64,000 nt of DNA from Nocardioides cynanchi (GTDB lineage Bacteria > Actinomycetota > Actinomycetes > Propionibacteriales > Nocardioidaceae), in contig NZ_CP044344.1 of NCBI RefSeq assembly GCF_008761635.1, positions 1,426,001 to 1,490,000 of the forward strand. The letters run 5' to 3'. Below the pieces are notes generated by a model. The model was not told where the DNA came from. It saw nothing but the letters and a program-made list of their open reading frames with translations, and did no database searches. The translations under genes were made by a program, and so were the position numbers. Position 1 is the first letter of the stretch, and every line of letters begins with the position of its first letter. Shown piece after piece: positions 1 through 64,000 of the stretch.

Positions 1-25
1 CTGCTCGGTCTCGACGCGTCGGTGG

Positions 26-2749
26 TCAGTGCGCGGCGTCGTGCCAGCTGTGGCCGGTGCCGACCGAGACGTCGAGCGGCACGGCGAGCGACGCTGCGGC
101 GCCCATCTCGCGACGCACGATGTCCTCGAGGGTCTCGCGCTCCCCCTCGGCCACCTCGAAGACCAGCTCGTCGTGTACCTGGAGCAGCATCCGTGACCCC
201 AGCCCGGCCTCGCGGACCGCGGCGTCGACCCGCAGCATGGCGACCTTGATCAGGTCGGCGGCCGAGCCCTGGATCGGGGCGTTGAGCGCCATCCGCTCGG
301 CCATCTCGCGACGTTGACGGTTGTCGCTGGTCAGGTCGGGGAGATAGCGGCGGCGACCCCAGAGCGTCTCGGTGAACCCGGTGCGCCGGGCCTCGTCGAC
401 GACACCGCCGAGGTAGTCACGGACCCCGCCGAAGGTCAGGAAGTACTCGTCCATCAGCCCCCGCGCCTCGCCCGGGTCGATCCGCAGCTGCGCGCCGAGC
501 CCGAACGCCGAGAGCCCGTAGGCGAGCCCGTAGTTCATCGCCTTGATCTTGGCCCGCTGGGCACCGGTGACCTCGTCGGCCGGCACGCCGAAGACCCGGG
601 ACGCGGTGATCGAGTGGAAGTCCTGGCCCGACTTGAACGCCTCGATCAGGAGGGCGTCCTCCGACAGGTGGGCCATGATCCGCATCTCGATCTGGCTGTA
701 GTCGGCGGTCATCAGGCAGTCGAAGCCCTTCCCGACCACGAAGCCCTCGCGGATCCGGCGCCCTTCCTCGGTGCGGATCGGGATGTTCTGCAGGTTGGGG
801 TCGGTGCTCGACAGCCGCCCCGTCGCCGCGATGGTCTGGTTGAACGTCGTGTGGATGCGACCGTCGGACTGGACCGTCTTCAGCAGCCCTTCGATGGTCT
901 GCCGCAGCCGGCTCACGTCGCGGTGCCGGAGCAGCGCCATCAGGAACGGGTGCTCGGTCTTCTCGTACAGCTGCTGCAACGCGTCGGCGTCGGTGGTGTA
1001 ACCGGTCTTCGTGCGCTTGGTCTTGGGCATGCCGAGCTCGTCGAAGAGGACGACCTGGAGCTGCTTGGGCGAGCCGAGGTTGATCTCCTTGCCGATCACC
1101 CGGAAGGCCTCGGCGGCCGCGTCGCGCACCTCGTCGGCGAAGTGCGACTCGAGGGTCGCGAGATGCTCGCTGTCGACGGCGATCCCGGTCTGCTCCATCG
1201 TCGCCAGCAGGTCGACCAGGGGCAGCTCGACCTCGGCCAGCAGGGTGGTGCCACCGGTCTGCTCGATCTCGCCGTCGAGCGTGTCGGCCAGGTCGAGCAC
1301 GGCCCGCGCGTGCAGCATCGCGGTGTCGGCGGCGTCGCCACCGACTCCGTCGACGTCGAGGCTCAGCTGGTCGTCGTCGGCCGTGCCCTGCTTCAGCTCG
1401 CGCTTGAGGTAGCGCAGCGTGAGGTCGGCGAGGTCGTAGGAGCGCTGGTCGGGCCGGACCAGGTAGGCGGCCAGAGCGGTGTCGCTGACCAGGCCGCGCA
1501 GCGGCCAGCCACGGGCGGCCAGGGCCAGCATCGGGCCCTTGGCGTCGTGCAGCACCTTGGCGCGGTGCGGGTCACCCAGCCAGCCCAGCACCGCGGCGTC
1601 GTCGGCGGGCGAGACCTCGGTGACGTCGATCCAGGCGGCCTGACCGTCGGCCGCGGCCAGTGCGATCCCGCGCAGCTCGCCGGTGCCGGCACCCCACGAC
1701 CCCTGCACGGTGACGCCGGTCCGGACGTCGGGCCCGGCGTGGTCGTCGAGCCAGGCTGCCACCTCGCCCAGCGCCAGGCGTGCGCCCTGGAGGTCGAAGC
1801 CGGAGTCGTCGATCAGGGTGGCGTCCTGCACGTCCCACGACTCGAGCAGCCGCTCGCGCAGCACCCGGAACTCCAGGGAGTCGAAGAGCGTGTGCACGAG
1901 GTCGCGGTCCCACGACTGGGCCGCGAGGTCGTGGGGACCGAGCTCGAGGTCGAGGTCGCGGACCAGTGCGTTGAGGCGGCGGTTGCGGATCACGTCACCG
2001 AGGTGCTCGCGCAGCGCCTCGCCCTTCTTGCCGGTGATCCGGTCGGCATGGGTGATCACGTTGTCGAGGCCGTCGTACTCGTTGATCCAGCGCGCGGCGA
2101 AGCCGGGGCCGACCCCGGGCACACCGGGCAGGTTGTCGGAGCTCTCGCCGACGATCGCGGCGAGCTCGGGATAGCGGTGCGGGGGCACGCCGTACTTCGC
2201 CTCGACCGCGTCGGGGGTCATCCGGGCCAGCTCGGAGACCCCGCGCATCGGGTAGAGCACCGTCGAGTGCTCGGTGACCAGCTGGAGGGAGTCGCGGTCG
2301 CCGGTGAGGATCAGCACCTCCATGTCCTCGGCGAGCGCCTCGGTGACCAGGGTGGCGATGATGTCGTCGGCCTCGTAGCCCTCGACGGCGAGGTGCCGGA
2401 TGCGCAGCGCGTCGAGCACCTCGTTGATCAGAGGCAGCTGGCTGGAGAACTCCTCGGGCGTCTTGTTGCGCTTCGCCTTGTACTCGGCGTACTCGGCGAG
2501 GCGGAAGGTCTGCCGGGACTTGTCGAAGGCGACTCCGATGTGGGTGGGCTGCTCGTCACGGAGCACGTTGATCAGCATCGAGGTGAACCCGAAGACCGCG
2601 TTGGTGTGCTGACCGGTGGTCGTCGAGAAGTTCTCCACGGGGAGCGCGAAGAACGCCCGGTAGGCGATCGAGTGCCCGTCCAGCAGCAGCAACCGGGGCC
2701 GGGTCTGGGAGTCGGTGTGGGTCGCGGTCAGGGCGCTGGCGTCGGGCAC
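26..2749 (-). CDS. polA: DNA polymerase I
   Basis: Family A DNA polymerase for Okazaki-fragment processing and repair; 907 aa, normal for actinobacteria. Seen: an N-terminal 5'-nuclease domain (about 1-300, starting LLLLDGHSIAYRAFFAL), a middle domain in the position of the 3'-5' exonuclease (about 330-510), and a polymerase domain with motif A DYSQIEMRI (from about 683), motif B RAKIKAMNYGLAYG (about 732) and motif C VHDE (858-861). The usual exonuclease motif I (DTET-like) is not visible, so proofreading is probably absent, as in mycobacterial PolA. The GTG start at 2749 lies 6 nt after a TAGAGT -10 box (2756-2761) and has no clear RBS, which suggests a leaderless start. Divergent from the thioesterase gene. 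Confidence 0.97.
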   Translation of the reverse strand: MPDASALTATHTDSQTRPRLLLLDGHSIAYRAFFALPVENFSTTTGQHTNAVFGFTSMLINVLRDEQPTHIGVAFDKSRQTFRLAEYAEYKAKRNKTPEEFSSQLPLINEVLDALRIRHLAVEGYEADDIIATLVTEALAEDMEVLILTGDRDSLQLVTEHSTVLYPMRGVSELARMTPDAVEAKYGVPPHRYPELAAIVGESSDNLPGVPGVGPGFAARWINEYDGLDNVITHADRITGKKGEALREHLGDVIRNRRLNALVRDLDLELGPHDLAAQSWDRDLVHTLFDSLEFRVLRERLLESWDVQDATLIDDSGFDLQGARLALGEVAAWLDDHAGPDVRTGVTVQGSWGAGTGELRGIALAAADGQAAWIDVTEVSPADDAAVLGWLGDPHRAKVLHDAKGPMLALAARGWPLRGLVSDTALAAYLVRPDQRSYDLADLTLRYLKRELKQGTADDDQLSLDVDGVGGDAADTAMLHARAVLDLADTLDGEIEQTGGTTLLAEVELPLVDLLATMEQTGIAVDSEHLATLESHFADEVRDAAAEAFRVIGKEINLGSPKQLQVVLFDELGMPKTKRTKTGYTTDADALQQLYEKTEHPFLMALLRHRDVSRLRQTIEGLLKTVQSDGRIHTTFNQTIAATGRLSSTDPNLQNIPIRTEEGRRIREGFVVGKGFDCLMTADYSQIEMRIMAHLSEDALLIEAFKSGQDFHSITASRVFGVPADEVTGAQRAKIKAMNYGLAYGLSAFGLGAQLRIDPGEARGLMDEYFLTFGGVRDYLGGVVDEARRTGFTETLWGRRRYLPDLTSDNRQRREMAERMALNAPIQGSAADLIKVAMLRVDAAVREAGLGSRMLLQVHDELVFEVAEGERETLEDIVRREMGAAASLAVPLDVSVGTGHSWHDAAH

Positions 2750-2755
2750 CCGGTG

Positions 2756-2761
2756 ACTCTA
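2756..2761 (-). promoter_or_regulatory. -10 box of polA, leaderless
   Basis: Reads TAGAGT on the minus strand, with 6 nt between the box and the GTG start of polA. A start site 7 nt after the box would put +1 on the start codon. No convincing -35 hexamer was found. Confidence 0.45.
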
Positions 2762-2799
2762 TCGACTGCCGCCGACAGCCCGTCTGCGACGATGACGGC

Positions 2800-3228
2800 A
2801 TGACCGACGAGCAGATCGAGGCCTTCGTGGCCGGCATGCCGGAGGGCATGGGCGCACTCAACGACAAGCTCGGGATCGTCCTCACCGAGGTGGGTCCCGA
2901 CCGGATCGTGGCGACGATGCCGGTCGAGGGGAACACCCAGCCGTTCGGCCTCCTGCACGGTGGGGCGTCGGTGGTGCTGGCCGAGACCCTGGGCTCGCTG
3001 GGGTCGGCGCTGCACTGCCCGCCCGACCGGGTGCCGGTGGGCATCGACATCAACGCGACCCACCACCGGGCCGCGACGTCGGGCACGGTGACCGGAGTCG
3101 CGACTCCGCTGCACACGGGGCGCACGATGGCGTCGTTCGAGATCGTGATCAGCGACGAGCGCGACCGACGGGTGTGCACCTGCCGGATCACCTGTGCCCT
3201 GATCCCCCGCGAGCGGGTCCCGCAGTAG
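2800..3228 (+). CDS. PaaI-type hotdog thioesterase
   Basis: A 142-aa single hotdog-fold protein, probably hydrolysing acyl- or aryl-CoA thioesters in the cytoplasm. Seen: the family core around residues 45-75 with PFGLLHGGASVVLAETLGS, where the HGG-x-x-x-x-x-A/E pattern carries the usual catalytic acid (E), followed by a V-G-I-D-I-N-A-x-H-H strand. Length matches the PaaI/YdiI class. There is no RBS; a GACGAT box ends 6 nt before the ATG, so it may also be leaderless. Divergent from polA, 50 bp away, and convergent with the acetyltransferase downstream. The substrate is unknown; a menaquinone-pathway (DHNA-CoA) role is possible but not shown by context. Confidence 0.85.
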   Translation: MTDEQIEAFVAGMPEGMGALNDKLGIVLTEVGPDRIVATMPVEGNTQPFGLLHGGASVVLAETLGSLGSALHCPPDRVPVGIDINATHHRAATSGTVTGVATPLHTGRTMASFEIVISDERDRRVCTCRITCALIPRERVPQ

Positions 3229-3248
3229 CGCGACGCCCAGGGCGTGCC

Positions 3249-3806
3249 TCAACGGCCGGAGACGGACCGAGTGCTGCGCAGGCTGCGGCGTACGGCGAGC
3301 ACCTGCGACATCTGCCGGGTGCCGGGGTGGCGGTTGGCGAGCCGCGCGCGCACGGCCGGCGTCGGCGCCATCCGCAGGACTGCCTGCGGCGCCAGGGCGA
3401 TCCGGGCCATGAAGCGGTTGGCCTCGCGTGAGCCCGAGGCCGTGGCGGTGGCGACGTGGCCGATGCCGAGCTCCTCGGCCCAGGTCACCGCACACTCCAC
3501 GAGTGCCCGACCCACACCGTGGCGCCGGTGCTCCGCGACGACCGCCGGGTTGTGGATCTGCAGCACCGGCTCGGCGTTGACGGGTGAGTACGTCGTGGTC
3601 TTGAGGTAGACCGCGCCGGCGAACGCGCCGTCGTACTCCGCGACCACCAGACGGTGACCCGGTTGCTGGTCGAGGTGCTCGATCACCGATGCGAGGTCCT
3701 CCAGCGCCTCCTCGGCTCCGCGGCGCAGATAGGGCTGCCACAGGTCCGCCAGGGCGCTCGCATCCGACAGACGTGCCTCGCGCATGGTCACCAAGGACCG
3801 ACTCAT
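3249..3806 (-). CDS. GNAT family N-acetyltransferase
   Basis: A 185-aa acetyl-CoA-dependent acetyltransferase. Seen: N-terminal REARLSDASALADLWQPYL (beta1-alpha1 of the GNAT fold), a central strand LVVAEYDGAFAGAVYL, and the acetyl-CoA-binding motif A as VVAEHRRHGVGRALVECAV (RRHGVG). The open frame extends further upstream, but the ATG at 3806 is preceded by a good GGAGG 8 nt away and matches where the fold begins, so the shorter start is used. The C-terminal ~40 residues are basic and variable. Substrate not predictable. Confidence 0.85.
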   Translation of the reverse strand: MSRSLVTMREARLSDASALADLWQPYLRRGAEEALEDLASVIEHLDQQPGHRLVVAEYDGAFAGAVYLKTTTYSPVNAEPVLQIHNPAVVAEHRRHGVGRALVECAVTWAEELGIGHVATATASGSREANRFMARIALAPQAVLRMAPTPAVRARLANRHPGTRQMSQVLAVRRSLRSTRSVSGR

Positions 3807-3909
3807 CCGTAGACCTCCAGGCCAACGAAGGAGCGGCACGTCTGGTCCCCCCGTGGGTGCCGCACCCGGCAGACTACGCTCAGGGCCCCCGACTTGTCCC
3901 AGGAGTCCC

Positions 3910-4656
3910 GTGATCACCGGCACCGGCACCGCGGTCAACGTCGCCACCGTCCTCCTCGGCGCCACCGTCGGCGTCCTGGCCGGCCACCGCCTCCCGCCCC
4001 GGAGCCGCGACCTGGTGACCGACGCACTCGGGCTGGTGACCCTGCTGATCGCCGGTCTGTCCGTGGTCTCGGTCAACGATCCCGCCCTGGCCGCGGAGGT
4101 GGGCAGCTCGGCCCCGCTCCTGATCGTGCTGGGCTCGCTGGTGCTGGGTGGGATCGTCGGCTCCCTGCTGCGGCTCGAGCAGCGCGTCGAGGCGCTCGGC
4201 GGCTGGCTGCAGGCACGCCTGTCGAGATCGGCCGACTCGACCGGACGGGCCCGTTTCATCGAAGGCTTCGTGACCTCCTCGCTGGTCTTCTGCACCGGCC
4301 CGCTGACCATCCTCGGCTCGCTGTCCGACGGTCTCGGGCACGGGGCGGACCAGCTCTATCTCAAGGCCACCCTCGACGGGTTCGCCGCGATCGCGTTCGC
4401 CGCCTCGTTCGGCTGGGGCGTGGCCGCCAGCGCGCTGACCGTACTGGCGGTCCAGGGCTCGCTCACCCTGCTCGGCGCCGGCCTGGGCAACGTGCTCTCC
4501 GACGCCGGGCTGGCCGCGGTCACCGCCAGCGGTGGGCTGATGCTGGTCGGGGTGGCGCTGCGACTGCTGCGGATCCGCGAGATCGCGGTCGCCGACCTGC
4601 TCCCGGGGCTCGTGGTCGCCCCGCTGCTCGTGCAGGTCGTCGCGGCGTTCCGCTGA
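3910..4656 (+). CDS. DUF554 family membrane protein
   Basis: A 248-aa integral membrane protein of the DUF554 (YdfK-like) family, of unknown function. Seen: about seven hydrophobic segments, a Gly-rich N-terminal helix (TAVNVATVLLGATVGVLAG), and the family's conserved central block around residues 118-135 (FIEGFVTSSLVFCTGPLTIL), followed by GSLSDGLG. The GTG start at 3910 has AGGAG immediately upstream, slightly close but better than any start in the longer open frame. A TACGCT box about 30 nt upstream could be its -10. Stands alone between oppositely oriented or unrelated genes. Confidence 0.8.
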   Translation: MITGTGTAVNVATVLLGATVGVLAGHRLPPRSRDLVTDALGLVTLLIAGLSVVSVNDPALAAEVGSSAPLLIVLGSLVLGGIVGSLLRLEQRVEALGGWLQARLSRSADSTGRARFIEGFVTSSLVFCTGPLTILGSLSDGLGHGADQLYLKATLDGFAAIAFAASFGWGVAASALTVLAVQGSLTLLGAGLGNVLSDAGLAAVTASGGLMLVGVALRLLRIREIAVADLLPGLVVAPLLVQVVAAFR

Positions 4657-4682
4657 GCTCCCCGGCTGCGGCACAGGCGGTT

Positions 4683-4717
4683 CACAGGATCCGTACAGGA
4701 AGCTCCGTGATCCTGTG
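4683..4717. promoter_or_regulatory. 9-bp inverted repeat upstream of the membrane protein gene
   Basis: CACAGGATC (4683-4691) and GATCCTGTG (4709-4717) are perfect inverted arms separated by 17 nt. The repeat ends 3 nt before the likely ATG at 4721, so it could be an operator or a translation-blocking hairpin. No known regulator site is recognised. Confidence 0.4.
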
Positions 4718-4720
4718 CAG

Positions 4721-5485
4721 ATGCAGAGTGTCAGCGATCTCGCGTCCACCCCTGCCGTGGCCGCTCTCGTGGCCGAGGCCACCGGCAAGGAACGGCGCGA
4801 GGACCCGGTCCTGCCGCGCACCGGAGGTCCGGCCGGCAACGCTGTGCTGACGGCGTGGACCGGTCTGGTCCTGCTGGTGCTCTCCGCGGCCGAGCTGCTC
4901 ACCCTGTTCAACGTGCGCGGTCTGCTGTCGTGGCACGTCGCGATCGGGGCGCTGCTGATCCCGCCGGCGCTGATGAAGACCGCGACCACCGGCTGGCGGA
5001 TCCTGCGCTACTACGTCGGCGACGCGTCGTACCGGGCCGCCGGGCCGCCCCCGATGGCCCTGCGGCTGCTGGGTCCCCTCGTCGTCGCCTCGACCCTGGG
5101 CCTGCTCGGCTCCGGGGTGCTGCTCGTGCTGCTCGGCAACGACACCAGCCAGCGCAGCTTCGTCTCGTTCCTCGGCTTCGGGGTCAGCTGGGTCAGCGTG
5201 CACCAGGGCTTCTTCATCGTCTGGGGCTCCGCCACCGGGCTGCACCTCCTCGGCCGGATCGTGCCGGCCCTGATGCTGACCTTCGGCCGGACCCCCCACC
5301 TGCGGGTACCGGGTGGCTGGGCGCGGTCGGTCCTGATCGGGATGGCGGCCGCGGTCGCGGTGCTGCTGGCCGTGCTCCTGGTGCAGACCGAGGGGAGCTG
5401 GGGCGGCGGGGACGGGCCCGGCCGCTTCGACGACGGCGCCGGGGTGCCCGCGCCGGTCGCCGTCATGCGCCAGAGTCGTGTCTGA
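4721..5485 (+). CDS. Integral membrane protein, possible heme b (cytochrome b561-like)
   Basis: 254 aa from the ATG at 4721; a GTG at 4715 is an alternative start, and RBS spacing (AGGAAG at 4698) slightly favours GTG. Seen: a ~40-residue soluble N-terminus, then about five membrane segments. Histidines lie inside or at the edge of helices: His74 in SWHVAIGALLIPP and His163/His177 in VHQGFFIVWGSATGLHLLG (numbered from the GTG). Paired helix histidines resemble b-type cytochromes of the b561/DUF4405 kind; heme binding is inference only. The C-terminal tail (about 30 residues) is Gly-rich. Possibly regulated through the inverted repeat that ends at its start. Confidence 0.6.
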   Translation: MQSVSDLASTPAVAALVAEATGKERREDPVLPRTGGPAGNAVLTAWTGLVLLVLSAAELLTLFNVRGLLSWHVAIGALLIPPALMKTATTGWRILRYYVGDASYRAAGPPPMALRLLGPLVVASTLGLLGSGVLLVLLGNDTSQRSFVSFLGFGVSWVSVHQGFFIVWGSATGLHLLGRIVPALMLTFGRTPHLRVPGGWARSVLIGMAAAVAVLLAVLLVQTEGSWGGGDGPGRFDDGAGVPAPVAVMRQSRV

Positions 5486-5539
5486 TCCCTCACAGCACCT
5501 GGTCGGAACAGGCCAGGGGTAGGGCCGGTTGAGCCGGTC

Positions 5540-6403
5540 ATGACCCCTCCCACGACGTACCGCACCTCCTCGACCTTCCTGCTCGGCGGCGACCTCGAGG
5601 TCCACCGCCTGGGCTACGGCGCCATGCAGATCACCGGCGACGGTGTCTGGGGCCCGCCCGCGGACCACGACGGTGCCCTGGCCGTGCTGCGCGCCGCGAT
5701 CGAAGGTGGCGTCGACTTCATCGACACCGCCGACAGCTACGGCCCGGTCGTCAGCGAGCGCCTGATCGCCGAGGCGCTGCACCCCTACCCCGCCGGTCTG
5801 GTGATCGGCACGAAGGCGGGCAACACCCGCACCGGTCCCGGCGAGTGGATTCCGGTCGGCCGCCCGGCGTACCTCAAGCAGCAGGTGGAGCTGAGCCTGC
5901 GCAACCTCGACGTCGAGCGGATCGACCTCATCCAGCTGCACCGGGTCGACCCCGAGGTGCCCCTCGAGGACCAGGTCGGCGCGTTCGCCGAGCTGAAGGC
6001 CCAGGGCAAGGTCCGCCACATCGGCATGTCCGAGGTGTCGGTCGCCCAGCTCGAGCAGGCGCGCGCGGTCACCGAGATCGCCAGCGTGCAGAACCTCTAC
6101 AACCTGACCAACCGCCAGTCGCAGGACGTGCTCGACTACGCGACCCGTGAGGGCATCGCGTTCATCCCGTGGTTCCCGATCGCGACCGGTGACCTGGCCG
6201 CGCCCGACAGCCCGGTGGCCGAGATCGCCCGTGAGCTGGACGCGACGCCCTCGCAGGTGGCGCTGGCCTGGCTGCTGCACATCTCTCCGGTCGTGCTGCC
6301 GATCCCGGGCACCAAGTCGGTCGACCACCTGAGGGAGAACCTCGGCGCGTCGTCGCTCGAGCTCTCCGACGCCGACCTGGACCGGCTCGACCGGCTCGCC
6401 TGA
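5540..6403 (+). CDS. Aldo/keto reductase
   Basis: A 287-aa NADPH-dependent aldo/keto reductase with a single TIM barrel. Seen: GYGAMQITG near the N-terminus, [11 protein letters not shown] (catalytic Asp and Tyr), VIGTKAG (Lys), [18 protein letters not shown] (catalytic His and strand 4), and a C-terminal cofactor-binding stretch [19 protein letters not shown], the usual phosphate-binding loop of the AKR family. It resembles the bacterial YdbC/IolS-like group. Substrate unknown. Converges on the ANTAR regulator gene, with a hairpin between them. Confidence 0.92.
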
Positions 6404-6414
6404 CGTCGTACGAC

Positions 6415-6455
6415 GTGGGGCGGGGCCTGGTCACACCCGGTCAGGCACCGCCCAC
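6415..6455. terminator. Hairpin terminator between aldo/keto reductase and pdtaR
   Basis: GTGGGGCGG...GCCTG on the left pairs with CAGGC...CCGCCCAC on the right, with one bulged base on each side and a 12-nt loop. It covers the last codons of the convergent regulator gene. The perfect palindrome CGTCGTACGACG at 6404-6415 lies directly beside it. No T-run, as is common in high-GC terminators. Confidence 0.5.
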
Positions 6456-7061
6456 GCCGTGCTCGACGACGCCCTCGGCCACCTCGCGCATCGAGCGGCG
6501 GAGGTCCATCGCCGTCTTCTGGATCCAGCGGAAGGCCTCCGGCTCGCTCAGCGCGAGCTCCTTCTGGAGGATCCCCTTGGCCCGGTCCACGGCCTTGCGA
6601 GCCGCCAGCTGGTCGCCGAGGTCGGCGAGCTCCGCCTCCAGGGCGTGCAGCTCGGAGAACCGGCTGACCGCGATCTCGATCGCCGGCACGAGGTCGGAGC
6701 GGGTGAACGGCTTGGTCAGGTAGGCCATCGCCCCGGCGTCGCGGGCGCGCTCCACGAGCTCCCGCTGCGAGAAGGCGGTCAGGATCACCACCGGCGCGAT
6801 CCGGGCACGGGCGATCCGCTCGGCCGCCGAGATGCCGTCGAGCACCGGCATCTTCACGTCCAGGATCACGAGGTCGGGCCGGTGCTCCTCGGCCAGCTCG
6901 ACCGCTCGCGCGCCGTCCGCGGCCTGGCCGACGACGTCGTACCCCTCCTCGGCGAGCATCTCGGCGAGGTCCATCCGGATCAGCGCCTCGTCCTCGGCGA
7001 TCACCACCCGGGCACGAGGGGTCCGGCCGGCCGCCCCCGGCAGCGCCTCTGCATCCGTCAC
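6441..7061 (-). CDS. pdtaR: ANTAR-domain response regulator (PdtaR-like)
   Basis: 206 aa: a receiver domain (about 17-130) and a C-terminal ANTAR RNA-binding domain (about 140-200). Seen: acidic pocket VVIAEDEAL, phosphoacceptor DLVILDVKMPVLDG, switch Thr in VILTAFSQ and Lys in YLTKPF; the ANTAR helices contain ARKAVDRAKGILQK and EPEAFRWIQKTAMD. PdtaR of mycobacteria acts by antitermination, binding paired hexaloop hairpins in nascent RNA after phosphorylation by PdtaS. The kinase gene is not in this window. The N-terminal 15 residues are a non-conserved extension. Transcribed towards the reductase gene, divergent from liv. Confidence 0.93.
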   Translation of the reverse strand: MTDAEALPGAAGRTPRARVVIAEDEALIRMDLAEMLAEEGYDVVGQAADGARAVELAEEHRPDLVILDVKMPVLDGISAAERIARARIAPVVILTAFSQRELVERARDAGAMAYLTKPFTRSDLVPAIEIAVSRFSELHALEAELADLGDQLAARKAVDRAKGILQKELALSEPEAFRWIQKTAMDLRRSMREVAEGVVEHGVGGA

Positions 7062-7202
7062 GGCGCAAGGCTAGCGGCGCGGAGCGCCCTCCCAGCGCTA
7101 CCCCTGGCCCAGATGGACGGGTGACAGTTGCGTCCCAATTGCTGAGCCGGACCGCGTCGTCCTTGACTAACGGCGCGGGTGAAGGGATCGTGCCCACCAC
7201 GT

Positions 7203-7221
7203 CGATGCCACGCGGGCATCG
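7203..7221. promoter_or_regulatory. Inverted repeat upstream of livK
   Basis: CGATGCC and GGCATCG form a perfect 7-bp stem with a 5-nt loop, 46 nt before the livK start, in the 205-bp spacer between pdtaR and livK. TTGACT at 7163-7168 could be a -35 box, but the matching -10 is poor. The repeat may be an operator for the transporter operon. Confidence 0.3.
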
Positions 7222-7266
7222 TCAGCAACTTTGGTTTGCATTGCGCCAAGGAGAGAACGAGGAGAC

Positions 7267-8475
7267 ATGCGGACTCGGTCCATCGCACACATCGGGGCAC
7301 TGAGCCTGATCGGCGCCCTGGCACTGGCTGGCTGCGGCAGCTCGAACTCCAGCACCGCTGGCGGAGGCGGCCTCACGTCGGGATCCTCGCCCACGGGCGG
7401 GGCCAGCGGCGGCACCTACACCATCGGCTTCGAGGGCCCCCTCTCGGGAAGCAACGCACAGCTCGGCATCAACGAGGTGAACGGCGTCCAGCTCGCCGTC
7501 GACCAGGCGAACGCCTCGGGCGACCTCGGGTTCACCGTCAAGCTCGTGAAGTCCGACGACCAGGGGAACCCGGCCCTGGCACCCGCCGCGGCCTCGAAGA
7601 TCATCCAGAACAGCAACGTGATGGGCGTGATCGGGCCGTCGTTCTCCGGCGCGACCCTCGCGGTCGCCAAGAACTACGGCAGCGCCGGGATCACGATCGT
7701 CAACCCGTCCGCCTCGGACGGCACGATCCAGACCCACGGCTTCCCGACCTGGCACCGGATCTTCCCCAACGACTACGCCGAGGGCCCGGCCGCGGCCGAC
7801 TTCCTGGCCAAGCACGCCCAGAAGGTCTTCGTGGTCAACGACCTCAGCGCCTACGGCGCCGGGGTCGCGGGTGCGGTCGCCAAGGAGCTGAAGAAGAAGG
7901 GCGTCACGGTCATCACCCAGGGCGTGGACGCCAAGACCACCGACTACGGCCCGATCTCGCAGACGATCGTGAACTCCGGCGCCCAGGCGATGTTCTACGG
8001 CGGCTACGACGCCCAGGGCGCGCTGTTCGCCAAGGCGCTGGCTGCGGCCGGCTACAAGGGCATCGCGATGGCCGGCAACGGCGTGAAGGACTCCGTCTTC
8101 GAGACGGGCGCCGGCGCGGCCGGTGTCGGCTGGTACTTCAGCTGCGGCTGCCAGGACGCCTCGGTGGCGCCCACGGCCAAGCAGTTCACGGCCGACTACA
8201 AGGCGGCGTTCAAGACCGAGCCGGGCACCTACTCCTCGGAGGCCTACGACGCCACCAACATCCTGCTCGCCGCGATCAAGGCAGCGGCGGCGGCTGGAAC
8301 GGTCACCCGGGCCGCGGTGAACGACGCGGTGAACAAGACCGACTACCAGGGCATCACCGGACACATCACCTTCGGTCCGGACGGTGACCTCCCGGTCGGC
8401 GAGGGCACGGTCAACCTGTTCCAGGACAAGAACCAGAAGATCGTCGGTCTCGGCGACATCACGAAGGCGAAGTGA
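7267..8475 (+). CDS. livK: Branched-chain amino-acid ABC transporter, substrate-binding lipoprotein
   Basis: A 402-aa periplasmic-binding protein (type I, Leu/Ile/Val or amide family) anchored outside the membrane. Seen: a signal peptide ending in lipobox LALAGC (Cys23), a Ser/Gly-rich linker (to about 55), then YTIGFEGPLSGSNAQLG, typical of the family's first strand, and VMGVIGPSFSGATLAVA, which normally lines the ligand site. The ATG at 7267 follows a strong AAGGAGAGAACGAGGAGAC leader; an upstream GTG in the same frame lacks signal-peptide sense. First gene of the liv operon; Lgt and LspA from this window would process it. The exact ligand cannot be read from sequence. Confidence 0.93.
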   Translation: MRTRSIAHIGALSLIGALALAGCGSSNSSTAGGGGLTSGSSPTGGASGGTYTIGFEGPLSGSNAQLGINEVNGVQLAVDQANASGDLGFTVKLVKSDDQGNPALAPAAASKIIQNSNVMGVIGPSFSGATLAVAKNYGSAGITIVNPSASDGTIQTHGFPTWHRIFPNDYAEGPAAADFLAKHAQKVFVVNDLSAYGAGVAGAVAKELKKKGVTVITQGVDAKTTDYGPISQTIVNSGAQAMFYGGYDAQGALFAKALAAAGYKGIAMAGNGVKDSVFETGAGAAGVGWYFSCGCQDASVAPTAKQFTADYKAAFKTEPGTYSSEAYDATNILLAAIKAAAAAGTVTRAAVNDAVNKTDYQGITGHITFGPDGDLPVGEGTVNLFQDKNQKIVGLGDITKAK

Positions 8476-8502
8476 CCACCGGCACGACGACCTGACCATC
8501 GG

Positions 8503-8538
8503 CGAGGGGCCTGCAGCCTGCGGTTGCAGCGCCCCTCG
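8503..8538 (+). terminator. Intra-operon hairpin between livK and livH
   Basis: CGAGGGGC+CTGCA pairs with TGCAG+C+GCCCCTCG: 13 base pairs with one bulged C and a 9-nt loop, no T-run. Its place after a binding-protein gene suggests partial termination or 3'-end protection of livK mRNA, so that LivK is made in excess over the membrane parts. Confidence 0.55.
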
Positions 8539-8591
8539 TCGTGGGTCGGTGGCAGGATGCGTGACCAGGCGCCGAGGGTGAGGACACCTGC

Positions 8592-9545
8592 ATGACCGAC
8601 TTCTTGAACTTCCTGGTCGCGGGGATCTCCCGCGGCTCGATGTATGCGCTCATCGCTCTCGGCTACACGCTGGTCTACGGCGTGCTCCAGCTGATCAACT
8701 TCGCGCACAGCGAGGTCTTCATGTCGGGCGCCTTCGGCAGCCTGATCATCATCAACACCGTCGTCGGCCGCGGCACCCACGCGCTGCCGTGGTACGGCGT
8801 CATCGGCGTCCTGCTGCTCGGGCTGCTGTCCGGCGCCGTCGTCGGTGCCATCGTCGCCTGGTCCCTCGAACGCGTGGCCTACCGGCCTCTGCGAAAACGG
8901 GGAGCCCCCAAGCTCGCCTTCCTGATCAGCGCGATCGGCATGTCGTTCTTCCTCAGCGAGTTCGCGGGCAAGATGTTCAACCGGCTCAACAACAACAACT
9001 TCCCCCAGTACTTCGACCCCAACCGGCACATCCTCCACGTGGGCGGGGTCTACGTGACGATCCCGCAGCTGGTCCCGATCGTCTCCGCCCTAGTGATGAT
9101 GGTGTTCCTGGACCGCCTGGTCTCGAAGACCAAGCTGGGACGCAGCATCCGCGGTGTCGCCGAGGACGCGCCGACGGCGGCACTCATGGGCATCGACATC
9201 GACAAGACCATCGCCCGGACGTTCATCATCGGCGGGGCACTGGGCGGTGCCGCCGGGTTCCTGTTCGGGACCGCGTTCACGGTGTCCAACACCATGGGCT
9301 TCATCCCCGGGGTCAAGGCGTTCGCGGCGGCGGTGCTCGGCGGGATCGGCAACATCCGCGGGGCCATGCTGGGCGGGCTGACACTCGGCATGATCGAGGC
9401 CCTCGTGCCGACCGCGCCCTGGGGCGCCACCCACGCCTGGATCGGCATCCAGTGGACCGACGCCGTGGCCTTCGTGGTCCTCGTCCTGGTCCTGATGTTC
9501 AAGCCCACCGGCCTCCTCGGTGAGCGGTTGGGACGGTCGGCATGA
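8592..9545 (+). CDS. livH: Branched-chain amino-acid ABC transporter permease LivH
   Basis: A 317-aa inner-membrane permease with about eight helices. Seen: GISRGSMYALIALGYTLVYG at the N-terminus (the classic LivH opening), LINFAHSEVFMSGAF, and the EAA-like cytoplasmic loop RSIRGVAEDAPTAALMGID that contacts the ATPases. Ends ATGA-overlapping with livM, so translation is probably coupled. The 116-bp gap after livK holds a strong hairpin. Length is close to the E. coli protein (308 aa). Confidence 0.95.
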   Translation: MTDFLNFLVAGISRGSMYALIALGYTLVYGVLQLINFAHSEVFMSGAFGSLIIINTVVGRGTHALPWYGVIGVLLLGLLSGAVVGAIVAWSLERVAYRPLRKRGAPKLAFLISAIGMSFFLSEFAGKMFNRLNNNNFPQYFDPNRHILHVGGVYVTIPQLVPIVSALVMMVFLDRLVSKTKLGRSIRGVAEDAPTAALMGIDIDKTIARTFIIGGALGGAAGFLFGTAFTVSNTMGFIPGVKAFAAAVLGGIGNIRGAMLGGLTLGMIEALVPTAPWGATHAWIGIQWTDAVAFVVLVLVLMFKPTGLLGERLGRSA

Positions 9546-11764
9546 ATCTCCTCACCCTCGAGCACGCCAAGCGCCTGGCCGCCTGCCTGGCCCTGGGAGT
9601 CGTCCTCGCGTGCATGGTCGGCCCGCAGGAGGGCAACCAGAGCGACTTCGGCTACGCGTTCCGGACCGCGGTCTTCGACCCCCGCATCTTCGTGTTCCTG
9701 CTGATCGGGGTGGCCGTCTTCGTCGCCAACCTCTTCTGGTCGCGGATCGTCCCCTACATCCTGCGTCCCGGCGTCCGCCCCTTCGTGGCCGGTGTCGCCT
9801 CGGTGGTGGCGTCGTACGACCTGCTGAACTGGAGCGACAACTCCAGCCTGACCGAGGGCAAGCTCGGCACCCTGGCGCCGCTCGCCCGCGAGACCAGCGG
9901 GCTGAGCAGCCTCACCCGCCTCTTCTACGGTTCCGCGGTCCCGGCGATGTACTGGCTGGTCCTGGTGCTCGCCGTCGTCCTGACCGGTGCCGCGCTGATC
10001 ACCCGTCGCGCAGTCTTCGGCTGGTCGGGCGCGGCCGTCTCGGTCGTGGCCGGTGTCTGGGGCCTGGCGGCCCACAGCGAGGTCAACACCTTCCTGGGCT
10101 CCCCCGACCACTCAACCGGCGCCTTCGTCGGGCTGATGGGCTACCTCGCCGTCGCGGGTGCCGCCATCACCGCCGTACGGTCGGAGACCGACAAGGCCGA
10201 CACCGCCGGCTTCCTGGAGCGGGTGTTCGGTTGGCGGGTGGGCATGCCCCTGGTCGTCCTCGGTGCGATCTGCGGCGTCATCTCGATCTTCGTCGCGACC
10301 TGGTTCTCACCCGTCAACCGCGACGCCGGCCTGAGCGAGATGTCGAAGCTGTTCACCGGCGAGCCGGTGAGCTCCCTGACCACCGCCTACTTCGGCTGGC
10401 TGGTCTGGCTGCTCTTCGTGGCCAGCCTGGTCGCCTCCGCGGCGGCCTGCTGGCTGCGCGACTCCCGGATCGGCTGGGCGGCCACGGCGATCGGCGCGGT
10501 CTCCTTGATGATCACCCTGAGCGCCATGCACGACGCCAGTGGCGTCGCTGCCGGCCTCGGCTTCGACGGCGCCACCGCCGCCTGGCAGAACCTCGGGGTC
10601 GGGGCCTGGTTGATGTGCGGTGTCTTCAGCATGCTGACCGGCGCCGGGGCCATGGTGGCCCGCGGGATCACCGGCCGGCCCGAGGCGGGCTCGGCCCGCG
10701 CCGCGTCCAGCGACGGTACGGCGGTCCGGTCGGCCGCGGTGACCCAGGCGATCATCGTGGTGGTCCTGGCCTTCGCGCTGTTCTACCCGCCCACGGCGAC
10801 GTCGTTCTGGCAGACCGTGCTGGTCACCGAGATCGGCACCTACGTGCTGCTCGCCGTGGGCCTCAACGTGGTGGTCGGCTGGGCCGGGCTGCTCGACCTG
10901 GGGTTCATCGCCTTCTACGCGATCGGCTCCTACACCACGGCCTTCCTGACCGGCACCCTGCCGATCCGGCCGCCCGACTGGCTGATCCTCTCGCCGCTGC
11001 TGGCGATCCCCTTCGCGGTCACCATCTGTCTGCTCGCGGGGCTGGCCCTGGGGGCGCCGACCCTGCGCCTGCGCGGCGACTACCTCGCGATCGTCACGCT
11101 GGGCTTCGGTGAGATCATCCGGATCATCGCCAACAACGCCAAGCCGATCACCAACGGCCCTCAGGGAGCGTTCGGCATCCCCAACCCGGTGATCCACATC
11201 GGCCCGATCAACCTGCACTGGGGCCAGGACCCGCTCCAGTACTGGTACCTCCTGCTGGTGTTCATCACCGTCGTGGTGCTGCTGTTCCGGCGGCTGGAGA
11301 ACTCCCGGCTCGGCCGGGCCTGGGCCGCGATCCGCGAGGACGAGGTGGCCGCCCAGGCGTCCGGCGTCAACACCACGCGGGTCAAGCTGCTGGCCTTCGC
11401 GATCGGCGCCTCGACCTCCGGCCTGGCCGGGGTGTTCTTCGCCAGCCAGATCGGCTTCATCAACCCCGACAACTTCCTGCTCAACAACTCCATCCTCGTG
11501 GTCGCCTATGTCGTCTTCGGCGGGATGGGGTCGCTGCCGGGTGCGATCGCCGGCGCGGCCGTGCTCACCTGGATGCCGGAGTTCCTCAAGGACCAGGTGC
11601 CGGCCGAGGACCGCCAGATGTGGATCGGCGCGGTCATCCTGCTGATGATGATCTTCCGGCCCCAGGGCCTGATCCCGGCCCGACGTCGGGCCGCAGAGCT
11701 GCACGGCCTCGAAGGCGTGAGCACCAGCGAGACCAGAGCCGTGCCGGCCGGGGAGGGGATGTGA
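9542..11764 (+). CDS. livM: LivM-type permease with an N-terminal extra membrane domain
   Basis: 740 aa, against roughly 320-430 aa for typical LivM. The C-terminal part (about 405-715) is ordinary LivM: TYVLLAVGLNVVVGWAGLLD, LRGDYLAIVTLGFGEIIRII, the ATPase-coupling loop WAAIREDEVAAQASGVN, and a final FRPQGLIPARRR. The first ~400 residues contain about nine or ten further hydrophobic segments (for example near 13-28, 50-66, 137-157, 231-251, 285-305 and 350-368) of a family I do not recognise, ending in an Ala/Ser-rich linker (about 380-400). No in-frame stop or second strong start separates the parts, so this is one fused protein. It overlaps livH by 4 bp. Confidence 0.9.
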   Translation: MNLLTLEHAKRLAACLALGVVLACMVGPQEGNQSDFGYAFRTAVFDPRIFVFLLIGVAVFVANLFWSRIVPYILRPGVRPFVAGVASVVASYDLLNWSDNSSLTEGKLGTLAPLARETSGLSSLTRLFYGSAVPAMYWLVLVLAVVLTGAALITRRAVFGWSGAAVSVVAGVWGLAAHSEVNTFLGSPDHSTGAFVGLMGYLAVAGAAITAVRSETDKADTAGFLERVFGWRVGMPLVVLGAICGVISIFVATWFSPVNRDAGLSEMSKLFTGEPVSSLTTAYFGWLVWLLFVASLVASAAACWLRDSRIGWAATAIGAVSLMITLSAMHDASGVAAGLGFDGATAAWQNLGVGAWLMCGVFSMLTGAGAMVARGITGRPEAGSARAASSDGTAVRSAAVTQAIIVVVLAFALFYPPTATSFWQTVLVTEIGTYVLLAVGLNVVVGWAGLLDLGFIAFYAIGSYTTAFLTGTLPIRPPDWLILSPLLAIPFAVTICLLAGLALGAPTLRLRGDYLAIVTLGFGEIIRIIANNAKPITNGPQGAFGIPNPVIHIGPINLHWGQDPLQYWYLLLVFITVVVLLFRRLENSRLGRAWAAIREDEVAAQASGVNTTRVKLLAFAIGASTSGLAGVFFASQIGFINPDNFLLNNSILVVAYVVFGGMGSLPGAIAGAAVLTWMPEFLKDQVPAEDRQMWIGAVILLMMIFRPQGLIPARRRAAELHGLEGVSTSETRAVPAGEGM

Positions 11765-11768
11765 CGCG

Positions 11769-12671
11769 ATGACGACCACCGCACCGGACGCCGCGAAGGC
11801 GCCACCCACCGACGTCGTGTACGACGTCCGGGACATCACGCTCACCTTCGGCGGGGTCACCTCGCTCTCCGAGCTCAGCCTGCAGATGCACCGCGGCGAG
11901 ATCCTGGCGATCATCGGCCCCAACGGCGCCGGCAAGACCTCGCTGTTCAACTCCCTGACCGGGGTCTACACCCCGCAGAAGGGCTCGATCACCGTGGCCG
12001 CACGGGTCGGTGACCAGCCGACCTCGGTGATCTACGAGTCGGGGCTGATCACGAAGAAGACCCGCAGCCTGAAGACCCATGTGATCAACCACCTCGGCGT
12101 GGCCCGGACCTTCCAGAACATCCGGCTCTTCCCGGCCCTGACCGCGCTGGAGAACGTCAAGGTGGGCGTGGAGACCCGGATGAAGTCCGGTCCCGTCGCC
12201 GCCATGCTCGGCCTCCCCCGCCAGCGCCGCGAGGAGCGCGAGTCAACTGTCCGCGCCGTCGAGCTGCTCCGCTTCGTCGGGCTCGCGCACCGTGCCAACG
12301 AGCTGGCCGGCTCCTTGGCGTACGGCGAGCAGCGCCGTCTCGAGATCGCCCGGGCGCTCGGGACCGACCCCGGCGTGATCCTCCTCGACGAGCCGGCGGC
12401 CGGCACCAACCCGGTCGAGAAGCGCGAGCTGGCCGACCTGATCCGCAAGATCAACGAGGTCGACGGGATCTCCGTGCTGCTGATCGAGCACGACATGAAG
12501 CTGGTGATGTCGGTGGCCCACCGGCTGGTCGTGCTGAACTTCGGGATCAAGATCGCCGAGGGCTCGCCCGAGCAGATCCAGAAGGACCCCGCCGTCGTCG
12601 CGGCCTACCTCGGCACCGCGGACGACGACGAGCTGCCCGCAGCGACCGACGAGCCCGGAGGTGCCTCGTGA
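11769..12671 (+). CDS. livG: Branched-chain amino-acid ABC transporter ATP-binding protein LivG
   Basis: A 300-aa ATPase subunit. Seen: Walker A GPNGAGKTS, a family-typical insertion between Walker A and the Q-loop ending VARTFQNIRLF (Q-loop Gln), signature LAYGEQRRLEIARAL in place of LSGGQ as is usual in LivG, Walker B VILLDEPAAG, and switch LLIEHDMKLVM. The acidic C-terminal tail (DDDELPAATDEPGGAS) is an extension. ATP hydrolysis here drives the LivHM channel together with LivF. Starts 4 nt after livM and overlaps livF by 4 bp. Confidence 0.95.
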   Translation: MTTTAPDAAKAPPTDVVYDVRDITLTFGGVTSLSELSLQMHRGEILAIIGPNGAGKTSLFNSLTGVYTPQKGSITVAARVGDQPTSVIYESGLITKKTRSLKTHVINHLGVARTFQNIRLFPALTALENVKVGVETRMKSGPVAAMLGLPRQRREERESTVRAVELLRFVGLAHRANELAGSLAYGEQRRLEIARALGTDPGVILLDEPAAGTNPVEKRELADLIRKINEVDGISVLLIEHDMKLVMSVAHRLVVLNFGIKIAEGSPEQIQKDPAVVAAYLGTADDDELPAATDEPGGAS

Positions 12672-13384
12672 GCCTGCTCGAGGTCGACGACATCGAGGTG
12701 CGCTACGGCGCGATCCGGGCCCTGAAGGGTGTCTCCTTCGAGGTCGACGAGGGCGAGGTCGTGGCCCTCCTGGGTGCCAACGGCGCCGGCAAGACCACCA
12801 CCCAGAAGACCGTGTCGGGGATGATGCGGCCGAGCCTGGGCGAGATCCGCTTCGACGGCGACCGGATCGACGGCCTCCCGGCGCACGAGCTGATCCACCG
12901 CGGCATCTGCCACGTGCCCGAGGGCCGGCGGGTCTTCCCGCGGATGACGGTGGCGGAGAACCTCGACATGGGCGCCTTCCGCTTCAAGCGGGCCGACCCG
13001 GAGATGCTGGCCCGCGTCTACGAGCTGTTCCCGCGGCTCAAGGAGCGGATCGCGCAGTACGCCGGGACACTCTCCGGAGGCGAGCAGCAGATGCTCGCGA
13101 TCGGCCGGGCCCTGATGGGCAAGCCGCGGCTGCTGCTGCTCGACGAGCCGTCCATGGGGCTGGCTCCGCTGATCGTGCGCCAGATCTTCGACATCGTGCG
13201 AGAGATCAACAAGGAGGGCGTGACCGTGCTGATCGTGGAGCAGAACGCCGCCCAGGCGCTCGGTCTGGCCAGCCGCGGCTACGTCCTCGAGACCGGTGAG
13301 ATCGTGCTGTCCGGGTCCGGCCAGGACCTCCTCTCCGACGATCGGATCCGCGCGGCGTACCTCGGCGAGGAGATCAACACCTGA
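12668..13384 (+). CDS. livF: Branched-chain amino-acid ABC transporter ATP-binding protein LivF
   Basis: 238 aa, the family's usual size. Seen: Walker A GANGAGKTTT, ICHVPEGRRVFPRMTVAENL (Q-loop region with the LivF-typical PEGR), signature LSGGEQQMLAIGRALM, Walker B LLLLDEPSMGLAP, and switch LIVEQNAAQAL. Pairs with LivG. The GTG start overlaps the livG stop (GTGA). Last gene of the operon; the tRNA-like gene begins 35 nt after its stop, with its own probable promoter overlapping the livF end. Confidence 0.95.
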   Translation: MSLLEVDDIEVRYGAIRALKGVSFEVDEGEVVALLGANGAGKTTTQKTVSGMMRPSLGEIRFDGDRIDGLPAHELIHRGICHVPEGRRVFPRMTVAENLDMGAFRFKRADPEMLARVYELFPRLKERIAQYAGTLSGGEQQMLAIGRALMGKPRLLLLDEPSMGLAPLIVRQIFDIVREINKEGVTVLIVEQNAAQALGLASRGYVLETGEIVLSGSGQDLLSDDRIRAAYLGEEINT

Positions 13385-13408
13385 CGTAGGAGCGTCATCC
13401 GGTAGGTT
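13381..13408 (+). promoter_or_regulatory. Candidate promoter of the tRNA-like gene
   Basis: CTGACG (13381-13386) and TAGGTT (13403-13408) are spaced 16 nt apart, a fair actinobacterial housekeeping promoter. Transcription would begin a few nt before the 5' end of the tRNA-like gene at 13420. The -35 box overlaps the livF stop codon. Confidence 0.45.
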
Positions 13409-13419
13409 TGCCGACCGTT

Positions 13420-13492
13420 GCCCCGGTATCCCAACGGCAGAGGAAATGGTCTCAAACACCATCGAGTGTGGGTTCGAATCCCACCCGGGGCA
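13420..13492 (+). tRNA. tRNA-like gene, anticodon CAA (Leu), short variable loop
   Basis: A 73-nt cloverleaf. Acceptor GCCCCGG pairs perfectly with CCGGGGC, discriminator A, no encoded CCA. Anticodon stem ATGGT/ACCAT is perfect, with loop CTCAAAC giving anticodon CAA (decodes UUG, Leu). The T arm GTGGG-TTCGAAT-CCCAC is canonical. The D arm has TCCC opposite AGGA, so one C-A mismatch, and an 8-nt loop with GG. The variable region is only 5 nt (CGAGT), whereas bacterial tRNA-Leu is class II with a long variable arm. It folds like a class I tRNA with a Leu anticodon and may be a non-standard or specialised tRNA. The LAGLIDADG gene follows 35 nt downstream. Confidence 0.8.
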
Positions 13493-13527
13493 CGAGGGAT
13501 GTCGGCACCCAGAGCCACAGTGGTGGC

Positions 13528-14274
13528 ATGTACACGCGCCGGGCCAGAGAGGCCGCGCTGGCGGCCCTCGCGGCAGGCGAGACCGCCGCGGAGGTCAGTC
13601 GTCGTCTCGGTGTCGCGCGCTCGACGCTACGCGCCTGGACCCGTGATCCGCAGGGCCGGGCGGAGGACGACGACTGCCCCGGCTGCTCTGGCTGCGCGGT
13701 CGACGGGTCCGCCTACGCTGCCCTCCTGGGCTTCTATCTCGGAGACGGATGCCTCTCGGCGGCGGCGCGCTACGTCGTCTTTCGGGTGTCCTGCGACGCG
13801 TCTTACCCGCGCGTCGTCGACGACGTCACCCACCTGATCACCCTCGTGCGACCTGGGTCCAAGGTCTTCCACGTGACCGCACCCGGCACCGTGGTCGTCC
13901 AGTCCCACTGGAAGCACTGGCCGTGCCTGTTCCCCCAGCACGGTCCCGGGCGCAAGCACGAGCGCCCGATCGTCCTCGAGCCCTGGCAGCGACAGGTCGT
14001 GGCGGCGCACCCGGGAGACTTCCTGCGGGGGCTCTTCCACTCCGACGGCAGCCGGACGGCCAACTGGGCCAGGCGCACGGTCCAGGGGCAGCCCCGTCGC
14101 TACGACTACCCGCGCTGGGAGTTCGTGAACCACTCCGCCGACATCCTCGGGCTCTGCACGTGGGCTCTCGACCTGTGCGAGATCCGGTGGCGCCGACCAC
14201 GGCCGGTGTGCGTCGCGGTCTCCCGACGTGACGACGTACGCCGTCTGGACGAGCTGATCGGCCCGAAGGCCTGA
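13528..14274 (+). CDS. HTH and two-motif LAGLIDADG protein linked to a tRNA-like gene
   Basis: 248 aa. Seen: a helix-turn-helix at about 5-38 (ALAAGETAAEVSRRLGVAR), a short Cys cluster CPGCSGC (50-56), LAGLIDADG motif 1 LLGFYLGDG (66-74), a central conserved-looking block HWPCLFPQHGPGRKHERP (130-147), and motif 2 FLRGLFHSDG (165-174). Both motifs keep the acidic Asp used for metal binding in LAGLIDADG endonucleases. It is not inside an intron or intein; it stands alone right after the tRNA-like gene, and its frame stays open back through that gene to a TTG at 13408. The RBS is weak (GGTGG). From memory, homologues occur widely in actinobacteria as uncharacterised proteins. Nuclease, maturase or regulatory roles are all possible. 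Converges on pyk with 2 nt between. Confidence 0.8.
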   Translation: MYTRRAREAALAALAAGETAAEVSRRLGVARSTLRAWTRDPQGRAEDDDCPGCSGCAVDGSAYAALLGFYLGDGCLSAAARYVVFRVSCDASYPRVVDDVTHLITLVRPGSKVFHVTAPGTVVVQSHWKHWPCLFPQHGPGRKHERPIVLEPWQRQVVAAHPGDFLRGLFHSDGSRTANWARRTVQGQPRRYDYPRWEFVNHSADILGLCTWALDLCEIRWRRPRPVCVAVSRRDDVRRLDELIGPKA

Positions 14275-14276
14275 GC

Positions 14277-15725
14277 TCAGGTGATCCGGCGGTAGGCCGG
14301 GGTGACCTCGTGCAGGGCATCGCCCATCCGGTGGATCCGCATCGCGTTGGTCGAGCCGGGGATGCCCGGCGGCGAGCCGGCGATGATCACGACCTGGTCG
14401 CCCTCGGAGACCCGGCCGATCTCCAGCAGCGCCTCGTCGACCTGGCGCACCATCTCGTCGGTGTGCTCGACGTCGCCGGCCAGGAAGGTCTCGATGCCCC
14501 AGCTCATCGACAGCTGCGAGCGCACCTTGGCCACCGGGGTGAAGGCGAGCACCGGCACCCGCCCGCGATAGCGCGAGAGGCGACGGGCCGAGTCGCCGGA
14601 CTGGGTGAAGGCGACGAGGTACTTCGCGCCGACCCGGTCGGCCACCTCGGCCGCGGCCTTGGCGATCACGCCGCCGCGGGTGCGGGGCTGCCAGTCGATG
14701 GCGGCCATGCTGGCCAGGGCGTGGTCCTCGGTGGAGGCGACGATCCGGGCCATGGTCTCGACGGTCTCGATCGGGAACTCCCCGACGCTGGTCTCGCCCG
14801 AGAGCATCACCGCGTCCGCACCGTCGAGGACCGCGTTGGCGACGTCGGAGGCCTCCGCGCGGGTCGGGCGGGGGTTGCTGATCATGGACTCCAGCATCTG
14901 CGTCGCCACGATCACCGGCTTGGCGTTGCGGCGAGCCTTGTCGATCACCCGCTTCTGGAGGAACGGCACGTCCTCCAGCGGGCACTCGACCCCGAGGTCG
15001 CCCCGAGCCACCATGAACGCGTCGAACGCCTTGACCACCTCGTCGAGGTTGTCGATCGCCTGCGGCTTCTCGATCTTGGCGATGATCGGCAGCATCACGC
15101 CTTCTTCGCGCATGATCGCGCGGACGTCGTCGGCGTCGCTGCCCGAGCGCACGAAGGACAACGCGATGAAGTCGACCGAGGTCCGCAGCGCCCAGCGCAG
15201 GTCCTCCTTGTCCTTCTCCGACAGGGCGGGCACGCTCACCGCCACCCCCGGCAGGTTGAGGCCCTTGTGGTCGCTGACCTTGCCGGCCACCTCGACCTCG
15301 GTGGTGACGTCCTCACCGTCCACGCCGACCACGCGCAGCCGGAGCTTCCCGTCGTCGACCAGGATCGGGTCGCCCGGGCTCACGTCGCCCGGCAGCCCGT
15401 CGTACGTCGTGCCGCAGATGCTGGCGTCACCCTCCACGTCGCGCGTGGTGATCACGAAGGTCGCGCCCTTGGCCAGCTTGACCTTGCCGTCCTTGAAGGT
15501 GCCCAACCGGATCTTCGGGCCCTGGAGGTCGGCGATGATGCCGACGCCGTGCCCGGTGTCGTCGGAGGCCTGGCGGACCATGTCGTAGCGGCGCCGGTGC
15601 TCCTCGTGGCTGCCGTGGCTCATGTTCAGCCGGGCGACGTCCATGCCGGACTCGACGAGCTTGCGGATCATCTCGGGGGTGTCGACCGCGGGACCGAGGG
15701 TGCACACGATCTTGGCTCTACGCAC
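14277..15725 (-). CDS. pyk: Pyruvate kinase
   Basis: 482 aa; converts phosphoenolpyruvate and ADP to pyruvate and ATP. Seen: RRAKIVCTLGPAVDTPEMI at the N-terminus, GVDVGRLNMSHG-type active-site strand (here MDVARLNMSHGSHEEH), B-domain (about 70-170), catalytic Lys/Glu in IIAKIEKPQAIDNLDEV, FMVARGDLGVECP, and VMLSGETSVGEFP. A TTG 9 nt upstream is possible, but the GTG at 15725 sits 7 nt after a TAGGTT -10 box (15733-15738) and gives the family's normal N-terminus, so it is preferred as a leaderless start. Confidence 0.96.
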   Translation of the reverse strand: MRRAKIVCTLGPAVDTPEMIRKLVESGMDVARLNMSHGSHEEHRRRYDMVRQASDDTGHGVGIIADLQGPKIRLGTFKDGKVKLAKGATFVITTRDVEGDASICGTTYDGLPGDVSPGDPILVDDGKLRLRVVGVDGEDVTTEVEVAGKVSDHKGLNLPGVAVSVPALSEKDKEDLRWALRTSVDFIALSFVRSGSDADDVRAIMREEGVMLPIIAKIEKPQAIDNLDEVVKAFDAFMVARGDLGVECPLEDVPFLQKRVIDKARRNAKPVIVATQMLESMISNPRPTRAEASDVANAVLDGADAVMLSGETSVGEFPIETVETMARIVASTEDHALASMAAIDWQPRTRGGVIAKAAAEVADRVGAKYLVAFTQSGDSARRLSRYRGRVPVLAFTPVAKVRSQLSMSWGIETFLAGDVEHTDEMVRQVDEALLEIGRVSEGDQVVIIAGSPPGIPGSTNAMRIHRMGDALHEVTPAYRRIT

Positions 15726-15732
15726 GAGATCC

Positions 15733-15738
15733 AACCTA
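15733..15738 (-). promoter_or_regulatory. -10 box of pyk, leaderless
   Basis: Reads TAGGTT on the minus strand, 7 nt before the GTG start of pyk. This spacing would place +1 at the start codon. Confidence 0.45.
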
Positions 15739-15766
15739 CCCGCTGTTGGATCGATCCAAGGAACGA

Positions 15767-16786
15767 TCAGCGCACCGAGATTGTCAGGACCCCGGAGGTG
15801 ACCGACGGATCCTCACCGCCGAGCAGCCAGACCCGGTGACCGGAGACCGCGACCGCCGCGTCACTGAGGGGACGAGGCAGGGCGCCGGCCCGGGTGAACC
15901 GCCCGGTCGCCGGGTCGAACCACCACATCGCTGCCGTCTGCTGGTCGGGGCTGACCCGGCCGCCCACGAGCAGGATCCGGCTGCCGACGGCGGCGGCCAT
16001 GGCGTGCCCGAGGGGCACCGGCAGCCGGGCCACCACGCGGGTGCGTCCGGTGCCGAGGTCCACGGCCTGCACGCCGTCCAGCTCGGCACCGAGGACCTCC
16101 CCGCCGAAGACGTACGCCGTGTTGCCGATCCGGGCGGTGGCGGCGTAGCGCACGCCTCGGACCAGGTGGCCCGCGGGCGTGGTCGACCCGTCCGCCGCCA
16201 GGGAGAGGATCGTGGTCGGCACGCTGGCGCCGTCGTACCCCCCGATCACGAACGCCTGGGTGCCTCGCTGCACCACGCTCAGGTCGGAGCGGGTCGTCGG
16301 CAGGTGTCCGGTCACGTGCCAGGCGCTGTCGGTGAGCACCTGGACGACGTCCTGCTCGGTGGCGTTGCCACCGCCGACGACGGCCGGCACTCCCCCGACC
16401 AGGCCGCCGGCGACGTCGTGGACCGGCACCGCGAGGGACTGGAGTCGGGTGATCCGGCCGGTGGCCAGCTCGATCCGCAGCGCCTCGTCGGTGGACTGGT
16501 CACCGGCGACCAGGCCACCGGCCAGCACCACCGTGCCGTTCCCGACCGGAACCACCGCCTGACGGCCGCTGGCGGTCGGCAGCGTCCAGTGGGCGGCCGA
16601 CACCCTGGCGACGTGCGGCACGAACGCCTGCGGGCTCACCGTGGCGGTCCCGGCACCGGTCGGTGCGCTCGTGGGTGACGAGGTGCCGACGACACCCGAG
16701 CCGGCCGCACCCGGCGTCGACGACCCGCCGCCACAGGCGGCGAGCGCGGGCACGACCAGGAGCAGCGGCAGCAGGCGCCCTCTCAC
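15767..16786 (-). CDS. Kelch-type beta-propeller lipoprotein
   Basis: 339 aa. Seen: a short signal peptide RLLPLLLVVPALAAC with lipobox ALAAC, a Ser/Thr/Ala-rich linker (to about 55), then about five or six ~45-residue repeats with Kelch-like features, such as GTQAFVIGGYDGASV, GNTAYVFGGEVLGAEL, GSRILLVGGRVSPDQ and GHRVWLLGGEDPSV (hydrophobic strand then GG). This forms a beta-propeller outside the membrane; ligand unknown. The GTG start overlaps the stop of the upstream YVTN-repeat gene (GTGA), so the two are co-translated. No catalytic residues are recognised. Confidence 0.8.
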   Translation of the reverse strand: MRGRLLPLLLVVPALAACGGGSSTPGAAGSGVVGTSSPTSAPTGAGTATVSPQAFVPHVARVSAAHWTLPTASGRQAVVPVGNGTVVLAGGLVAGDQSTDEALRIELATGRITRLQSLAVPVHDVAGGLVGGVPAVVGGGNATEQDVVQVLTDSAWHVTGHLPTTRSDLSVVQRGTQAFVIGGYDGASVPTTILSLAADGSTTPAGHLVRGVRYAATARIGNTAYVFGGEVLGAELDGVQAVDLGTGRTRVVARLPVPLGHAMAAAVGSRILLVGGRVSPDQQTAAMWWFDPATGRFTRAGALPRPLSDAAVAVSGHRVWLLGGEDPSVTSGVLTISVR

Positions 16787-18063
16787 CGCATGTTCCCGGT
16801 GTGGCCCAGCGAGTAGCGGCCGGGCTGGGGCCAGACCGCGATGCCGTGCGGGCTGCCGCCGACCGGGATCTTCGCGATCAGGTGCCCGGTGGCGGTGTCG
16901 AAGCCGTAGACGACGCCGTCGTTGCGGCCGGAGAGCCACAGGGTCCTCCCGTCGGCCGAGACCCCACCCATGTCGGGGCTGCCGCCGCCCGGGATCACCC
17001 AGGTGTCCACGATCTTGTTCGACGCCGGGTCCAGCACGCTGACCTCGCCGGCGCCCCGGTCGGAGACGTAGAGCCGGGTGCCGTCGCGGCTCGGGTAGAT
17101 GCCGTGCGGCATCCGCGGCATCCCGATCACCCCGACCTGCTTGAAGGTCTTCGCGTCGATCAGGCGCAGCTCGTTGGTGCCCATGTCCGCGACGTAGAAC
17201 GTCGTGCCGTCGGGCGAGATCCGGACGTCCTGCGGGACGCTCTTGCCCATCGTCATCGGGTCCGCGTGCGGAGCGGTCGGCTGCGGGTCGAAGTGGATCA
17301 CGCCCTCGACCTGGTGGCTCAGGGTGCCGATCTTGAGCAGCTCACCGGAGAACTCGCAAGTCACCACGAAGAAGCGGCCGTTGCCGGAGAAGTCGGCATG
17401 GTTGGGGCCCAGACAGCCCGGCTCCTTGAGGTCGTCGATGGTCTTCCACGTGTGCGGGTCGGCGAACCGGATCGTGTCGTACTCCTCGATCATCACCACC
17501 GCGGTCTTGCCGTCCGGCGTGAAGTAGAGGTTGTAGGGGCGCGGCATCGAGATCGCCCGGCCGCGCAGGCCGGTGCGGGGGTTGATCTCGATCAGCTGGT
17601 TGGCGACGCTGGAGTTGGTGTAGAGCGTCTTCAGGTCGTACGACGGCACGACGTGCTGGCTGAGGTAGCCGACCGGGATCACCCGGACGATCTGGTGGGT
17701 CCGCTGGCTGATCACGGTGACCGTGGAGCCGTCGGAGTCGGGCACGTAGAGCAGCTCCGGGTCGTGGCGGACCTGTGGGGACAGCATCCCGGCCCGGGTC
17801 TGGGAGTAGACGTCGTTGCCGACCACCGGTGGCATCCCGGGGAGCGGGTTGCGGAACGGAGGGGCGACGTACGCCTTGTTCGCCGAGCCCGTGGCCGTGG
17901 ACGTGTCGGGCGAGGAGGACGACGACGAGTGCGGTGACGTGGGCGGGCCGGCCCCCGGCGTCGGTCCGCCCGACGAGCCGCGCTGCAGCCCCCACAGGGT
18001 CAGCAGGACGACGCCGACGGCCAGGAATGCGGCGGCCGGGCGGGCAGCCTGCTTCCACGACAC
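16783..18063 (-). CDS. YVTN-repeat beta-propeller protein, membrane-anchored
   Basis: 426 aa. Seen: an N-terminal membrane segment (about 10-25, AAAFLAVGVVLLTLWGL), a Ser/Thr/Pro/Gly linker, and seven or so 40-residue repeats typical of the YVTN/lactonase-like propeller: LLYVPDSDGSTVTVI, RPYNLYFTPDGKTAVVMIE, DVRISPDGTTFYVADMGTN, PHGIYPSRDGTRLYVSDRG, VSADGRTLWLSGRNDG. Probably faces outward as a binding scaffold. The GTG start has GAGGAGAT about 9 nt upstream. First gene of a two-gene unit with the Kelch lipoprotein, with which it overlaps by 4 bp. Function unknown. Confidence 0.8.
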   Translation of the reverse strand: MSWKQAARPAAAFLAVGVVLLTLWGLQRGSSGGPTPGAGPPTSPHSSSSSSPDTSTATGSANKAYVAPPFRNPLPGMPPVVGNDVYSQTRAGMLSPQVRHDPELLYVPDSDGSTVTVISQRTHQIVRVIPVGYLSQHVVPSYDLKTLYTNSSVANQLIEINPRTGLRGRAISMPRPYNLYFTPDGKTAVVMIEEYDTIRFADPHTWKTIDDLKEPGCLGPNHADFSGNGRFFVVTCEFSGELLKIGTLSHQVEGVIHFDPQPTAPHADPMTMGKSVPQDVRISPDGTTFYVADMGTNELRLIDAKTFKQVGVIGMPRMPHGIYPSRDGTRLYVSDRGAGEVSVLDPASNKIVDTWVIPGGGSPDMGGVSADGRTLWLSGRNDGVVYGFDTATGHLIAKIPVGGSPHGIAVWPQPGRYSLGHTGNMR

Positions 18064-18181
18064 GCGACAATCTCCTCGAGGCTCTCGGACGGGCCTGCGG
18101 CCACGCTATCGGGAGCACCTGACCGTTGCCTGAACGACCCGCCCGGCCCTCCCCTTCCGGACGCCTCGGGGCACGCGCGGG

Positions 18182-19631
<1,450 letters not shown>

Positions 19632-19639
<8 letters not shown>

Positions 19640-22600
19640 GCAGCACCTCCATGACGCGCTTGTCGGCCTCGTCGTCGTCCAGCCCGTTCCGCAGCGCGTC
19701 GGCCCGGGCCTCGAGCACCCGGCGGTAGTCGCGCGGCATCACCTCGGTGAAGCGCGGCAGCGCGGCGGCCCAGTCGGCCAGCAGCGCCTCCGCGACCTCC
19801 GAGCCGGTCTCCTCGTGGTGACGCCGGACCAGCTCGCGCAGGTCGCCGGCCACCCCCTCGGGCACCGGCCCCAGCTCGACCAGCTCGCGGTTGACCCGCT
19901 GCTCCTTGAGGTCGAGCACGTACGCCGTACCACCGCTCATCCCGGCGGCCAGGTTGCGGCCGGTCTTGCCGAGCACGACCACCCGGCCTCCGGTCATGTA
20001 CTCACAGGCATGGTCGCCCACACCCTCGACCACGGCGGTGGCACCGGAGTTGCGCACGCAGAAGCGCTCCCCCACCCCGCCGCGCACGAAGATCTCGCCG
20101 GACGTCGCGCCGTACCCGATCACGTTGCCGGCGATGATCTGCTCCTGAGCCACGAAGCGGGCAGCGCGGTCCGGGCGGATCACCACGCGGCCACCGGACA
20201 GGCCCTTGCCGACGTAGTCGTTCGCGTCACCCTCGAGGCGCAGGGTGATGCCACGCGGCAGGAACGCGCCGAACGACTGGCCGGCCGAGCCGAGGAAGGT
20301 GAGGTCGATGGTGCCGTCGGGCAGCCCGTCCGCGCCGTACCGCTGGGTGACGCGGTGACCGAGCATGGTGCCGACCGTGCGGTTGACGTTGCGGACGGCG
20401 AGCTGTGCCCGGACCGGCTCCTCGCGTTCGAGCGCCGGCTCCGCGAGGGCGATCAGCTGGTTGTCGAGGGCCTTGGCCAGCCCGTGGTCCTGGGTGTGGA
20501 CCTGGCGCAGCGCCTGCCCGGCGAACTGCTCGCCGACCTCGGCGACGTGGAGGATCGGTGCCAGGTCGAGCCCGGACGCCTTCCAGTGGTCCACGGCGCG
20601 GTCGACGTCGAGGGTCGACACCTGGCCGATCGCCTCGTCCAGGGTGCGGAAGCCCAGCTCGGCGAGCAGCTCGCGCACCTCCTCGGCGATGTACTCGAAG
20701 AACGTGACCACGAACTCCGGCTTCCCGCTGAACCGCTGCCGCAGCACCGGGTTCTGCGTCGCCACCCCGACCGGGCAGGTGTCGAGGTGGCAGACCCGCA
20801 TCATGATGCAGCCGCTGACCACCAGCGGGGCGGTCGCGAAGCCGAACTCCTCGGCACCGAGCAGCGCCGCGACCACCACGTCGCGCCCGGTCTTGAGCTG
20901 GCCGTCGGTCTGTACGACGATCCGGTCGCGCAGCCCGTTGACCAGCAGCGTCTGCTGGGTCTCGGCCAGGCCGAGCTCCCACGGGCCGCCGGCGTGCTTG
21001 AGCGAGGTCATCGGCGCCGCGCCGGTCCCGCCGTCGTGCCCGGAGATCAGCACCACGTCGGCGTGGGCCTTCGAGACCCCGGCTGCGACCGTGCCGACCC
21101 CGACCTCGGCGACCAGCTTCACGTGCACCCGGGCCTGCGGGTTCGCGTTCTTGAGGTCGTGGATCAGCTGGGCGAGATCCTCGATGGAGTAGATGTCGTG
21201 GTGGGGTGGCGGGCTGATCAACCCCACCCCCGGCGTCGAGTGCCGGGTCTTGGCGACCCACGGGTAGACCTTGTTGCCCGGGAGCTGGCCGCCTTCACCG
21301 GGCTTGGCGCCCTGGGCCATCTTGATCTGGAGGTCGTCGGCGTTGGTCAGGTAGTCACTGGTGACCCCGAAGCGACCCGACGCCACCTGCTTGATCGAGC
21401 TGCGGCGTTCGGGGTCGTGCAGGCGGTCGGTGTCCTCGCCGCCCTCGCCGGTGTTGGACTTCGCCCCGATCCGGTTCATCGCGACCGCGAGCGTCTCGTG
21501 GGCCTCGCGGCTGATCGAGCCGTAGGACATCGCGCCCGTGGAGAACCGCTTCACGATCGACGAGACCGGCTCCACCTCCTCGAGCGGCACCGGCGGCCGC
21601 CCGGTGTCTGCGGCCTGCTTGAACCGGAACAGCCCGCGCAGGGTCATCAGCCGCTCCGACTGCTCGTCGACGCGGGAGGTGTACTGCTTGAACACGTCGT
21701 AGCGCCCGGTGCGGGTCGCGTGCTGCAGCCGGAACACGGTCTCGGGGTCGAACAGGTGCGGCTCGCCGTCGCGCCGCCACTGGTACTCACCGCCGACCGC
21801 GAGCTCGCGGTGGGCGGGGCTGATCCCGCCGCGGGGGTACGCCGTGCCGTGGCGCCGGGCGACCTCCTCGGCCAGGGTGTCCAGCTCGATCCCGCCCAGC
21901 TTGGAGGTGGTGCCGGTGAAGTACTTGTCGACCAGCTCCTGGGACAGGCCCACCGCCTCGAACGTCTGGGCGCCGGTGTAGGAGGCGACCGTCGAGATGC
22001 CCATCTTGGACATCACCTTGAGCACGCCCTTGCCCAGGCCCTTGATCAGGTTCTTGACCGCGGCCTCGGGCTCGACGGTGACGTAGTAGCCGTCGCGGGC
22101 GAGGTCCTCGACCGACTCCATGGCGAGGTAGGGGTTGACCGCCGCGGCGCCGTACCCGATCAGGAGCGCGACGTGGTGCACCTCGCGGACGTCGCCGGCC
22201 TCGATCACCAGCCCGACCTGGGTGCGGGTCTTCTCCCGGACGAGGTGGTGGTGGACGGCTCCGGTGAGGAGCAGCGACGGGATCGGCGCCAGCTCGGCGG
22301 TGCAGTGCCGGTCGGAGAGCACGATCACCCGGGCGCCGTCGGCGATCGCCGCGGACACCTCCGCGCAGATCTCGTCGAGCCGGCGGGCCATTGCGGGACC
22401 GCCGCCCTCGACCTCGTAGAGCCCGCGGCTGACGTGGGTGATGAAGCCGGGCATGTCACCGTCGCGGTTGATGTGCCGGATCTTGGCGAGGTCGTCGTTG
22501 TCGAAGACCGGGAACGGGAGCACGATCTGCCGGCAGGCGGCGGGCGTCGGGTCGAGCAGGTTGGCCTCGGGACCGATGGTGCCGCCCAGGGAGGTCACCA

Positions 22601-24182
22601 GCTCCTCGCGGATCGCGTCGAGGGGCGGGTTGGTGACCTGGGCGAACATCTGCGCGAAGTAGTCGAACAGCAGCCGTGGCTTGTCACTGAGAGCCGCGAT
22701 CGGGGTGTCGGTGCCCATCGAGCCGAGCGCCTCGACCCCGGAGTTGGCCATCGGGGTGAGCAGGACCCGGAGCTCCTCCTGGGTGTAGCCGAACACCTGC
22801 TGGCGGCGGGTCACCGAGGAGTGGGTGTGCACGATGTGCTCGCGCTCGGGGATGTCGTCGAGGTGGATCAGGCCGGCGTGCAGCCACTCGGCGTACGGGT
22901 GCTCGGCGGCCAGCTCGCCCTTGATCTCCTCGTCCTCGACGATCCGGTGCTCGTCGGTGTCGACCAGGAACATCCGGCCCGGCTGGAGCCGGCCCTTGCG
23001 GACGATGGTCGCGGGGTCGAGGTCGAGCACGCCGACCTCGGAGGCGAGCACCACCAGTCCGTCCTCGGTGACCCAGTAGCGGCTGGGTCGCAGGCCGTTG
23101 CGGTCGAGGACGGCGCCGATCTGCGAGCCGTCGGTGAAGACCACGCACGCGGGGCCGTCCCACGGCTCCATCAGGGAGGAGTGGAAGGCGTAGAACGCCT
23201 TGCGCTCGGCGTCCATCTCCTGGTGGTTCTCCCAGGCCTCCGGGATCATCATCAGCACGGCGTGGGGCAGGCTGCGGCCGCCCATGTGCAGGAGCTCGAG
23301 CACCTCGTCGAAGCTGGCCGAGTCGGAGGCGCCCGGGGTGCAGATCGGGAACAGCCGGTCGAGGTCCCCGGGGATCAGGTCGGAGTCGAGCAGGGCCTCG
23401 CGGGCCCGCATCCAGTTCCGGTTGCCCATCACGGTGTTGATCTCGCCGTTGTGGGCGATGTAGCGGAACGGGTGGGCCAGCGGCCAGCTGGGGAAGGTGT
23501 TGGTCGAGAAACGGGAGTGCACCACCGCCAGCGCGGAGGTCACCCGGTCGTCGGTCAGGTCGGGGAAGAAGTGGTCGAGCTGATCGGTGGTGAGCATGCC
23601 CTTGTAGAGCAGTGTGCGGGTGCTCAGGGAGCCGAAGTAGACCTCCGCCTCACGCTCGGCCCGCTTGCGCAGGCAGAACGCCATCCGCTCCAGCGCCATC
23701 CCGGTCAGCCGGGGGCCGGCGGCCGCGACGAAGAGCTGGCTGAACAGCGGCATCACGCCCCGCGCGGTCGCCCCGAGCAGGTCGGGGTCGACCGGCAGGT
23801 CGCGCCAGCCGAGGACGATCAGGCCCTCCTCGTCGGCGAGCTCCTCGACCCGCTGCCGGGTCTTGGCCACCCGGTCGCCGTCACCCTCCAGGAACGCCGT
23901 GCCGACGGCGTACGAGCCGGGACCGGGGAGGTCGAAGTCGACGACCTCGGCCAGGAACGCGTGCGGGACCTGGAGCAGGATGCCGGCGCCGTCGCCGGAG
24001 TTGGCCTCCGCGCCGGCCGCGCCGCGGTGGTCGAGGTTGCGCAGGGCGGTGAGCGCCTTGGCCACGATCTCGTGGCTGGCCTCCCCGGTCAGGGTGGCGA
24101 CGAAGGCCACGCCGCAGGCGTCGTGCTCGAAGCGCGGGTCGTAGAGACCCTGGGCGGGCGGGCCAGCGTGAAGTCCGCTCAT
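19632..24182 (-). CDS. gltB: Glutamate synthase large (alpha) subunit
   Basis: 1516 aa; makes two glutamates from glutamine and 2-oxoglutarate. Seen: an N-terminal class II amidotransferase domain with the nucleophile Cys23 ([10 protein letters not shown]) after a short propeptide, as usual for GltB; a central domain; the FMN/2-oxoglutarate synthase domain with [18 protein letters not shown] and [19 protein letters not shown]; a 3Fe-4S cluster site [19 protein letters not shown]; and the C-terminal GXGXG-type beta-helix (about 1250-1480). The start has GGGAG about 9 nt upstream. Divergent from the cyclase-like gene across a 270-bp spacer holding a palindrome. Confidence 0.98.
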
Positions 24183-24283
24183 CGACCGGTGCTCCCGTCG
24201 TCAGTGCCCGCACGGTGTCCGGGGCGGGCTGGCAAGGCGGTGGCAGGGGACGGCGTTGGCCCAAGCGCGGTCAGGCTACCAAG

Positions 24284-24298
24284 CGGTACGCCGTACCG
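24284..24298. promoter_or_regulatory. Palindrome upstream of gltB
   Basis: CGGTACG-C-CGTACCG: two perfect 7-bp arms around one base, about 100 bp before gltB. A TAGCCT box follows on the minus strand (24279-24274), so the palindrome would lie just upstream of a gltB -10. It may be an operator. The rest of the 24183-24442 spacer shows nothing else convincing. Confidence 0.35.
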
Positions 24299-24442
24299 GC
24301 CGTCCCTTCTTGCCCTGCGGACAGGCGCTGTCGGAATCGTCGGTTCACCGGCGCGCGCGCTCACCGGGCGTGGCAAGGGCCGAGAGGAGTGATGGGCGCG
24401 CTGCCCGGGTGACGGAGGTGACCTGGAGGCCACGCCCGTGGG

Positions 24443-24448
24443 CATAAT
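24443..24448 (+). promoter_or_regulatory. -10 box of the cyclase-like gene, leaderless
   Basis: CATAAT, 7 nt before the ATG at 24456. It competes with an alternative GTG start at 24438 that has GGAGG 8 nt upstream (24425-24429). Confidence 0.4.
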
Positions 24449-24455
24449 GGCCGCC

Positions 24456-25277
24456 ATGTCGGGACTCCCCAGTGGAACGGTCACGTTCCTCTTCAGCGAC
24501 ATCGAGGGCTCGACGTCGTTGCTCAAGGCGCTCGGCGACGGCTACGGCGACGTGCTCGACACGCATCGACGGCTGATGCGCACCAGCTTCCACGACCTGG
24601 GAGGCGTCGAGATCGACACCCAGGGCGACGCCTTCTTCTTCGCGTTCCCACGAGCCCGCGACGCGGTCGCCGCAGCGGTGGAGGCACAGCGCCTCCACGC
24701 GGTGGAGGAATGGCCCGAGGAACGGCCGGTCCGGGTCCGGATGGGCCTGCACACGGGCGAGCCCGCCATGGGCAGCGAGGGCTACCTCGGCATCGACGTG
24801 GTGCGCGCCGCACGGCTCTGCACGGTGGGGCGCGGCGGCCAGGTGCTCCTGTCGGAGACCACGCGGGCCCTCGTCGGAGGCACCCTCCCGGACGGGGTCT
24901 CGGTTCACGCTCTCGGGGAGCGGCAGCTCAAGGACATCGACGAGCCGGAGCGGATCTTCGAGCTGGCCATCGAGGGCGCCGCGAGCCCGGAGGCTGCCCC
25001 GGCAGTCGCCGAAGCGCCGCCGGCGCCGGCTGAGGCACCTGCCGCCGCGCCGCCACCGTGGCCCCCGACCGACGAGCAGCCCTCGCGCACGGCCGACTTC
25101 GGCGCTCGGCTGGTCGAGCAGATCCAGGATCACGTACGACAAGTGATCGAGAACCCCCTGCAGCGCACGCGCTCCCAGGCCGACAGCCTCGCCGAGCGGG
25201 TCGCCGAGAAGCCGGCGACCATCACCGAGAAGCTCGACCACAAGCCCCGCAACCAGCGGGTGACCGGCTGGCTCTGA
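24456..25277 (+). CDS. Class III adenylate/guanylate cyclase-like protein
   Basis: 273 aa from the ATG at 24456 (279 if the in-frame GTG at 24438 is used). Seen: the cyclase catalytic core in the first ~170 residues: SGTVTFLFSDIEGSTSLL (first metal Asp), GVEIDTQGDAFFFAF (second metal Asp), RVRMGLHTGEPA, GYLGIDVVRAARLC and GRGGQVLLSETT. In the GIDVVRAAR stretch the transition-state Asn of classical cyclases is replaced by Val, while the Arg is kept. It is followed by a Pro/Ala-rich linker and an amphipathic C-terminal tail with repeated LVEQ/LAERV-type helices. Whether it makes cAMP is uncertain. The leaderless start is favoured because the family begins at LPSGTVTFLF. Confidence 0.82.
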   Translation: MSGLPSGTVTFLFSDIEGSTSLLKALGDGYGDVLDTHRRLMRTSFHDLGGVEIDTQGDAFFFAFPRARDAVAAAVEAQRLHAVEEWPEERPVRVRMGLHTGEPAMGSEGYLGIDVVRAARLCTVGRGGQVLLSETTRALVGGTLPDGVSVHALGERQLKDIDEPERIFELAIEGAASPEAAPAVAEAPPAPAEAPAAAPPPWPPTDEQPSRTADFGARLVEQIQDHVRQVIENPLQRTRSQADSLAERVAEKPATITEKLDHKPRNQRVTGWL

Positions 25278-25281
25278 CCGG

Positions 25282-26220
25282 TCAGGGACCCGGATCGGTG
25301 GGGCCGTCCCGCATCTCCTCGCCGTCCGGGTCGGGCGTGAGGATCGGCTCGGACACGTCGGCGGCCGCGGCCCGGTCGGCGGCGAGCCGCCGCTCGGTGT
25401 AGACCACGGTCTCACGGTCGGGGTGCCGGCGGCCGGCGACGACGAAGTACACCGCCGCCAGCACGAACAGCACGATCGAGGTCCAGACGTTGAGGCGCAG
25501 CCCGAGCACGTGCTGATACTCCACGTTGTCGATGCGCAGGGTCTCGATCCACCCGCGGCCGGCCGTGTACGCCATCACGTAGAGCGCCATCACCCGACCG
25601 TGGCCGAGCTTCCAGCGGCGGTCGGCCCAGAGCACGAACCCGAAGGCGCCGAGGTCCCAGATGGACTCGTAGAGGAACGTCGGCTGGAAGGTGGCGTACT
25701 GCTCGTAGCCGGGCGGGCGGTTGGCGACGTCGATCTTCAACGCCCACGGCTCGGTGGACGGCTTGCCGAACAGCTCCTGGTTGAACCAGTTGCCCCAGCG
25801 GCCCATCGCCTGTGCGACCAGCAGGCCCGGGGCCATCGCGTCGATCACGGGCGGTACCCGGATCCCCTTGCGCCGGGCCCCGATCCACACGCCGACGCCG
25901 CCGAGGGCGATGGCGCCCCAGATGCCCAGCCCCCCGCGCCAGATGTACAGGGCGTCGATCGGCTGCCGGCCGGCGCCGAAGTAGAGGTCGTGGTCGGTGA
26001 TCACGTGGTAGATCCGGCCGCCGACCACGCCGAACGGCACGGCCCACAGCGCCAGGTCGGAGACCTCGCCCTTGAGGCCACCACGCAGCACCCAGCGGCG
26101 CTCACCGATCCAGATCGCCGCCACGATCCCGGCGATGATGCACAGCGCGTAGCCGCGCAGGGGCAGGGGACCGAGGTACCAGACGCCCTGCGAGGGGCTG
26201 GGGATGAACAGGGTGGTCAC
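25282..26220 (-). CDS. lgt: Prolipoprotein diacylglyceryl transferase
   Basis: 312 aa; moves diacylglycerol onto the lipobox Cys of prelipoproteins in the cytoplasmic membrane, the first step of lipoprotein maturation. Seen: about seven membrane helices, GPLPLRGYALCIIAGIVAAI (the essential Arg/His region of the first helices), PFGVVGGRIYHVITDH, and the Lgt signature GRWGNWFNQELFG. The hydrophilic C-terminal tail (about 50 residues) is an extension common in actinobacteria. The frame is open far upstream, but the GTG at 26220 has AGGA 6 nt before it and gives the normal N-terminus (TTLFIPSPSQGVWYLG). Last gene of the trp unit. Confidence 0.95.
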   Translation of the reverse strand: MTTLFIPSPSQGVWYLGPLPLRGYALCIIAGIVAAIWIGERRWVLRGGLKGEVSDLALWAVPFGVVGGRIYHVITDHDLYFGAGRQPIDALYIWRGGLGIWGAIALGGVGVWIGARRKGIRVPPVIDAMAPGLLVAQAMGRWGNWFNQELFGKPSTEPWALKIDVANRPPGYEQYATFQPTFLYESIWDLGAFGFVLWADRRWKLGHGRVMALYVMAYTAGRGWIETLRIDNVEYQHVLGLRLNVWTSIVLFVLAAVYFVVAGRRHPDRETVVYTERRLAADRAAAADVSEPILTPDPDGEEMRDGPTDPGP

Positions 26221-26228
26221 GGTTGTCC

Positions 26229-26831
26229 TCAGGAGAGCAGCTGGTGGATGTCGTGCGCGAACTCGGGAGCGGTGGTCCCGAGCGTCCAGACCACCGGCAC
26301 GGTGTGCTTGCCGTCCATGCCGAGGACCTGGGTGCCGTGGGTCATGTCGTAGCCGCCGCTGGGCAGGCGGTTGCCCTTCTCGACCGGTACGCCGACCTGC
26401 CGGGCGACCTTCAGGATCCTCGGCAGCGGGCCGGTCAAGCCGGTGAACTGCGGGTCGAACCGGTCGAGCCAGGCCCGGATCACCGGGCCGGTGTCGCGGG
26501 CCGGGTCGGTGGTCACGAAGACCACCCGAACCGCGGCGCGGTCCGCGTCGTCGAGCTGGTTGACCGCTGACGCCAGCGTCGCCATGGTCGTCGGGCACTC
26601 GTCGGGGCAGTGGGTGTAGCCGAAGAAGATCAGGGTCAGCCGCTTGCCGCTGCTCGTCAGAGAGGTGGTCGCGCCGCTGGTGTCGGTGAGCCGGGTGCCG
26701 GGCACGTGATACGGCGTGTGCAGCTCGGCGCCGGAGAACGTGCTGGCCGAGCTCTTCGCACAGGACGCCAGCACGAGGGCGACCAGCGGGACCACGAGCA
26801 GCAGCCCGATCCCCCGGCGCGTCCTAGCCAC
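26229..26831 (-). CDS. SCO1/SenC-like thioredoxin-fold lipoprotein
   Basis: 200 aa. Seen: a signal peptide with lipobox VLASC (Cys24), then a thioredoxin-like domain with the copper-binding motif CPDEC (Cys75 and Cys79 in FFGYTHCPDECPTTM) and a distal His in MDGKHTVPVVW. SCO proteins deliver copper to the CuA site of cytochrome c oxidase or act as thiol-disulfide reductases outside the membrane. The GTG start overlaps the trpA stop by 8 bp, so it is co-transcribed with trp genes, with no obvious link to tryptophan. Lgt, encoded just downstream, would lipidate it. Confidence 0.9.
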   Translation of the reverse strand: MARTRRGIGLLLVVPLVALVLASCAKSSASTFSGAELHTPYHVPGTRLTDTSGATTSLTSSGKRLTLIFFGYTHCPDECPTTMATLASAVNQLDDADRAAVRVVFVTTDPARDTGPVIRAWLDRFDPQFTGLTGPLPRILKVARQVGVPVEKGNRLPSGGYDMTHGTQVLGMDGKHTVPVVWTLGTTAPEFAHDIHQLLS

Positions 26832-27618
26832 GGCGTACGCCCGCGGCCAGGTCCTCGGTGAGGCGGCGCAGCGCCGCGAGCCCGCCGGCCCGGTCGTCGT
26901 GGTCGAGGAGGCAGCGGACGAACGCGGAGCCGACGATCACCCCGTCGGCGTACGCCGCGACCTCGGCCGCCTGCTCACCGTTGCTGACCCCGATCCCGAC
27001 GCCGATCGGGAGGTCGGTGGTCGCCCGGGTGCGCTCGACCAGGGGCCCGGCCAGGTCGCTGGAGGCGGCGCGGGCACCGGTCACGCCCATCACCGCGGCG
27101 GCGTAGACGAAGCCACGGCACGCGGCCGTGGTCATCGCGATCCGCTCGTCGGTCGAGGACGGCGCCACCAGGAAGATCTTGTCGAGGTCGTGCTGGTCGG
27201 CGGCGGCGATCCAGCCGCCGGCGCTGTCGGGGGTGAGGTCGGGTGTGATCAGGCCGGCTCCCCCGGCCGAGGCGAGATCGGCGGCGAACCGCGCAACGCC
27301 GTACCGCTCGACGGGGTTCCAGTAGGTCATCACCACGGTCGGGGTGCCGGTCGCCGCCACCGCCTCGACCGTGCGCAGCACGTCGCTGATCCGGACGCCG
27401 CCCTCGAGGGCCCGCTGGGCCGCCGCCTGGATGGTCGGGCCGTCCATCACCGGGTCGCTGTAGGGCAGGCCGACCTCGATCACGTCGCAGCCCGCGTCGA
27501 CCAGGGTGCGGATCGCCTCGATGCCGCCCTCGACGTCGGGGAAGCCGGCCGGCAGATAGCCGACCAGCGCCGCCCGGTCGTCGGCCCGGGCCTTCTCGAA
27601 GGCCGTGGAGACGCTCAC
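26824..27618 (-). CDS. trpA: Tryptophan synthase alpha subunit
   Basis: 264 aa; splits indole-3-glycerol phosphate into indole and glyceraldehyde-3-phosphate. Seen: [19 protein letters not shown] at the N-terminus, catalytic Glu in [20 protein letters not shown] (Glu and Asp of this strand), catalytic Asp in [14 protein letters not shown], and the phosphate loop [16 protein letters not shown]. Starts with an ATGA overlap with the trpB stop. Indole is channelled to TrpB. Confidence 0.97.
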
Positions 27619-28931
27619 GTGACCGGCTCCGCTTCCCCGCCCTCGGCCTCGCCGAGACGGAACCAGTCGCGCGCGGTCTCCATGTCCTTGTCGCCTCGCC
27701 CGGACAGGTTGATCAGCATGATGTCGTCGGGGCCGTAGCCCTTCGCCACCTGCAGCGCCCCGGCGATCGCGTGGGCCGACTCGATGGCGGGGATGATCCC
27801 CTCGGTACGGCTGAGCAGCGCCATCGCCTCCATCGCCTCGGCGTCGGTGACCGGGGTGTACGACGCCCGTCCCGACGCCGCGAGCCAGGCGTGCTGCGGC
27901 CCGACGCCCGGGTAGTCGAGGCCCGCGGAGATCGAGTGCGACTCGATGGTCTGGCCGTCCTCGTCCTGGAGCACGTAGGTCCGCGCGCCGTGCAGCACAC
28001 CGGCGTCGCCGGCCGTGATCGTGGCGGCGTGGCGGCCGGTCTCGAAGCCGTCACCGCCGGGTTCGAAGCCGTGGATCTCCACGTCGTCGTCGAGGAAGGC
28101 CGTGAACAGACCGATCGCGTTCGAGCCACCGCCGACGCAGGCCGCGACGCCGCGCGGCAGCACGCCGTACCGGTCGAGGCACTGGGCCCGCGCCTCGTCG
28201 CCGATCGCGCGGGTGAAGTCACGGACCATGCTGGGGAAGGGGTGCGGGCCGGCGGCCGTCCCGAAGAGGTACGCCGTGTGGTCCACCGAGGCGACCCAGT
28301 CGCGCAACGCCTCGTTGATGGCGTCCTTGAGGGTGGCGCTGCCGGAGTCGACCGGGATCACCCGGGTGCCGAGCAGCTGCATGCGGGCGACGTTGAGCGC
28401 CTGGCGCTTGACGTCGACCGAGCCCATGTAGACGGTGCAGTCGAGCCCGAAGTAGGCCGCCGCGGTGGCGCTGGCGACGCCGTGCTGGCCGGCCCCGGTC
28501 TCGGCGATCACGCGGGTCTTGCCCATCCGCCGGGTGAGCAGGGCCTGGCCGAGCACGTTGCGGATCTTGTGCGCCCCGGTGTGGTTGAGGTCCTCGCGCT
28601 TGAGCAGGATCCGGCAGCCGACCTGCTCGGAGAGCCGGCCGGCCTCGTAGAGCGGGCTCGGCAGGCCGGCGTACTCGCGGCAGATCGTGGCGAACTCGTC
28701 GGTGAACGCGGGGTCGGCCATCGCCTCGTGCCAGGCCGCCGTCAGCTCGTCGAGGGCGCGGACCAGGGCCTCGGGCATGAAGCGCCCGCCCCAGCCCTCG
28801 GCCCCTCCGAACCAGCCCTGCTCGTCGGCTTCCCAGCCGCCCGCGGGTCGGGCGGCCTTCTCCGGTGGTCGAGCGGAATTCCCCGGTGGTCGAGCGGAAT
28901 TCCCCGGTGGTCGAGCGGAGTCGAGACTCAT
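27615..28931 (-). CDS. trpB: Tryptophan synthase beta subunit with a repeat-derived N-terminus
   Basis: 438 aa; joins indole and serine to make tryptophan using PLP. Seen: PLP lysine in [11 protein letters not shown] (about Lys122), catalytic Glu in [13 protein letters not shown], phosphate loop GGGSNAIG, and C-terminal [18 protein letters not shown]. The catalytic body begins around [13 protein letters not shown] (31-43). The first ~30 residues are an odd Pro/Arg extension made of [21 protein letters not shown], encoded by a 21-bp tandem repeat. The ATG at 28931 has a good AGGAG 9 nt upstream, so the extension is probably translated. It overlaps trpC (ATGA). Confidence 0.96.
28862..28924 (-). 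repeat. 21-bp tandem repeat in the trpB 5' end, three copies
   Basis: Copies at 28862-28882 and 28883-28903 are identical; the third (28904-28924) diverges in its last bases (GGAGTCGA in place of GGAATTCC). On the plus strand each begins CCGGTGGTCGAGCGG. Because 21 is a multiple of three, the repeat adds seven codons per copy without shifting trpB. The core GGTCGAGCGGAGTCGAGAC resembles dispersed repeats I recall from Nocardioides genomes. Confidence 0.85.
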
Positions 28932-29710
28932 GGCGTCACTCCTGTCATCGCACGCACGGCTTCCTCGGGAGCACCGTCGCGGACCAGTGCCTCGCCGACC
29001 AGCACGACGTCTGCTCCTTCCGCGACCCGACGGCGTACGTCGTCGGGGCCGGTGATGCCGCTCTCGGCCACCTTCACGACGCCGTCGGGCAGCTGCGGTG
29101 CCAGCTTGGAAAAGGTCGCAGGGTCGACGTCGAGGGTCTTCAGGTTGCGGGCGTTCACCCCGACCAGCCGGGCCTCGAGCGCGACCGCGCGCTCGGTCTC
29201 GGGCTCGTCGTGCACCTCGACCAGGGCGGTCAGCCCGAGCTCGCGGGCATGGTCGTAGAGCCGGGTCAGGGCGTCACCGGGCAGCGCGGCCACGATCAGC
29301 AGCACGAGGTCGGCGCCATGGGCCCGCGCCTCGAGCAGCTGGTAGGGCTCGACCACGAAGTCCTTGCGGAGCACGGGCGTCGTGACGGCCGCTCGGACGG
29401 CGTCCAGGTCGGCGAGACTGCCGCCGAAGCGGCGCTGCTCGGTCAGCACGCTGATCGCCGCGGCTCCGCCCCGCTCGTAGGCAGCAGCGAGCGCCGCGGG
29501 GTCCGCGATGTCGGCGAGGTCGCCCTTGCTCGGGCTGCGCCGCTTCACCTCGGCGATCACCGACGAGCCGGGCCGCCCGAAGGCCGGCATCGGGTCGCGG
29601 GCGGGGGGAAGGTCGAGCAGGCGGGCGCGCAGGTCCGCCTCGGGGACCTCCGACTGCCGCCGGGCCAGGTCGTCTCGCACGCCCGCGACGATGTCGTCGA
29701 GCACGGACAT
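28928..29710 (-). CDS. trpC: Indole-3-glycerol phosphate synthase
   Basis: 260 aa; closes the indole ring in tryptophan synthesis. Seen: a TIM barrel with [20 protein letters not shown] (catalytic Lys and substrate loop), [13 protein letters not shown] (catalytic Lys), [15 protein letters not shown] (Glu), [14 protein letters not shown], and [14 protein letters not shown]. The ATG at 29710 has GGGAGG 8 nt upstream; an upstream in-frame start lacks an RBS. First of trpC-trpB-trpA; it ends overlapping trpB. trpD and trpE are not in the window. Confidence 0.97.
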
Positions 29711-29822
29711 GACACGACCTCCCAAGGGTCCGACCGGAGCGAGCGGAATCGCCGCCCAGCCTCTCACGCGGCACCTGAGCGGCCGTGACCTGCCCAGGAT
29801 CGACGGACGCGTGCCCGAGCCG

Positions 29823-30263
29823 TCAGGGGGCGAGCCAGCTGCCGGGCAGGTTGCGGGCCACGACGAAGACCGTCACGAGCACGAGCAGGGCGACCGTCAG
29901 CGCGCGCGGCACCGGTGGCACGAGGTGGGCGTCATGGCCCTGCCACGAGGCGAGGCTCCAGCGGGCGAAGAGCAGCCCGACCACCGGGATCAGCGCCACC
30001 AGGAGGAGGTTGCTCGACGCGGCCGCCGCCACGTGGCCGTGAGTGAGGTCGTTGACCGCGCGCAGGCTCCCGCAGCCCGGGCAGTAGAGGCCGGTCGCGA
30101 GGTAGAGGGGGCAGACCCCCCAGGAGTGGGAGACGTGGGGGTCGCGCAGCCTCAGGGCGAGCGTCGTCGCCGCGACCCCGCCCGCGGCGAGCAGCGGACC
30201 ACGCATCCGGGCCGCGCGGGTGCCGGCGGCCGCGGGGACGAGCCGCTCGGTCGTCAGGCTCAT
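29823..30263 (-). CDS. DUF2752 membrane protein
   Basis: 146 aa with three to four hydrophobic segments. Seen: the DUF2752 signature [19 protein letters not shown] (Cys and CPGCG-x-x-R), followed by [21 protein letters not shown]. Function unknown; the paired Cys may bind a metal. In actinobacteria this gene often lies between Trp-associated genes and trpC, as here. The 112-bp gap to trpC lets trpC have its own RBS and perhaps a promoter. Confidence 0.88.
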
Positions 30264-30281
30264 CGCGGGCCGCTCATCGGC

Positions 30282-30485
30282 TCAGTGGCCGCCGGGCCCG
30301 TTCAGGCCCATCCGCGACATCACCACGAACAGGACCAGGGCGACCACACCGAGGGCGACGCCGACCCAGAAGACCGCGAGCTTCACCGGGTCGAACATCA
30401 GGCCGATGCCGCCGACCACGAATCCCAGCATCGCCACCGCCACAGCCGCCCAGGCTGCCGGGGTGTTGCCGTGGTTGTCAGACAT
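30282..30485 (-). CDS. HGxxPAAW family small membrane protein
   Basis: 67 aa with two membrane segments. Seen: NHGNTPAAWAAVAVAMLGF, the family signature at the N-terminus, and a short C-terminal Gly/His tail. Function unknown. The ATG at 30485 has GAGGAGC 7 nt upstream. Its place between the Trp-associated membrane protein gene and DUF2752 is typical for actinobacteria. Confidence 0.88.
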   Translation of the reverse strand: MSDNHGNTPAAWAAVAVAMLGFVVGGIGLMFDPVKLAVFWVGVALGVVALVLFVVMSRMGLNGPGGH

Positions 30486-30529
30486 GCAGTGCTCCTCGTG
30501 GACGGTCTCCCGAAACGGGTAGCCGCATC

Positions 30530-31093
30530 CTAGTGGTCGCGATCGGTGGGGTCGTGCCCCTGGTCGATGGCGCGCCACAGGTCGACCTCCGACATGTCCT
30601 CGACGGACGGCCGGGCGGCCGGGGCGTCGTAGCGGCTGCCCATCTCGGGCCAGTGCGGACACAGCCGTACGGCGCTCACCGCGGTCGCGAGGGCGACCAG
30701 CGAGGCCAGGAGACCGACCCACCACCAGGCCGTGGTGTGGACGCCGATCCCGGTGACCCCGAGGTCGAGCGTCGCCGAGCGAGCCGAGTCGAGAGCCGAG
30801 GCCCGCCCCAGCACCGAGGTCGCCACCAGACCCGCGGCGCCCAGGACCCCCGCGGCGGCGACCACGCGTCGTACCACCCCGCGGGTGACCAGCAGGACGC
30901 CCCAGCAGGCCAGGGCCACCAGCCCGAGGGCGGCACCGAGCGGCACGTGGCCACCGGACCGGTCGACAAGGGCGGCGGTGCCGCCGGTCCGGTCGGGGGA
31001 CGCCCAGGGTCGGCCGCCGGCGAACGCGGCGAGGCCCGAGCCGGCGAGGCCGGCCAGCACCGTCGGCCCGAAGAGGCGGCGCGGCTCAGACAC
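30530..31093 (-). CDS. Trp biosynthesis-associated membrane protein (TIGR02234)
   Basis: 187 aa with four membrane segments (about 7-25, 49-67, 75-95, 120-140). Seen: [20 protein letters not shown] at the N-terminus, then a long periplasmic loop ending [15 protein letters not shown], and a cytoplasmic C-terminus with [13 protein letters not shown], typical of the TIGR02234 family. Function unknown. It starts with a GTG 8 bp inside the end of hisI, so it is translated with hisI; the trpE gene that commonly lies between these genes in relatives is missing here. Confidence 0.88.
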
Positions 31094-31451
31094 CGGCGCC
31101 CCGCGGGTCGTCGGAGATCCACAGCACGTCGGCGTCGAAGCAGGTGCGGTCGCCGGTGTGGCAGGCGGCGCCCTCCTGCTCGACGCCCAGCAGCAGGGTG
31201 TCGCCGTCGCAGTCGAGGCGCACCGAGCGCACCCACTGCCGGTTGCCCGAGGTCTCGCCCTTGGTCCAGTACTCACCGCGCGAGCGGCTCCAGTACGTCG
31301 CCCGGCCCGAGGCGATCGTCCGGGCCAGCGCCTCGTCGTCCATCCAGCCCAGCATCAGCACCTCTCCGGTGTCGTGCTGCTGCGCGATGGCCGGGACCAG
31401 GCCCGCGTCGTTGCGTCGCAGTCGTGCGCTGATCGCCGGGTCGAGGTCCAC
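31086..31451 (-). CDS. hisI: Phosphoribosyl-AMP cyclohydrolase
   Basis: 121 aa; third step of histidine synthesis, opening the adenine ring. Seen: [38 protein letters not shown] and CHTGDRTCF, giving the zinc-binding Cys residues and the substrate loop. The GTG at 31451 has GGGAGG 8 nt upstream and gives the expected N-terminus ([12 protein letters not shown]); further in-frame starts upstream lack an RBS. It is separated from the main his operon and heads the trp-associated gene string. Divergent from the TIGR03085 gene. Confidence 0.95.
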
Positions 31452-31474
31452 CCGGTCATCCTCCCATCGGCGCC

Positions 31475-31480
31475 TATGCT
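31475..31480 (+). promoter_or_regulatory. -10 box of the TIGR03085 gene, leaderless
   Basis: TATGCT, 8 nt before the ATG at 31489, with no RBS between. It lies in the 37-bp spacer shared with divergent hisI. Confidence 0.45.
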
Positions 31481-31488
31481 CGGCAGAC

Positions 31489-32115
31489 ATGACCTCCCTC
31501 GCCCGCCGCGAACGCCTGGCCCTCTGCGACACGGCCCTCCGTGAGGGTCCGGACGCGCCCACCCTGTGCGAGCCGTGGGACGTCCAGGCCCTGCTCTGCC
31601 ACCTCCTGGTGCGCGAACGGCGGCCGGTCGCGGCGGTCGGCATCGCCGTGGGCCCGCTGTCGGGTCTGACCGACCGGGCGATGGGGCGGCTGGCGCGCAC
31701 CGACTTCCCGGTGCTCGTCGAGCGGTTCCGGACGCCGTGGGTGCTGCCGTTCGCGATCCCCGGCGTGGAGCAGGTCGTCAACACCACCGAGTTCTACATC
31801 CACCACGAGGACATCCGCCGCGCGCAGCCCGGCTGGGCGCCACGGCTGCTGTCGGACGCCGACGAGGCGACCCTCTGGTCGTTCCTGAAGGTGGTCGGCC
31901 GCGGGCTGACCCGTTTCGCCGGCGTCCCCGTGCGGATCTCGTGGGACGACCACGTGGCTGACCTGCGTGGCGGGGAGGGCGACCCGGTCGTCGTCTCGGG
32001 CCCTCCCTCGGAGCTGGCCCTGATGCTGTACGGGCGTGATCGCGTCGCGCAGGTGAAGTACGACGGTCCGGACGACGCGATCGCCCGGCTGCGTAACACG
32101 GACCTCGGCATCTAG
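31489..32115 (+). CDS. TIGR03085 family metal-binding protein (DinB/mycothiol type)
   Basis: 208 aa, a four-helix DinB-like protein of the mycothiol-dependent maleylpyruvate isomerase-like group. Seen: [17 protein letters not shown] at the N-terminus, then [21 protein letters not shown] (typical W-x-V-x-x-L-x-x-H), and a second His pair in [16 protein letters not shown], the likely metal ligands. It may bind a metal and use mycothiol as thiol cofactor; the substrate is unknown. Probably leaderless. The C-terminal half has the SCP2-like LMLYGRDRV strand. Divergent from hisI. Confidence 0.85.
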
Positions 32116-32170
32116 GTCAAGTTTTGCCCAGTTGTGCCCTCTCGGAGGCGAAGTCGGGCTACCGTCGTGA

Positions 32171-32199
32171 TGTGGCCCACCCCCACTTCCAGGGCCACA
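32171..32199. other. Hairpin 1 in the spacer before the methyltransferase
   Basis: TGTGGCCC (32171-32178) and GGGCCACA (32192-32199) form a perfect 8-bp stem with a 13-nt loop. It follows the TIGR03085 gene and may terminate it, or be part of a leader RNA with the next hairpin. Confidence 0.5.
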
Positions 32200-32200
32200 C

Positions 32201-32237
32201 GAACGACGCTCGCGCTCTCCAATTGCGGGCGTCGTTC
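32201..32237. other. Hairpin 2 in the spacer before the methyltransferase
   Basis: GAACGACGC (32201-32209) and GCGTCGTTC (32229-32237) form a perfect 9-bp stem with a 19-nt loop, one base after hairpin 1. Two adjacent hairpins suggest a terminator pair or an RNA element with a regulatory role. Confidence 0.5.
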
Positions 32238-32284
32238 CTGCGTCCGCGGCGCGGTCCTCGATCCGTCCCCGGCCGGGGGTCGTG

Positions 32285-32914
32285 ATGACCGACGAGTCGT
32301 TCGACCGGGACTCGTGGGAGCGCCGCTGGGACCAGGTGCAGCGCGAGCACTCCCACCAGGTGGCGGCGCGGCCGCCGAGCGCGACCCTGCGGTCGGAGGT
32401 CGCTGGGCTGCCCTCCGGCCGGGCGCTCGACGCGGGCTGCGGGCACGGCGCCGAGTCGCTCTGGCTCGCCGGGCGTGGCTGGCAGGTCACGGCGGTCGAC
32501 TTCTCGCGGACGGCGCTCGACCTGGGTCGCACCCTGGCCGACGCGGCCGGCCCCGTGGTGGCCGACCGGATCACCTGGGTCGAGGGCGACCTCGGCCGCT
32601 GGACTCCCGAGGTCGGTGCGTTCGACCTCGTCAGCTGTCTCTACGTCCACGTCACCGGCTCCGTGGACGAGCTGATCCGGCGGCTGGGCGCGGGCGTCAC
32701 GCCCGGTGGGACGCTCCTTCTGGTCGGTCACCAGCCGGTGGATCCCGCCACCGGTGCTCCGACGGCTGCGGCGGGCCAGGTCCAGGTCTCGGTGGCCGAC
32801 GCGGTCGGCGCGCTCCCCACCACCGACTGGGAGGTCGTCGCGGCCGAGGACCGACCACGTGCGGCCGCCCGGAGCGGAGTCGACGCGGTGGTGCGCGCCG
32901 TACGTCGTCGCTAG
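32285..32914 (+). CDS. Class I SAM-dependent methyltransferase
   Basis: 209 aa from the ATG at 32285 (a GTG one codon earlier is possible). Seen: motif I RALDAGCGHGAESLWLA with the SAM-binding GCGHG, then VTAVDFSRTAL (acidic Asp binding ribose), motif FDLVSCLYVHVTGS, and LLLVGHQPVDP. N-terminal DRDSWERRWDQVQREHS resembles small-molecule methyltransferases of the tellurite/thiopurine kind. Substrate unknown. The start is preceded by GGGGGTCG, a weak RBS. Converges on the NlpC/P60 gene. Confidence 0.88.
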   Translation: MTDESFDRDSWERRWDQVQREHSHQVAARPPSATLRSEVAGLPSGRALDAGCGHGAESLWLAGRGWQVTAVDFSRTALDLGRTLADAAGPVVADRITWVEGDLGRWTPEVGAFDLVSCLYVHVTGSVDELIRRLGAGVTPGGTLLLVGHQPVDPATGAPTAAAGQVQVSVADAVGALPTTDWEVVAAEDRPRAAARSGVDAVVRAVRRR

Positions 32915-32936
32915 GCGACCGCCCGTCCCGGCGCGG

Positions 32937-34007
32937 TCAGGGCAGGTAGCGGCGGGAGCCGACGTACTCCGACTGGTACGCCGTCGTCGCGGTGGCGATC
33001 ACCTGGACCCGCGCCCCGGTGTGGGGACTGTGGACCATCAGCCCGTTGCCGACGTACATCGACACGTGATGGACCAGGCCGTTCGTCGCGTAGAACAACA
33101 GGTCACCCGGGCGTGGCCGGGCGGCCGAGGTGCCGTGCTGCGACTGCGGCTCGGCGTCTCGGGGGATCCGGATCCCGTGCACCCGGTAGTCGAGCCAGGT
33201 CAGACCCGAGCAGTCCAGGCCGAATCCGGAGGCACCGGCCCAGAGGTAGGGCAGTCCGAGGAACTGCTCGGCGGTGTGGACCAGGCTCGCTCGCGTCGGT
33301 GCCCGGGCCGGGCTGCCGGTCGGGTGGACGACGACGACGTGGCCGGCGATCCGGCGGACCCGGCCGCTGGGCGCCATCACCCGGACGAACCCGTCGGTGA
33401 TGCCGACCACGGGGAGGCTGGTGCCGAAGCTGATCGGGAACAGCGGCACAGCCCCCGCGTCGTCGGTGCGCAGCTCCGCGATCCGGACCACCACCGTCGC
33501 CACCTGCGCGGAGCCGGTCGGCGGCCGGGCGGTGAGCTGTCGGCGTGGGACCCAGCCCGGGTAGCCGCGAGGGTCGGCCGGGGTCGGCTGGGAAGGGACG
33601 ACGACACGAGCCCAGCCGGGGCGGTCGGGAGGGAGCGCCAGCACTCGCACCCGGTCGCCCAGCAGCGCCTGCGTGTCCGCCCGGCCGCTGAGCCCGCGCC
33701 GTTCGGCCAGGGTCAGGTCCGCCAGCCAGGTCTCGATCCGTGCCGGGCGGGTCAGGGCGGGCGCGTCGACCGCACGCGGTGAGCTCGGTGACCGCCAGAG
33801 GGTGGCCACCGAGACCGAGACCCACGCGTCGTGCCCGACGGCCAGCGGCGGCTGGTCGCCGCCGCCCCGCGGGTGCGCAATCGTCACCGTGGAGGCTGGC
33901 CGGTCCGAGCTCCCGGGGTCGGCCGACGTCCGGTCGGCCGCGCACGAGCCGACCAGGAGCGCTGCCACCAGCGCCGCCAGGGTGACCCTGCCCACGGACC
34001 TGCGCAC
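32937..34007 (-). CDS. NlpC/P60 peptidoglycan endopeptidase, lipoprotein
   Basis: 356 aa. Seen: a signal peptide with lipobox LVGSC (about Cys22), a long middle part with SH3b-like strands (around 70-220), and a C-terminal NlpC/P60 domain with catalytic Cys in GLDCSGLTWLDYRVHG, His in LVHHVSMYVGNGLMVHS, and YLWAGASGFG just before. It would cut peptide bridges (gamma-D-Glu-meso-DAP) in the cell wall outside the membrane. The frame is open further upstream; the GTG at 34007 gives a proper signal peptide, with GGAG a little close (2 nt). The precise start is uncertain. Confidence 0.88.
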   Translation of the reverse strand: MRRSVGRVTLAALVAALLVGSCAADRTSADPGSSDRPASTVTIAHPRGGGDQPPLAVGHDAWVSVSVATLWRSPSSPRAVDAPALTRPARIETWLADLTLAERRGLSGRADTQALLGDRVRVLALPPDRPGWARVVVPSQPTPADPRGYPGWVPRRQLTARPPTGSAQVATVVVRIAELRTDDAGAVPLFPISFGTSLPVVGITDGFVRVMAPSGRVRRIAGHVVVVHPTGSPARAPTRASLVHTAEQFLGLPYLWAGASGFGLDCSGLTWLDYRVHGIRIPRDAEPQSQHGTSAARPRPGDLLFYATNGLVHHVSMYVGNGLMVHSPHTGARVQVIATATTAYQSEYVGSRRYLP

Positions 34008-34108
34008 GACTCCACGGTGCCGCCTCTCCCGGGCCGCCGTCCAGTGGCGAAGGTCATCGGACCCTGTTGAGACGCCACGAACCCCCGGACCCACTGGGGC
34101 CGCCGGAC

Positions 34109-34681
34109 TCACGGGACCGGGAAGTCTCTCGGAGGGCCCTCTCCGGTGGCCCCGTCGACGTCCTCGCGCAGCAGGTCGGCGTGCCCGGTGTGGCGGGCGT
34201 ACTCCTCGATCATGTCGGCCATCAGCCGGCGCAGGCTCATGCCCTGGTGGGTCCTCTGCTCGAGGCCGCCGTGGGACAGCGCCTCGGTGAGCGCGTGGCG
34301 CGAGCGCTGCACGGACGCGACCCACAGCCCACGGAGGGCATCGGGGGTGTCGTCGGCCGCCGAGCTCCAGACCCACTCCTCCCAGTCCCGCTCGAGGTCC
34401 ACCCCGTCGAACGGCGCCGTCGACGGGCGACCGGCGAGGTGGTCCTGGAAGTAGAGCTCCTCGACCCAGGCCAGGTGCTTGAGCAGGCCACCCAGCGTCA
34501 CCGACGACCGGCCGAGTCTCAGCGCCAGACCGTCCGCGTCCACGTCCGCGCACTTCCAGGCGAAAGTGCGCCGGTTGCGTTCGAGGGTGACCACCGCGGT
34601 CTCGACCTCGTCGCCGTGCAGGAAGCGTTCGAGGTCCAGCTCGGGCGGCTGTCCGGGCGTGAAGCCGAAGGTGGTCGTCAT
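34109..34681 (-). CDS. DinB family protein (DUF664, mycothiol transferase-like)
   Basis: 190 aa, a four-helix DinB protein. Seen: TLGGLLKHLAWVEELYFQD (first metal His), and MSLRRLMADMIEEYARHTGHADLLREDVDG with the H-x-x-H pair that normally completes the metal site. Proteins of this group are linked to mycothiol or bacillithiol transfer in detoxification. It begins 6 nt after a TAGGCT box, so is probably leaderless, and has no RBS. Confidence 0.88.
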   Translation of the reverse strand: MTTTFGFTPGQPPELDLERFLHGDEVETAVVTLERNRRTFAWKCADVDADGLALRLGRSSVTLGGLLKHLAWVEELYFQDHLAGRPSTAPFDGVDLERDWEEWVWSSAADDTPDALRGLWVASVQRSRHALTEALSHGGLEQRTHQGMSLRRLMADMIEEYARHTGHADLLREDVDGATGEGPPRDFPVP

Positions 34682-34687
34682 GCGTCG

Positions 34688-34693
34688 AGCCTA
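34688..34693 (-). promoter_or_regulatory. -10 box of the DinB gene, leaderless
   Basis: Reads TAGGCT on the minus strand, with 6 nt to the ATG at 34681. Confidence 0.45.
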
Positions 34694-34848
34694 GGCATGA
34701 TTCCGGACGAGAGACGTCAGCAACCCGCCCGCGTCAGGAGGCTCGGCGTACGACGGCCTCCTGCTCACGCGACCAGCGAGCGGCGCGTCGCGACGCGTCG
34801 GTGGCGAACTCGGTGGCCCGACGGCGGTCGGCCCGTGACACTGTCCGA

Positions 34849-35586
34849 GTGGAGGAGGTCCGGGTCGTCGTGGCGCACCAGGAGCGCGCCACCCTGCGGG
34901 TGGGCGAGGTGTTCCTGAAGGTCGACGCCGACCAGGCGCGCACCGATGTCGAGGTCGCGGCGATGGCCCTGGCGCCGGTTCCTACTCCGGAGATCCTGTG
35001 GTGCACGCCTCCTGTGCTCGCGCTGGCCGCCCTCCCGGGGACCGCCCTCGGCCGCCTCGGCGAGCCGTCGCCGTCGTCGCCGGCGGCGTGGGCCGCAGCG
35101 GGCGCCGCCGTCCGCGCCCTTCACGACGCACCGCTACCGCCCTGGCCCGGCCGCAGCCTCGACGAGAAGGCAGCGAGCCTCGACCGCGAGTGCGCGTGGA
35201 TCCTGGCGAACGACGTGCTCCCCGCCGAGCTGGTCACCCGGAACCGGGCGGTGGCCGACGCAGCCCTGCGGGCGTGGACGCCGGTGTTCATGCACGGCGA
35301 CCTGCAGGTCGCCCACGTGTTCGTCGACGGCGACCGGGTCACCGGGGTGCTCGACTGGTCCGAGGCGGGGCAGGGTGACGGCCTGTACGACCTCGCCAGC
35401 CTGACCCTCGGCCACCGGGAGCACCTCGACGACGTGATGGCCGGCTACGGCCGCGACGTCGACGTCGACGTGGTCCGGGCGTGGTGGTCCCTGCGCAGCC
35501 TGACCGCGATCCGCTGGTTGGTCGAGCACGGCTTCGACCCGTCCGCGCCGGGCTGCGAGATCGACGTGCTGAGGTCGCAGGCCTGA
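34849..35586 (+). CDS. Aminoglycoside phosphotransferase-like protein (APH/choline kinase fold)
   Basis: About 245 aa from the GTG at 34849; starts at 34801 or 34870 are also possible. Seen: a short N-lobe with FLKVDADQARTDVEVAAM (ATP-binding Lys in LKVD), and a C-lobe with the Brenner-like motif VFMHGDLQVAHVFVDGD, where the usual Asn is replaced by His, then VTGVLDWSEAGQGDGLYDLA (metal-binding Asp). These are APH-family catalytic features. The substrate is not predictable; such genes are often not resistance genes. The His in place of Asn deserves a look. Confidence 0.82.
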   Translation: MEEVRVVVAHQERATLRVGEVFLKVDADQARTDVEVAAMALAPVPTPEILWCTPPVLALAALPGTALGRLGEPSPSSPAAWAAAGAAVRALHDAPLPPWPGRSLDEKAASLDRECAWILANDVLPAELVTRNRAVADAALRAWTPVFMHGDLQVAHVFVDGDRVTGVLDWSEAGQGDGLYDLASLTLGHREHLDDVMAGYGRDVDVDVVRAWWSLRSLTAIRWLVEHGFDPSAPGCEIDVLRSQA

Positions 35587-35592
35587 GGAGTC

Positions 35593-35627
35593 GGGCTGAG
35601 GGTCGGGCTGAGGGGTCGGGCCGGGGG
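35593..35627 (+). other. Potential G-quadruplex in the spacer after the phosphotransferase gene
   Basis: Six runs of three to five G separated by 2-4 nt (GGG-CTGA-GGG-TC-GGG-CTGA-GGGG...), starting 7 nt after the phosphotransferase stop. The spacer (35587-35747) also carries a partial direct repeat GTCGGGCTGAGG. No promoter is obvious except a possible one for the PspC gene. Confidence 0.5.
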
Positions 35628-35702
35628 TCCGGACCGGCGGGTCAGGGTCGGGGCAGGGCTTCACCCGATGTGCGGGAGGGCCACACCGGAGCACAGTGGA
35701 GC

Positions 35703-35723
35703 TGTCGGGGAGAAGCCCCGACA
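35703..35723 (+). promoter_or_regulatory. Hairpin in the leader of the PspC gene
   Basis: TGTCGGGG (35703-35710) and CCCCGACA (35716-35723) form a perfect 8-bp stem with a 5-nt loop, 24 nt before the PspC start. It may be an operator or a leader hairpin. Confidence 0.4.
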
Positions 35724-35747
35724 CGACACCGAAGGAAGTGCTCCACC

Positions 35748-36005
35748 ATGAACGACATCAGCCAGAGCCTCGGCCGCCAAGGTCTCGTCCGGCCGCGCGA
35801 CGGACGGCTGCTGGGCGGCGTCGTCGCCGGCCTCGGCCGGCGCTTCGGGATCGACCCGTGGCCGGCCCGCCTGCTGTTCGTGCTGGCCCTGATGGTGATC
35901 CCCGGCAGCCAGATCCTGGTCTACCCGATCCTGTGGATCCTGATGCCCACCGAGCAGGCCGCTGCCGACCTGGCTGCCCAGGGGCAGCCGGTCCCCGGCG
36001 TCTGA
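35748..36005 (+). CDS. PspC domain membrane protein
   Basis: 85 aa. Seen: LVRPRDGRLLGGVVAGLGRRFGIDPWPARLLFVLALMV, the PspC-domain pattern (R-x-L-G-G-V-x-A-G-L), and one to two membrane helices, ending ILWILMPTE. PspC proteins belong to envelope-stress responses (phage-shock); this short version is common in actinobacteria. The ATG at 35748 has AAGGAAG 9 nt upstream. A hairpin lies in its leader. Converges on hisF. Confidence 0.88.
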   Translation: MNDISQSLGRQGLVRPRDGRLLGGVVAGLGRRFGIDPWPARLLFVLALMVIPGSQILVYPILWILMPTEQAAADLAAQGQPVPGV

Positions 36006-36019
36006 CCCACGTCGTACGA

Positions 36020-36049
36020 CGGGCGCCCGGTCAGCGGACCGGGTGCCCG
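36020..36049. terminator. Bidirectional terminator between the PspC gene and hisF
   Basis: CGGGCGCCCGGTC (36020-36032) pairs with GACCGGGTGCCCG (36037-36049) across a 4-nt loop: 13 pairs with one G-U. It overlaps the hisF stop codon, so serves both convergent genes. The palindrome CGTCGTACGACG (36010-36021) abuts it. Confidence 0.7.
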
Positions 36050-36792
36050 GCCCCGGCCAGGGCCGACTTCACCTCGGCGATCGACACCGTCCCGAAGTGG
36101 AAGACGCTCGCGGCCAGCACGGCGTCCGCGCCGGCCTCGACCGCGGGCGGGAAGTCCGCGGCCGACCCGGCTCCGCCCGAGGCGACCAGCGGCACCGACA
36201 CCTCGGCCCGCACCAGCCGGACCAGCTCGAGGTCGAAGCCCGACCCGGTGCCGTCGGCGTCCATCGCGTTCAGCAGGATCTCGCCGGCCCCGAGCTCGCA
36301 GGCTCGCGCGGCCCAGGCGAGTGCGTCCAGGCCGGCCGGCTTGCGGCCGCCGTGGGTGGTGACCTCGAAGCCCGAGTCGGTCCCCGGCGCTCGACGAGCG
36401 TCGAGCGAGAGCACCAGCACCTGGTTGCCGAAACGGTCCGCGATCTCCGCAACCAGCTCGGGCCGATGGATCGCGGCGGTGTTGACCGCCACCTTGTCGG
36501 CGCCGGCCCGCAGCAGGCGGTCGACGTCCTCGACGGTGGACACTCCCCCGCCGACGGTGAGCGGGATGAAGACCTGCTCAGCGGTACGCGACACGATCTC
36601 CAGCGTCGTGGCCCGCCCCTCGTGGGAGGCCGAGATGTCGAGGAAGGTCAGCTCGTCGGCACCCTCCTGGTCGTACCTCCGCGCCAGCTCGACGGGGTCT
36701 CCCGCGTCGCGCAGGTCCTGGAAGTTCACGCCCTTCACGACCCGACCCGCGTCGACGTCGAGGCACGGGATCACACGTACGGCCAGGCTCAC
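36031..36792 (-). CDS. hisF: Imidazole glycerol phosphate synthase cyclase subunit
   Basis: 253 aa TIM barrel; with HisH makes imidazole glycerol phosphate and AICAR. Seen: [18 protein letters not shown] (catalytic Asp), phosphate loop [25 protein letters not shown], and the second catalytic Asp in [18 protein letters not shown]-overlaps the hisA stop, so the two are co-translated. Last gene of the his operon. Confidence 0.98.
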
Positions 36793-37526
36793 GCGTCGTC
36801 GCCCCGGGTCAGGACGAGGGCGTCGTGGAGCGTGAACCGCCCCTCGTAGAGCGCGGTGCCGATGATCGCGCCCTCGACACCGACCGGGACGAGGTCCATC
36901 AGGGCTTCGAGGTCGTCGAGCTCGGTGATCCCACCGCTGGCCACGACCGGCCGGTCGGTGGCCCCGCAGACCTCTTGGAGCAGCGTCAGGTTGGGCCCCT
37001 CGAGCATGCCGTCCTTGTTCACGTCGGTGACGACGTAGCGAGCACAGCCCTCGCCGTCGAGCCGGGCGAGTACGTCGTAGAGGTCACCGCCGTCGCGGGT
37101 CCATCCGCGCGCGGCCAGGGTCCGGCCACGCACGTCGAGGCCGACCGCTACCCGGTCGCCCCAGTCGGCGATCGCCGCGGCGCACCACTCGGGCTGTTCG
37201 AGCGCTGCCGTGCCGATGTTGACCCGTCGGCAGCCGGTCGCCATGGCCGCGACCAGGGACTCGTCGTCCCGGATGCCGCCGCTGAGCTCGACGGCGACGT
37301 CGAGGCGGCCCACGATCGAGGCCAGCAGGTCGCGGTTGTGGCCGCGTCCGAAGGCGGCGTCGAGGTCCACCAGATGGATCCACTCGGCGCCGGCCTCCTG
37401 CCAGCGCAGGGCGGCCTCGACCGGGTCGCCGAAGCGCTTCTCCGAGCCGGCCACGCCCTGGACGAGCTGGACGGCCTGGCCGCCGGCGACGTCGACGGCC
37501 GGGAGCAGCTCGAGGTGGGAGGACAT
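36789..37526 (-). CDS. priA: Phosphoribosyl isomerase HisA/PriA
   Basis: 245 aa TIM barrel. Seen: [23 protein letters not shown] (first catalytic Asp and substrate loop), [12 protein letters not shown], the second Asp in [20 protein letters not shown], and phosphate loop [12 protein letters not shown]. In actinobacteria this protein (PriA) usually performs both the HisA step and the TrpF step; no trpF is in this window. The ATG at 37526 follows a TAGGAT -10 by 7 nt and has no RBS, giving it a leaderless promoter of its own inside the operon. Confidence 0.96.
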
Positions 37527-37533
37527 GACACCG

Positions 37534-37539
37534 ATCCTA
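37534..37539 (-). promoter_or_regulatory. -10 box of hisA, leaderless internal promoter
   Basis: Reads TAGGAT on the minus strand, 7 nt before the hisA ATG, and overlaps the stop of the upstream kinase gene. Confidence 0.45.
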
Positions 37540-38073
37540 GGGACGGGCGAAGCCGAGCCGGCCACGTGTCTCGGCGCGCAGGGTCCGGGCCAGCGAGGCC
37601 ACCGCGACCCGGCGGGTGGTGTCGACGACGACGGTGCGCGGGGCGTCGAGGGGATCCGGGTGCGCCACCGCCGTCCGGATCCTGCGCAGGGTCTGCTCGT
37701 CGGCCGGCAGGTGCGGCCAGCCGCGCTCGCGGGCGGCGTACCTGGCCACCGCGACGTCGGCCGGCACCGCGCACTGCACCTCCACCAGGGTCGACCACCA
37801 CGGCGCGAGCAGCCCGGCGACCCGGGCGGTGTCGCGCCGCGGTGCGATCCAGATGTCCACCACCGCCTCGCCCTCGAATGCCTTGACCCGACGGACCAGC
37901 TCGCCCTCGGCGTCGAAGCGCAGCCAGTCGCGAGGCGTCTCGGGAGCCTCGGCGGCCAGCTCCTCCTTGATCTCGTCCAGCGAGAGGAAGGCGCAGCCCA
38001 GGCGCCGCGCCAGTGCGGACCCCAGCGTGGTCTTGCCGGAGCCGGGGACCCCGGTGACGACCACGAGGCTCAT
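37537..38073 (-). CDS. P-loop kinase-like ATPase in the his operon
   Basis: 178 aa. Seen: Walker [20 protein letters not shown] at the N-terminus, [14 protein letters not shown] (acidic residue after strand 2), [12 protein letters not shown], and [12 protein letters not shown] near the end; this looks like the zeta-toxin/shikimate-kinase-like AAA_33 group. Substrate unknown. It overlaps the small membrane protein gene (ATGA) and leads into hisA. Its steady position in the operon suggests co-expression, not necessarily a role in histidine synthesis. Confidence 0.8.
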
Positions 38074-38393
38074 CGACGCGTCACCATCAGGCGCACGACC
38101 GGGAACACGACCAGGCTGACCACGAGCGCACCGGTGCGGGCGGCCCAGTCGTCGCGGACCAGCCAGACCAGGAGGTTGAGCAGCAGCAGGAGCCCGATCG
38201 TCACCCCCAGCTCGGTCCGCCGGCGCTGCGCGATGATCCCGGGCTGGAGGTGCGGCCGGGGAACCCACCCGGTGAGCGCACGTCGCCGCGCCGCGGCCCG
38301 GGTCCGCCGTTCGGTTGCGCGTCTCCGGGCCTCGGCTGCGGCCGCCGCGGCCTGCTCCCGCTCGGCGCGACGTTGCGCCCGCTCCTTGCTCAT
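38070..38393 (-). CDS. Small membrane protein with a basic N-terminus
   Basis: 107 aa. Seen: a highly charged Ala/Arg-rich helix (1-38), then two hydrophobic helices (about 65-80 and 88-103: LGVTIGLLLLLNLLVWLV, GALVVSLVVFPVV). Function unknown. It lies between hisH (18-nt gap) and the kinase gene, which it overlaps by 4 bp. Confidence 0.75.
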   Translation of the reverse strand: MSKERAQRRAEREQAAAAAAEARRRATERRTRAAARRRALTGWVPRPHLQPGIIAQRRRTELGVTIGLLLLLNLLVWLVRDDWAARTGALVVSLVVFPVVRLMVTRR

Positions 38394-38411
38394 GTGGGGC
38401 TCATCCCGGAC

Positions 38412-39053
38412 TCAGAGCCCCTCGACCCAGTTGCGCAGCAGGGCGGCTCCGGCGTCGCCCGACTTCTCGGGATGGAACTGGGTGGCGCAGAGGGGGCCGT
38501 TCTCGACCGCGGCGACGAACCGGTCCCCCCCGTGCTCGGCCCAGGTCACCAGCGGAGCCGCGGTGTGACCGTCGGTGGTCAGCTCCCAGGAGCGGGCGGC
38601 GTAGGAGTGCACGAAGTAGAACCGCTGGTTCGCCACGCCCGCGAAGAGCGCCGAGCCGGACGGCGCCTCCACGGTGTTCCACCCCATGTGGGGTACGACG
38701 GGCGCCTGGAGTCGCGAGACCACGCCCGGCCACTCGTCGCAGCCCGTCGTCTCCACGCCGTGCTCGACCCCGCGGGCGAACAGGACCTGCATGCCGACGC
38801 AGATGCCGAGCACCGGTCGGCCACCCGCCAGCCGGCGGCCGATGGTCCGCGGACCCTGGACGGCGCGCAGTCCGGCCATGCACGCGGCGTACGCCCCCAC
38901 CCCCGGCACCACCAGGCCGTCGGCGCCCTCGGCTGCCGCACGGTCCGCGGTGAGCGTCACCGCCGCCCCGGCCCGCTCCAGCGCGCGCACCGCCGAACGG
39001 AGGTTGCCGGACCCGTAGTCGAGGACGACGACCGTCCTCCTGGGTGTGCTCAA
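38412..39053 (-). CDS. hisH: Imidazole glycerol phosphate synthase glutaminase subunit
   Basis: 213 aa class I amidotransferase. Seen: [12 protein letters not shown], catalytic Cys in [12 protein letters not shown], oxyanion [17 protein letters not shown], and the His/Glu pair in [14 protein letters not shown]. It supplies ammonia from glutamine to HisF. No ATG or GTG fits the N-terminus; the TTG at 39053 overlaps the hisB stop (TTGA) with AAGGG 6 nt upstream, so a TTG start with coupling is proposed. hisA and hisF lie further downstream, beyond two inserted genes. Confidence 0.95.
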
Positions 39054-39661
39054 AGAGTGCCCTTGGTGGACGGCACCCCGGTCTCGCGCGGGTCGGGCGC
39101 CACCGCGTCGCGGAACGCGCGGGCGAAGGCCTTGAACTGCGCCTCGACCAGGTGGTGGGGGTCGCGGCCGGAGAGCACCCGGACGTGGACGGCGACCTGC
39201 GCATGGAAGGCCAGGGTCTCGAAGACGTGCCTGGTCAGCGAGCCCGGGTAGGCGGCCCCGGTGCCGCCACCGATCACGACGTAGGCCTGGCCGTCGGGCT
39301 CGCCGACGTGGACGCAGTAAGGCCGCCCGGAGACGTCGACGGCGCACTGCACGAGCGCCTCGTCGAGCGGCACCAGGGCGTCGCCGAAGCGGCGGATGCC
39401 CTGCTTGTCGCCGAGCGCCTCGTGCAGGGCCCGGCCGAGCACGATCGCGGTGTCCTCGACGGTGTGGTGGGCGTCGATGTGCGTGTCGCCGTCGGTGGCC
39501 ACGGTCAGGTCGACCAGCGCGTGCCGGGCGAAGGACGCGAGCATGTGGTCGAAGAAGCCGACACCGGTGGCGATGTCGCTGCGACCGGACCCGTCGAGGT
39601 CGACCTCGACGTGGACCTTGGACTCCTTGGTCTCGCGGTCGACCCGGGTGGTGCGGTTCAT
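39050..39661 (-). CDS. hisB: Imidazoleglycerol-phosphate dehydratase
   Basis: 203 aa, monofunctional (no phosphatase domain). Seen: metal-binding motifs [18 protein letters not shown] and [15 protein letters not shown], then [10 protein letters not shown] and [12 protein letters not shown]. The ATG at 39661 ATGA-overlaps the hisC stop. Confidence 0.97.
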
Positions 39662-40755
39662 CTGTGTGCCTCCGATGTCTGCGTCACGGCGGTGAGCGCG
39701 GTTCGAAATGCTGCCATCTCGGCCGGGGTCCCGATCGAGACCCGCAGCCAGCCGTCGGGACCGGTCTCGCGCACCAGCACACCATGCGCGAGCAGCCCTT
39801 CCCAGACGGCATGCCGGTCGTCGAACCTGCCGAACAGCACGAAGTTGGCGTCGCTGTCCGCGACCTCGAACCCTTGGCCACGCAGCCACTCCACGGTGGC
39901 GTCACGTTCGACGCGGAGCCGGTCGACTGCGGCCAGGAGCTCGCCGGAGTGCCGGAGCGCCGCCAGGGCGACCGCCTGGGTGACCGCCGACAGGTGGTAG
40001 GGCAGCCGCACGATCCGCAGCCCGTCGCAGATCTCCGGCGCCGCGGCGAGGTAGCCGACCCGGGCACCGGCCAGCGCGAAGGCCTTGCTCATCGTGCGGG
40101 TCACCACGAGGTTGGGGTGCCGGGGCAGCAGCTCCAGGGCGCTCGGCGTGCCCTCCCGGCGGAACTCGGCGTACGCCTCGTCCACGACCAGCAGCCCGCC
40201 GCGCGGATCGCCGGCCAGCTCGTCGCACAGCGCCGAGATCGTGCTCGCGGGCAGCGCGGTGCCGGTCGGGTTGTTCGGCGACGGCAGGAGTACGACGCTC
40301 GGTCGCCGCGCCCGGACCAGCTCCAGCGCCCGGTCGAGGTCGATCGCGAAGTCCTGCTCACGGTGCCCCACCTCCCACGCGGTGTGGGTGTCGCGGGCGT
40401 ACTCGGGATACATCGAGTAGGTCGGGGCGAAGCTGAGCGCGAGCCGCCCGGGGCCGCCGTAGGCCTGGAGCAGGTGGAGCATCACCTCGTTGGAGCCGTT
40501 CGCGGCCCAGATCCGCTCGGCGTTGAGGCCGTGGCCGAGGTGGGTCGCCAGTGCCTCCCGGAGCCCGGTGAACTCCCGGTCGGGGTAGCGGTTGAGGTCA
40601 CGGGCAGCGGCCGCGACGCTGCGCTCGATGTCGGCGACGACCGCGGCCGAGGGCGGATAGGGGTTCTCGTTGACGTTGAGCAGCACCGGCACGTCGAGCT
40701 GCGGCGCGCCGTACGGCTCGAGCCCGCGCAGCTCCTCGCGGAGCGGCGCGGTCAT
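39658..40755 (-). CDS. hisC: Histidinol-phosphate aminotransferase
   Basis: 365 aa fold-type I PLP enzyme. Seen: [15 protein letters not shown] and [16 protein letters not shown] at the N-terminus, [31 protein letters not shown] (PLP Asn), [12 protein letters not shown] (Asp, Tyr), and the PLP lysine in [20 protein letters not shown]. It overlaps the hisD stop (ATGA) and the hisB start. Confidence 0.97.
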
Positions 40756-42073
40756 CTCGTCGACCGGACCGTGACCGCGGCCGCGTGGCCGGGCAGGTCC
40801 TCCGCCTCGGCCAGCACGACGACGTGCGCAGCGACGGCCTCGAGGGCCGCGCGGTCGTACTCCACGACGTGCATGGCCTTGACGAACGCGCGTACCGACA
40901 GCCCCGACGAGTGGCAGGCACAGCCCGCGGTGGGCAGCACGTGGTTGGAGCCGGCGCAGTAGTCACCCAGCGAGACCGGCGCGTAGGGGCCGACGAAGAC
41001 GGCGCCCGCGTTGTGCACCCGCGCCGCGACCCCGGCCGCGTCGGCGGTCTGGATCTCCAGGTGCTCGGCCGCGTAGGCGTTGACCACGTCGAGGCCCTGC
41101 TCGACGTCGTCGACCAGCACGATCCCGGACTGCTGGCCGCCCAGGGCGGTCAGGATCCGCTCGGTGTGGCGGGTCGCGAAGACCTGCTTGTCGAGCTCCG
41201 CCTCGACCTCGTCGGCCAGCCCCAGCGACGGCGTGACCAGGACGCTGGCCGCCATCGGGTCGTGCTCGGCCTGGCTGATCAGGTCGGCGGCGACGTACGC
41301 CGGGTCGGCGGTGTCGTCGGCCAGGATCGCGATCTCGGTCGGCCCGGCCTCGGCGTCGATGCCGACGACCCCGCGGAGCAGGCGCTTGGCGGCGACGGTG
41401 TAGATGTTGCCGGGACCGGTGACCAGGTCCACCGGCGCGCACGGACCCGCGCCGTAGGCGAACATCGCGATCGCCTGCGCTCCCCCGACGGCGTAGACCT
41501 CGTCGACGCCGAGCAGCGCGCACGCGGCCAGGATGGTCGGTTCGGGCAGCCCGCCGTGGTCCTTCTGCGGTGAGCTGGCCAGGGCGATCGACGCGACGCC
41601 CGCCACCTGCGCGGGGACGACGTTCATCACCACGCTCGACAGCAGCGGCGCGATGCCGCCGGGCGCGTAGAGGCCCACCCGCCGGACCGGGACCATCCGG
41701 TTGGTGACGGTGGCTCCGGGGCCGTAGGTCGTGACCACGTCGTGCTCGAGCTCGGCCTCGCAGGACGTGCGCAGGCGGGCGATCGACTCCTCCAGCCCGG
41801 CACGGACGGCCGGGTCGAGCTCCGCGAGGGCTCGGGCCAGCGCCTCCGGGGGGACCCGGAGGTCGTCCGGGGCCACCCCGTCGAAGCGGAGCGAGAAGTC
41901 CGCCACGGCGTCGGCGCCACGGGTGCGGACCGCCTCGCAGATCGGCCGGACGACCTCGACGGCGGCGTCCACGTCGTACTCCCCCGCGGCAGGACGCCTC
42001 GGTAGTCGACGTGCCCGCCCGGCTCGCTGCCGGTCGCAGCGGGCACGCCTCGGAGGTCGATACGACGGAGCAT
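40752..42073 (-). CDS. hisD: Histidinol dehydrogenase, apparent frameshift near the N-terminus
   Basis: Oxidises histidinol to histidine (last two steps). The long frame (40752-41972, 406 aa) holds the enzyme: [48 protein letters not shown]-type [14 protein letters not shown], zinc site [15 protein letters not shown], and [12 protein letters not shown]. The family N-terminus [10 protein letters not shown] is present at 42073 but in another frame. The frames meet in a G run (41981-41985; five G on the coding strand); one extra G would give the expected [22 protein letters not shown] -10 6 nt before the 42073 ATG supports that start. Either a one-base sequence error, a real mutation, slippage, or a restart at GTG 41972 (GGGGGAG 6 nt upstream) without the first ~33 residues. 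Confidence 0.9.
41981..41985 (-). other. Frame-breaking G run in hisD
   Basis: Five C on the plus strand (five G in the mRNA). A sixth G would join the MLRRIDLRG start frame to the catalytic frame. A run of this kind is prone to sequencing error and to polymerase slippage. Confidence 0.7.
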
Positions 42074-42079
42074 GGCTCG

Positions 42080-42085
42080 ATTCTA
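42080..42085 (-). promoter_or_regulatory. -10 box of the his operon, leaderless
   Basis: Reads TAGAAT on the minus strand, with 6 nt to the hisD ATG at 42073. The best leaderless example in the window. The rest of the 170-bp spacer to the LON gene shows no other clear signal. Confidence 0.5.
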
Positions 42086-42231
42086 GGGGCGGGCGAGGAC
42101 GCCCCTTGAACGGCGAAGCGGGAATGGGACGGCCGCAGCGACCGGCAGAGCGCGCCTGCGCGCGAGTCGAGCGCCCCCCTCCCGGCCGCTGTCCACGAGC
42201 GCGGCTCCCGCTCCCGGGTTGGCGCGTGCCC

Positions 42232-42237
42232 TACGCT
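42232..42237 (+). promoter_or_regulatory. -10 box of the LON-domain gene, leaderless
   Basis: TACGCT, with 6 nt before the ATG at 42244 and no RBS. Confidence 0.45.
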
Positions 42238-42243
42238 TCGGAC

Positions 42244-42909
42244 ATGGGCGACACGCTCCCGATGTTCCCTCTCAACTCCGTGCTGTTCCCGGGGATGAGC
42301 GTGCCGCTGCGGGTCTTCGAGGACCGCTACCGCGCCATGGTCCACCACCTGCTGCGGGTCGACGACCCCACCGAGCGGGTCTTCGGCTCGGTCGGCATCC
42401 GGGAGGGCTACGAGGTCGGCGAGCACGGTGCCCAGTGGCTGTTCAAGGTCGGGTGCCGGGTCAAGATGACCGAGGTCGAGTCTTTCGCCGACGGCTCCTT
42501 CGAGCTGGTCGCCGTCGGGCTGGACCGGATCGAGCTGGACCGCCTCGACACGTCCGGCGCGTATCCGGTCGGACACGTCCGGCCCCTGGCCGAGCACGAC
42601 GTACGCGTACCGGAGCAGATCCAGGCCGCGGCCCGTGACGCGTTCGAGGACTACTGCGTCGCCCTGGGCGAGGTCGGCCGCGAACGGCCCGGCGGCGACC
42701 TCCCGCGCGACCCGACCTACCTCTCGTGGGCGTTGTCCGCGGTCGCTCCGCTCACGCTGGCGCAGCGTCAGGAGCTGCTCGAGGCCGAGGACCCCGTCGT
42801 CCGGCTGGTGATGGTCACCGACGTGATCCGCAGCGAGCTGCGCACCATGCGGGTCTTCGCGTCGCTGCCGGCCACCGAGATCGCCCGCACCCGGTGGTCT
42901 CCCAACTGA
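42244..42909 (+). CDS. LON substrate-binding domain protein
   Basis: 221 aa, a stand-alone N-terminal LON domain without the AAA or protease domains. Seen: TLPMFPLNSVLFPGMSVPLRVFE, the classic domain opening (F-P-L-x-x-V-L-F-P-G), then VGCRVKMTEVESFADGSFEL and the helical end around EAEDPVVRLVMVTDVI. Such proteins probably bind unfolded or specific client proteins; function unknown. The longer open frame upstream is ignored because the ATG at 42244 matches the domain start and a -10 box. Divergent from hisD. Confidence 0.9.
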   Translation: MGDTLPMFPLNSVLFPGMSVPLRVFEDRYRAMVHHLLRVDDPTERVFGSVGIREGYEVGEHGAQWLFKVGCRVKMTEVESFADGSFELVAVGLDRIELDRLDTSGAYPVGHVRPLAEHDVRVPEQIQAAARDAFEDYCVALGEVGRERPGGDLPRDPTYLSWALSAVAPLTLAQRQELLEAEDPVVRLVMVTDVIRSELRTMRVFASLPATEIARTRWSPN

Positions 42910-42922
42910 GCCAGGGTCGCGC

Positions 42923-44638
42923 TCAGTCGGTCGAGACCTTGAAGGACGTACGGGCGATGCTGCCGTCGGTCCAGCTGGAGAAGCCGAGCGCCTGGAGCGG
43001 GGCCACGTTGTCCATCAGGCTCCGGTCTCCGCTCGACGCCTGGGAGAGGGCGTGCTCGAGGTCGTCGACGTTGAGATAGAGGACCTCGTTGGCATGGTCG
43101 GCCTCGGGGATCACACCGGTGAACGCGCTGGTCGAGCCGAGGTCACCACCGGCCAGGACCTGCGTGCGGTAGTCCGGGCTCGGACCCACCACGACCACGC
43201 CCGCACCGCTGTCGGAGCCGAGCGCCGCCGCCGAGCCCGAGCCGACCTGCGCACGGAGCTTGGCCAGGACCTTCTCGATGGCTGCCGGGTCACCCTTCAC
43301 CGAGTAGGCCACCGGCACGCCGGTGCCGTCGGAGGACTCCACCATCGACTCGTAGTCGAAGCTCTTGCCCACGCTGATCGCCGACGACGTGCCCAGCAGG
43401 GTCTCGGCGTCCGCCGGCAGGTCGAGCCCGGTCTCCTGGGAGAGCTGGTCGAGGAGGTCCTGACCCGTCTGGCCGTCCCCGGAGTACGACGCGAAGCGGT
43501 CGGCGAGGCCGAGCACCCAGCCCGACTGGAGCCCGACCCCCAGCGCCGCGGCGGTGTCGGCGGGCAGGCGGGTGACCGCCGCCCCGCCCTGGCCGTTGGT
43601 CACGATCGGCTGGGTCAGGGAGGAGTCGGTGGCCGTCGCGACCTCGAGGCCGTTCCCGGTGAACCGGATCGTCGCCGCAGCGCCCTGAAAGTTCTTCAGC
43701 ACCTCACCGAACGGACCGCTGCCCTCCTGCGGGACGGCGGCCGTCGCGTGGAGGCTCGTCGACGAGCCGATGGTCGAGCTGACGGCCCCGGACGTTCCGA
43801 ACGGCGAGAAGGCCCCGGACAGGTCCGAGAGCTGGCCGGCGAGGTAGTCGCCCGCCGCGGGCGCGGCGTACAGGTTCACGACGCCGGCGTCACCGACGGC
43901 CTTCGTCCACTTCTGGTAGGTCGCGTCGTCGGCCAGGCTGCCCTTGGCGGTCGCGGCCTCGATCGCGGTGACGTCGGCCTGGGTCTTGGCCACGATCACC
44001 CAGCCGTCGTGCACGTCGTAGGCGACGTCGGTCGGCGGGTTGTCGCCGCACGTGAGGAGCGTGTGCATCCCCGCTTCGGCCTTCGCGTCGTCCTTGGCCT
44101 GCACCACGAACACCGGCTCGGGGTTGCCGCCGCCGAGGTCGACCGCCGCGACCGCGGCGCGGTCACCCAGCCACGGGTCGATGTCGGACTCGAAGGTCAG
44201 GCTGGGACACCCGACCCCGGAGATCAGCTCGTCGCCGATCTTCTTGCGCACGTCGTCGACGCTGTGGATGCCGACCTTGTCCTTGAACGCCGGGAACTTC
44301 TCCAGGGTGCGGAAGGCGTCGATCTTCTGTCCCCCGCTGGGGTCGAGGTCGATGCTGGCGTAGGCGATGGTCGAGGCGGGCAGCGCCTGCGCGGGCTGGG
44401 CGCCCTGCTGGAAGAAGCTCAGCGCAGCCCAGGCGCCGGCGCCGAGGGCCAGCAGCCCGACGACCCCACCGCCCACGAGCAGGGTGGTCCGGCGGCTTCG
44501 CTCGGCCGTCGGCCGGCCGTCGGCGCCCTCGGGCGGGATCGGCGCCCCGCTGCCGTAGTCGAGGTACTCGGGCGTGCCACCCGGCCCGGCGCCCCACGGC
44601 TCTCCGTGGGCGTCCGCGGGCGGTTGCTGCTCGGACAT
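42923..44638 (-). CDS. DUF3352 family membrane-anchored protein
   Basis: 571 aa. Seen: a ~45-residue polar cytoplasmic head, one membrane helix (about 50-72, TTLLVGGGVVGLLALGAGAW), then a large exported domain beginning LPASTIAYASIDLDPSGGQK, the DUF3352 hallmark, with FPAFKDKVGI. Function unknown. The start has GGGAGCATCACC upstream. Ends 13 nt from the convergent LON gene. Confidence 0.85.
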   Translation of the reverse strand: MSEQQPPADAHGEPWGAGPGGTPEYLDYGSGAPIPPEGADGRPTAERSRRTTLLVGGGVVGLLALGAGAWAALSFFQQGAQPAQALPASTIAYASIDLDPSGGQKIDAFRTLEKFPAFKDKVGIHSVDDVRKKIGDELISGVGCPSLTFESDIDPWLGDRAAVAAVDLGGGNPEPVFVVQAKDDAKAEAGMHTLLTCGDNPPTDVAYDVHDGWVIVAKTQADVTAIEAATAKGSLADDATYQKWTKAVGDAGVVNLYAAPAAGDYLAGQLSDLSGAFSPFGTSGAVSSTIGSSTSLHATAAVPQEGSGPFGEVLKNFQGAAATIRFTGNGLEVATATDSSLTQPIVTNGQGGAAVTRLPADTAAALGVGLQSGWVLGLADRFASYSGDGQTGQDLLDQLSQETGLDLPADAETLLGTSSAISVGKSFDYESMVESSDGTGVPVAYSVKGDPAAIEKVLAKLRAQVGSGSAAALGSDSGAGVVVVGPSPDYRTQVLAGGDLGSTSAFTGVIPEADHANEVLYLNVDDLEHALSQASSGDRSLMDNVAPLQALGFSSWTDGSIARTSFKVSTD

Positions 44639-44689
44639 GGTGATGCTCCCCGTGAAGTCGGCGCCAGTCGGCGCATCTGCGCCGGGAGC

Positions 44690-45310
44690 CTACCCGCGGC
44701 TGCCCTCCGGCATGCTCGCTTCGCTCGGATCGCCGGAGGCGACGTCGGGGGCCTCGGTGGACGTCGTGCGCGGCCAGGCGAAGAAGACCACGGCCAGCAC
44801 GAGCAGCGAGACCATCGGCCAGACCAGGTAGGGGCTGAAGCCGCTGACGGTGAGCGCCCCGTGCACATGGACGCCGTCGGCCAACGACGCGGCCACGGTC
44901 GTCGGGTCGACCGGCCCGCGGCTGATGCCGACCTCGCGCATCACCCCGGCGGCCAGTGCGGAGCCGAGCGCCACTGCAACCAGCACCGCGAGCTCCCGTG
45001 CACGAGCGAGCAGGCCGACGGCCAACGCGGTCAGCGCGCTGGCCACGGAGCCGACGACGACGTAGAGGCCGGTCCCGGTGAACATCCGGCGCAGCGACTC
45101 GTAGTCGACGGGATAGACCTGGTGCTGCTGCACGAGCTGGTCGGGCGGCGTCCAGACCGCCTCCCAGACCAGGCCGGCGACCAGTCCGACCACCGCGTAG
45201 GCGATCAGCACCTCGACGACGATCAGGGCCGCACCCGACCAGGGGGCGCGCGGTGGTCGGCTGGTGTGCACGCTGCCAGTGTGCCCGGTGCCCGTTGCCG
45301 CGGAGGTCAC
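44690..45310 (-). CDS. Membrane protein, DUF2567-like
   Basis: About 206 aa from the GTG at 45310 (GTGA overlap with dnaE), or 193 aa from the GTG at 45271. Seen: four membrane segments (about 26-46, 80-100, 107-125, 160-180), with VVEVLIAYAVVGLVAGLVW and LVWPMVSLLVLAVVFFAWP. The layout resembles the DUF2567 family; the assignment is tentative. The C-terminal tail is encoded by an inverted repeat (44704-44739). Confidence 0.65.
   Translation of the reverse strand: MTSAATGTGHTGSVHTSRPPRAPWSGAALIVVEVLIAYAVVGLVAGLVWEAVWTPPDQLVQQHQVYPVDYESLRRMFTGTGLYVVVGSVASALTALAVGLLARARELAVLVAVALGSALAAGVMREVGISRGPVDPTTVAASLADGVHVHGALTVSGFSPYLVWPMVSLLVLAVVFFAWPRTTSTEAPDVASGDPSEASMPEGSRG
44704..44739 (-). terminator. 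Inverted repeat at the end of the DUF2567-like gene
   Basis: CCTCCGGC (44704-44711) and GCCGGAGG (44732-44739) flank a palindromic centre (GCTCGCTTCGCTCG). It lies in the last codons, so could end the dnaE unit; the sequence resembles dispersed repeats of related genomes. Confidence 0.4.
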
Positions 45311-48300
45311 CCGCTCAGGCATCCGGGGCCCAGGAGCTGCTTGAGGTCGGCGAAGAGCGCGGCTCCCGCGGCTACCCGCAGCCGGTCGTCGACCCGCATC
45401 ACGGTGGTCCGCTCGCGGCCCAGCAGGCGCAGGTGCACCTCCGTGACGCCCGGGTGGGTGCGCAGCACCTCCTTGAGCTGGTCGACCACCGGCGGGGTGC
45501 AGCGGGTCAGCGGCATGCTCACGACCACCGGTCCGGAGCGGTCGTCGTCGAGGTCGGGGATGGTGACCTCCTCGCCCCGGATCTCCGGCTGGTCCTTGTT
45601 GCGGGAGAGCTTGCCGCGCACGGTGACGATGGCGTCCTCGGCGAGCAGGCTGCCGGCGAGCTGGTAGGTGCCCGGGAACAGGAGCACGTCGATGGCGCCG
45701 TCGAGGTCCTCGACCGTGATCACGGCCCAGGTGTCGCCCTTGCGGGTGATCTTGCGCTGCACCGAGGTGATCAGGCCGGTGATCGTGATCGGGCTGTTGT
45801 CGCCGCGCTCCTCGTCGAGCATCAGCTGACCGATGCTGCAGTCGCTGGCGCCCGCCAGCACGTGCTCCAGCCCCATCAGCGGGTGGTCCGAGACGTAGAG
45901 ACCGAGCATCTCGCGCTCGTGCCCGAGCAGCGTCATCTTGTCCCACTCGTCGATCGTGGGCACCGCCACCGCCATCCCGAAGCCGGAGTCCTCGTCGTCC
46001 AGGCCACCGAACAGCGAGTCCTGGCCGATCGCCTCGTTGCGCTTGGTCTCGACGTACTGGTCGACGGCCTGCTCATGGATCGCCACCAGCGCCCGGCGTC
46101 CGTGCCCCATCTCGTCGAAGGCGCCGCCCTTGACCAGGGACTCGATCACCCGCTTGTTGCAGACCAGGGCCGGGACCTTGGCCATGAAGTCGTTGAAGTC
46201 GGTGAACCGCCCCTGCTCCAGCCGGGTCTCCACGATCCGGTCGACGACGTTGGCGCCGACGTTGCGGATCGCGGTCAGCCCGAACCGGATGTCGTCGCCG
46301 ACCGGCGTGAAGGTGGCGTCGGACTCGTTCACGTCGGGCGGGAGCACCTGGATCTTCATCCGGCGACACTCGTTGAGGTAGATCGCCATCTTGTCCTTGT
46401 CGTCCTTCACCGAGGTCAACAGGGCCGCCATGTACTCCTGGGGGTAGTGCGCCTTGAGGTAGGCCGTCCAGTAGGAGACCAGGCCGTACGCCGCGGTGTG
46501 CGCCTTGTTGAACGCGTAGTCGGAGAACGGCACCAGGATGTCCCAGAGCGCTTTGACCGCCGCCCGGGAGTAGCCGTTGGCCGACATGCCCGCCTCGAAG
46601 GGGACGTACTCGGCGTCGAGGATCTCGCGCTTCTTCTTGCCCATGGCCTTGCGCAGCAGGTCGGCCTGGCCGAGGGAGTAGCCGGCGACCTTCTGCACGA
46701 TCGCCAGCACCTGCTCCTGGTAGACGATCAGGCCGTACGTCGGCTCCAGGATCTCCGCGAGCGGCTCCTCGAGCTCGGAGTGGATCGCCGAGATCTCCTG
46801 GCGGCCGTTCTTGCGGAGGGCGTAGTTGGTGTGGGAGTCGGCTCCCATCGGGCCGGGTCGGTAGAGCGCCAGCACGGCGGAGATGTCGGCGAAGCTGTCG
46901 GGCCGCATCAGCCGCAGCAGGCTGCGCATCGGGCCGCCGTCGAGCTGGAAGACTCCGAGCGTGTCGCCACGCGCCAGCAGCTCGTAGGCGGCGACGTCGT
47001 CGAGGGCGAGGTCCTCGACGACGAGCTTCTCACCGCGGTTGCGCTCGATGTTGGCCAGCGCGTCGTCGAGGATGGTGAGGTTGCGCAGACCGAGGAAGTC
47101 CATCTTGATCAGCCCGAGGTGCTCGCACATCGGGTAGTCGAACTGGGTGATGATGGCGCCGTCCTGGGGGCGGCGGATCAGCGGGATGATGTCGATCAGC
47201 GGCTCGCTCGACATGATCACGCCCGCGGCGTGGACGCCCCACTGGCGCTTGAGGCCCTCGAGCCCGATCGCGGTGTCGATGACGGTCTTGACGTCCTGGT
47301 CGGCCTCGTAGAGGGACCGGAACTCCCCGCCCTCGCCGTAGCGCTTGTGCTGCGGGTCGAAGATGTCCTTGAGCGGGATGTCCTTGCCCATCACCGCGGC
47401 CGGCATGGCCTTGGTGATCCGGTCACCCATGGCGAAGGGGTAGCCGAGGATGCGGCTGGAGTCCTTGACCGCCTGCTTGGCCTTGATCGTGCCGTAGGTG
47501 ACGATCATGGAGACCCGGTCCTCGCCGTACTTGTCGGTGACGTAGCGGATCACCTCCGCACGACGACGCTCGTCGAAGTCGATGTCGAAGTCGGGCATCG
47601 AGAGCCGCTCGGGGTTGAGGAACCGCTCGAAGATCAGGCCGTGCTCGAGCGGGTCGAGGTCGGTGATCCGCATCGCGTAGGCGCAGATCGAGCCGGCGCC
47701 GGACCCGCGTCCCGGGCCGACCCGGATCCCGTTGTCCTTGGCCCAGTTGATGAAGTCGGCGACCACCAGGAAGTAGCCGGGGAACCCCATCTGGAGGATC
47801 ACCCCGACCTCGAAGTCGGCGCGCTCGCGAGCCGCCTGGGAGACGCCGTCCGGGTAGCGGTGCCGCAGACCGGTCTCGACCTCGCGGCGGAACCAGGTCT
47901 CCTCGGTCTCACCCTCCGGCACGGGGAACCGGGGCATGAACGTGCCGTTGCCCTCGGTGAAGCTCACGTCGCAGCGCTCGGCGATCAGCAGGGTGTTGTC
48001 GCAGGCGTCCTTCATGCCGTGCTTGTGCTCCCAGAGCTCCCGCATCTCGGCAGCGGACTTGATGTAGTAGCCGTCTCCGTCGAGCCGGAACCGCTTGGGG
48101 TCGCTCATCACCGAGCCGGAGGAGACGCACAGCAGGTGCTCGTGGGCCGAGGCGTCCTCGCGACGGACGTAGTGGGAGTCGTTGGTCGCGATCACCGGGA
48201 TCGCGAGGTCCTTGCTGAGCTGGAGCAGGCCGTCGCGGACCCGCTTCTCGATCACCAGGTCGTGGTCCATCAGCTCGATGAAGTAGTTGTCGCGACCCAT

Positions 48301-48864
48301 GATGTCCTGGAAGTCCGCAGCCGACTGGCGGGCCTTGGCGTAGTCGCCGATGCGCAGCCAGGTCTGCACCTCGCCCGAGGGACAGCCGGTGGTACCGATC
48401 AGGCCCGCGGCGTACTCGGCGAGCAGCTCCCGGTCGGCGCGGGGGTTGTAGTAGTAGCCCTCCATGCTGGCCCGGCTCGAGAGCCGGAAGAGGTTGTGCA
48501 TCCCGGCGGTGCTCTCGGCGAGCAGGGTCATGTGGGTGTAGGCGCCGGAGCCGCTGACGTCGTCGTCGCCGCCGTCGTTCCACCTGACCCGCTTCTTCTC
48601 GAACCGGCTGGTGTTGGGGGTGAGGTAGGCCTCCATGCCGATGATCGGCTTGATGCCGGCCGCGGTCGCCTTGGCGTAGAAGTCGTAGGCCCCGAACACG
48701 TTGCCGTGGTCGGTCATCGCGATGCTGGTCATCCCCAGCTCGGCGGTGCGGGCGAACAGGTCGTCGAGCCGGGCCGCGCCGTCGAGCATGGAGTACTCGG
48801 TGTGGACGTGGAGGTGGACGAAGTCCGCGGCGGAGGTCGAGGCCGAGGCTGAGCCGGATGACAT
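45307..48864 (-). CDS. dnaE: DNA polymerase III alpha subunit
   Basis: 1185 aa replicative polymerase (DnaE1 type). Seen: N-terminal PHP domain HLHVHTEYSMLDGAARLDDL with DHGNVFGAYDFY, catalytic aspartates in LSMPDFDIDFDERRR, PGRGSGAGSICAYAM, tandem HhH and OB-fold region towards the C-terminus (VDRIVETRLEQGRFTDF; PITITGLITSVQRK). In actinobacteria the PHP domain may proofread. The ATG at 48864 has GAGGAG 12 nt upstream; an upstream in-frame ATG is less likely. Its end overlaps a small membrane protein gene. Confidence 0.98.
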   Translation of the reverse strand: MSSGSASASTSAADFVHLHVHTEYSMLDGAARLDDLFARTAELGMTSIAMTDHGNVFGAYDFYAKATAAGIKPIIGMEAYLTPNTSRFEKKRVRWNDGGDDDVSGSGAYTHMTLLAESTAGMHNLFRLSSRASMEGYYYNPRADRELLAEYAAGLIGTTGCPSGEVQTWLRIGDYAKARQSAADFQDIMGRDNYFIELMDHDLVIEKRVRDGLLQLSKDLAIPVIATNDSHYVRREDASAHEHLLCVSSGSVMSDPKRFRLDGDGYYIKSAAEMRELWEHKHGMKDACDNTLLIAERCDVSFTEGNGTFMPRFPVPEGETEETWFRREVETGLRHRYPDGVSQAARERADFEVGVILQMGFPGYFLVVADFINWAKDNGIRVGPGRGSGAGSICAYAMRITDLDPLEHGLIFERFLNPERLSMPDFDIDFDERRRAEVIRYVTDKYGEDRVSMIVTYGTIKAKQAVKDSSRILGYPFAMGDRITKAMPAAVMGKDIPLKDIFDPQHKRYGEGGEFRSLYEADQDVKTVIDTAIGLEGLKRQWGVHAAGVIMSSEPLIDIIPLIRRPQDGAIITQFDYPMCEHLGLIKMDFLGLRNLTILDDALANIERNRGEKLVVEDLALDDVAAYELLARGDTLGVFQLDGGPMRSLLRLMRPDSFADISAVLALYRPGPMGADSHTNYALRKNGRQEISAIHSELEEPLAEILEPTYGLIVYQEQVLAIVQKVAGYSLGQADLLRKAMGKKKREILDAEYVPFEAGMSANGYSRAAVKALWDILVPFSDYAFNKAHTAAYGLVSYWTAYLKAHYPQEYMAALLTSVKDDKDKMAIYLNECRRMKIQVLPPDVNESDATFTPVGDDIRFGLTAIRNVGANVVDRIVETRLEQGRFTDFNDFMAKVPALVCNKRVIESLVKGGAFDEMGHGRRALVAIHEQAVDQYVETKRNEAIGQDSLFGGLDDEDSGFGMAVAVPTIDEWDKMTLLGHEREMLGLYVSDHPLMGLEHVLAGASDCSIGQLMLDEERGDNSPITITGLITSVQRKITRKGDTWAVITVEDLDGAIDVLLFPGTYQLAGSLLAEDAIVTVRGKLSRNKDQPEIRGEEVTIPDLDDDRSGPVVVSMPLTRCTPPVVDQLKEVLRTHPGVTEVHLRLLGRERTTVMRVDDRLRVAAGAALFADLKQLLGPGCLSG

Positions 48865-49148
48865 GGGTGGCGGGGGCTCCTCAACGGCTCGGGCGGGCAG
48901 GCGACAGCGGTGCGGCGGACAGAGGTCCGATGGATCTCGCTGGACCTCCACCGACGCCGCGGACCGGCCGGGGGAAGACGCTCAGACTACGCGATCTCCG
49001 CGGCCATCCTGACAGGGCACACCGACAGTCTCGTCGTACGACGGGTGCGCACGCCGGGCCGGAACGATCACGATCCGAGAAGCGTCCGGGCGCCGCGGCT
49101 CCCTAGGCTCGGGATCGACCACGGACCACCGAACGAGGAGACCACGAC
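48865..49148. other. Spacer between divergent dnaE and the DUF1801 gene (284 bp)
   Basis: No protein gene is visible. It contains the palindrome CGTCGTACGACG (49032-49043) and a TAGGCT box (about 49103-49108) that could be a -10 for the DUF1801 gene. Confidence 0.5.
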
Positions 49149-49577
49149 ATGGCGAGCACGGGCTGGACCGACGACGAGCGGGCCGCGATGAAGGCACACG
49201 CCGAGGAGATCAAGCGCGCCGGCGGCAAGGGCGCCGCGAAGACAGCAGAGGAGGCCCAGGCCTGCCTCGACAAGATCGCCGAGATGCCGGCGGCCGACCG
49301 GGAGCTCGCCGAGCGGGTGCACGCCATCGTCACCTCCACGGCCCCGGACCTCGCGGTGAAGACCTACTACGGGATGCCTGCCTACGCCCGCGACGGCAAG
49401 GTGGTGTTCTGGTTCAAGTCGGCGGCGAAGTTCAAGACCCGCTACGCGACGATCGGCTTCAGCGACCAGGCCGCGCTCGACGACGGGAACCTCTGGCCGA
49501 CGGAGTACGCCGTCACCGCGCTGACCGCGACCGAGGAGAAGAAGATCAAGGCACTCGTCACGAAGGCCGTGGGCTGA
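49149..49577 (+). CDS. DUF1801 domain protein
   Basis: 142 aa. Seen: a long charged helix (ERAAMKAHAEEIKRAGGKGAAK), then the DUF1801 core VKTYYGMPAYARDGKVVFWFKSAAKFKTRY, with the G-M-P-x-Y strand, and a C-terminal helix KKIKALVTKAVG. Related to YdhG/Fra-type proteins, some of which bind iron; function unknown. The ATG has GAGGAGACC upstream. Converges on the GNAT gene. Confidence 0.85.
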   Translation: MASTGWTDDERAAMKAHAEEIKRAGGKGAAKTAEEAQACLDKIAEMPAADRELAERVHAIVTSTAPDLAVKTYYGMPAYARDGKVVFWFKSAAKFKTRYATIGFSDQAALDDGNLWPTEYAVTALTATEEKKIKALVTKAVG

Positions 49578-49587
49578 TCCGCGGGGG

Positions 49588-50052
49588 CTACGGGCGCTTG
49601 GCCATCCGGATGTCGGGCGCCTTCTCCTCGTTGCCGGCGCCGTCGGTGCGCTCCACCTCGACCAGGCCACGGCGCTGGTAGAGGCTGCGGGCGCCGGTGT
49701 TGGTCTCGAAGACCCACAGCTCGTAACCGTCCGGGTGGGTGGCGTCCACGACGTCGAGCAGGAGCGAGCCGATGCCCTCGCCGGTGCGCTCCGGCAGGAC
49801 GTAGAGGGCGTCGAGGAAGGTCGGGGTGCACTGGGCGTAGCCGACGATCTCGCCGTCCTGCTCGGCGACCCAGAAAGTGACGTCGCTCTCCGACATCCGC
49901 CGGGCGACGTACGCGCGGTCCTCGGCGTTGGTGTGCAGCGCCGGCGGCATCCGGGGTACGGCGTGCACCCGGGCGGCCGTGTAGAGGTCGGCCACCGCGG
50001 TCGCGTCGTCGACCGTCGCCAGGCGCACGGTGATCTCGTCAGTAGGAGTCAC
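49588..50052 (-). CDS. GNAT family N-acetyltransferase
   Basis: 154 aa. Seen: [20 protein letters not shown] at the N-terminus, [18 protein letters not shown], acetyl-CoA motif [21 protein letters not shown] (RTGEGIG), and [19 protein letters not shown]. The GTG start lies 14 nt inside the end of rluD, so the gene is translated with it. Substrate unknown. Confidence 0.87.
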
Positions 50053-50977
50053 GGATCAGCTCCAGGGCCCGGGCCAGGTCGTCGGGGTACGGCGACGAGT
50101 ACTCGACGTGCTCGCCGGTGTCGGGGTGCTCGAAGCCCAGCCGGACGGCGTGCAGCCACTGCCGCTCGAGCCCGACCCGCTCGGACAGGGTGGGATCGGC
50201 GCCGTAGGTGAGGTCGCCGACGCAGGGATGCTTCAGTGCGCTCATGTGGACCCGGATCTGGTGGGTCCGGCCGGTCTCGAGGTGGACCTCGAGCAGCGAC
50301 GCGAAGCGGTGGGCCTCGAGCGTCTCGTAGTGGGTGACGCTGTGCCGCCCGTCGGCCATCACCGCGAACTTGTAGTCCGCACGCGGATGCCGGCCGATCG
50401 GCGCATCGATGGTGCCGGTCAGCGGGTCCGGATGGCCCTGCACCAGGGCGTGGTACACCTTGTCGACGGTGCGCTGCCGGAACGCGTTCTTGAGCACCGA
50501 GTAGGCCCGCTCCCCCTTGCAGATCACCATCACGCCCGACGTCCCGACGTCGAGCCGCTGGACGATGCCCTGCCGCTCGGAAGCCCCGCTGGTGGCGATC
50601 CGGAAGCCGGCCGCGGCCAGATGCCCGACGACGGTCGGACCGGTCCAGCCCGGCGAGGGGTGGACCGCGATGCCGACCGGCTTGTCGAGCACCACGATCG
50701 AGTCGTCGTCGTGGATGATCCGGATGCCCTCGACCAGCTCAGCCTTCACCTCGAGGGGGTCGGCGCTGGCCGGGATCGTCACGTCGAGCAGGGAGCCGGC
50801 ATGCACCCGGTCGCTCTTGCCGGCGACCTCGCCGTCCAGCTGCACGTGGCCGTCGGTGATCAGGGCCACCGCACGGGTCCGGGAGAAGCCGAACATCCGG
50901 GCCATCGCCGCGTCGAGGCGTTCGCCCGCGAGTCCGTCCGGGACGTGGACGACGCGCTGTTCGGGGCCGCTGGTCAT
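50039..50977 (-). CDS. rluD: RluD-type 23S rRNA pseudouridine synthase
   Basis: 312 aa. Seen: an N-terminal S4-like domain ([21 protein letters not shown]), then the RluA-family domain with catalytic Asp143 in [15 protein letters not shown] (RLD), and [18 protein letters not shown]. It probably modifies helix 69 of 23S rRNA. The ATG overlaps the lspA stop (ATGA). Confidence 0.93.
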
Positions 50978-51525
50978 GCGCGATCGGCGCTGCGCGCACC
51001 GGTCAGCCGCACGCCCCGCCAGCTCTGCAGCACGATCAGCACCACAGCCGCGTCGATCAGCATGTCGGCGACGTTGAACACCGGCCAGTGGGGGAACTCC
51101 AGGAAGTCGACGACATGGCCCCGCATCACCCCGGGCTCGCGGAACACCCGGTCGGTGAGGTTGCCCAGCACCCCGGCCAGCAGCAGGCCGAGCGCGATCG
51201 CCCAGGTACGGTCCCCGAGCCTGCGGCCGTAGCGGACCACGGTCGCGGCGGCCACCACCGCGATCACCGACAGCAGCAGCGTGTACGACGTACCGGTGCT
51301 GAACGCCGCTCCCGGGTTGCGCACCAGGTCGAGACGCAGCCACGAGCCGACCACGTTGACCGGCTCACCCTCCGTCAGTCGGCCGACGGCCAGGAGCTTG
51401 GTGCCCAGGTCGACGGCGTAGGCCGCCAGCGCGACCGTGGCGAAGACCGCGCGGTGGTTGCCGGCGGAGCGTGGAGCCGGACCGGGTGCGGCGGAGGTCA
51501 GCGGCGTTCCTCGCGTTGCTTGCAT
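50974..51525 (-). CDS. lspA: Lipoprotein signal peptidase
   Basis: 183 aa from the ATG at 51525 (an ATG at 51534 gives three more residues). Seen: four membrane helices, [10 protein letters not shown], catalytic aspartates in [10 protein letters not shown] and FNVADMLID. It cleaves signal peptides of lipidated prolipoproteins after Lgt. The start lies about 28 nt inside the end of the dksA-like gene, so translation is coupled. Confidence 0.94.
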
Positions 51526-52541
51526 GTCATGCACAGTGTGGCACGCGGGAACGCCATCGCCCGACCCTTGCCGATCGGGTTGCCGCAGGACTCGCAGGTC
51601 CCGTAGGTGCCGTCGGCGATCCGGGCCAGCGCCCGGTCGATCTGGGCCAGCTTCTCGCGCTCGTTGTTCAGCACGGTCAGCTCCTGGTCGCGCTCGAAGC
51701 TGGTGGCGCCCATGTCGGCCTGGTCGTGGCCCGCGCCGTCGCCCGCGTCGCGCATCAGCCCGGCCAGCTCCTCCTCCTGGGCGGTCAGGGTGCGCACCAC
51801 CCGGGCCCGGTCGGTGTTCAGGTCGGAGATCACCTCGTCGACCTCGGCCTTGGTCCAGGGCTTGTCACCGGGGAGGACGGCCAGACTGGCCGGATCGGCC
51901 TTCTTGCCGGTCGGCCGCTTGGCCGGTGTGGGAGCGGCAGCCTGAGCCGCCGGGGTCACCTTCTTGGGAGCCTGTGCCGCCACGGTCTGCGCTGCCGCCT
52001 TCGTTGGAGTCGTCTTCGAGGGTGTCTGCTTCGCCGGCGCCTTGGCCGCCGGCGCCTTCTTCGCCGGCGCCTTGGCCGCGGGCACCTTCTTCGCGGGCGC
52101 CTTCGCGGCCGGAGCCTTCTTCGCCGGCGCCTTCGCGGCCGGAGCCTTCTTCGCCGGGGCCTTGGTCGGCGTCGCCTTCTTCGTCGCGGCCTTCTTCGAC
52201 GGGGCCTTCTTCGACGGGGCCTGCTTCGACGGGGCCTTGGCGGCGGCTGCCTTCTTGGCCGGCGCCTTGGCCGCCGTCTTTGCTGTCGGAGCCTTCTTGG
52301 CGGCCGCCTTCTTCGGCGCCGGAGCCTTCTTGGCGGCCGTCTTCTTCGCGGCCGGAGCCTTCTTGGCCGCCGCCTTCTTCGCCGCCGGAGCAACCGTGGC
52401 CGGAGCCTTGGCCGCCGGAGCCTTGTTGGCGGGCGCCTTCGCGGCCGGGCTGGACGCGGCGCCCGAGGAGCGCGAGCCCACCACCTTGCGCGCCGCCTGG
52501 GCAGCCTTGCCGGCCAGCGATCGGGTCGTGCTGCGAGCCAT
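51498..52541 (-). CDS. DksA/TraR-type protein with a histone H1-like Lys/Ala-rich N-terminus
   Basis: 347 aa. Seen: residues about 15-230 are a low-complexity Ala/Lys/Pro tail made of many AKKAPAAKAP-type repeats; from about 235 a helical hairpin (WTKAEVDEVISDLNTDRARV) and a C-terminal DksA zinc finger CESCG...CMTC (Cys316, 319, 337, 340) preceded by ADGTYGTCESCGNPIGKG. DksA-type proteins bind RNA polymerase; the basic tail probably binds DNA or RNA, like histone H1. The ATG at 52541 has GGAAGG 6 nt upstream. Heads the lspA-rluD-GNAT operon. Confidence 0.9.
   Translation of the reverse strand: MARSTTRSLAGKAAQAARKVVGSRSSGAASSPAAKAPANKAPAAKAPATVAPAAKKAAAKKAPAAKKTAAKKAPAPKKAAAKKAPTAKTAAKAPAKKAAAAKAPSKQAPSKKAPSKKAATKKATPTKAPAKKAPAAKAPAKKAPAAKAPAKKVPAAKAPAKKAPAAKAPAKQTPSKTTPTKAAAQTVAAQAPKKVTPAAQAAAPTPAKRPTGKKADPASLAVLPGDKPWTKAEVDEVISDLNTDRARVVRTLTAQEEELAGLMRDAGDGAGHDQADMGATSFERDQELTVLNNEREKLAQIDRALARIADGTYGTCESCGNPIGKGRAMAFPRATLCMTCKQREERR
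51960..52430 (-). repeat. Low-complexity coding repeats in the dksA-like gene
   Basis: Imperfect, mainly 15- to 30-bp repeats on the plus strand of the form GCCTTCTTCGCCGG(C/A)G, encoding PAKKAPAAKA units. Such repeats can change in number by slippage. Confidence 0.7.
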
Positions 52542-52707
52542 GGTGACCTTCCAAGGGGCCGCGGGGACATCGGGCCTGACCGACGACATGCGGTGCCGGT
52601 CGGAGGGGAGGCTATCCCCCGGGGAGCGCTGGCTCAAAGACGGCACGCCTGTCGGAATCCGCCGGGCCGGCGCGTGCCGCAACGCACCCACCCGCAGGGG
52701 TGACGCA

Positions 52708-52741
52708 CGGACGGCCGGCACCCGAGGGTGCCGGCCGTCCG
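52708..52741. terminator. Strong hairpin terminator after divIVA
   Basis: A perfect 15-bp stem (CGGACGGCCGGCACC and GGTGCCGGCCGTCCG) with loop CGAG, 20 bp after the divIVA stop. No T-run on either strand. It marks the end of the division cluster. Confidence 0.8.
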
Positions 52742-52760
52742 GAGCGTGCAGTGAGCTGGC

Positions 52761-53579
52761 TCAGCCCTCGTCGTCGCCGAGCACCGAACGGAGCCGCTTG
52801 GGGGCGCCGGCACCGGCGTCGGGCGAACCCGGCGTCGGGTCGGCCGAGCCGGAGCTCTCCAGCGCCTCCAGCTGCTGGCTGAAGTAGGTCTTGAGACGGG
52901 AGCGGTACTCGCGCTCGAAGGCCCGCAGGTTGTCGACCTCCGAGGAGAGCCGGTCGCGCTCGCTCTCCAGGTCGCCGAACAGCTGGGTGCGGCGTTCGGC
53001 GGTCTCGCTGTCGAGCGACTGGGCCCGACCGCGAGCGTCGGCCTCCATCTTGTCGGCGTTCACCTTGGCCTCGGACTCGAGGCGCTCGGCCTTGGTACGT
53101 GCCTCGCCGATGATCTTGTCGGCCTCGCCCTTGGCGTCCTCGACGAGCTGGTCGGCGTTGTTGCTGGCGAGCTGGAGCAGCCGGGCAGCGGCGTTGGAGG
53201 CATCGGCCACGGTCTCGACGCGGATCGTCTCGACCCCGCCACCGGAGACGGCGCCGAGGGTCGTGGTCGTCATCGTGCTGCCGGGCGAGACCGGCGCCGG
53301 GGCCGGCTCCGGCTCGGGCTCGGGTGCGGGCTCGGGAGCCACCGGCTCCGGCGCCACGGGCTGTGCTGCGGCATACGGCTCGGGAGCGGGCGCCGGCTCG
53401 CCGGATCCGCTCTGCGCGGCCGAGAGCTTCGCACGCAGGTCGTCGTTCTCTCGGGTCAGGCGCGCGAGCTCCGCCTCCACCTCGTCGAGGAACTGGTCGA
53501 CCTCCCCCATGTCGTAGCCCTCACGGAGCCGAACGGGAGTAAAGCGCTTGTTGCTCACGTCCTCAGGCGTCAGCGGCAT
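52761..53579 (-). CDS. divIVA: DivIVA/Wag31 polar growth protein
   Basis: 272 aa. Seen: the N-terminal DivIVA domain (PLTPEDVSNKRFTPVRLREGYDMGEVDQFLDEV), a Pro/Ala/Glu-rich linker (about 70-115), and a long coiled coil (about 120-255). It marks curved membrane at cell poles and directs tip growth in actinobacteria. The ATG at 53579 is used because the domain begins there; an in-frame GTG start 12 nt upstream is less likely. Last gene of the cluster. Confidence 0.95.
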   Translation of the reverse strand: MPLTPEDVSNKRFTPVRLREGYDMGEVDQFLDEVEAELARLTRENDDLRAKLSAAQSGSGEPAPAPEPYAAAQPVAPEPVAPEPAPEPEPEPAPAPVSPGSTMTTTTLGAVSGGGVETIRVETVADASNAAARLLQLASNNADQLVEDAKGEADKIIGEARTKAERLESEAKVNADKMEADARGRAQSLDSETAERRTQLFGDLESERDRLSSEVDNLRAFEREYRSRLKTYFSQQLEALESSGSADPTPGSPDAGAGAPKRLRSVLGDDEG

Positions 53580-53738
53580 GACCTCACCCAATTCCTAGTT
53601 TTCTCGGTTCCGAAGACTTCGCGTCGAACAATAGCGCCTCACCAGACCCGTGCGACTCACCCCCGAGAGCAGAGGCCGCCACGGCACCGGCGGGCAGGTC
53701 GTCGCCCCGCGGCGCGGGGGGACGACGACGAGCAATCG

Positions 53739-54233
53739 TCAGCTCTGGTTGAAGAACCCGCCTTCGACGATCCGCGCCTTGTCCTCGGCGGCGACCGTCA
53801 CGTTGGGAGGCGAGAGCAGGAAGACCTTGGCGGTCACCCGCTCGATGGTGCCACGGGTGGCGAAGACCAGGCCGGCCGCGAAGTCGACGAGGCGCTTGGC
53901 GTCGGCGTCGTCCATCTCGGAGAGGTTCATGATCACCGGAATGCCCTCACGGAAGTTCTCCCCGACGGTGCGCGCCTCGTTGTAGGTGCGCGGGTGCAGG
54001 GTCGTGATCATGGACAGCTCGGCGATCCCGGCGGCGGGCGCCGCCACGGGCGTACGACGTCGCTGCGACAGGTCCGCGACGGGTGCCGGCTGGGCCTTGG
54101 CCGGCACCGCGGCCCGCCGCGACTGCGCGGGCTCCGGCTCGGTGTAGCCCTGCTCGTCGTACTCCTCGTCGTACATCCCGGTGTCCTCGAGCAGGCCGAG
54201 GTACTCGCCGATCTTGCGCATCGCGCCGCTCAT
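53739..54233 (-). CDS. sepF: Cell division protein SepF
   Basis: 164 aa. Seen: an N-terminal amphipathic helix [17 protein letters not shown] (membrane binding), an acidic/Pro-rich linker, and the SepF core [46 protein letters not shown]. It tethers FtsZ to the membrane in place of FtsA. The ATG at 54233 has GGAGG upstream. The 159-bp gap to divIVA is too short for yggT, which usually lies there. Confidence 0.95.
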
Positions 54234-54286
54234 GGATCCATCCTCCGGTTGTCGGGTGCCGCGAGACACCTGTCGTGCTGGTGACG

Positions 54287-54985
54287 CTACTGGATGCGGG
54301 GACGCTCACCGAGGATTGCGGAGCCGACACGCACGTGTGTCGCCCCGGCCCCGATCGCGGCCTCCAGGTCGTTGCTCATGCCGGCCGACAGCCAGTCGGC
54401 CTCGGGCCGCCCGACCAGGAACCCGGCCCGGATCTCGGCGAGCCGCGCGAACGCCGTCGCGGGATCCTCGCCCAGCGGAGCCACCGCCATCAGGCCGCGC
54501 AGCCGCAGCATCCCCGCGGCGTCGACCGCCGCGGCCAGGTCGGCCAGGTCGGCGGGGTCGGCGCCGGAGCGTCCGGCGCGGTCGGGCGGGTCGAGACCGA
54601 CCTGGAGGAGCACGTCGACCGGGTGGCTGCGGCCATGGGCGCCACGGTTGAGGGCGTCGACCAGCTTGCGACGGTCGACCGACTCCACGACGTCGGCGTA
54701 GCCGCCGACCGCTGCCGCCTTGTTGCTCTGCAGGCCGCCGATGAAGTGCCACCGGAGGGCGAGGTCCGTGCACTCGGCGCACTTGTCGCCGGCCTCGGGG
54801 TGGCGGTTCTCCCCGACGTCGGTGACGCCGAGCCCGGCCAGGATCCGGACGTCGCTCGCCGGGAAGAACTTCGTGACCGCGACGAGGGTGATCTCGTCCG
54901 GGTCGCGACCGGCAGCCGACGCGGCGGCCGCGATCCGCCGGCGCACGTGGTCGAGCCCGGCCGCGATGTCGTCGCGGCGGTTCAT
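54287..54985 (-). CDS. YggS-type PLP homeostasis protein
   Basis: 232 aa alanine racemase-fold protein. Seen: PLP lysine in [42 protein letters not shown], and [25 protein letters not shown] (phosphate binding). No catalytic Tyr of racemases; such proteins balance PLP and amino-acid pools. The Cys pair in DKCAECTD is unusual. ATGA overlap with pgeF. Confidence 0.93.
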
Positions 54986-55716
54986 CGTGACCTCCGGATG
55001 ATCCCGGCCTGCCTCCCGGACACCCCGCCGTCGCGCCGGTAGGAGAAGAGATCGGCCGACTCCCGCGTGCACCTCGACAGGTCGACCACCCGGACGCCGT
55101 CCCGCTCGAGCTGGGCGCGCACCCCGGCCCCGACGTCGAGTGCCGGCGTACCCCACGAAGTGGTGGCGCGGCTGGCGGGCTCGACTGCGGCCACGTCGTC
55201 CTGCATCTCGGGCGGGACCTCGTAGCAGGCACCGCACACGTAGGGCCCGACCCAGGCCGTGAGCGGGCCGGCCGCCAGGCCACGGACCGCGGCGACGGTG
55301 GCCGGCACGATCCCGGCCACCAGACCGGGCCGGCCACAGTGGGCCGCACCGATCGCCGCGCCGTCGTCGGAGGCGACGAGGACCGGCACGCAGTCCGCGG
55401 CGCGCACCATCAGGGTCACCCCCGGCTCGGCGGTGACCACGCCGTCGGCGACCGCGTGGAGATGGCCGTGGACGGCGTGCGAGGGACCCTCGGGCCCGAT
55501 CACCGACACCGTGTTGCCGTGCACCTGGCTGAGCTCGGCGAGCCGGTCGCCGGGGGCGAAGTCGGCCATCAGCCGTCGGTGGTTCTCGGCCAGGGCGTCC
55601 GGGTCGTCCTCGGCCCAGGCCAGGTTGAGCGAGTCGTAGGGCGCGCCACTGACCCCGCCGTGCCGGTCGGTGAAGGCCAGCTCGACGGGGCCGTGGGTCA
55701 GACGTGCGGCGTACAC
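54982..55716 (-). CDS. pgeF: Laccase-domain protein (purine nucleosidase PgeF type)
   Basis: 244 aa. Seen: ELAFTDRHGGVSGAPYDSLNLA, LSQVHGNTVSVI (zinc His), RAADCVPVLVASDDGAAIGAAHCGRPGLVAG (Cys and His ligands), and YVCGACYEVPPEM. YfiH/PgeF proteins act on purine nucleosides or on misplaced residues in cell-wall precursors. Found beside ftsZ in most actinobacteria. Confidence 0.92.
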   Translation of the reverse strand: MYAARLTHGPVELAFTDRHGGVSGAPYDSLNLAWAEDDPDALAENHRRLMADFAPGDRLAELSQVHGNTVSVIGPEGPSHAVHGHLHAVADGVVTAEPGVTLMVRAADCVPVLVASDDGAAIGAAHCGRPGLVAGIVPATVAAVRGLAAGPLTAWVGPYVCGACYEVPPEMQDDVAAVEPASRATTSWGTPALDVGAGVRAQLERDGVRVVDLSRCTRESADLFSYRRDGGVSGRQAGIIRRSR

Positions 55717-55737
55717 CCGACCGACGTTAGCCGGGGG

Positions 55738-56910
55738 TCACTTCAGGAAGTCCGGGACGTCGAGGTCGTCGTCGTCGAACTGCAGCTGCGGCTTGGCCGG
55801 CGCCGGCGTCGGCGACTGCTGCCGGGCTCCGGCGCTGACCGGCTCACGGGCCGGCTCCGCCTTCTTGGCGGCGAGGGCCTGGGCGGCTGCCCGGGTCTGC
55901 TCCTGCGACTGCTGCTGCTGGGGAGTACGACGGAAGCCGGACTCGGTCTCGCGGCGCTTGGGCATGCCGCCGTCGAACCCGGCGGCGATCACCGTGACCC
56001 GCACCTCGTCGCCGAGGGCGTCGTCGATGGTCGCCCCGAAGATGATGTTGGCCTCGGGGTGCGCCGACTGGGACACCAGGGCCGCCGCCTCGTTGATCTC
56101 GAACAGGCCCAGGTCGGAGCCGCCCGCGATCGAGAGCAGCACGCCGTGCGCACCGTCGATGCTCGCCTCGAGCAGGGGGCTGGAGACCGCCTGCTCCGCA
56201 GCGACCACCGAGCGGTCCTCGCCGCGGGCCGAGCCGATGCCCATCAGCGCGGAGCCGGCGTTGGCCATCACCGACTTCACGTCGGCGAAGTCGAGGTTGA
56301 TCAGGCCGGGCGTGGTGATCAGGTCGGTGATGCCGGAGACGCCCTGGAGCAGCACCTGGTCGGCCTGCTTGAAGGCGTCGAGGACGCTGACGCTGCGATC
56401 GCTGATCGAGAGCAGCCGGTCGTTGGGGATCACGATCAGGGTGTCGACCTCCTCGCGCAGGCGGGCGATGCCCTCTTCGGCGGAGTTGGCGCGACGGCGA
56501 CCCTCGAAGGCGAACGGCCGGGTCACGACGCCGATGGTCAGGGCGCCCAGGGAGCGGGCGATCCGGGCCACGACGGGTGCGCCGCCCGTTCCGGTGCCGC
56601 CACCCTCGCCGGCGGTCACGAAGACCATGTCGGCGCCCTTCATGACCTCTTCGATCTCGTCGGAGTGGTCCTCGGCGGCCTGGGTGCCCACGTCGGGGTT
56701 GGCGCCGGCGCCGAGCCCGCGGGTGAGCTCGCGGCCGATGTCGAGCTTGACGTCGGCGTCGCTCATCAGGAGGGCCTGGGCGTCGGTGTTGATGGCGATG
56801 AACTCGACGCCCTTGAGCCCGACCTCGATCATCCGGTTGACGGCGTTGACACCACCGCCACCGATGCCGACCACCTTGATGATGGCCAGGTAGTTCTGCG
56901 CTGCTGCCAC
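55738..56910 (-). CDS. ftsZ: Cell division GTPase FtsZ
   Basis: 390 aa tubulin homologue forming the division ring. Seen: [13 protein letters not shown]-binding T4 [15 protein letters not shown], synergy loop T7 with [11 protein letters not shown], and the conserved C-terminal peptide DDLDVPDFL that binds SepF/FtsW after a Gln/Ala/Pro-rich linker. The GTG start has GAGAGGCG about 8 nt upstream. A 243-bp spacer with a promoter lies before it. Confidence 0.99.
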
Positions 56911-57014
56911 AGTTCGCGCCTCTCGGTGATCGGCCGACCCGCGAGGGCCGACACGGCTGTGGCGTCCGGTCGGACGCCGATCGTGTTCGGGGAAGTCTCG
57001 AGGTCGGGAACCGT

Positions 57015-57046
57015 AACCCTGAAGTGGAGGGTTATAGTTATGTCAA
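57015..57046 (-). promoter_or_regulatory. ftsZ promoter region with an inverted repeat
   Basis: On the minus strand TTGACA (57046-57041) is a perfect -35 box. Just after it lies AACCCT-N7-AGGGTT (57033-57015), a 6-bp inverted repeat that would cover the spacer and -10 and so could be an operator. A GACAC (56950-56954), a WhiA-like site, lies further on towards ftsZ. AT-rich compared with the surroundings. Confidence 0.55.
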
Positions 57047-57154
57047 CCTCTCGATGGCGACGACGTTAGACAGCGCGACCGGTGAACCGGCGCAGACACG
57101 CGGGGACACGGCGTACCAATCGCGAGGATCGACCGACGCGTGACGAGCGGCCGC

Positions 57155-57925
57155 TCAGCGGACGCTGGTGACCGGCTGGCCCGGGACGCTGACGTCGTAG
57201 GTGCCCGCCGGGCGGGCGAGGAGGCGAGCCAGCACCTCGGCCTTGAGCGCGGACTGGGCATCGCTCCCCCACACCACGGTCGCGCCACCACGCAGGGCCA
57301 GCGAGATCTGGTCGATCCCCCGCACCTGCACGTGGTCGACCCGGGCCGCGAGGGTGTGCGGCAGGCTGGCGATCACTCGGGCCGCCTCGGCGAGGGCGGC
57401 GCTCCCGGTGTCGGCGCTGCTCACCACGCGGGGCATCCCGACCGGCGGGTGCGGGTAGTCGCGGAAGAGCACGCCGTCGGCGTCCATGGCGTGGAAGGTG
57501 CCGCCGATCTCGACGACCGCGACCGGGGTCCGCTCGGTGATCTTGATCAGCACCCCGTCGGGCCACTCGCGCGAAACGTCGACGCGGCGCACCGGCGCGA
57601 GGGCACCGACCCGGGAGCGGATCGCCTCGAGGTCGAGCTGGGCGAGGTGCCCTCCGGTGGGCACGTCCGCGGCGGTGAGGACCTGCTGTCGGGAGAGGAA
57701 GGACTCGCCCTTCACGTCGACCTTCTTGACGGTCAGCACCGAGCTGACGAAGACCAGCCACACGGCTCCGACGACCAGCGCGACCAGGAGGACCGACGCG
57801 ATCACGTAGCGCCACACCAGCCAGCGCCGCAGCCACTGCCGGCGGGTGAACCGGCGCCGCGACCGCGCCGCGGGGTCGGGTGCGCGACGACCGCCCTTGA
57901 GCGGGTTGCGCGGCAGCGTGATCAC
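57155..57925 (-). CDS. ftsQ: Cell division protein FtsQ
   Basis: 256 aa. Seen: a basic cytoplasmic head, one membrane helix (about 39-63, YVIASVLLVALVVGAVWLVF), a POTRA domain (VKKVDVKGESFLSRQQVLTAAD) and the FtsQ domain REWPDGVLIKITERTPVAVVE. Part of the divisome outside the membrane. The GTG start overlaps the murC stop. Confidence 0.95.
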   Translation of the reverse strand: MITLPRNPLKGGRRAPDPAARSRRRFTRRQWLRRWLVWRYVIASVLLVALVVGAVWLVFVSSVLTVKKVDVKGESFLSRQQVLTAADVPTGGHLAQLDLEAIRSRVGALAPVRRVDVSREWPDGVLIKITERTPVAVVEIGGTFHAMDADGVLFRDYPHPPVGMPRVVSSADTGSAALAEAARVIASLPHTLAARVDHVQVRGIDQISLALRGGATVVWGSDAQSALKAEVLARLLARPAGTYDVSVPGQPVTSVR

Positions 57926-59337
57926 GAGTCCTCCAGCAGATCGAGGAGCAGCGGCCCGATGTCGGTGACGCTACCGGCGCCGAGCGTCAGAACGAGGTCA
58001 CCGGGCCGGGCGAGCCGGAGAAGTTCGGCCGGGACGTCGGCCGGGTCGGCGACGAAGTGCACCCGCTCGGCCGGCAGGGGTACGGCGTCCGCGACCAGGA
58101 GGCCGGTCACGTCGGGGTCGGGCTCCTCGCGGGCGACGTAGACGTCGAGCACGACCACCTCGTCGGCCGCGCCGAGGGCGACCCCCATGGCTGTGCCGAA
58201 GATCCGGGTCCGCGACACGAGATGCGGCTGGTAGGCCACGACGAGCCGGCCGTCGCCGGCCAGGGCACGGGCCGCCTGGAGGTCACCGGCGATCTCGACC
58301 GGGTGGTGGGCGTAGGAGTCGTAGACCCGCACTCCCCCGGCCTCGCCCTTGCGCTCCATCCGCCGCCCGGTGCCGGTGAACTCCCCGAGCCCGCGGGCCA
58401 GGTCGTCGTACCCCAGGCCGAGGCAGAGCCCCAGCACCAGCGCACCGGCCGCGTCGAGGACGTAGTGGCGGCCGGGGACCTGGAGGGTCACCCGAGGCCA
58501 GGCGGTGCCCGACGACTGCACCAGCGAGAAGGACGACGTCGTCCCCGACATCTCGACGTCGACGACCCGCCAGTCGTTGTCGGGCCCCTCGCCGACCGAG
58601 AGGGCGATCAGGTCGCGGGCGCGGGCCGGCTCGAGCAGGGCTCGGGCGCCCGGGTCGTCGCCGCAGACGACGAGGGTGGCGTGGGGTCCCATGGTGGCGA
58701 CGAAGTCGGCGAAGGCCGCGTGGTAGGCCTCCTCGGTGCCCCACACGTCGAGGTGGTCGGCATCGACGTTGGTGACCAGGGCGAAGGCGGGCCGGTAGAC
58801 GAGGAAGGCACCGTCGCTCTCGTCGGCCTCGGCCACGAAGACCTCGCCCTCGCCGGCGTCCGCGTTGCGGCTGGTGGCGCCGAGCACCCCGCCGATCGCG
58901 TAGGTCGGATCGGCTCCGGCGGCCCGCAGGGCCATCGTGAGCATCGACGTGGTCGTGGTCTTGCCGTGGGTGCCCGCGACGGCGGCGACCGTGTGGCCCG
59001 CCATGGTCGCCTTGAGACCTGCCGAGCGCGGCAGGACCAGCAGACCGCGCGCCCGCCCCGCGAGCACCTCGGGGTTGTCGTCGTGGGCCGCGGTGGTGAC
59101 CACGAGCGTGTCCGCGTCGCCGACGTGGGCGGCGTCGTACCCGAGGTGCACGGGGATGCCGAGCTCACGCAGCGAAGGCAGGAACGGCGTGTCGTGGTCG
59201 TCGCTGCCGGTGACCGCGACGCCCTGACGGGCCATGATCCGCGCGATCGCCGACAGTCCGGCACCGCCGATCCCGACGAAGTGCACGCGGCCCAGCTCGC
59301 CGGCGGGCGGGATGACGTCGGGGACCGGGATCCTCAT
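57922..59337 (-). CDS. murC: UDP-N-acetylmuramate--L-alanine ligase
   Basis: 471 aa. Seen: HFVGIGGAGLSAIARIMA, ATP loop AVAGTHGKTTTTSM, VAEADESDGAFL, and C-terminal YQPHLVSRT. Adds L-Ala to UDP-MurNAc. ATGA overlap with the murG stop, so they are co-translated. Confidence 0.97.
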   Translation of the reverse strand: MRIPVPDVIPPAGELGRVHFVGIGGAGLSAIARIMARQGVAVTGSDDHDTPFLPSLRELGIPVHLGYDAAHVGDADTLVVTTAAHDDNPEVLAGRARGLLVLPRSAGLKATMAGHTVAAVAGTHGKTTTTSMLTMALRAAGADPTYAIGGVLGATSRNADAGEGEVFVAEADESDGAFLVYRPAFALVTNVDADHLDVWGTEEAYHAAFADFVATMGPHATLVVCGDDPGARALLEPARARDLIALSVGEGPDNDWRVVDVEMSGTTSSFSLVQSSGTAWPRVTLQVPGRHYVLDAAGALVLGLCLGLGYDDLARGLGEFTGTGRRMERKGEAGGVRVYDSYAHHPVEIAGDLQAARALAGDGRLVVAYQPHLVSRTRIFGTAMGVALGAADEVVVLDVYVAREEPDPDVTGLLVADAVPLPAERVHFVADPADVPAELLRLARPGDLVLTLGAGSVTDIGPLLLDLLEDS

Positions 59338-60428
59338 CGGGCCGCGTCCAGGATCATCCGGGCCAGCTTCTCGTCGGCGTCGAGCGGGACCAGGTGGGCG
59401 GCCGCGGCACCCATGGTGTCGAGGCGCTCCCGGTCGGTGAGCAGGGGTACGACGTGGGTCGCGACCCACTCCGCGGTCAGGTCGGCGTCGTCGACCAGCA
59501 GCCCGCCGCCCGCCTCGATCACCGCCCGGGCGTTGAGCGCCTGCTCGCCGTTGCCGATCGGCAGGGGCACGTAGACGGCCGGCAGACCGACCCCCGACAC
59601 CTCGGTCACGGTGTTGGACCCCGACCGGCAGAGCACGGCGTCGGCAGCGGAGTACGCGAGGTCCATCCGGTCGACGTAGCCGAGCACGACGTAGGGCACC
59701 CCGGTGTCGGGAGGGGGTACGTCGTGCGCGGGACCGGTCACGTGCAGGACCTGGATGCCTGCTGCTGCCAGCGCGGGCGCTGCTCCGAGCACCGCCCGGT
59801 TGATCGACGCGGCACCCTGCGAGCCGCCGGTCACCAGCAGCACCGGCAGATCGGGCCGCAGGCCGTACGCCGTGAGCGCCTCGTCGCGGAGGGCGGCCCG
59901 GTCGAGGGTCGCGATCATCCGGCGGATCGGGAGCCCGAGGTAGGTCGCGTGCGGCAGCCGAGTGTCCGGGAAGCTGGTGGCCACGTGCCGGGTGAACCGG
60001 GCTCCCAGCTTGTTGGCGATGCCGGGCAGGGTGTTGCCCTCGTGCACGACCAGAGGCAGTCGTCGCCTGCGCGCCGCGAGGTAGGCCGGCACCGAGACGA
60101 AGCCACCGAAGCCGACGACGACGTCCGGACGGACCCGGTCGACGACCTCGAGCGCCGCGTCGCGGGCGGCCCGCAGGCGCCCCGGCACCCGCAGCAGGTC
60201 GACCCCGGGGCGACGGGGCAGCGGCACGCTCGGGACGAACTCCAGCGGGTAGCCGGCCGCCGGGATGATCTGCGCCTCGATCCGCTCACGGGTGCCCAGG
60301 CAGGTGATCGTGATCCCCGGGGCCAGCCGCTTCAGGGCGTCGGCCGTGGCCAGCAGGGGCGAGGTGTGCCCGGCGGAGCCGCCACCGGCGAGGAGGACGC
60401 TCAGCCGGCCGGCGGGCTCGGTGCTCAC
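59334..60428 (-). CDS. murG: UDP-GlcNAc:undecaprenyl-PP-MurNAc-pentapeptide transferase
   Basis: 364 aa GT-B glycosyltransferase making lipid II. Seen: GGGSAGHTSPLLATADAL, HEGNTLPGIANKLG, LVTGGSQGAASIN, and CRSGSNTVTEVSGVGLPAVYVP with NGEQALNA. The GTG start overlaps the ftsW stop (GTGA). Confidence 0.97.
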   Translation of the reverse strand: MSTEPAGRLSVLLAGGGSAGHTSPLLATADALKRLAPGITITCLGTRERIEAQIIPAAGYPLEFVPSVPLPRRPGVDLLRVPGRLRAARDAALEVVDRVRPDVVVGFGGFVSVPAYLAARRRRLPLVVHEGNTLPGIANKLGARFTRHVATSFPDTRLPHATYLGLPIRRMIATLDRAALRDEALTAYGLRPDLPVLLVTGGSQGAASINRAVLGAAPALAAAGIQVLHVTGPAHDVPPPDTGVPYVVLGYVDRMDLAYSAADAVLCRSGSNTVTEVSGVGLPAVYVPLPIGNGEQALNARAVIEAGGGLLVDDADLTAEWVATHVVPLLTDRERLDTMGAAAAHLVPLDADEKLARMILDAAR

Positions 60429-61723
60429 AGGCCGCGGCGCGAGACTCTCCCCGCGCTGACCCCGGTGTTGCGGGAGCGTTTGCGCTGGGCCAGGGCCCGG
60501 GCCGCCTCGGGCTCGCGGCGCGCGAAACCGACCAGCATGCCGAGGGCGACCAGCGACGGCACGAGGGCGGAGCCGCCGTACGAGACCAGGGGAAGCGGGA
60601 TCCCGATCACCGGTAGCAGCGCCAGCACCATGCCCACGTTGATCATCATCTGCCCGATCAGCCAGACCACGATCCCGAAGGTCATGTAGCGGACGAACGG
60701 GTCCTTGGTACGGCGCGCCACCCGGATCGCGGCGTACGCGATGGTCAGGAAGAGGCCGATCACCAGCAGGGTCCCGACCAGGCCGAGCTCCTCGCCGAGC
60801 ACCGCGAAGATGAAGTCGGTGTGCGCCTCGGGCAGGTTGCCCCACTTCTGCTGGCTGGCCCCGATGCCCTGCCCGAACAGCCCGCCCGTGGAGAGGGCGA
60901 ACAGGCCGTGGGCGGGCTGCCAGCCGGCGCTGCTGTACTCGCGCATCGGGTCGGTGAAGGTCGTGATCCGGGTCAGCCGCTCGCGGTCGGTGGTGGCCAG
61001 CAGGCCGGCGAACACCGAGACGATCAGGAAGGACAGCGCGAAGAAGCGGGCCGGCGCTCCGACCACCCACAGCATCCCGAGCAGGATCGCGAAGAACACC
61101 AGGCCGGTGCCGAGGTCGTGGCCGAAGATCACCAGCCCGGTGGCCAGGAGCAGCCCGGGCACCACCGGCATCATGATCTGGTGCAGGTTGCCCAGCCGGC
61201 GCTCCTTGTTGGCGTAGACGTGGGCGGCCCAGAGGATCAGCGCGAGCTTGGCGATCTCCGACGGCTGGATCTGGATCGGGCCGATCGCCAGCCAGTTGGT
61301 GTTGCCGTTGAGGGAGACCCCGACGAACGCGGTCAGCAGCAGCAGGGCCAGCGAGACGAAGTAGCCCGGCCAGGCCAGGCGGCGCACCCACCGCTGTGGC
61401 AGCCGGCTCGCGACCCAGGCGCACGGCAGGCCGATCGCCACCCAGATCAGCTGCCGCTCGACGACGGCGTAGGAGTTCTGGTGGAAGTTCTGGAAGGCGT
61501 AGACGCTCGACGCGCTGAACACCATGATCAGGCCGATGGTCAGCAGCAGCGCCGAGGCGCCGAGGAGCAGGTAGTACGACGTGAGGGGACGGTCGAGGGC
61601 GTCCTGGAGGGCGGCGGACCAGGAGGAGACGGTCCGTCGCCGCTGACGGGCCGGCCGGCCCGGAGCCCGGCTCGCCGGCGTGGTCCGCCGGCCGAGTCCG
61701 CGTAGGGGGCTGACGATCGCCAC
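60425..61723 (-). CDS. ftsW: SEDS peptidoglycan glycosyltransferase FtsW
   Basis: 432 aa with about ten helices. Seen: basic N-terminus, VFSASSVYAF, GVSLNGNTNWLAIGPIQIQPSEIAK, and INVGMVLALLPVIGIPLPLVSYGGSALV. It polymerises septal glycan with a class B PBP. Starts 19 nt after murD. Confidence 0.96.
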   Translation of the reverse strand: MAIVSPLRGLGRRTTPASRAPGRPARQRRRTVSSWSAALQDALDRPLTSYYLLLGASALLLTIGLIMVFSASSVYAFQNFHQNSYAVVERQLIWVAIGLPCAWVASRLPQRWVRRLAWPGYFVSLALLLLTAFVGVSLNGNTNWLAIGPIQIQPSEIAKLALILWAAHVYANKERRLGNLHQIMMPVVPGLLLATGLVIFGHDLGTGLVFFAILLGMLWVVGAPARFFALSFLIVSVFAGLLATTDRERLTRITTFTDPMREYSSAGWQPAHGLFALSTGGLFGQGIGASQQKWGNLPEAHTDFIFAVLGEELGLVGTLLVIGLFLTIAYAAIRVARRTKDPFVRYMTFGIVVWLIGQMMINVGMVLALLPVIGIPLPLVSYGGSALVPSLVALGMLVGFARREPEAARALAQRKRSRNTGVSAGRVSRRGL

Positions 61724-61742
61724 CGGTCTCCCCCGTCCTCGG

Positions 61743-63215
61743 TCAGCCGTCGGTCAGTGTGTGCACCGCCCCGGCGAAGGCCTCACCGCGGTCGGCGTAG
61801 TCGGTGAACATGTCCATCGAGGCACAGCCGGGGGCCAGCAGCACCGTGTCGCCCGGTCGGGCGAGCGACGCGGCAGCCGTGACCGCCCTCTCCATGGCGG
61901 CATGTCCGGAGCCAGTCTCTCCGCCCTCGATCACGATGACCGGAACATCCGGCGCGTGTCGCGCAAGAGCGGCCGCGATGACGTCGCGGTCGCGGCCGAG
62001 CAGCACCACCCCGCGCAGCCGGGACCGGGCGGTCCGGACCAGGTCGTCGAACCGGGCGCCCTTGGCCAGGCCGCCCGCGATCCAGACCACGGGGTCGAAC
62101 GCGAGCAGCGACGAGAGCGCGGCGTGCGGGTTGGTCGCCTTGGAGTCGTCGACCCACGCGACACCTCCGGTCTCGGGGCTCGCGACCGCGACCGTCGCGA
62201 TCCGGTGGCCGTCGGGGCTGAAGGAGCGCAGCCCCTCGCGCACAGCTGCCTGGGAGATCCCGTGCGCCCGGGCCAGGGCCGCGGCCGCCAGTGCGTTGGC
62301 CACCACGTGCGGCGCGGGGCTGGGCAGGTCGTCGAGGGTGCACAGCTCAGCGGCGCTGGACTGCCGCTCGGGGATGAAGGCGCGGTCGACCAGCAGGTCG
62401 TCGACGAGGCCGACCATCCCCACCCCGGGCATCCCGAGGGTGAAGCCGATGGCCCGGGCTCCCTCGGCGACCTCGGCCTCGCGGACCAGCCGCTCGGTCT
62501 CGGGGTCGGCGGCGTTGTAGACGCACGCCCGCTGCACCCCGGTGTAGACCCGACCCTTGTCGGCGGCGTAGTCGGCCATCCCGGTCGGGCCGGGGTACCA
62601 GTCGAGGTGGTCCTCGGCGACGTTGAGGACGGCGGCGCTCTCGGCGGCCATCGAGTCGGTGTAGTGGAGCTGGAAGCTGGACAGCTCGACGGCGAGCACG
62701 TCGTACGGCGTGGGGTCCATCACCGCCTCGACGATCGGCAGCCCGACGTTGCCGGCCGCGACGCTGCGCAGCCCGGCCGCCCTCAGCATGGAGTCGAGCA
62801 TCTGCACGGTGGTGGTCTTGCCGTTGGTCCCGGTCACGGCGAGCCAGGGCGCGGCGGAGTCGGGGTCGCGCAGCCGCCAGGCCAGCTCGACCTCACCCCA
62901 GACCGGGACGCCCCGCTCCCGGGCCTGCACGAGCAGCGGCGCCGAGGGCCGCCAGCCGGGCGAGACGACCAGCAGGTCGGTGTCGTCGGGGAGGGTGGCG
63001 GTGACCCCGGCGCCGAGCCGGACGTCGGCGCCGAGCACCTCCAGCAGCGTCGCCTTCTCCAGCTTGCCGTCGGCCGACTCGTCGAGCGCGGTCACCGAGG
63101 CGCCGAGATGGGTCAGGTTGTCGGCCGCGGCGAAGCCGCTGACACCGAAGCCGGCCACGACCGCGCGGACCGCCGCCCAGTCGCCGTGCCGGCCGAGCCC
63201 GTCGACGTCCCTCAT
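61743..63215 (-). CDS. murD: UDP-N-acetylmuramoylalanine--D-glutamate ligase
   Basis: 490 aa; adds D-Glu to UDP-MurNAc-Ala. Seen: AVVAGFGVSGFAAADNLTHLG, WLAVTGTNGKTTTVQML, NVAEDHLDWYPGPTGMADYAADK, and WVDDSKATNPHAALSSLLAF. The ATG at 63215 gives a slight N-terminal extension; the RBS is weak, and mraY ends 10 nt earlier. Confidence 0.96.
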   Translation of the reverse strand: MRDVDGLGRHGDWAAVRAVVAGFGVSGFAAADNLTHLGASVTALDESADGKLEKATLLEVLGADVRLGAGVTATLPDDTDLLVVSPGWRPSAPLLVQARERGVPVWGEVELAWRLRDPDSAAPWLAVTGTNGKTTTVQMLDSMLRAAGLRSVAAGNVGLPIVEAVMDPTPYDVLAVELSSFQLHYTDSMAAESAAVLNVAEDHLDWYPGPTGMADYAADKGRVYTGVQRACVYNAADPETERLVREAEVAEGARAIGFTLGMPGVGMVGLVDDLLVDRAFIPERQSSAAELCTLDDLPSPAPHVVANALAAAALARAHGISQAAVREGLRSFSPDGHRIATVAVASPETGGVAWVDDSKATNPHAALSSLLAFDPVVWIAGGLAKGARFDDLVRTARSRLRGVVLLGRDRDVIAAALARHAPDVPVIVIEGGETGSGHAAMERAVTAAASLARPGDTVLLAPGCASMDMFTDYADRGEAFAGAVHTLTDG

Positions 63216-63225
63216 CGCAGGGGGG

Positions 63226-64000
63226 TCACGTGCCCGCGACCCACGCGGCGTAGAACACACCGAGCCCGCCCGCGACGCACAGGCCGGTGATGATCCAGAA
63301 GCGGATCACGATGGTCACCTGGTCCCAGCCGAGCAGCTCGAAGTGGTGCTGGAGCGGCGCCATCCGGAACACCCGGTGCCCGGGCCGGACCCGGAACACC
63401 TTCTGCACCAGCACGGATCTACGCGACAGCTTGAAGAAGCCGACCTGGAGCATCACCGACAGGGTGATCACCAGGAAGAGACCACCCAGGATCACCAGGA
63501 GCAGCTCGGTGCGGGTCATGATCGCCAGGCCGGCCAGGGCACCGCCGAGCGACAGGGAGCCGGTGTCGCCCATGAAGATCTGGGCCGGGGGCGCGTTCCA
63601 CCACAGGAAGCCGAAGCACGCTCCGGTGAGGGCGGCGGCGACGACCGCCAGGTCGAGCGGGTCACGCACCTCGTAGCAGGCCGGACCGCCGTGGCTGGCG
63701 CAGCTCTGGTTGTTCTGCCAGATGTTGACCAGCATGTAGGCGCCGAAGACCATCGCGCAGGCACCCGTGGCCAGGCCGTCCAGGCCGTCGGTGAGGTTCA
63801 CCGCGTTGCTGGTGCCGGTGACCATCAGCCAGAAGAGCGCCAGGGCCACCACCGTGAACAGCTCGATCCGTGAGTCGCGGATGAACGACAGGTGGTCCGA
63901 GGCCGGGCTGACGTGCCGGCCGTCCTCGAGCATCGGCGAGAGCGCCAGCCAGCCGAACACCAGCGCGATCACGGTCTGGCCGACCATCTTCGCCTTGCTG
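63226..64000 (-). CDS. mraY: Phospho-MurNAc-pentapeptide transferase MraY, partial
   Basis: The C-terminal ~258 residues; the gene runs beyond the window's right edge (the frame is open to 64000, ...[15 protein letters not shown]). Seen: [15 protein letters not shown] (metal Asp), [19 protein letters not shown], and C-terminal [22 protein letters not shown]. Transfers phospho-MurNAc-pentapeptide to undecaprenyl phosphate to make lipid I. Confidence 0.96.

Follow-up and report, generated by a model that had tools for sequence, protein, structure and literature searches.

Homing endonucleases that lie outside introns and inteins have been described next to tRNA genes in T-even phages, where the free-standing SegB adjoins such genes (PMC2988022, PMC13096335). 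The locus analysed here, which lies in a window of 64,000 nucleotides of the Nocardioides cynanchi chromosome, resembles these phage systems in that a putative endonuclease gene stands outside any intron or intein, beside its presumed target, linked to a tRNA gene, with a predicted promoter of its own and with co-exchange of the flank (PMC2988022, PMC13096335). It differs from SegB in encoding a LAGLIDADG instead of a GIY-YIG protein, in residing on a bacterial chromosome and not in a phage, and in its association with a single isotype (Leu), usually with a single anticodon, the tRNA being the sole housekeeping copy of the host and the promoter being of the DNA-damage type.

Homing endonucleases and tRNA genes are also found together in Mycobacterium mucogenicum and its relatives, in which clusters of tRNA genes gained by horizontal transfer include an HNH endonuclease gene and a short-variable-loop tRNA-Leu(TAG) (PMC6582537). 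Those clusters are phage-like and consist of extra tRNAs, whereas the present locus holds one housekeeping tRNA at a conserved position together with a LAGLIDADG protein. A comparable case on the protein side is WhiA, which has a degenerate LAGLIDADG domain that has lost its catalytic residues and a C-terminal helix-turn-helix (HTH) (PMC3781837). The window protein shares with WhiA (DUF199) the combination of LAGLIDADG fold and HTH in Gram-positive bacteria and matches it structurally; unlike the universal WhiA, it is optional and mobile, and its N-terminal HTH and its two retained, invariant catalytic Asp residues place it outside that family. The fold with two LAGLIDADG helices and acidic residues is likewise that of I-Tsp061I, I-AniI and I-DmoI, which are intron-encoded, whereas the window protein is free-standing, bears an additional HTH and Cys pair and matches them at an identity of about 10–17%. 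Finally, the synthetic Cleave and Rescue (ClvR) gene drives direct a nuclease against an essential gene and supply a recoded resistant copy; a similar logic would operate here in bacteria, with the resistant copy placed at the targeted locus.

The tRNA-Leu(CAA) gene of the window

The tRNA-Leu(CAA) gene occupies positions 13420–13492 of the forward strand, where Rfam RF00005 scored 58.5 bits (gathering score 29) and ARAGORN placed a tRNA-Leu(CAA) at 13420–13493. The gene is complete and its cloverleaf fold was recovered, with a short variable loop (type I) and A73 as the discriminator. A preliminary description made from the sequence had presented a whole, 73-nt tRNA-like gene with anticodon CAA; its coordinates and completeness hold, and the term tRNA-like does not, because a tRNA scan of the genome (4.0 Mb, single contig) and the sequence read-out identified the window copy as the only tRNA-Leu(CAA). 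It is therefore a housekeeping tRNA, and its reading as an extra orphan tRNA is ruled out on the same ground. Bacterial tRNA-Leu is normally expected to carry a long variable arm (type II). This arm is missing from the window tRNA, and the ORF-linked tRNAs as a whole include both types. In the same genome the GAG and CAG isoacceptors are type II, with long variable arms, and those with UAA and UAG are, like CAA, type I. tRNA-Leu(UAA) might also read UUG, so the essentiality of tRNA-Leu(CAA) is uncertain. Elsewhere in the window, at 33107–33187, ARAGORN reported a tRNA-Arg(gcg) without Rfam support, which is probably a false positive.

A comparison of 136 distinct ORF-linked tRNAs revealed pairing in 99.7, 96 and 100% of cases in the acceptor, anticodon and T stems, respectively, whereas shuffling of the partners gave 76, 55 and 90%. 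Up to five pair types occur per stem position, and A73 is the discriminator in all 136. The linked tRNA-Leu genes appear to have remained functional, with a Leu anticodon, A73 and a cloverleaf held by compensatory change. Hypervariability peculiar to tRNA-Leu(CAA) is not fully upheld, since tRNA-Leu(UAA) and tRNA-Leu(UAG) vary as well and among relatives flip between types I and II without any linked ORF, so that the flips have other causes too. No such flips were seen for tRNA-Leu(GAG), which served as a control and hardly varies among 30 Streptomyces genomes.

The HTH-LAGLIDADG protein

Separated from the tRNA by 35 nt and on the same strand, an ORF of 248 aa (13528–14274) runs from an ATG at 13528 to a stop codon at 14272–14274 and encodes a free-standing HTH-LAGLIDADG protein, a putative homing endonuclease. 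Its N-terminal residues 4–45 (13537–13662, forward strand) form a helix-turn-helix that is matched above cut-off by Pfam HTH_23 and HTH_Tnp_1, followed by the Cys pair C50/C53 (13675–13686, forward strand), which is conserved in 146–163 of 167 ORFs and possibly builds a metal site together with C133 and H138. The two LAGLIDADG motifs, LLGFYLGDG (13723–13749) and FLRGLFHSDG (14020–14049), both on the forward strand, contain the catalytic residues D73 and D173, each of them invariant in all 167 aligned ORFs. The match to Pfam LAGLIDADG_3 falls slightly below the cut-off. The AlphaFold model (pLDDT 89.7) matches the monomeric LAGLIDADG endonucleases I-Tsp061I, I-AniI and I-DmoI in the PDB (E 2e-7 to 7e-6), with WhiA as a less close fold match, and a search of PDB sequences with the window protein returned only weak HTH matches and I-AniI at an E of 1.2. 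In sequence and model alike, the protein thus has two LAGLIDADG motifs with acidic catalytic residues and the characteristic fold. The HTH, Cys cluster and two intact motifs outside any intron or intein, 35 nt after the tRNA, which the preliminary description had listed, are borne out by Pfam, alignment and model.

The median dN/dS across the ORF family is 0.14, and the comparison places the catalytic residues under strict purifying selection. This ratio, the invariant catalytic Asp residues and the fold match suggest that the endonuclease stays active. Neither an intron nor an intein was recognisable at the locus, and the tRNA is uninterrupted, on which ground an intron, an intein or a tRNA-splicing maturase is rejected.

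Linkage to tRNA-Leu across the Actinomycetes

In about 160 loci compared across the Actinomycetes, a tRNA-Leu gene adjoins every homologue with a readable flank, almost always within 250 nt, usually with the anticodon CAA, with UAG in one genus (g15) and with UAA in viral contigs. Matches were present in 26 of 58 relatives, broken copies and fragments included, and tRNA-Leu(CAA) stands beside the ORF in 30 of the 30 loci returned. A scan of named genomes found at least 556 relatives, the best 80 of which were examined for flanking tRNA genes; in this set, from Nocardioides, Kribbella, Actinopolymorpha, Streptomyces, Kitasatospora, Micromonospora, Streptosporangium, Nocardiopsis, Xylanimicrobium and others, tRNA-Leu(CAA) was seen in all 79 loci with a readable upstream side, usually 28–220 nt upstream of the ORF and on the same strand. 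An even sample of the class (395 genomes) contained about 80 genomes with full or broken ORF copies, and tRNA-Leu lies beside the ORF in 79/79 evaluable loci. In these class-wide loci the tRNA may stand on either side of the ORF and in either orientation; the ORF is divergent from tRNA-Leu(UAG) in g15 and from tRNA-Leu(CAA) in genus g75. The pairing of ORF and tRNA-Leu is real and far beyond chance. Even where the surrounding genes vary, the tRNA-Leu neighbour persists, which makes the tRNA gene the common factor of the loci compared.

Phage and plasmid records yielded no homologue; in metagenomic viral contigs only distant relatives were present (33–34% identity), which directly follow tRNA-Leu(UAA) in L351–L353. 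The likely ATG of the L351 copy lies a few nucleotides past the tRNA. Three other viral contigs (L356–L358) have distant relatives 35 nt after a tRNA-Met.

A conserved, undescribed two-part system had been proposed in the preliminary description, and the linkage (tRNA-Leu in every evaluable locus of both sets of 79, nearly all within 250 nt) supports it across the class. No earlier description of a chromosomal LAGLIDADG–tRNA-Leu cassette was found in the literature searched, which left most subscription journals outside its scope.

Occupied, empty and decayed states of the locus

The fixed downstream flank is the pyruvate kinase gene (pyk, 14277–15734, reverse strand), which lies outside the cassette and served as a marker for the host tree. 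Readable loci of the Propionibacteriales and of the named set usually follow the order response regulator (reverse strand), tRNA-Leu(CAA), optional ORF and pyruvate kinase (reverse strand), the response regulator being ANTAR-type by sequence. In the window a branched-chain amino-acid ABC transporter ATPase (12668–13384) replaces the response regulator of the relatives, a local rearrangement 5' of the tRNA.

The tRNA keeps its position in genomes that lack the ORF, and the distance from tRNA to pyk is often 7–170 nt in empty loci and about 800 nt in occupied ones. Remnants or broken copies of the ORF were seen in four Nocardioides loci (G007, G014, G033 and G034), and likewise in several genomes of the class-wide sample. 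Because the tRNA persists where the protein is absent, the protein is, by this comparison, the optional member of the pair. The check that the preliminary description had set against a joint system gives a split outcome: homologues without a nearby tRNA-Leu did not occur, but relatives that lack the protein retain the tRNA in its usual position, so that the tRNA is not dependent on the protein.

The presence of the ORF at this one locus is patchy among sister species, and on the Nocardioides Pyk tree the tRNA type changes seven times and ORF presence nine times. The ORF behaves as a free-standing element, placed between tRNA and pyk, with the tRNA exchanged along with it, and its horizontal spread into the same locus is seen in occupied, empty and decayed states. 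A phage or ICE remnant integrated at the tRNA is rejected on account of the conserved chromosomal flanks and of the phage and plasmid records, in which no homologue was found, the viral matches being distant relatives in metagenomic contigs.

Exchange of tRNA and ORF between strains

The ORF tree separates a Nocardioides clade A, with type I tRNAs, from a clade B, with type II, and a Streptomyces clade S1 (46 loci, all type I) from S2 (15 loci, mostly type II). S2 is a single clade on the ORF tree, yet it is scattered on the tree of the flanking Pyk, where 52 Streptomyces loci show nine switches for ten S2 loci and where forcing S2 into one clade lowers the log-likelihood by 361 units (AU p 2.6e-42). 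Close Streptomyces pairs (Pyk ≥93%) have a mean tRNA identity of 0.62 when their ORFs belong to different clades and of 0.79 when they belong to the same one, the extreme pair having identities of 0.989 for Pyk, 0.63 for the tRNA and 0.55 for the ORF. Along the locus, identity is lost some 50 nt upstream of the tRNA and regained at the stop codon of the ORF, both in Streptomyces and in the Nocardioides pair L125/L143. The non-coding 50 nt could have diverged independently; the divergence of the tRNA is not explicable in this way. Sequence comparison thus shows, for Streptomyces and Nocardioides, that tRNA and ORF are exchanged jointly, as a unit whose chromosomal position is constant. Four Streptomyces loci (L211, L215, L268 and L311) whose Pyk sequences are 97–99% identical carry three tRNA-Leu(CAA) alleles with a mutual identity of 63–76%.

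The tRNA type is imperfectly tied to the ORF clade, with 15 changes on the ORF tree, and a strict one-to-one coupling is rejected as an absolute rule. When strongly supported branches alone are counted, four independent pairs are left, for which the sign test is underpowered and not significant (p 0.25). At the level of orders and genera the ORF tree mostly tracks taxonomy, so exchange would occur mainly among close relatives and inheritance would be largely vertical. An ORF from Xylanimicrobium (L178, Micrococcales) is nested in Nocardioides clade A yet lies beside a type II tRNA, and a transfer between orders is possible in this case.

Most Kribbella strains have ORF B on the reverse strand followed by a type I tRNA and ORF A on the forward strand; in Kribbella catacumbae a frameshifted B and a type II tRNA, both on the reverse strand, precede A on the forward strand, and one Kribbella strain has a type II tRNA with B. 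This arrangement reads as two complete tRNA+ORF units placed head to head, with later loss of one redundant tRNA, K. catacumbae having retained the opposite member of the presumed tRNA pair. Paralogous ORFs in opposite orientations flank one tRNA-Leu(CAA) in loci of Kribbella and relatives (L134–L140, L168, L170, L177 and L179), and in two others (L276 and L295) one tRNA-Leu(CAA) is followed by a tandem pair of family ORFs that branch apart on the ORF tree.

Promoter and expression of the ORF

The space between tRNA and ORF contains, at 13499–13521 of the forward strand, a candidate promoter, ATGTCGGCA-N8-CACAGT, which resembles, with an imperfect −10 element, the PafBC/RecA-NDp consensus tTGTCRgtg-8 nt-TannnT (PMC5656591). 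The −10 element ends 6 nt before the ATG, and the mRNA of the window ORF is predicted to be leaderless. The activator of PafBC is single-stranded DNA (PMC11804915). The motif NTGTCRGYR-N8-NANNNT recurs between tRNA and ORF, commonly 6–7 nt before the start codon, the strict pattern in 46 of 167 ORFs (Markov expectation 0.1) and a relaxed one in almost every Kribbella copy and the majority of those in Nocardioides. In the Propionibacteriales loci 21 matches fall in 3.5 kb upstream of the ORFs, against a background of 0.013 per kb, and the motif is about 460 times commoner there than elsewhere. Genus g15 has a perfect consensus match, but about 30 nt before the start; the motif copies outside g15 have an imperfect −10. 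A search for the motif in the ORF loci of Streptomyces and Micromonospora did not find it. Most ORF copies outside these two genera are predicted to bear a DNA-damage promoter of the PafBC type, often giving a leaderless mRNA.

Five exact PafBC/RecA-NDp sites are present in the genome of the window, one of them 75 nt before recA and the remaining ones before a DnaQ-like exonuclease gene and three other genes. Three of the five are leaderless-like, with the start codon 7 nt after the −10.

Discussion

The locus is probably a homing endonuclease cassette of the free-standing LAGLIDADG kind, chromosomal in location, which takes along a tRNA-Leu gene that is recoded yet functional. It would behave as a selfish element whose homing comes with a built-in rescue. 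The mobile unit would consist of about 50 nt of upstream sequence, the tRNA-Leu gene, the ORF's own promoter and the endonuclease ORF. The enzyme would cut a resident tRNA-Leu allele of differing sequence, or its immediate flank, recombination repair would then copy the entire block, and the resident tRNA would be replaced by a recoded, functional one that the carried enzyme leaves uncut. Since a genome normally has one copy of this UUG-decoding tRNA, the cell would retain a working gene only by accepting the cassette. The prediction that the self allele resists and foreign alleles are cut is drawn entirely from the divergence of the tRNA alleles. Control by DNA damage, through single-stranded DNA and PafBC, may time expression to damage or DNA uptake. 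Of the three hypotheses offered in the preliminary description, the tRNA-targeting element fits best, and nothing positive speaks for a domesticated nuclease or maturase that works on the RNA. More tentatively, and at slightly less than even confidence, the system may be a natural 'home-and-rescue' drive, whose damage-responsive endonuclease destroys foreign versions of a single-copy tRNA-Leu and installs its own recoded, functional and uncuttable one, with rapid turnover, hyperdiversification and type I/II switches across the Actinomycetes as the outcome.

Ordinary intronless homing, with an intergenic or flanking target and an adjacent tRNA that is merely co-converted and has no role in rescue, is unlikely, although it has precedents in phage T4, where SegF, SegG and MobE co-convert the sequence that they adjoin and the target of SegB is a tRNA intergenic region (PMC2988022). 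With an ORF placed between tRNA and pyk, the tRNA is also expected to be co-converted. Such homing would not account for a neighbour that is always tRNA-Leu in spite of differing neighbourhoods (UAG in g15, UAA in viral contigs, any side or orientation), nor for a tRNA divergence far above that expected from co-conversion with near relatives.

The cassette could instead be kept because its divergent tRNA withstands toxins or defence nucleases that cleave tRNAs (anticodon nucleases, Septu-like), with the endonuclease helping to spread the resistant alleles. Septu cuts the variable loop of tRNA-Tyr, and SegB amplifies tRNA genes for escape (PMC13096335); the changes in tRNA-Leu are located on the anticodon arm, the variable arm and the D-arm, and UAA and UAG isoacceptors diversify too. 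This explanation is nevertheless improbable, as no tRNA-Leu nuclease was identified and resistance alone leaves the invariant catalytic residues and the restriction of the ORF to tRNA-Leu unexplained.

More improbable still is a domesticated host protein, a WhiA-like regulator or a factor in tRNA processing that works on the tRNA or its gene and is inherited vertically with the locus. The HTH and LAGLIDADG architecture, the presence of WhiA among the fold matches, the strong purifying selection and the long persistence in Streptomyces would suit such a protein; the catalytic Asp that WhiA has lost (PMC3781837) is invariant here, the ORF is patchy among sister species, decays and is repeatedly exchanged horizontally, and tRNAs of both types work without it. 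A regulator that uses the tRNA-like fold as its mRNA leader, also proposed earlier, is disfavoured and rejected as the main explanation by the predicted ORF promoter of most non-Streptomyces loci, by terminator-like hairpins between tRNA and ORF in 23 of 65 Streptomyces loci (control 0.8) and by the divergent tRNA and ORF in two genera.

Within a genus, few sequences are normally as well conserved as housekeeping tRNA genes. In two Streptomyces strains with Pyk 98.9% identical, the tRNA-Leu(CAA) genes share only 63% identity, because the gene has been exchanged together with the linked nuclease. If homing with built-in rescue operates as proposed, the cassette would be a natural counterpart of engineered rescue drives, would explain the replacement mode of evolution of one actinobacterial tRNA and would provide a large, ready set of sequence-specific endonucleases, each with its presumed non-target. 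The loss of the long variable arm in some actinobacterial tRNA-Leu genes becomes a testable question.
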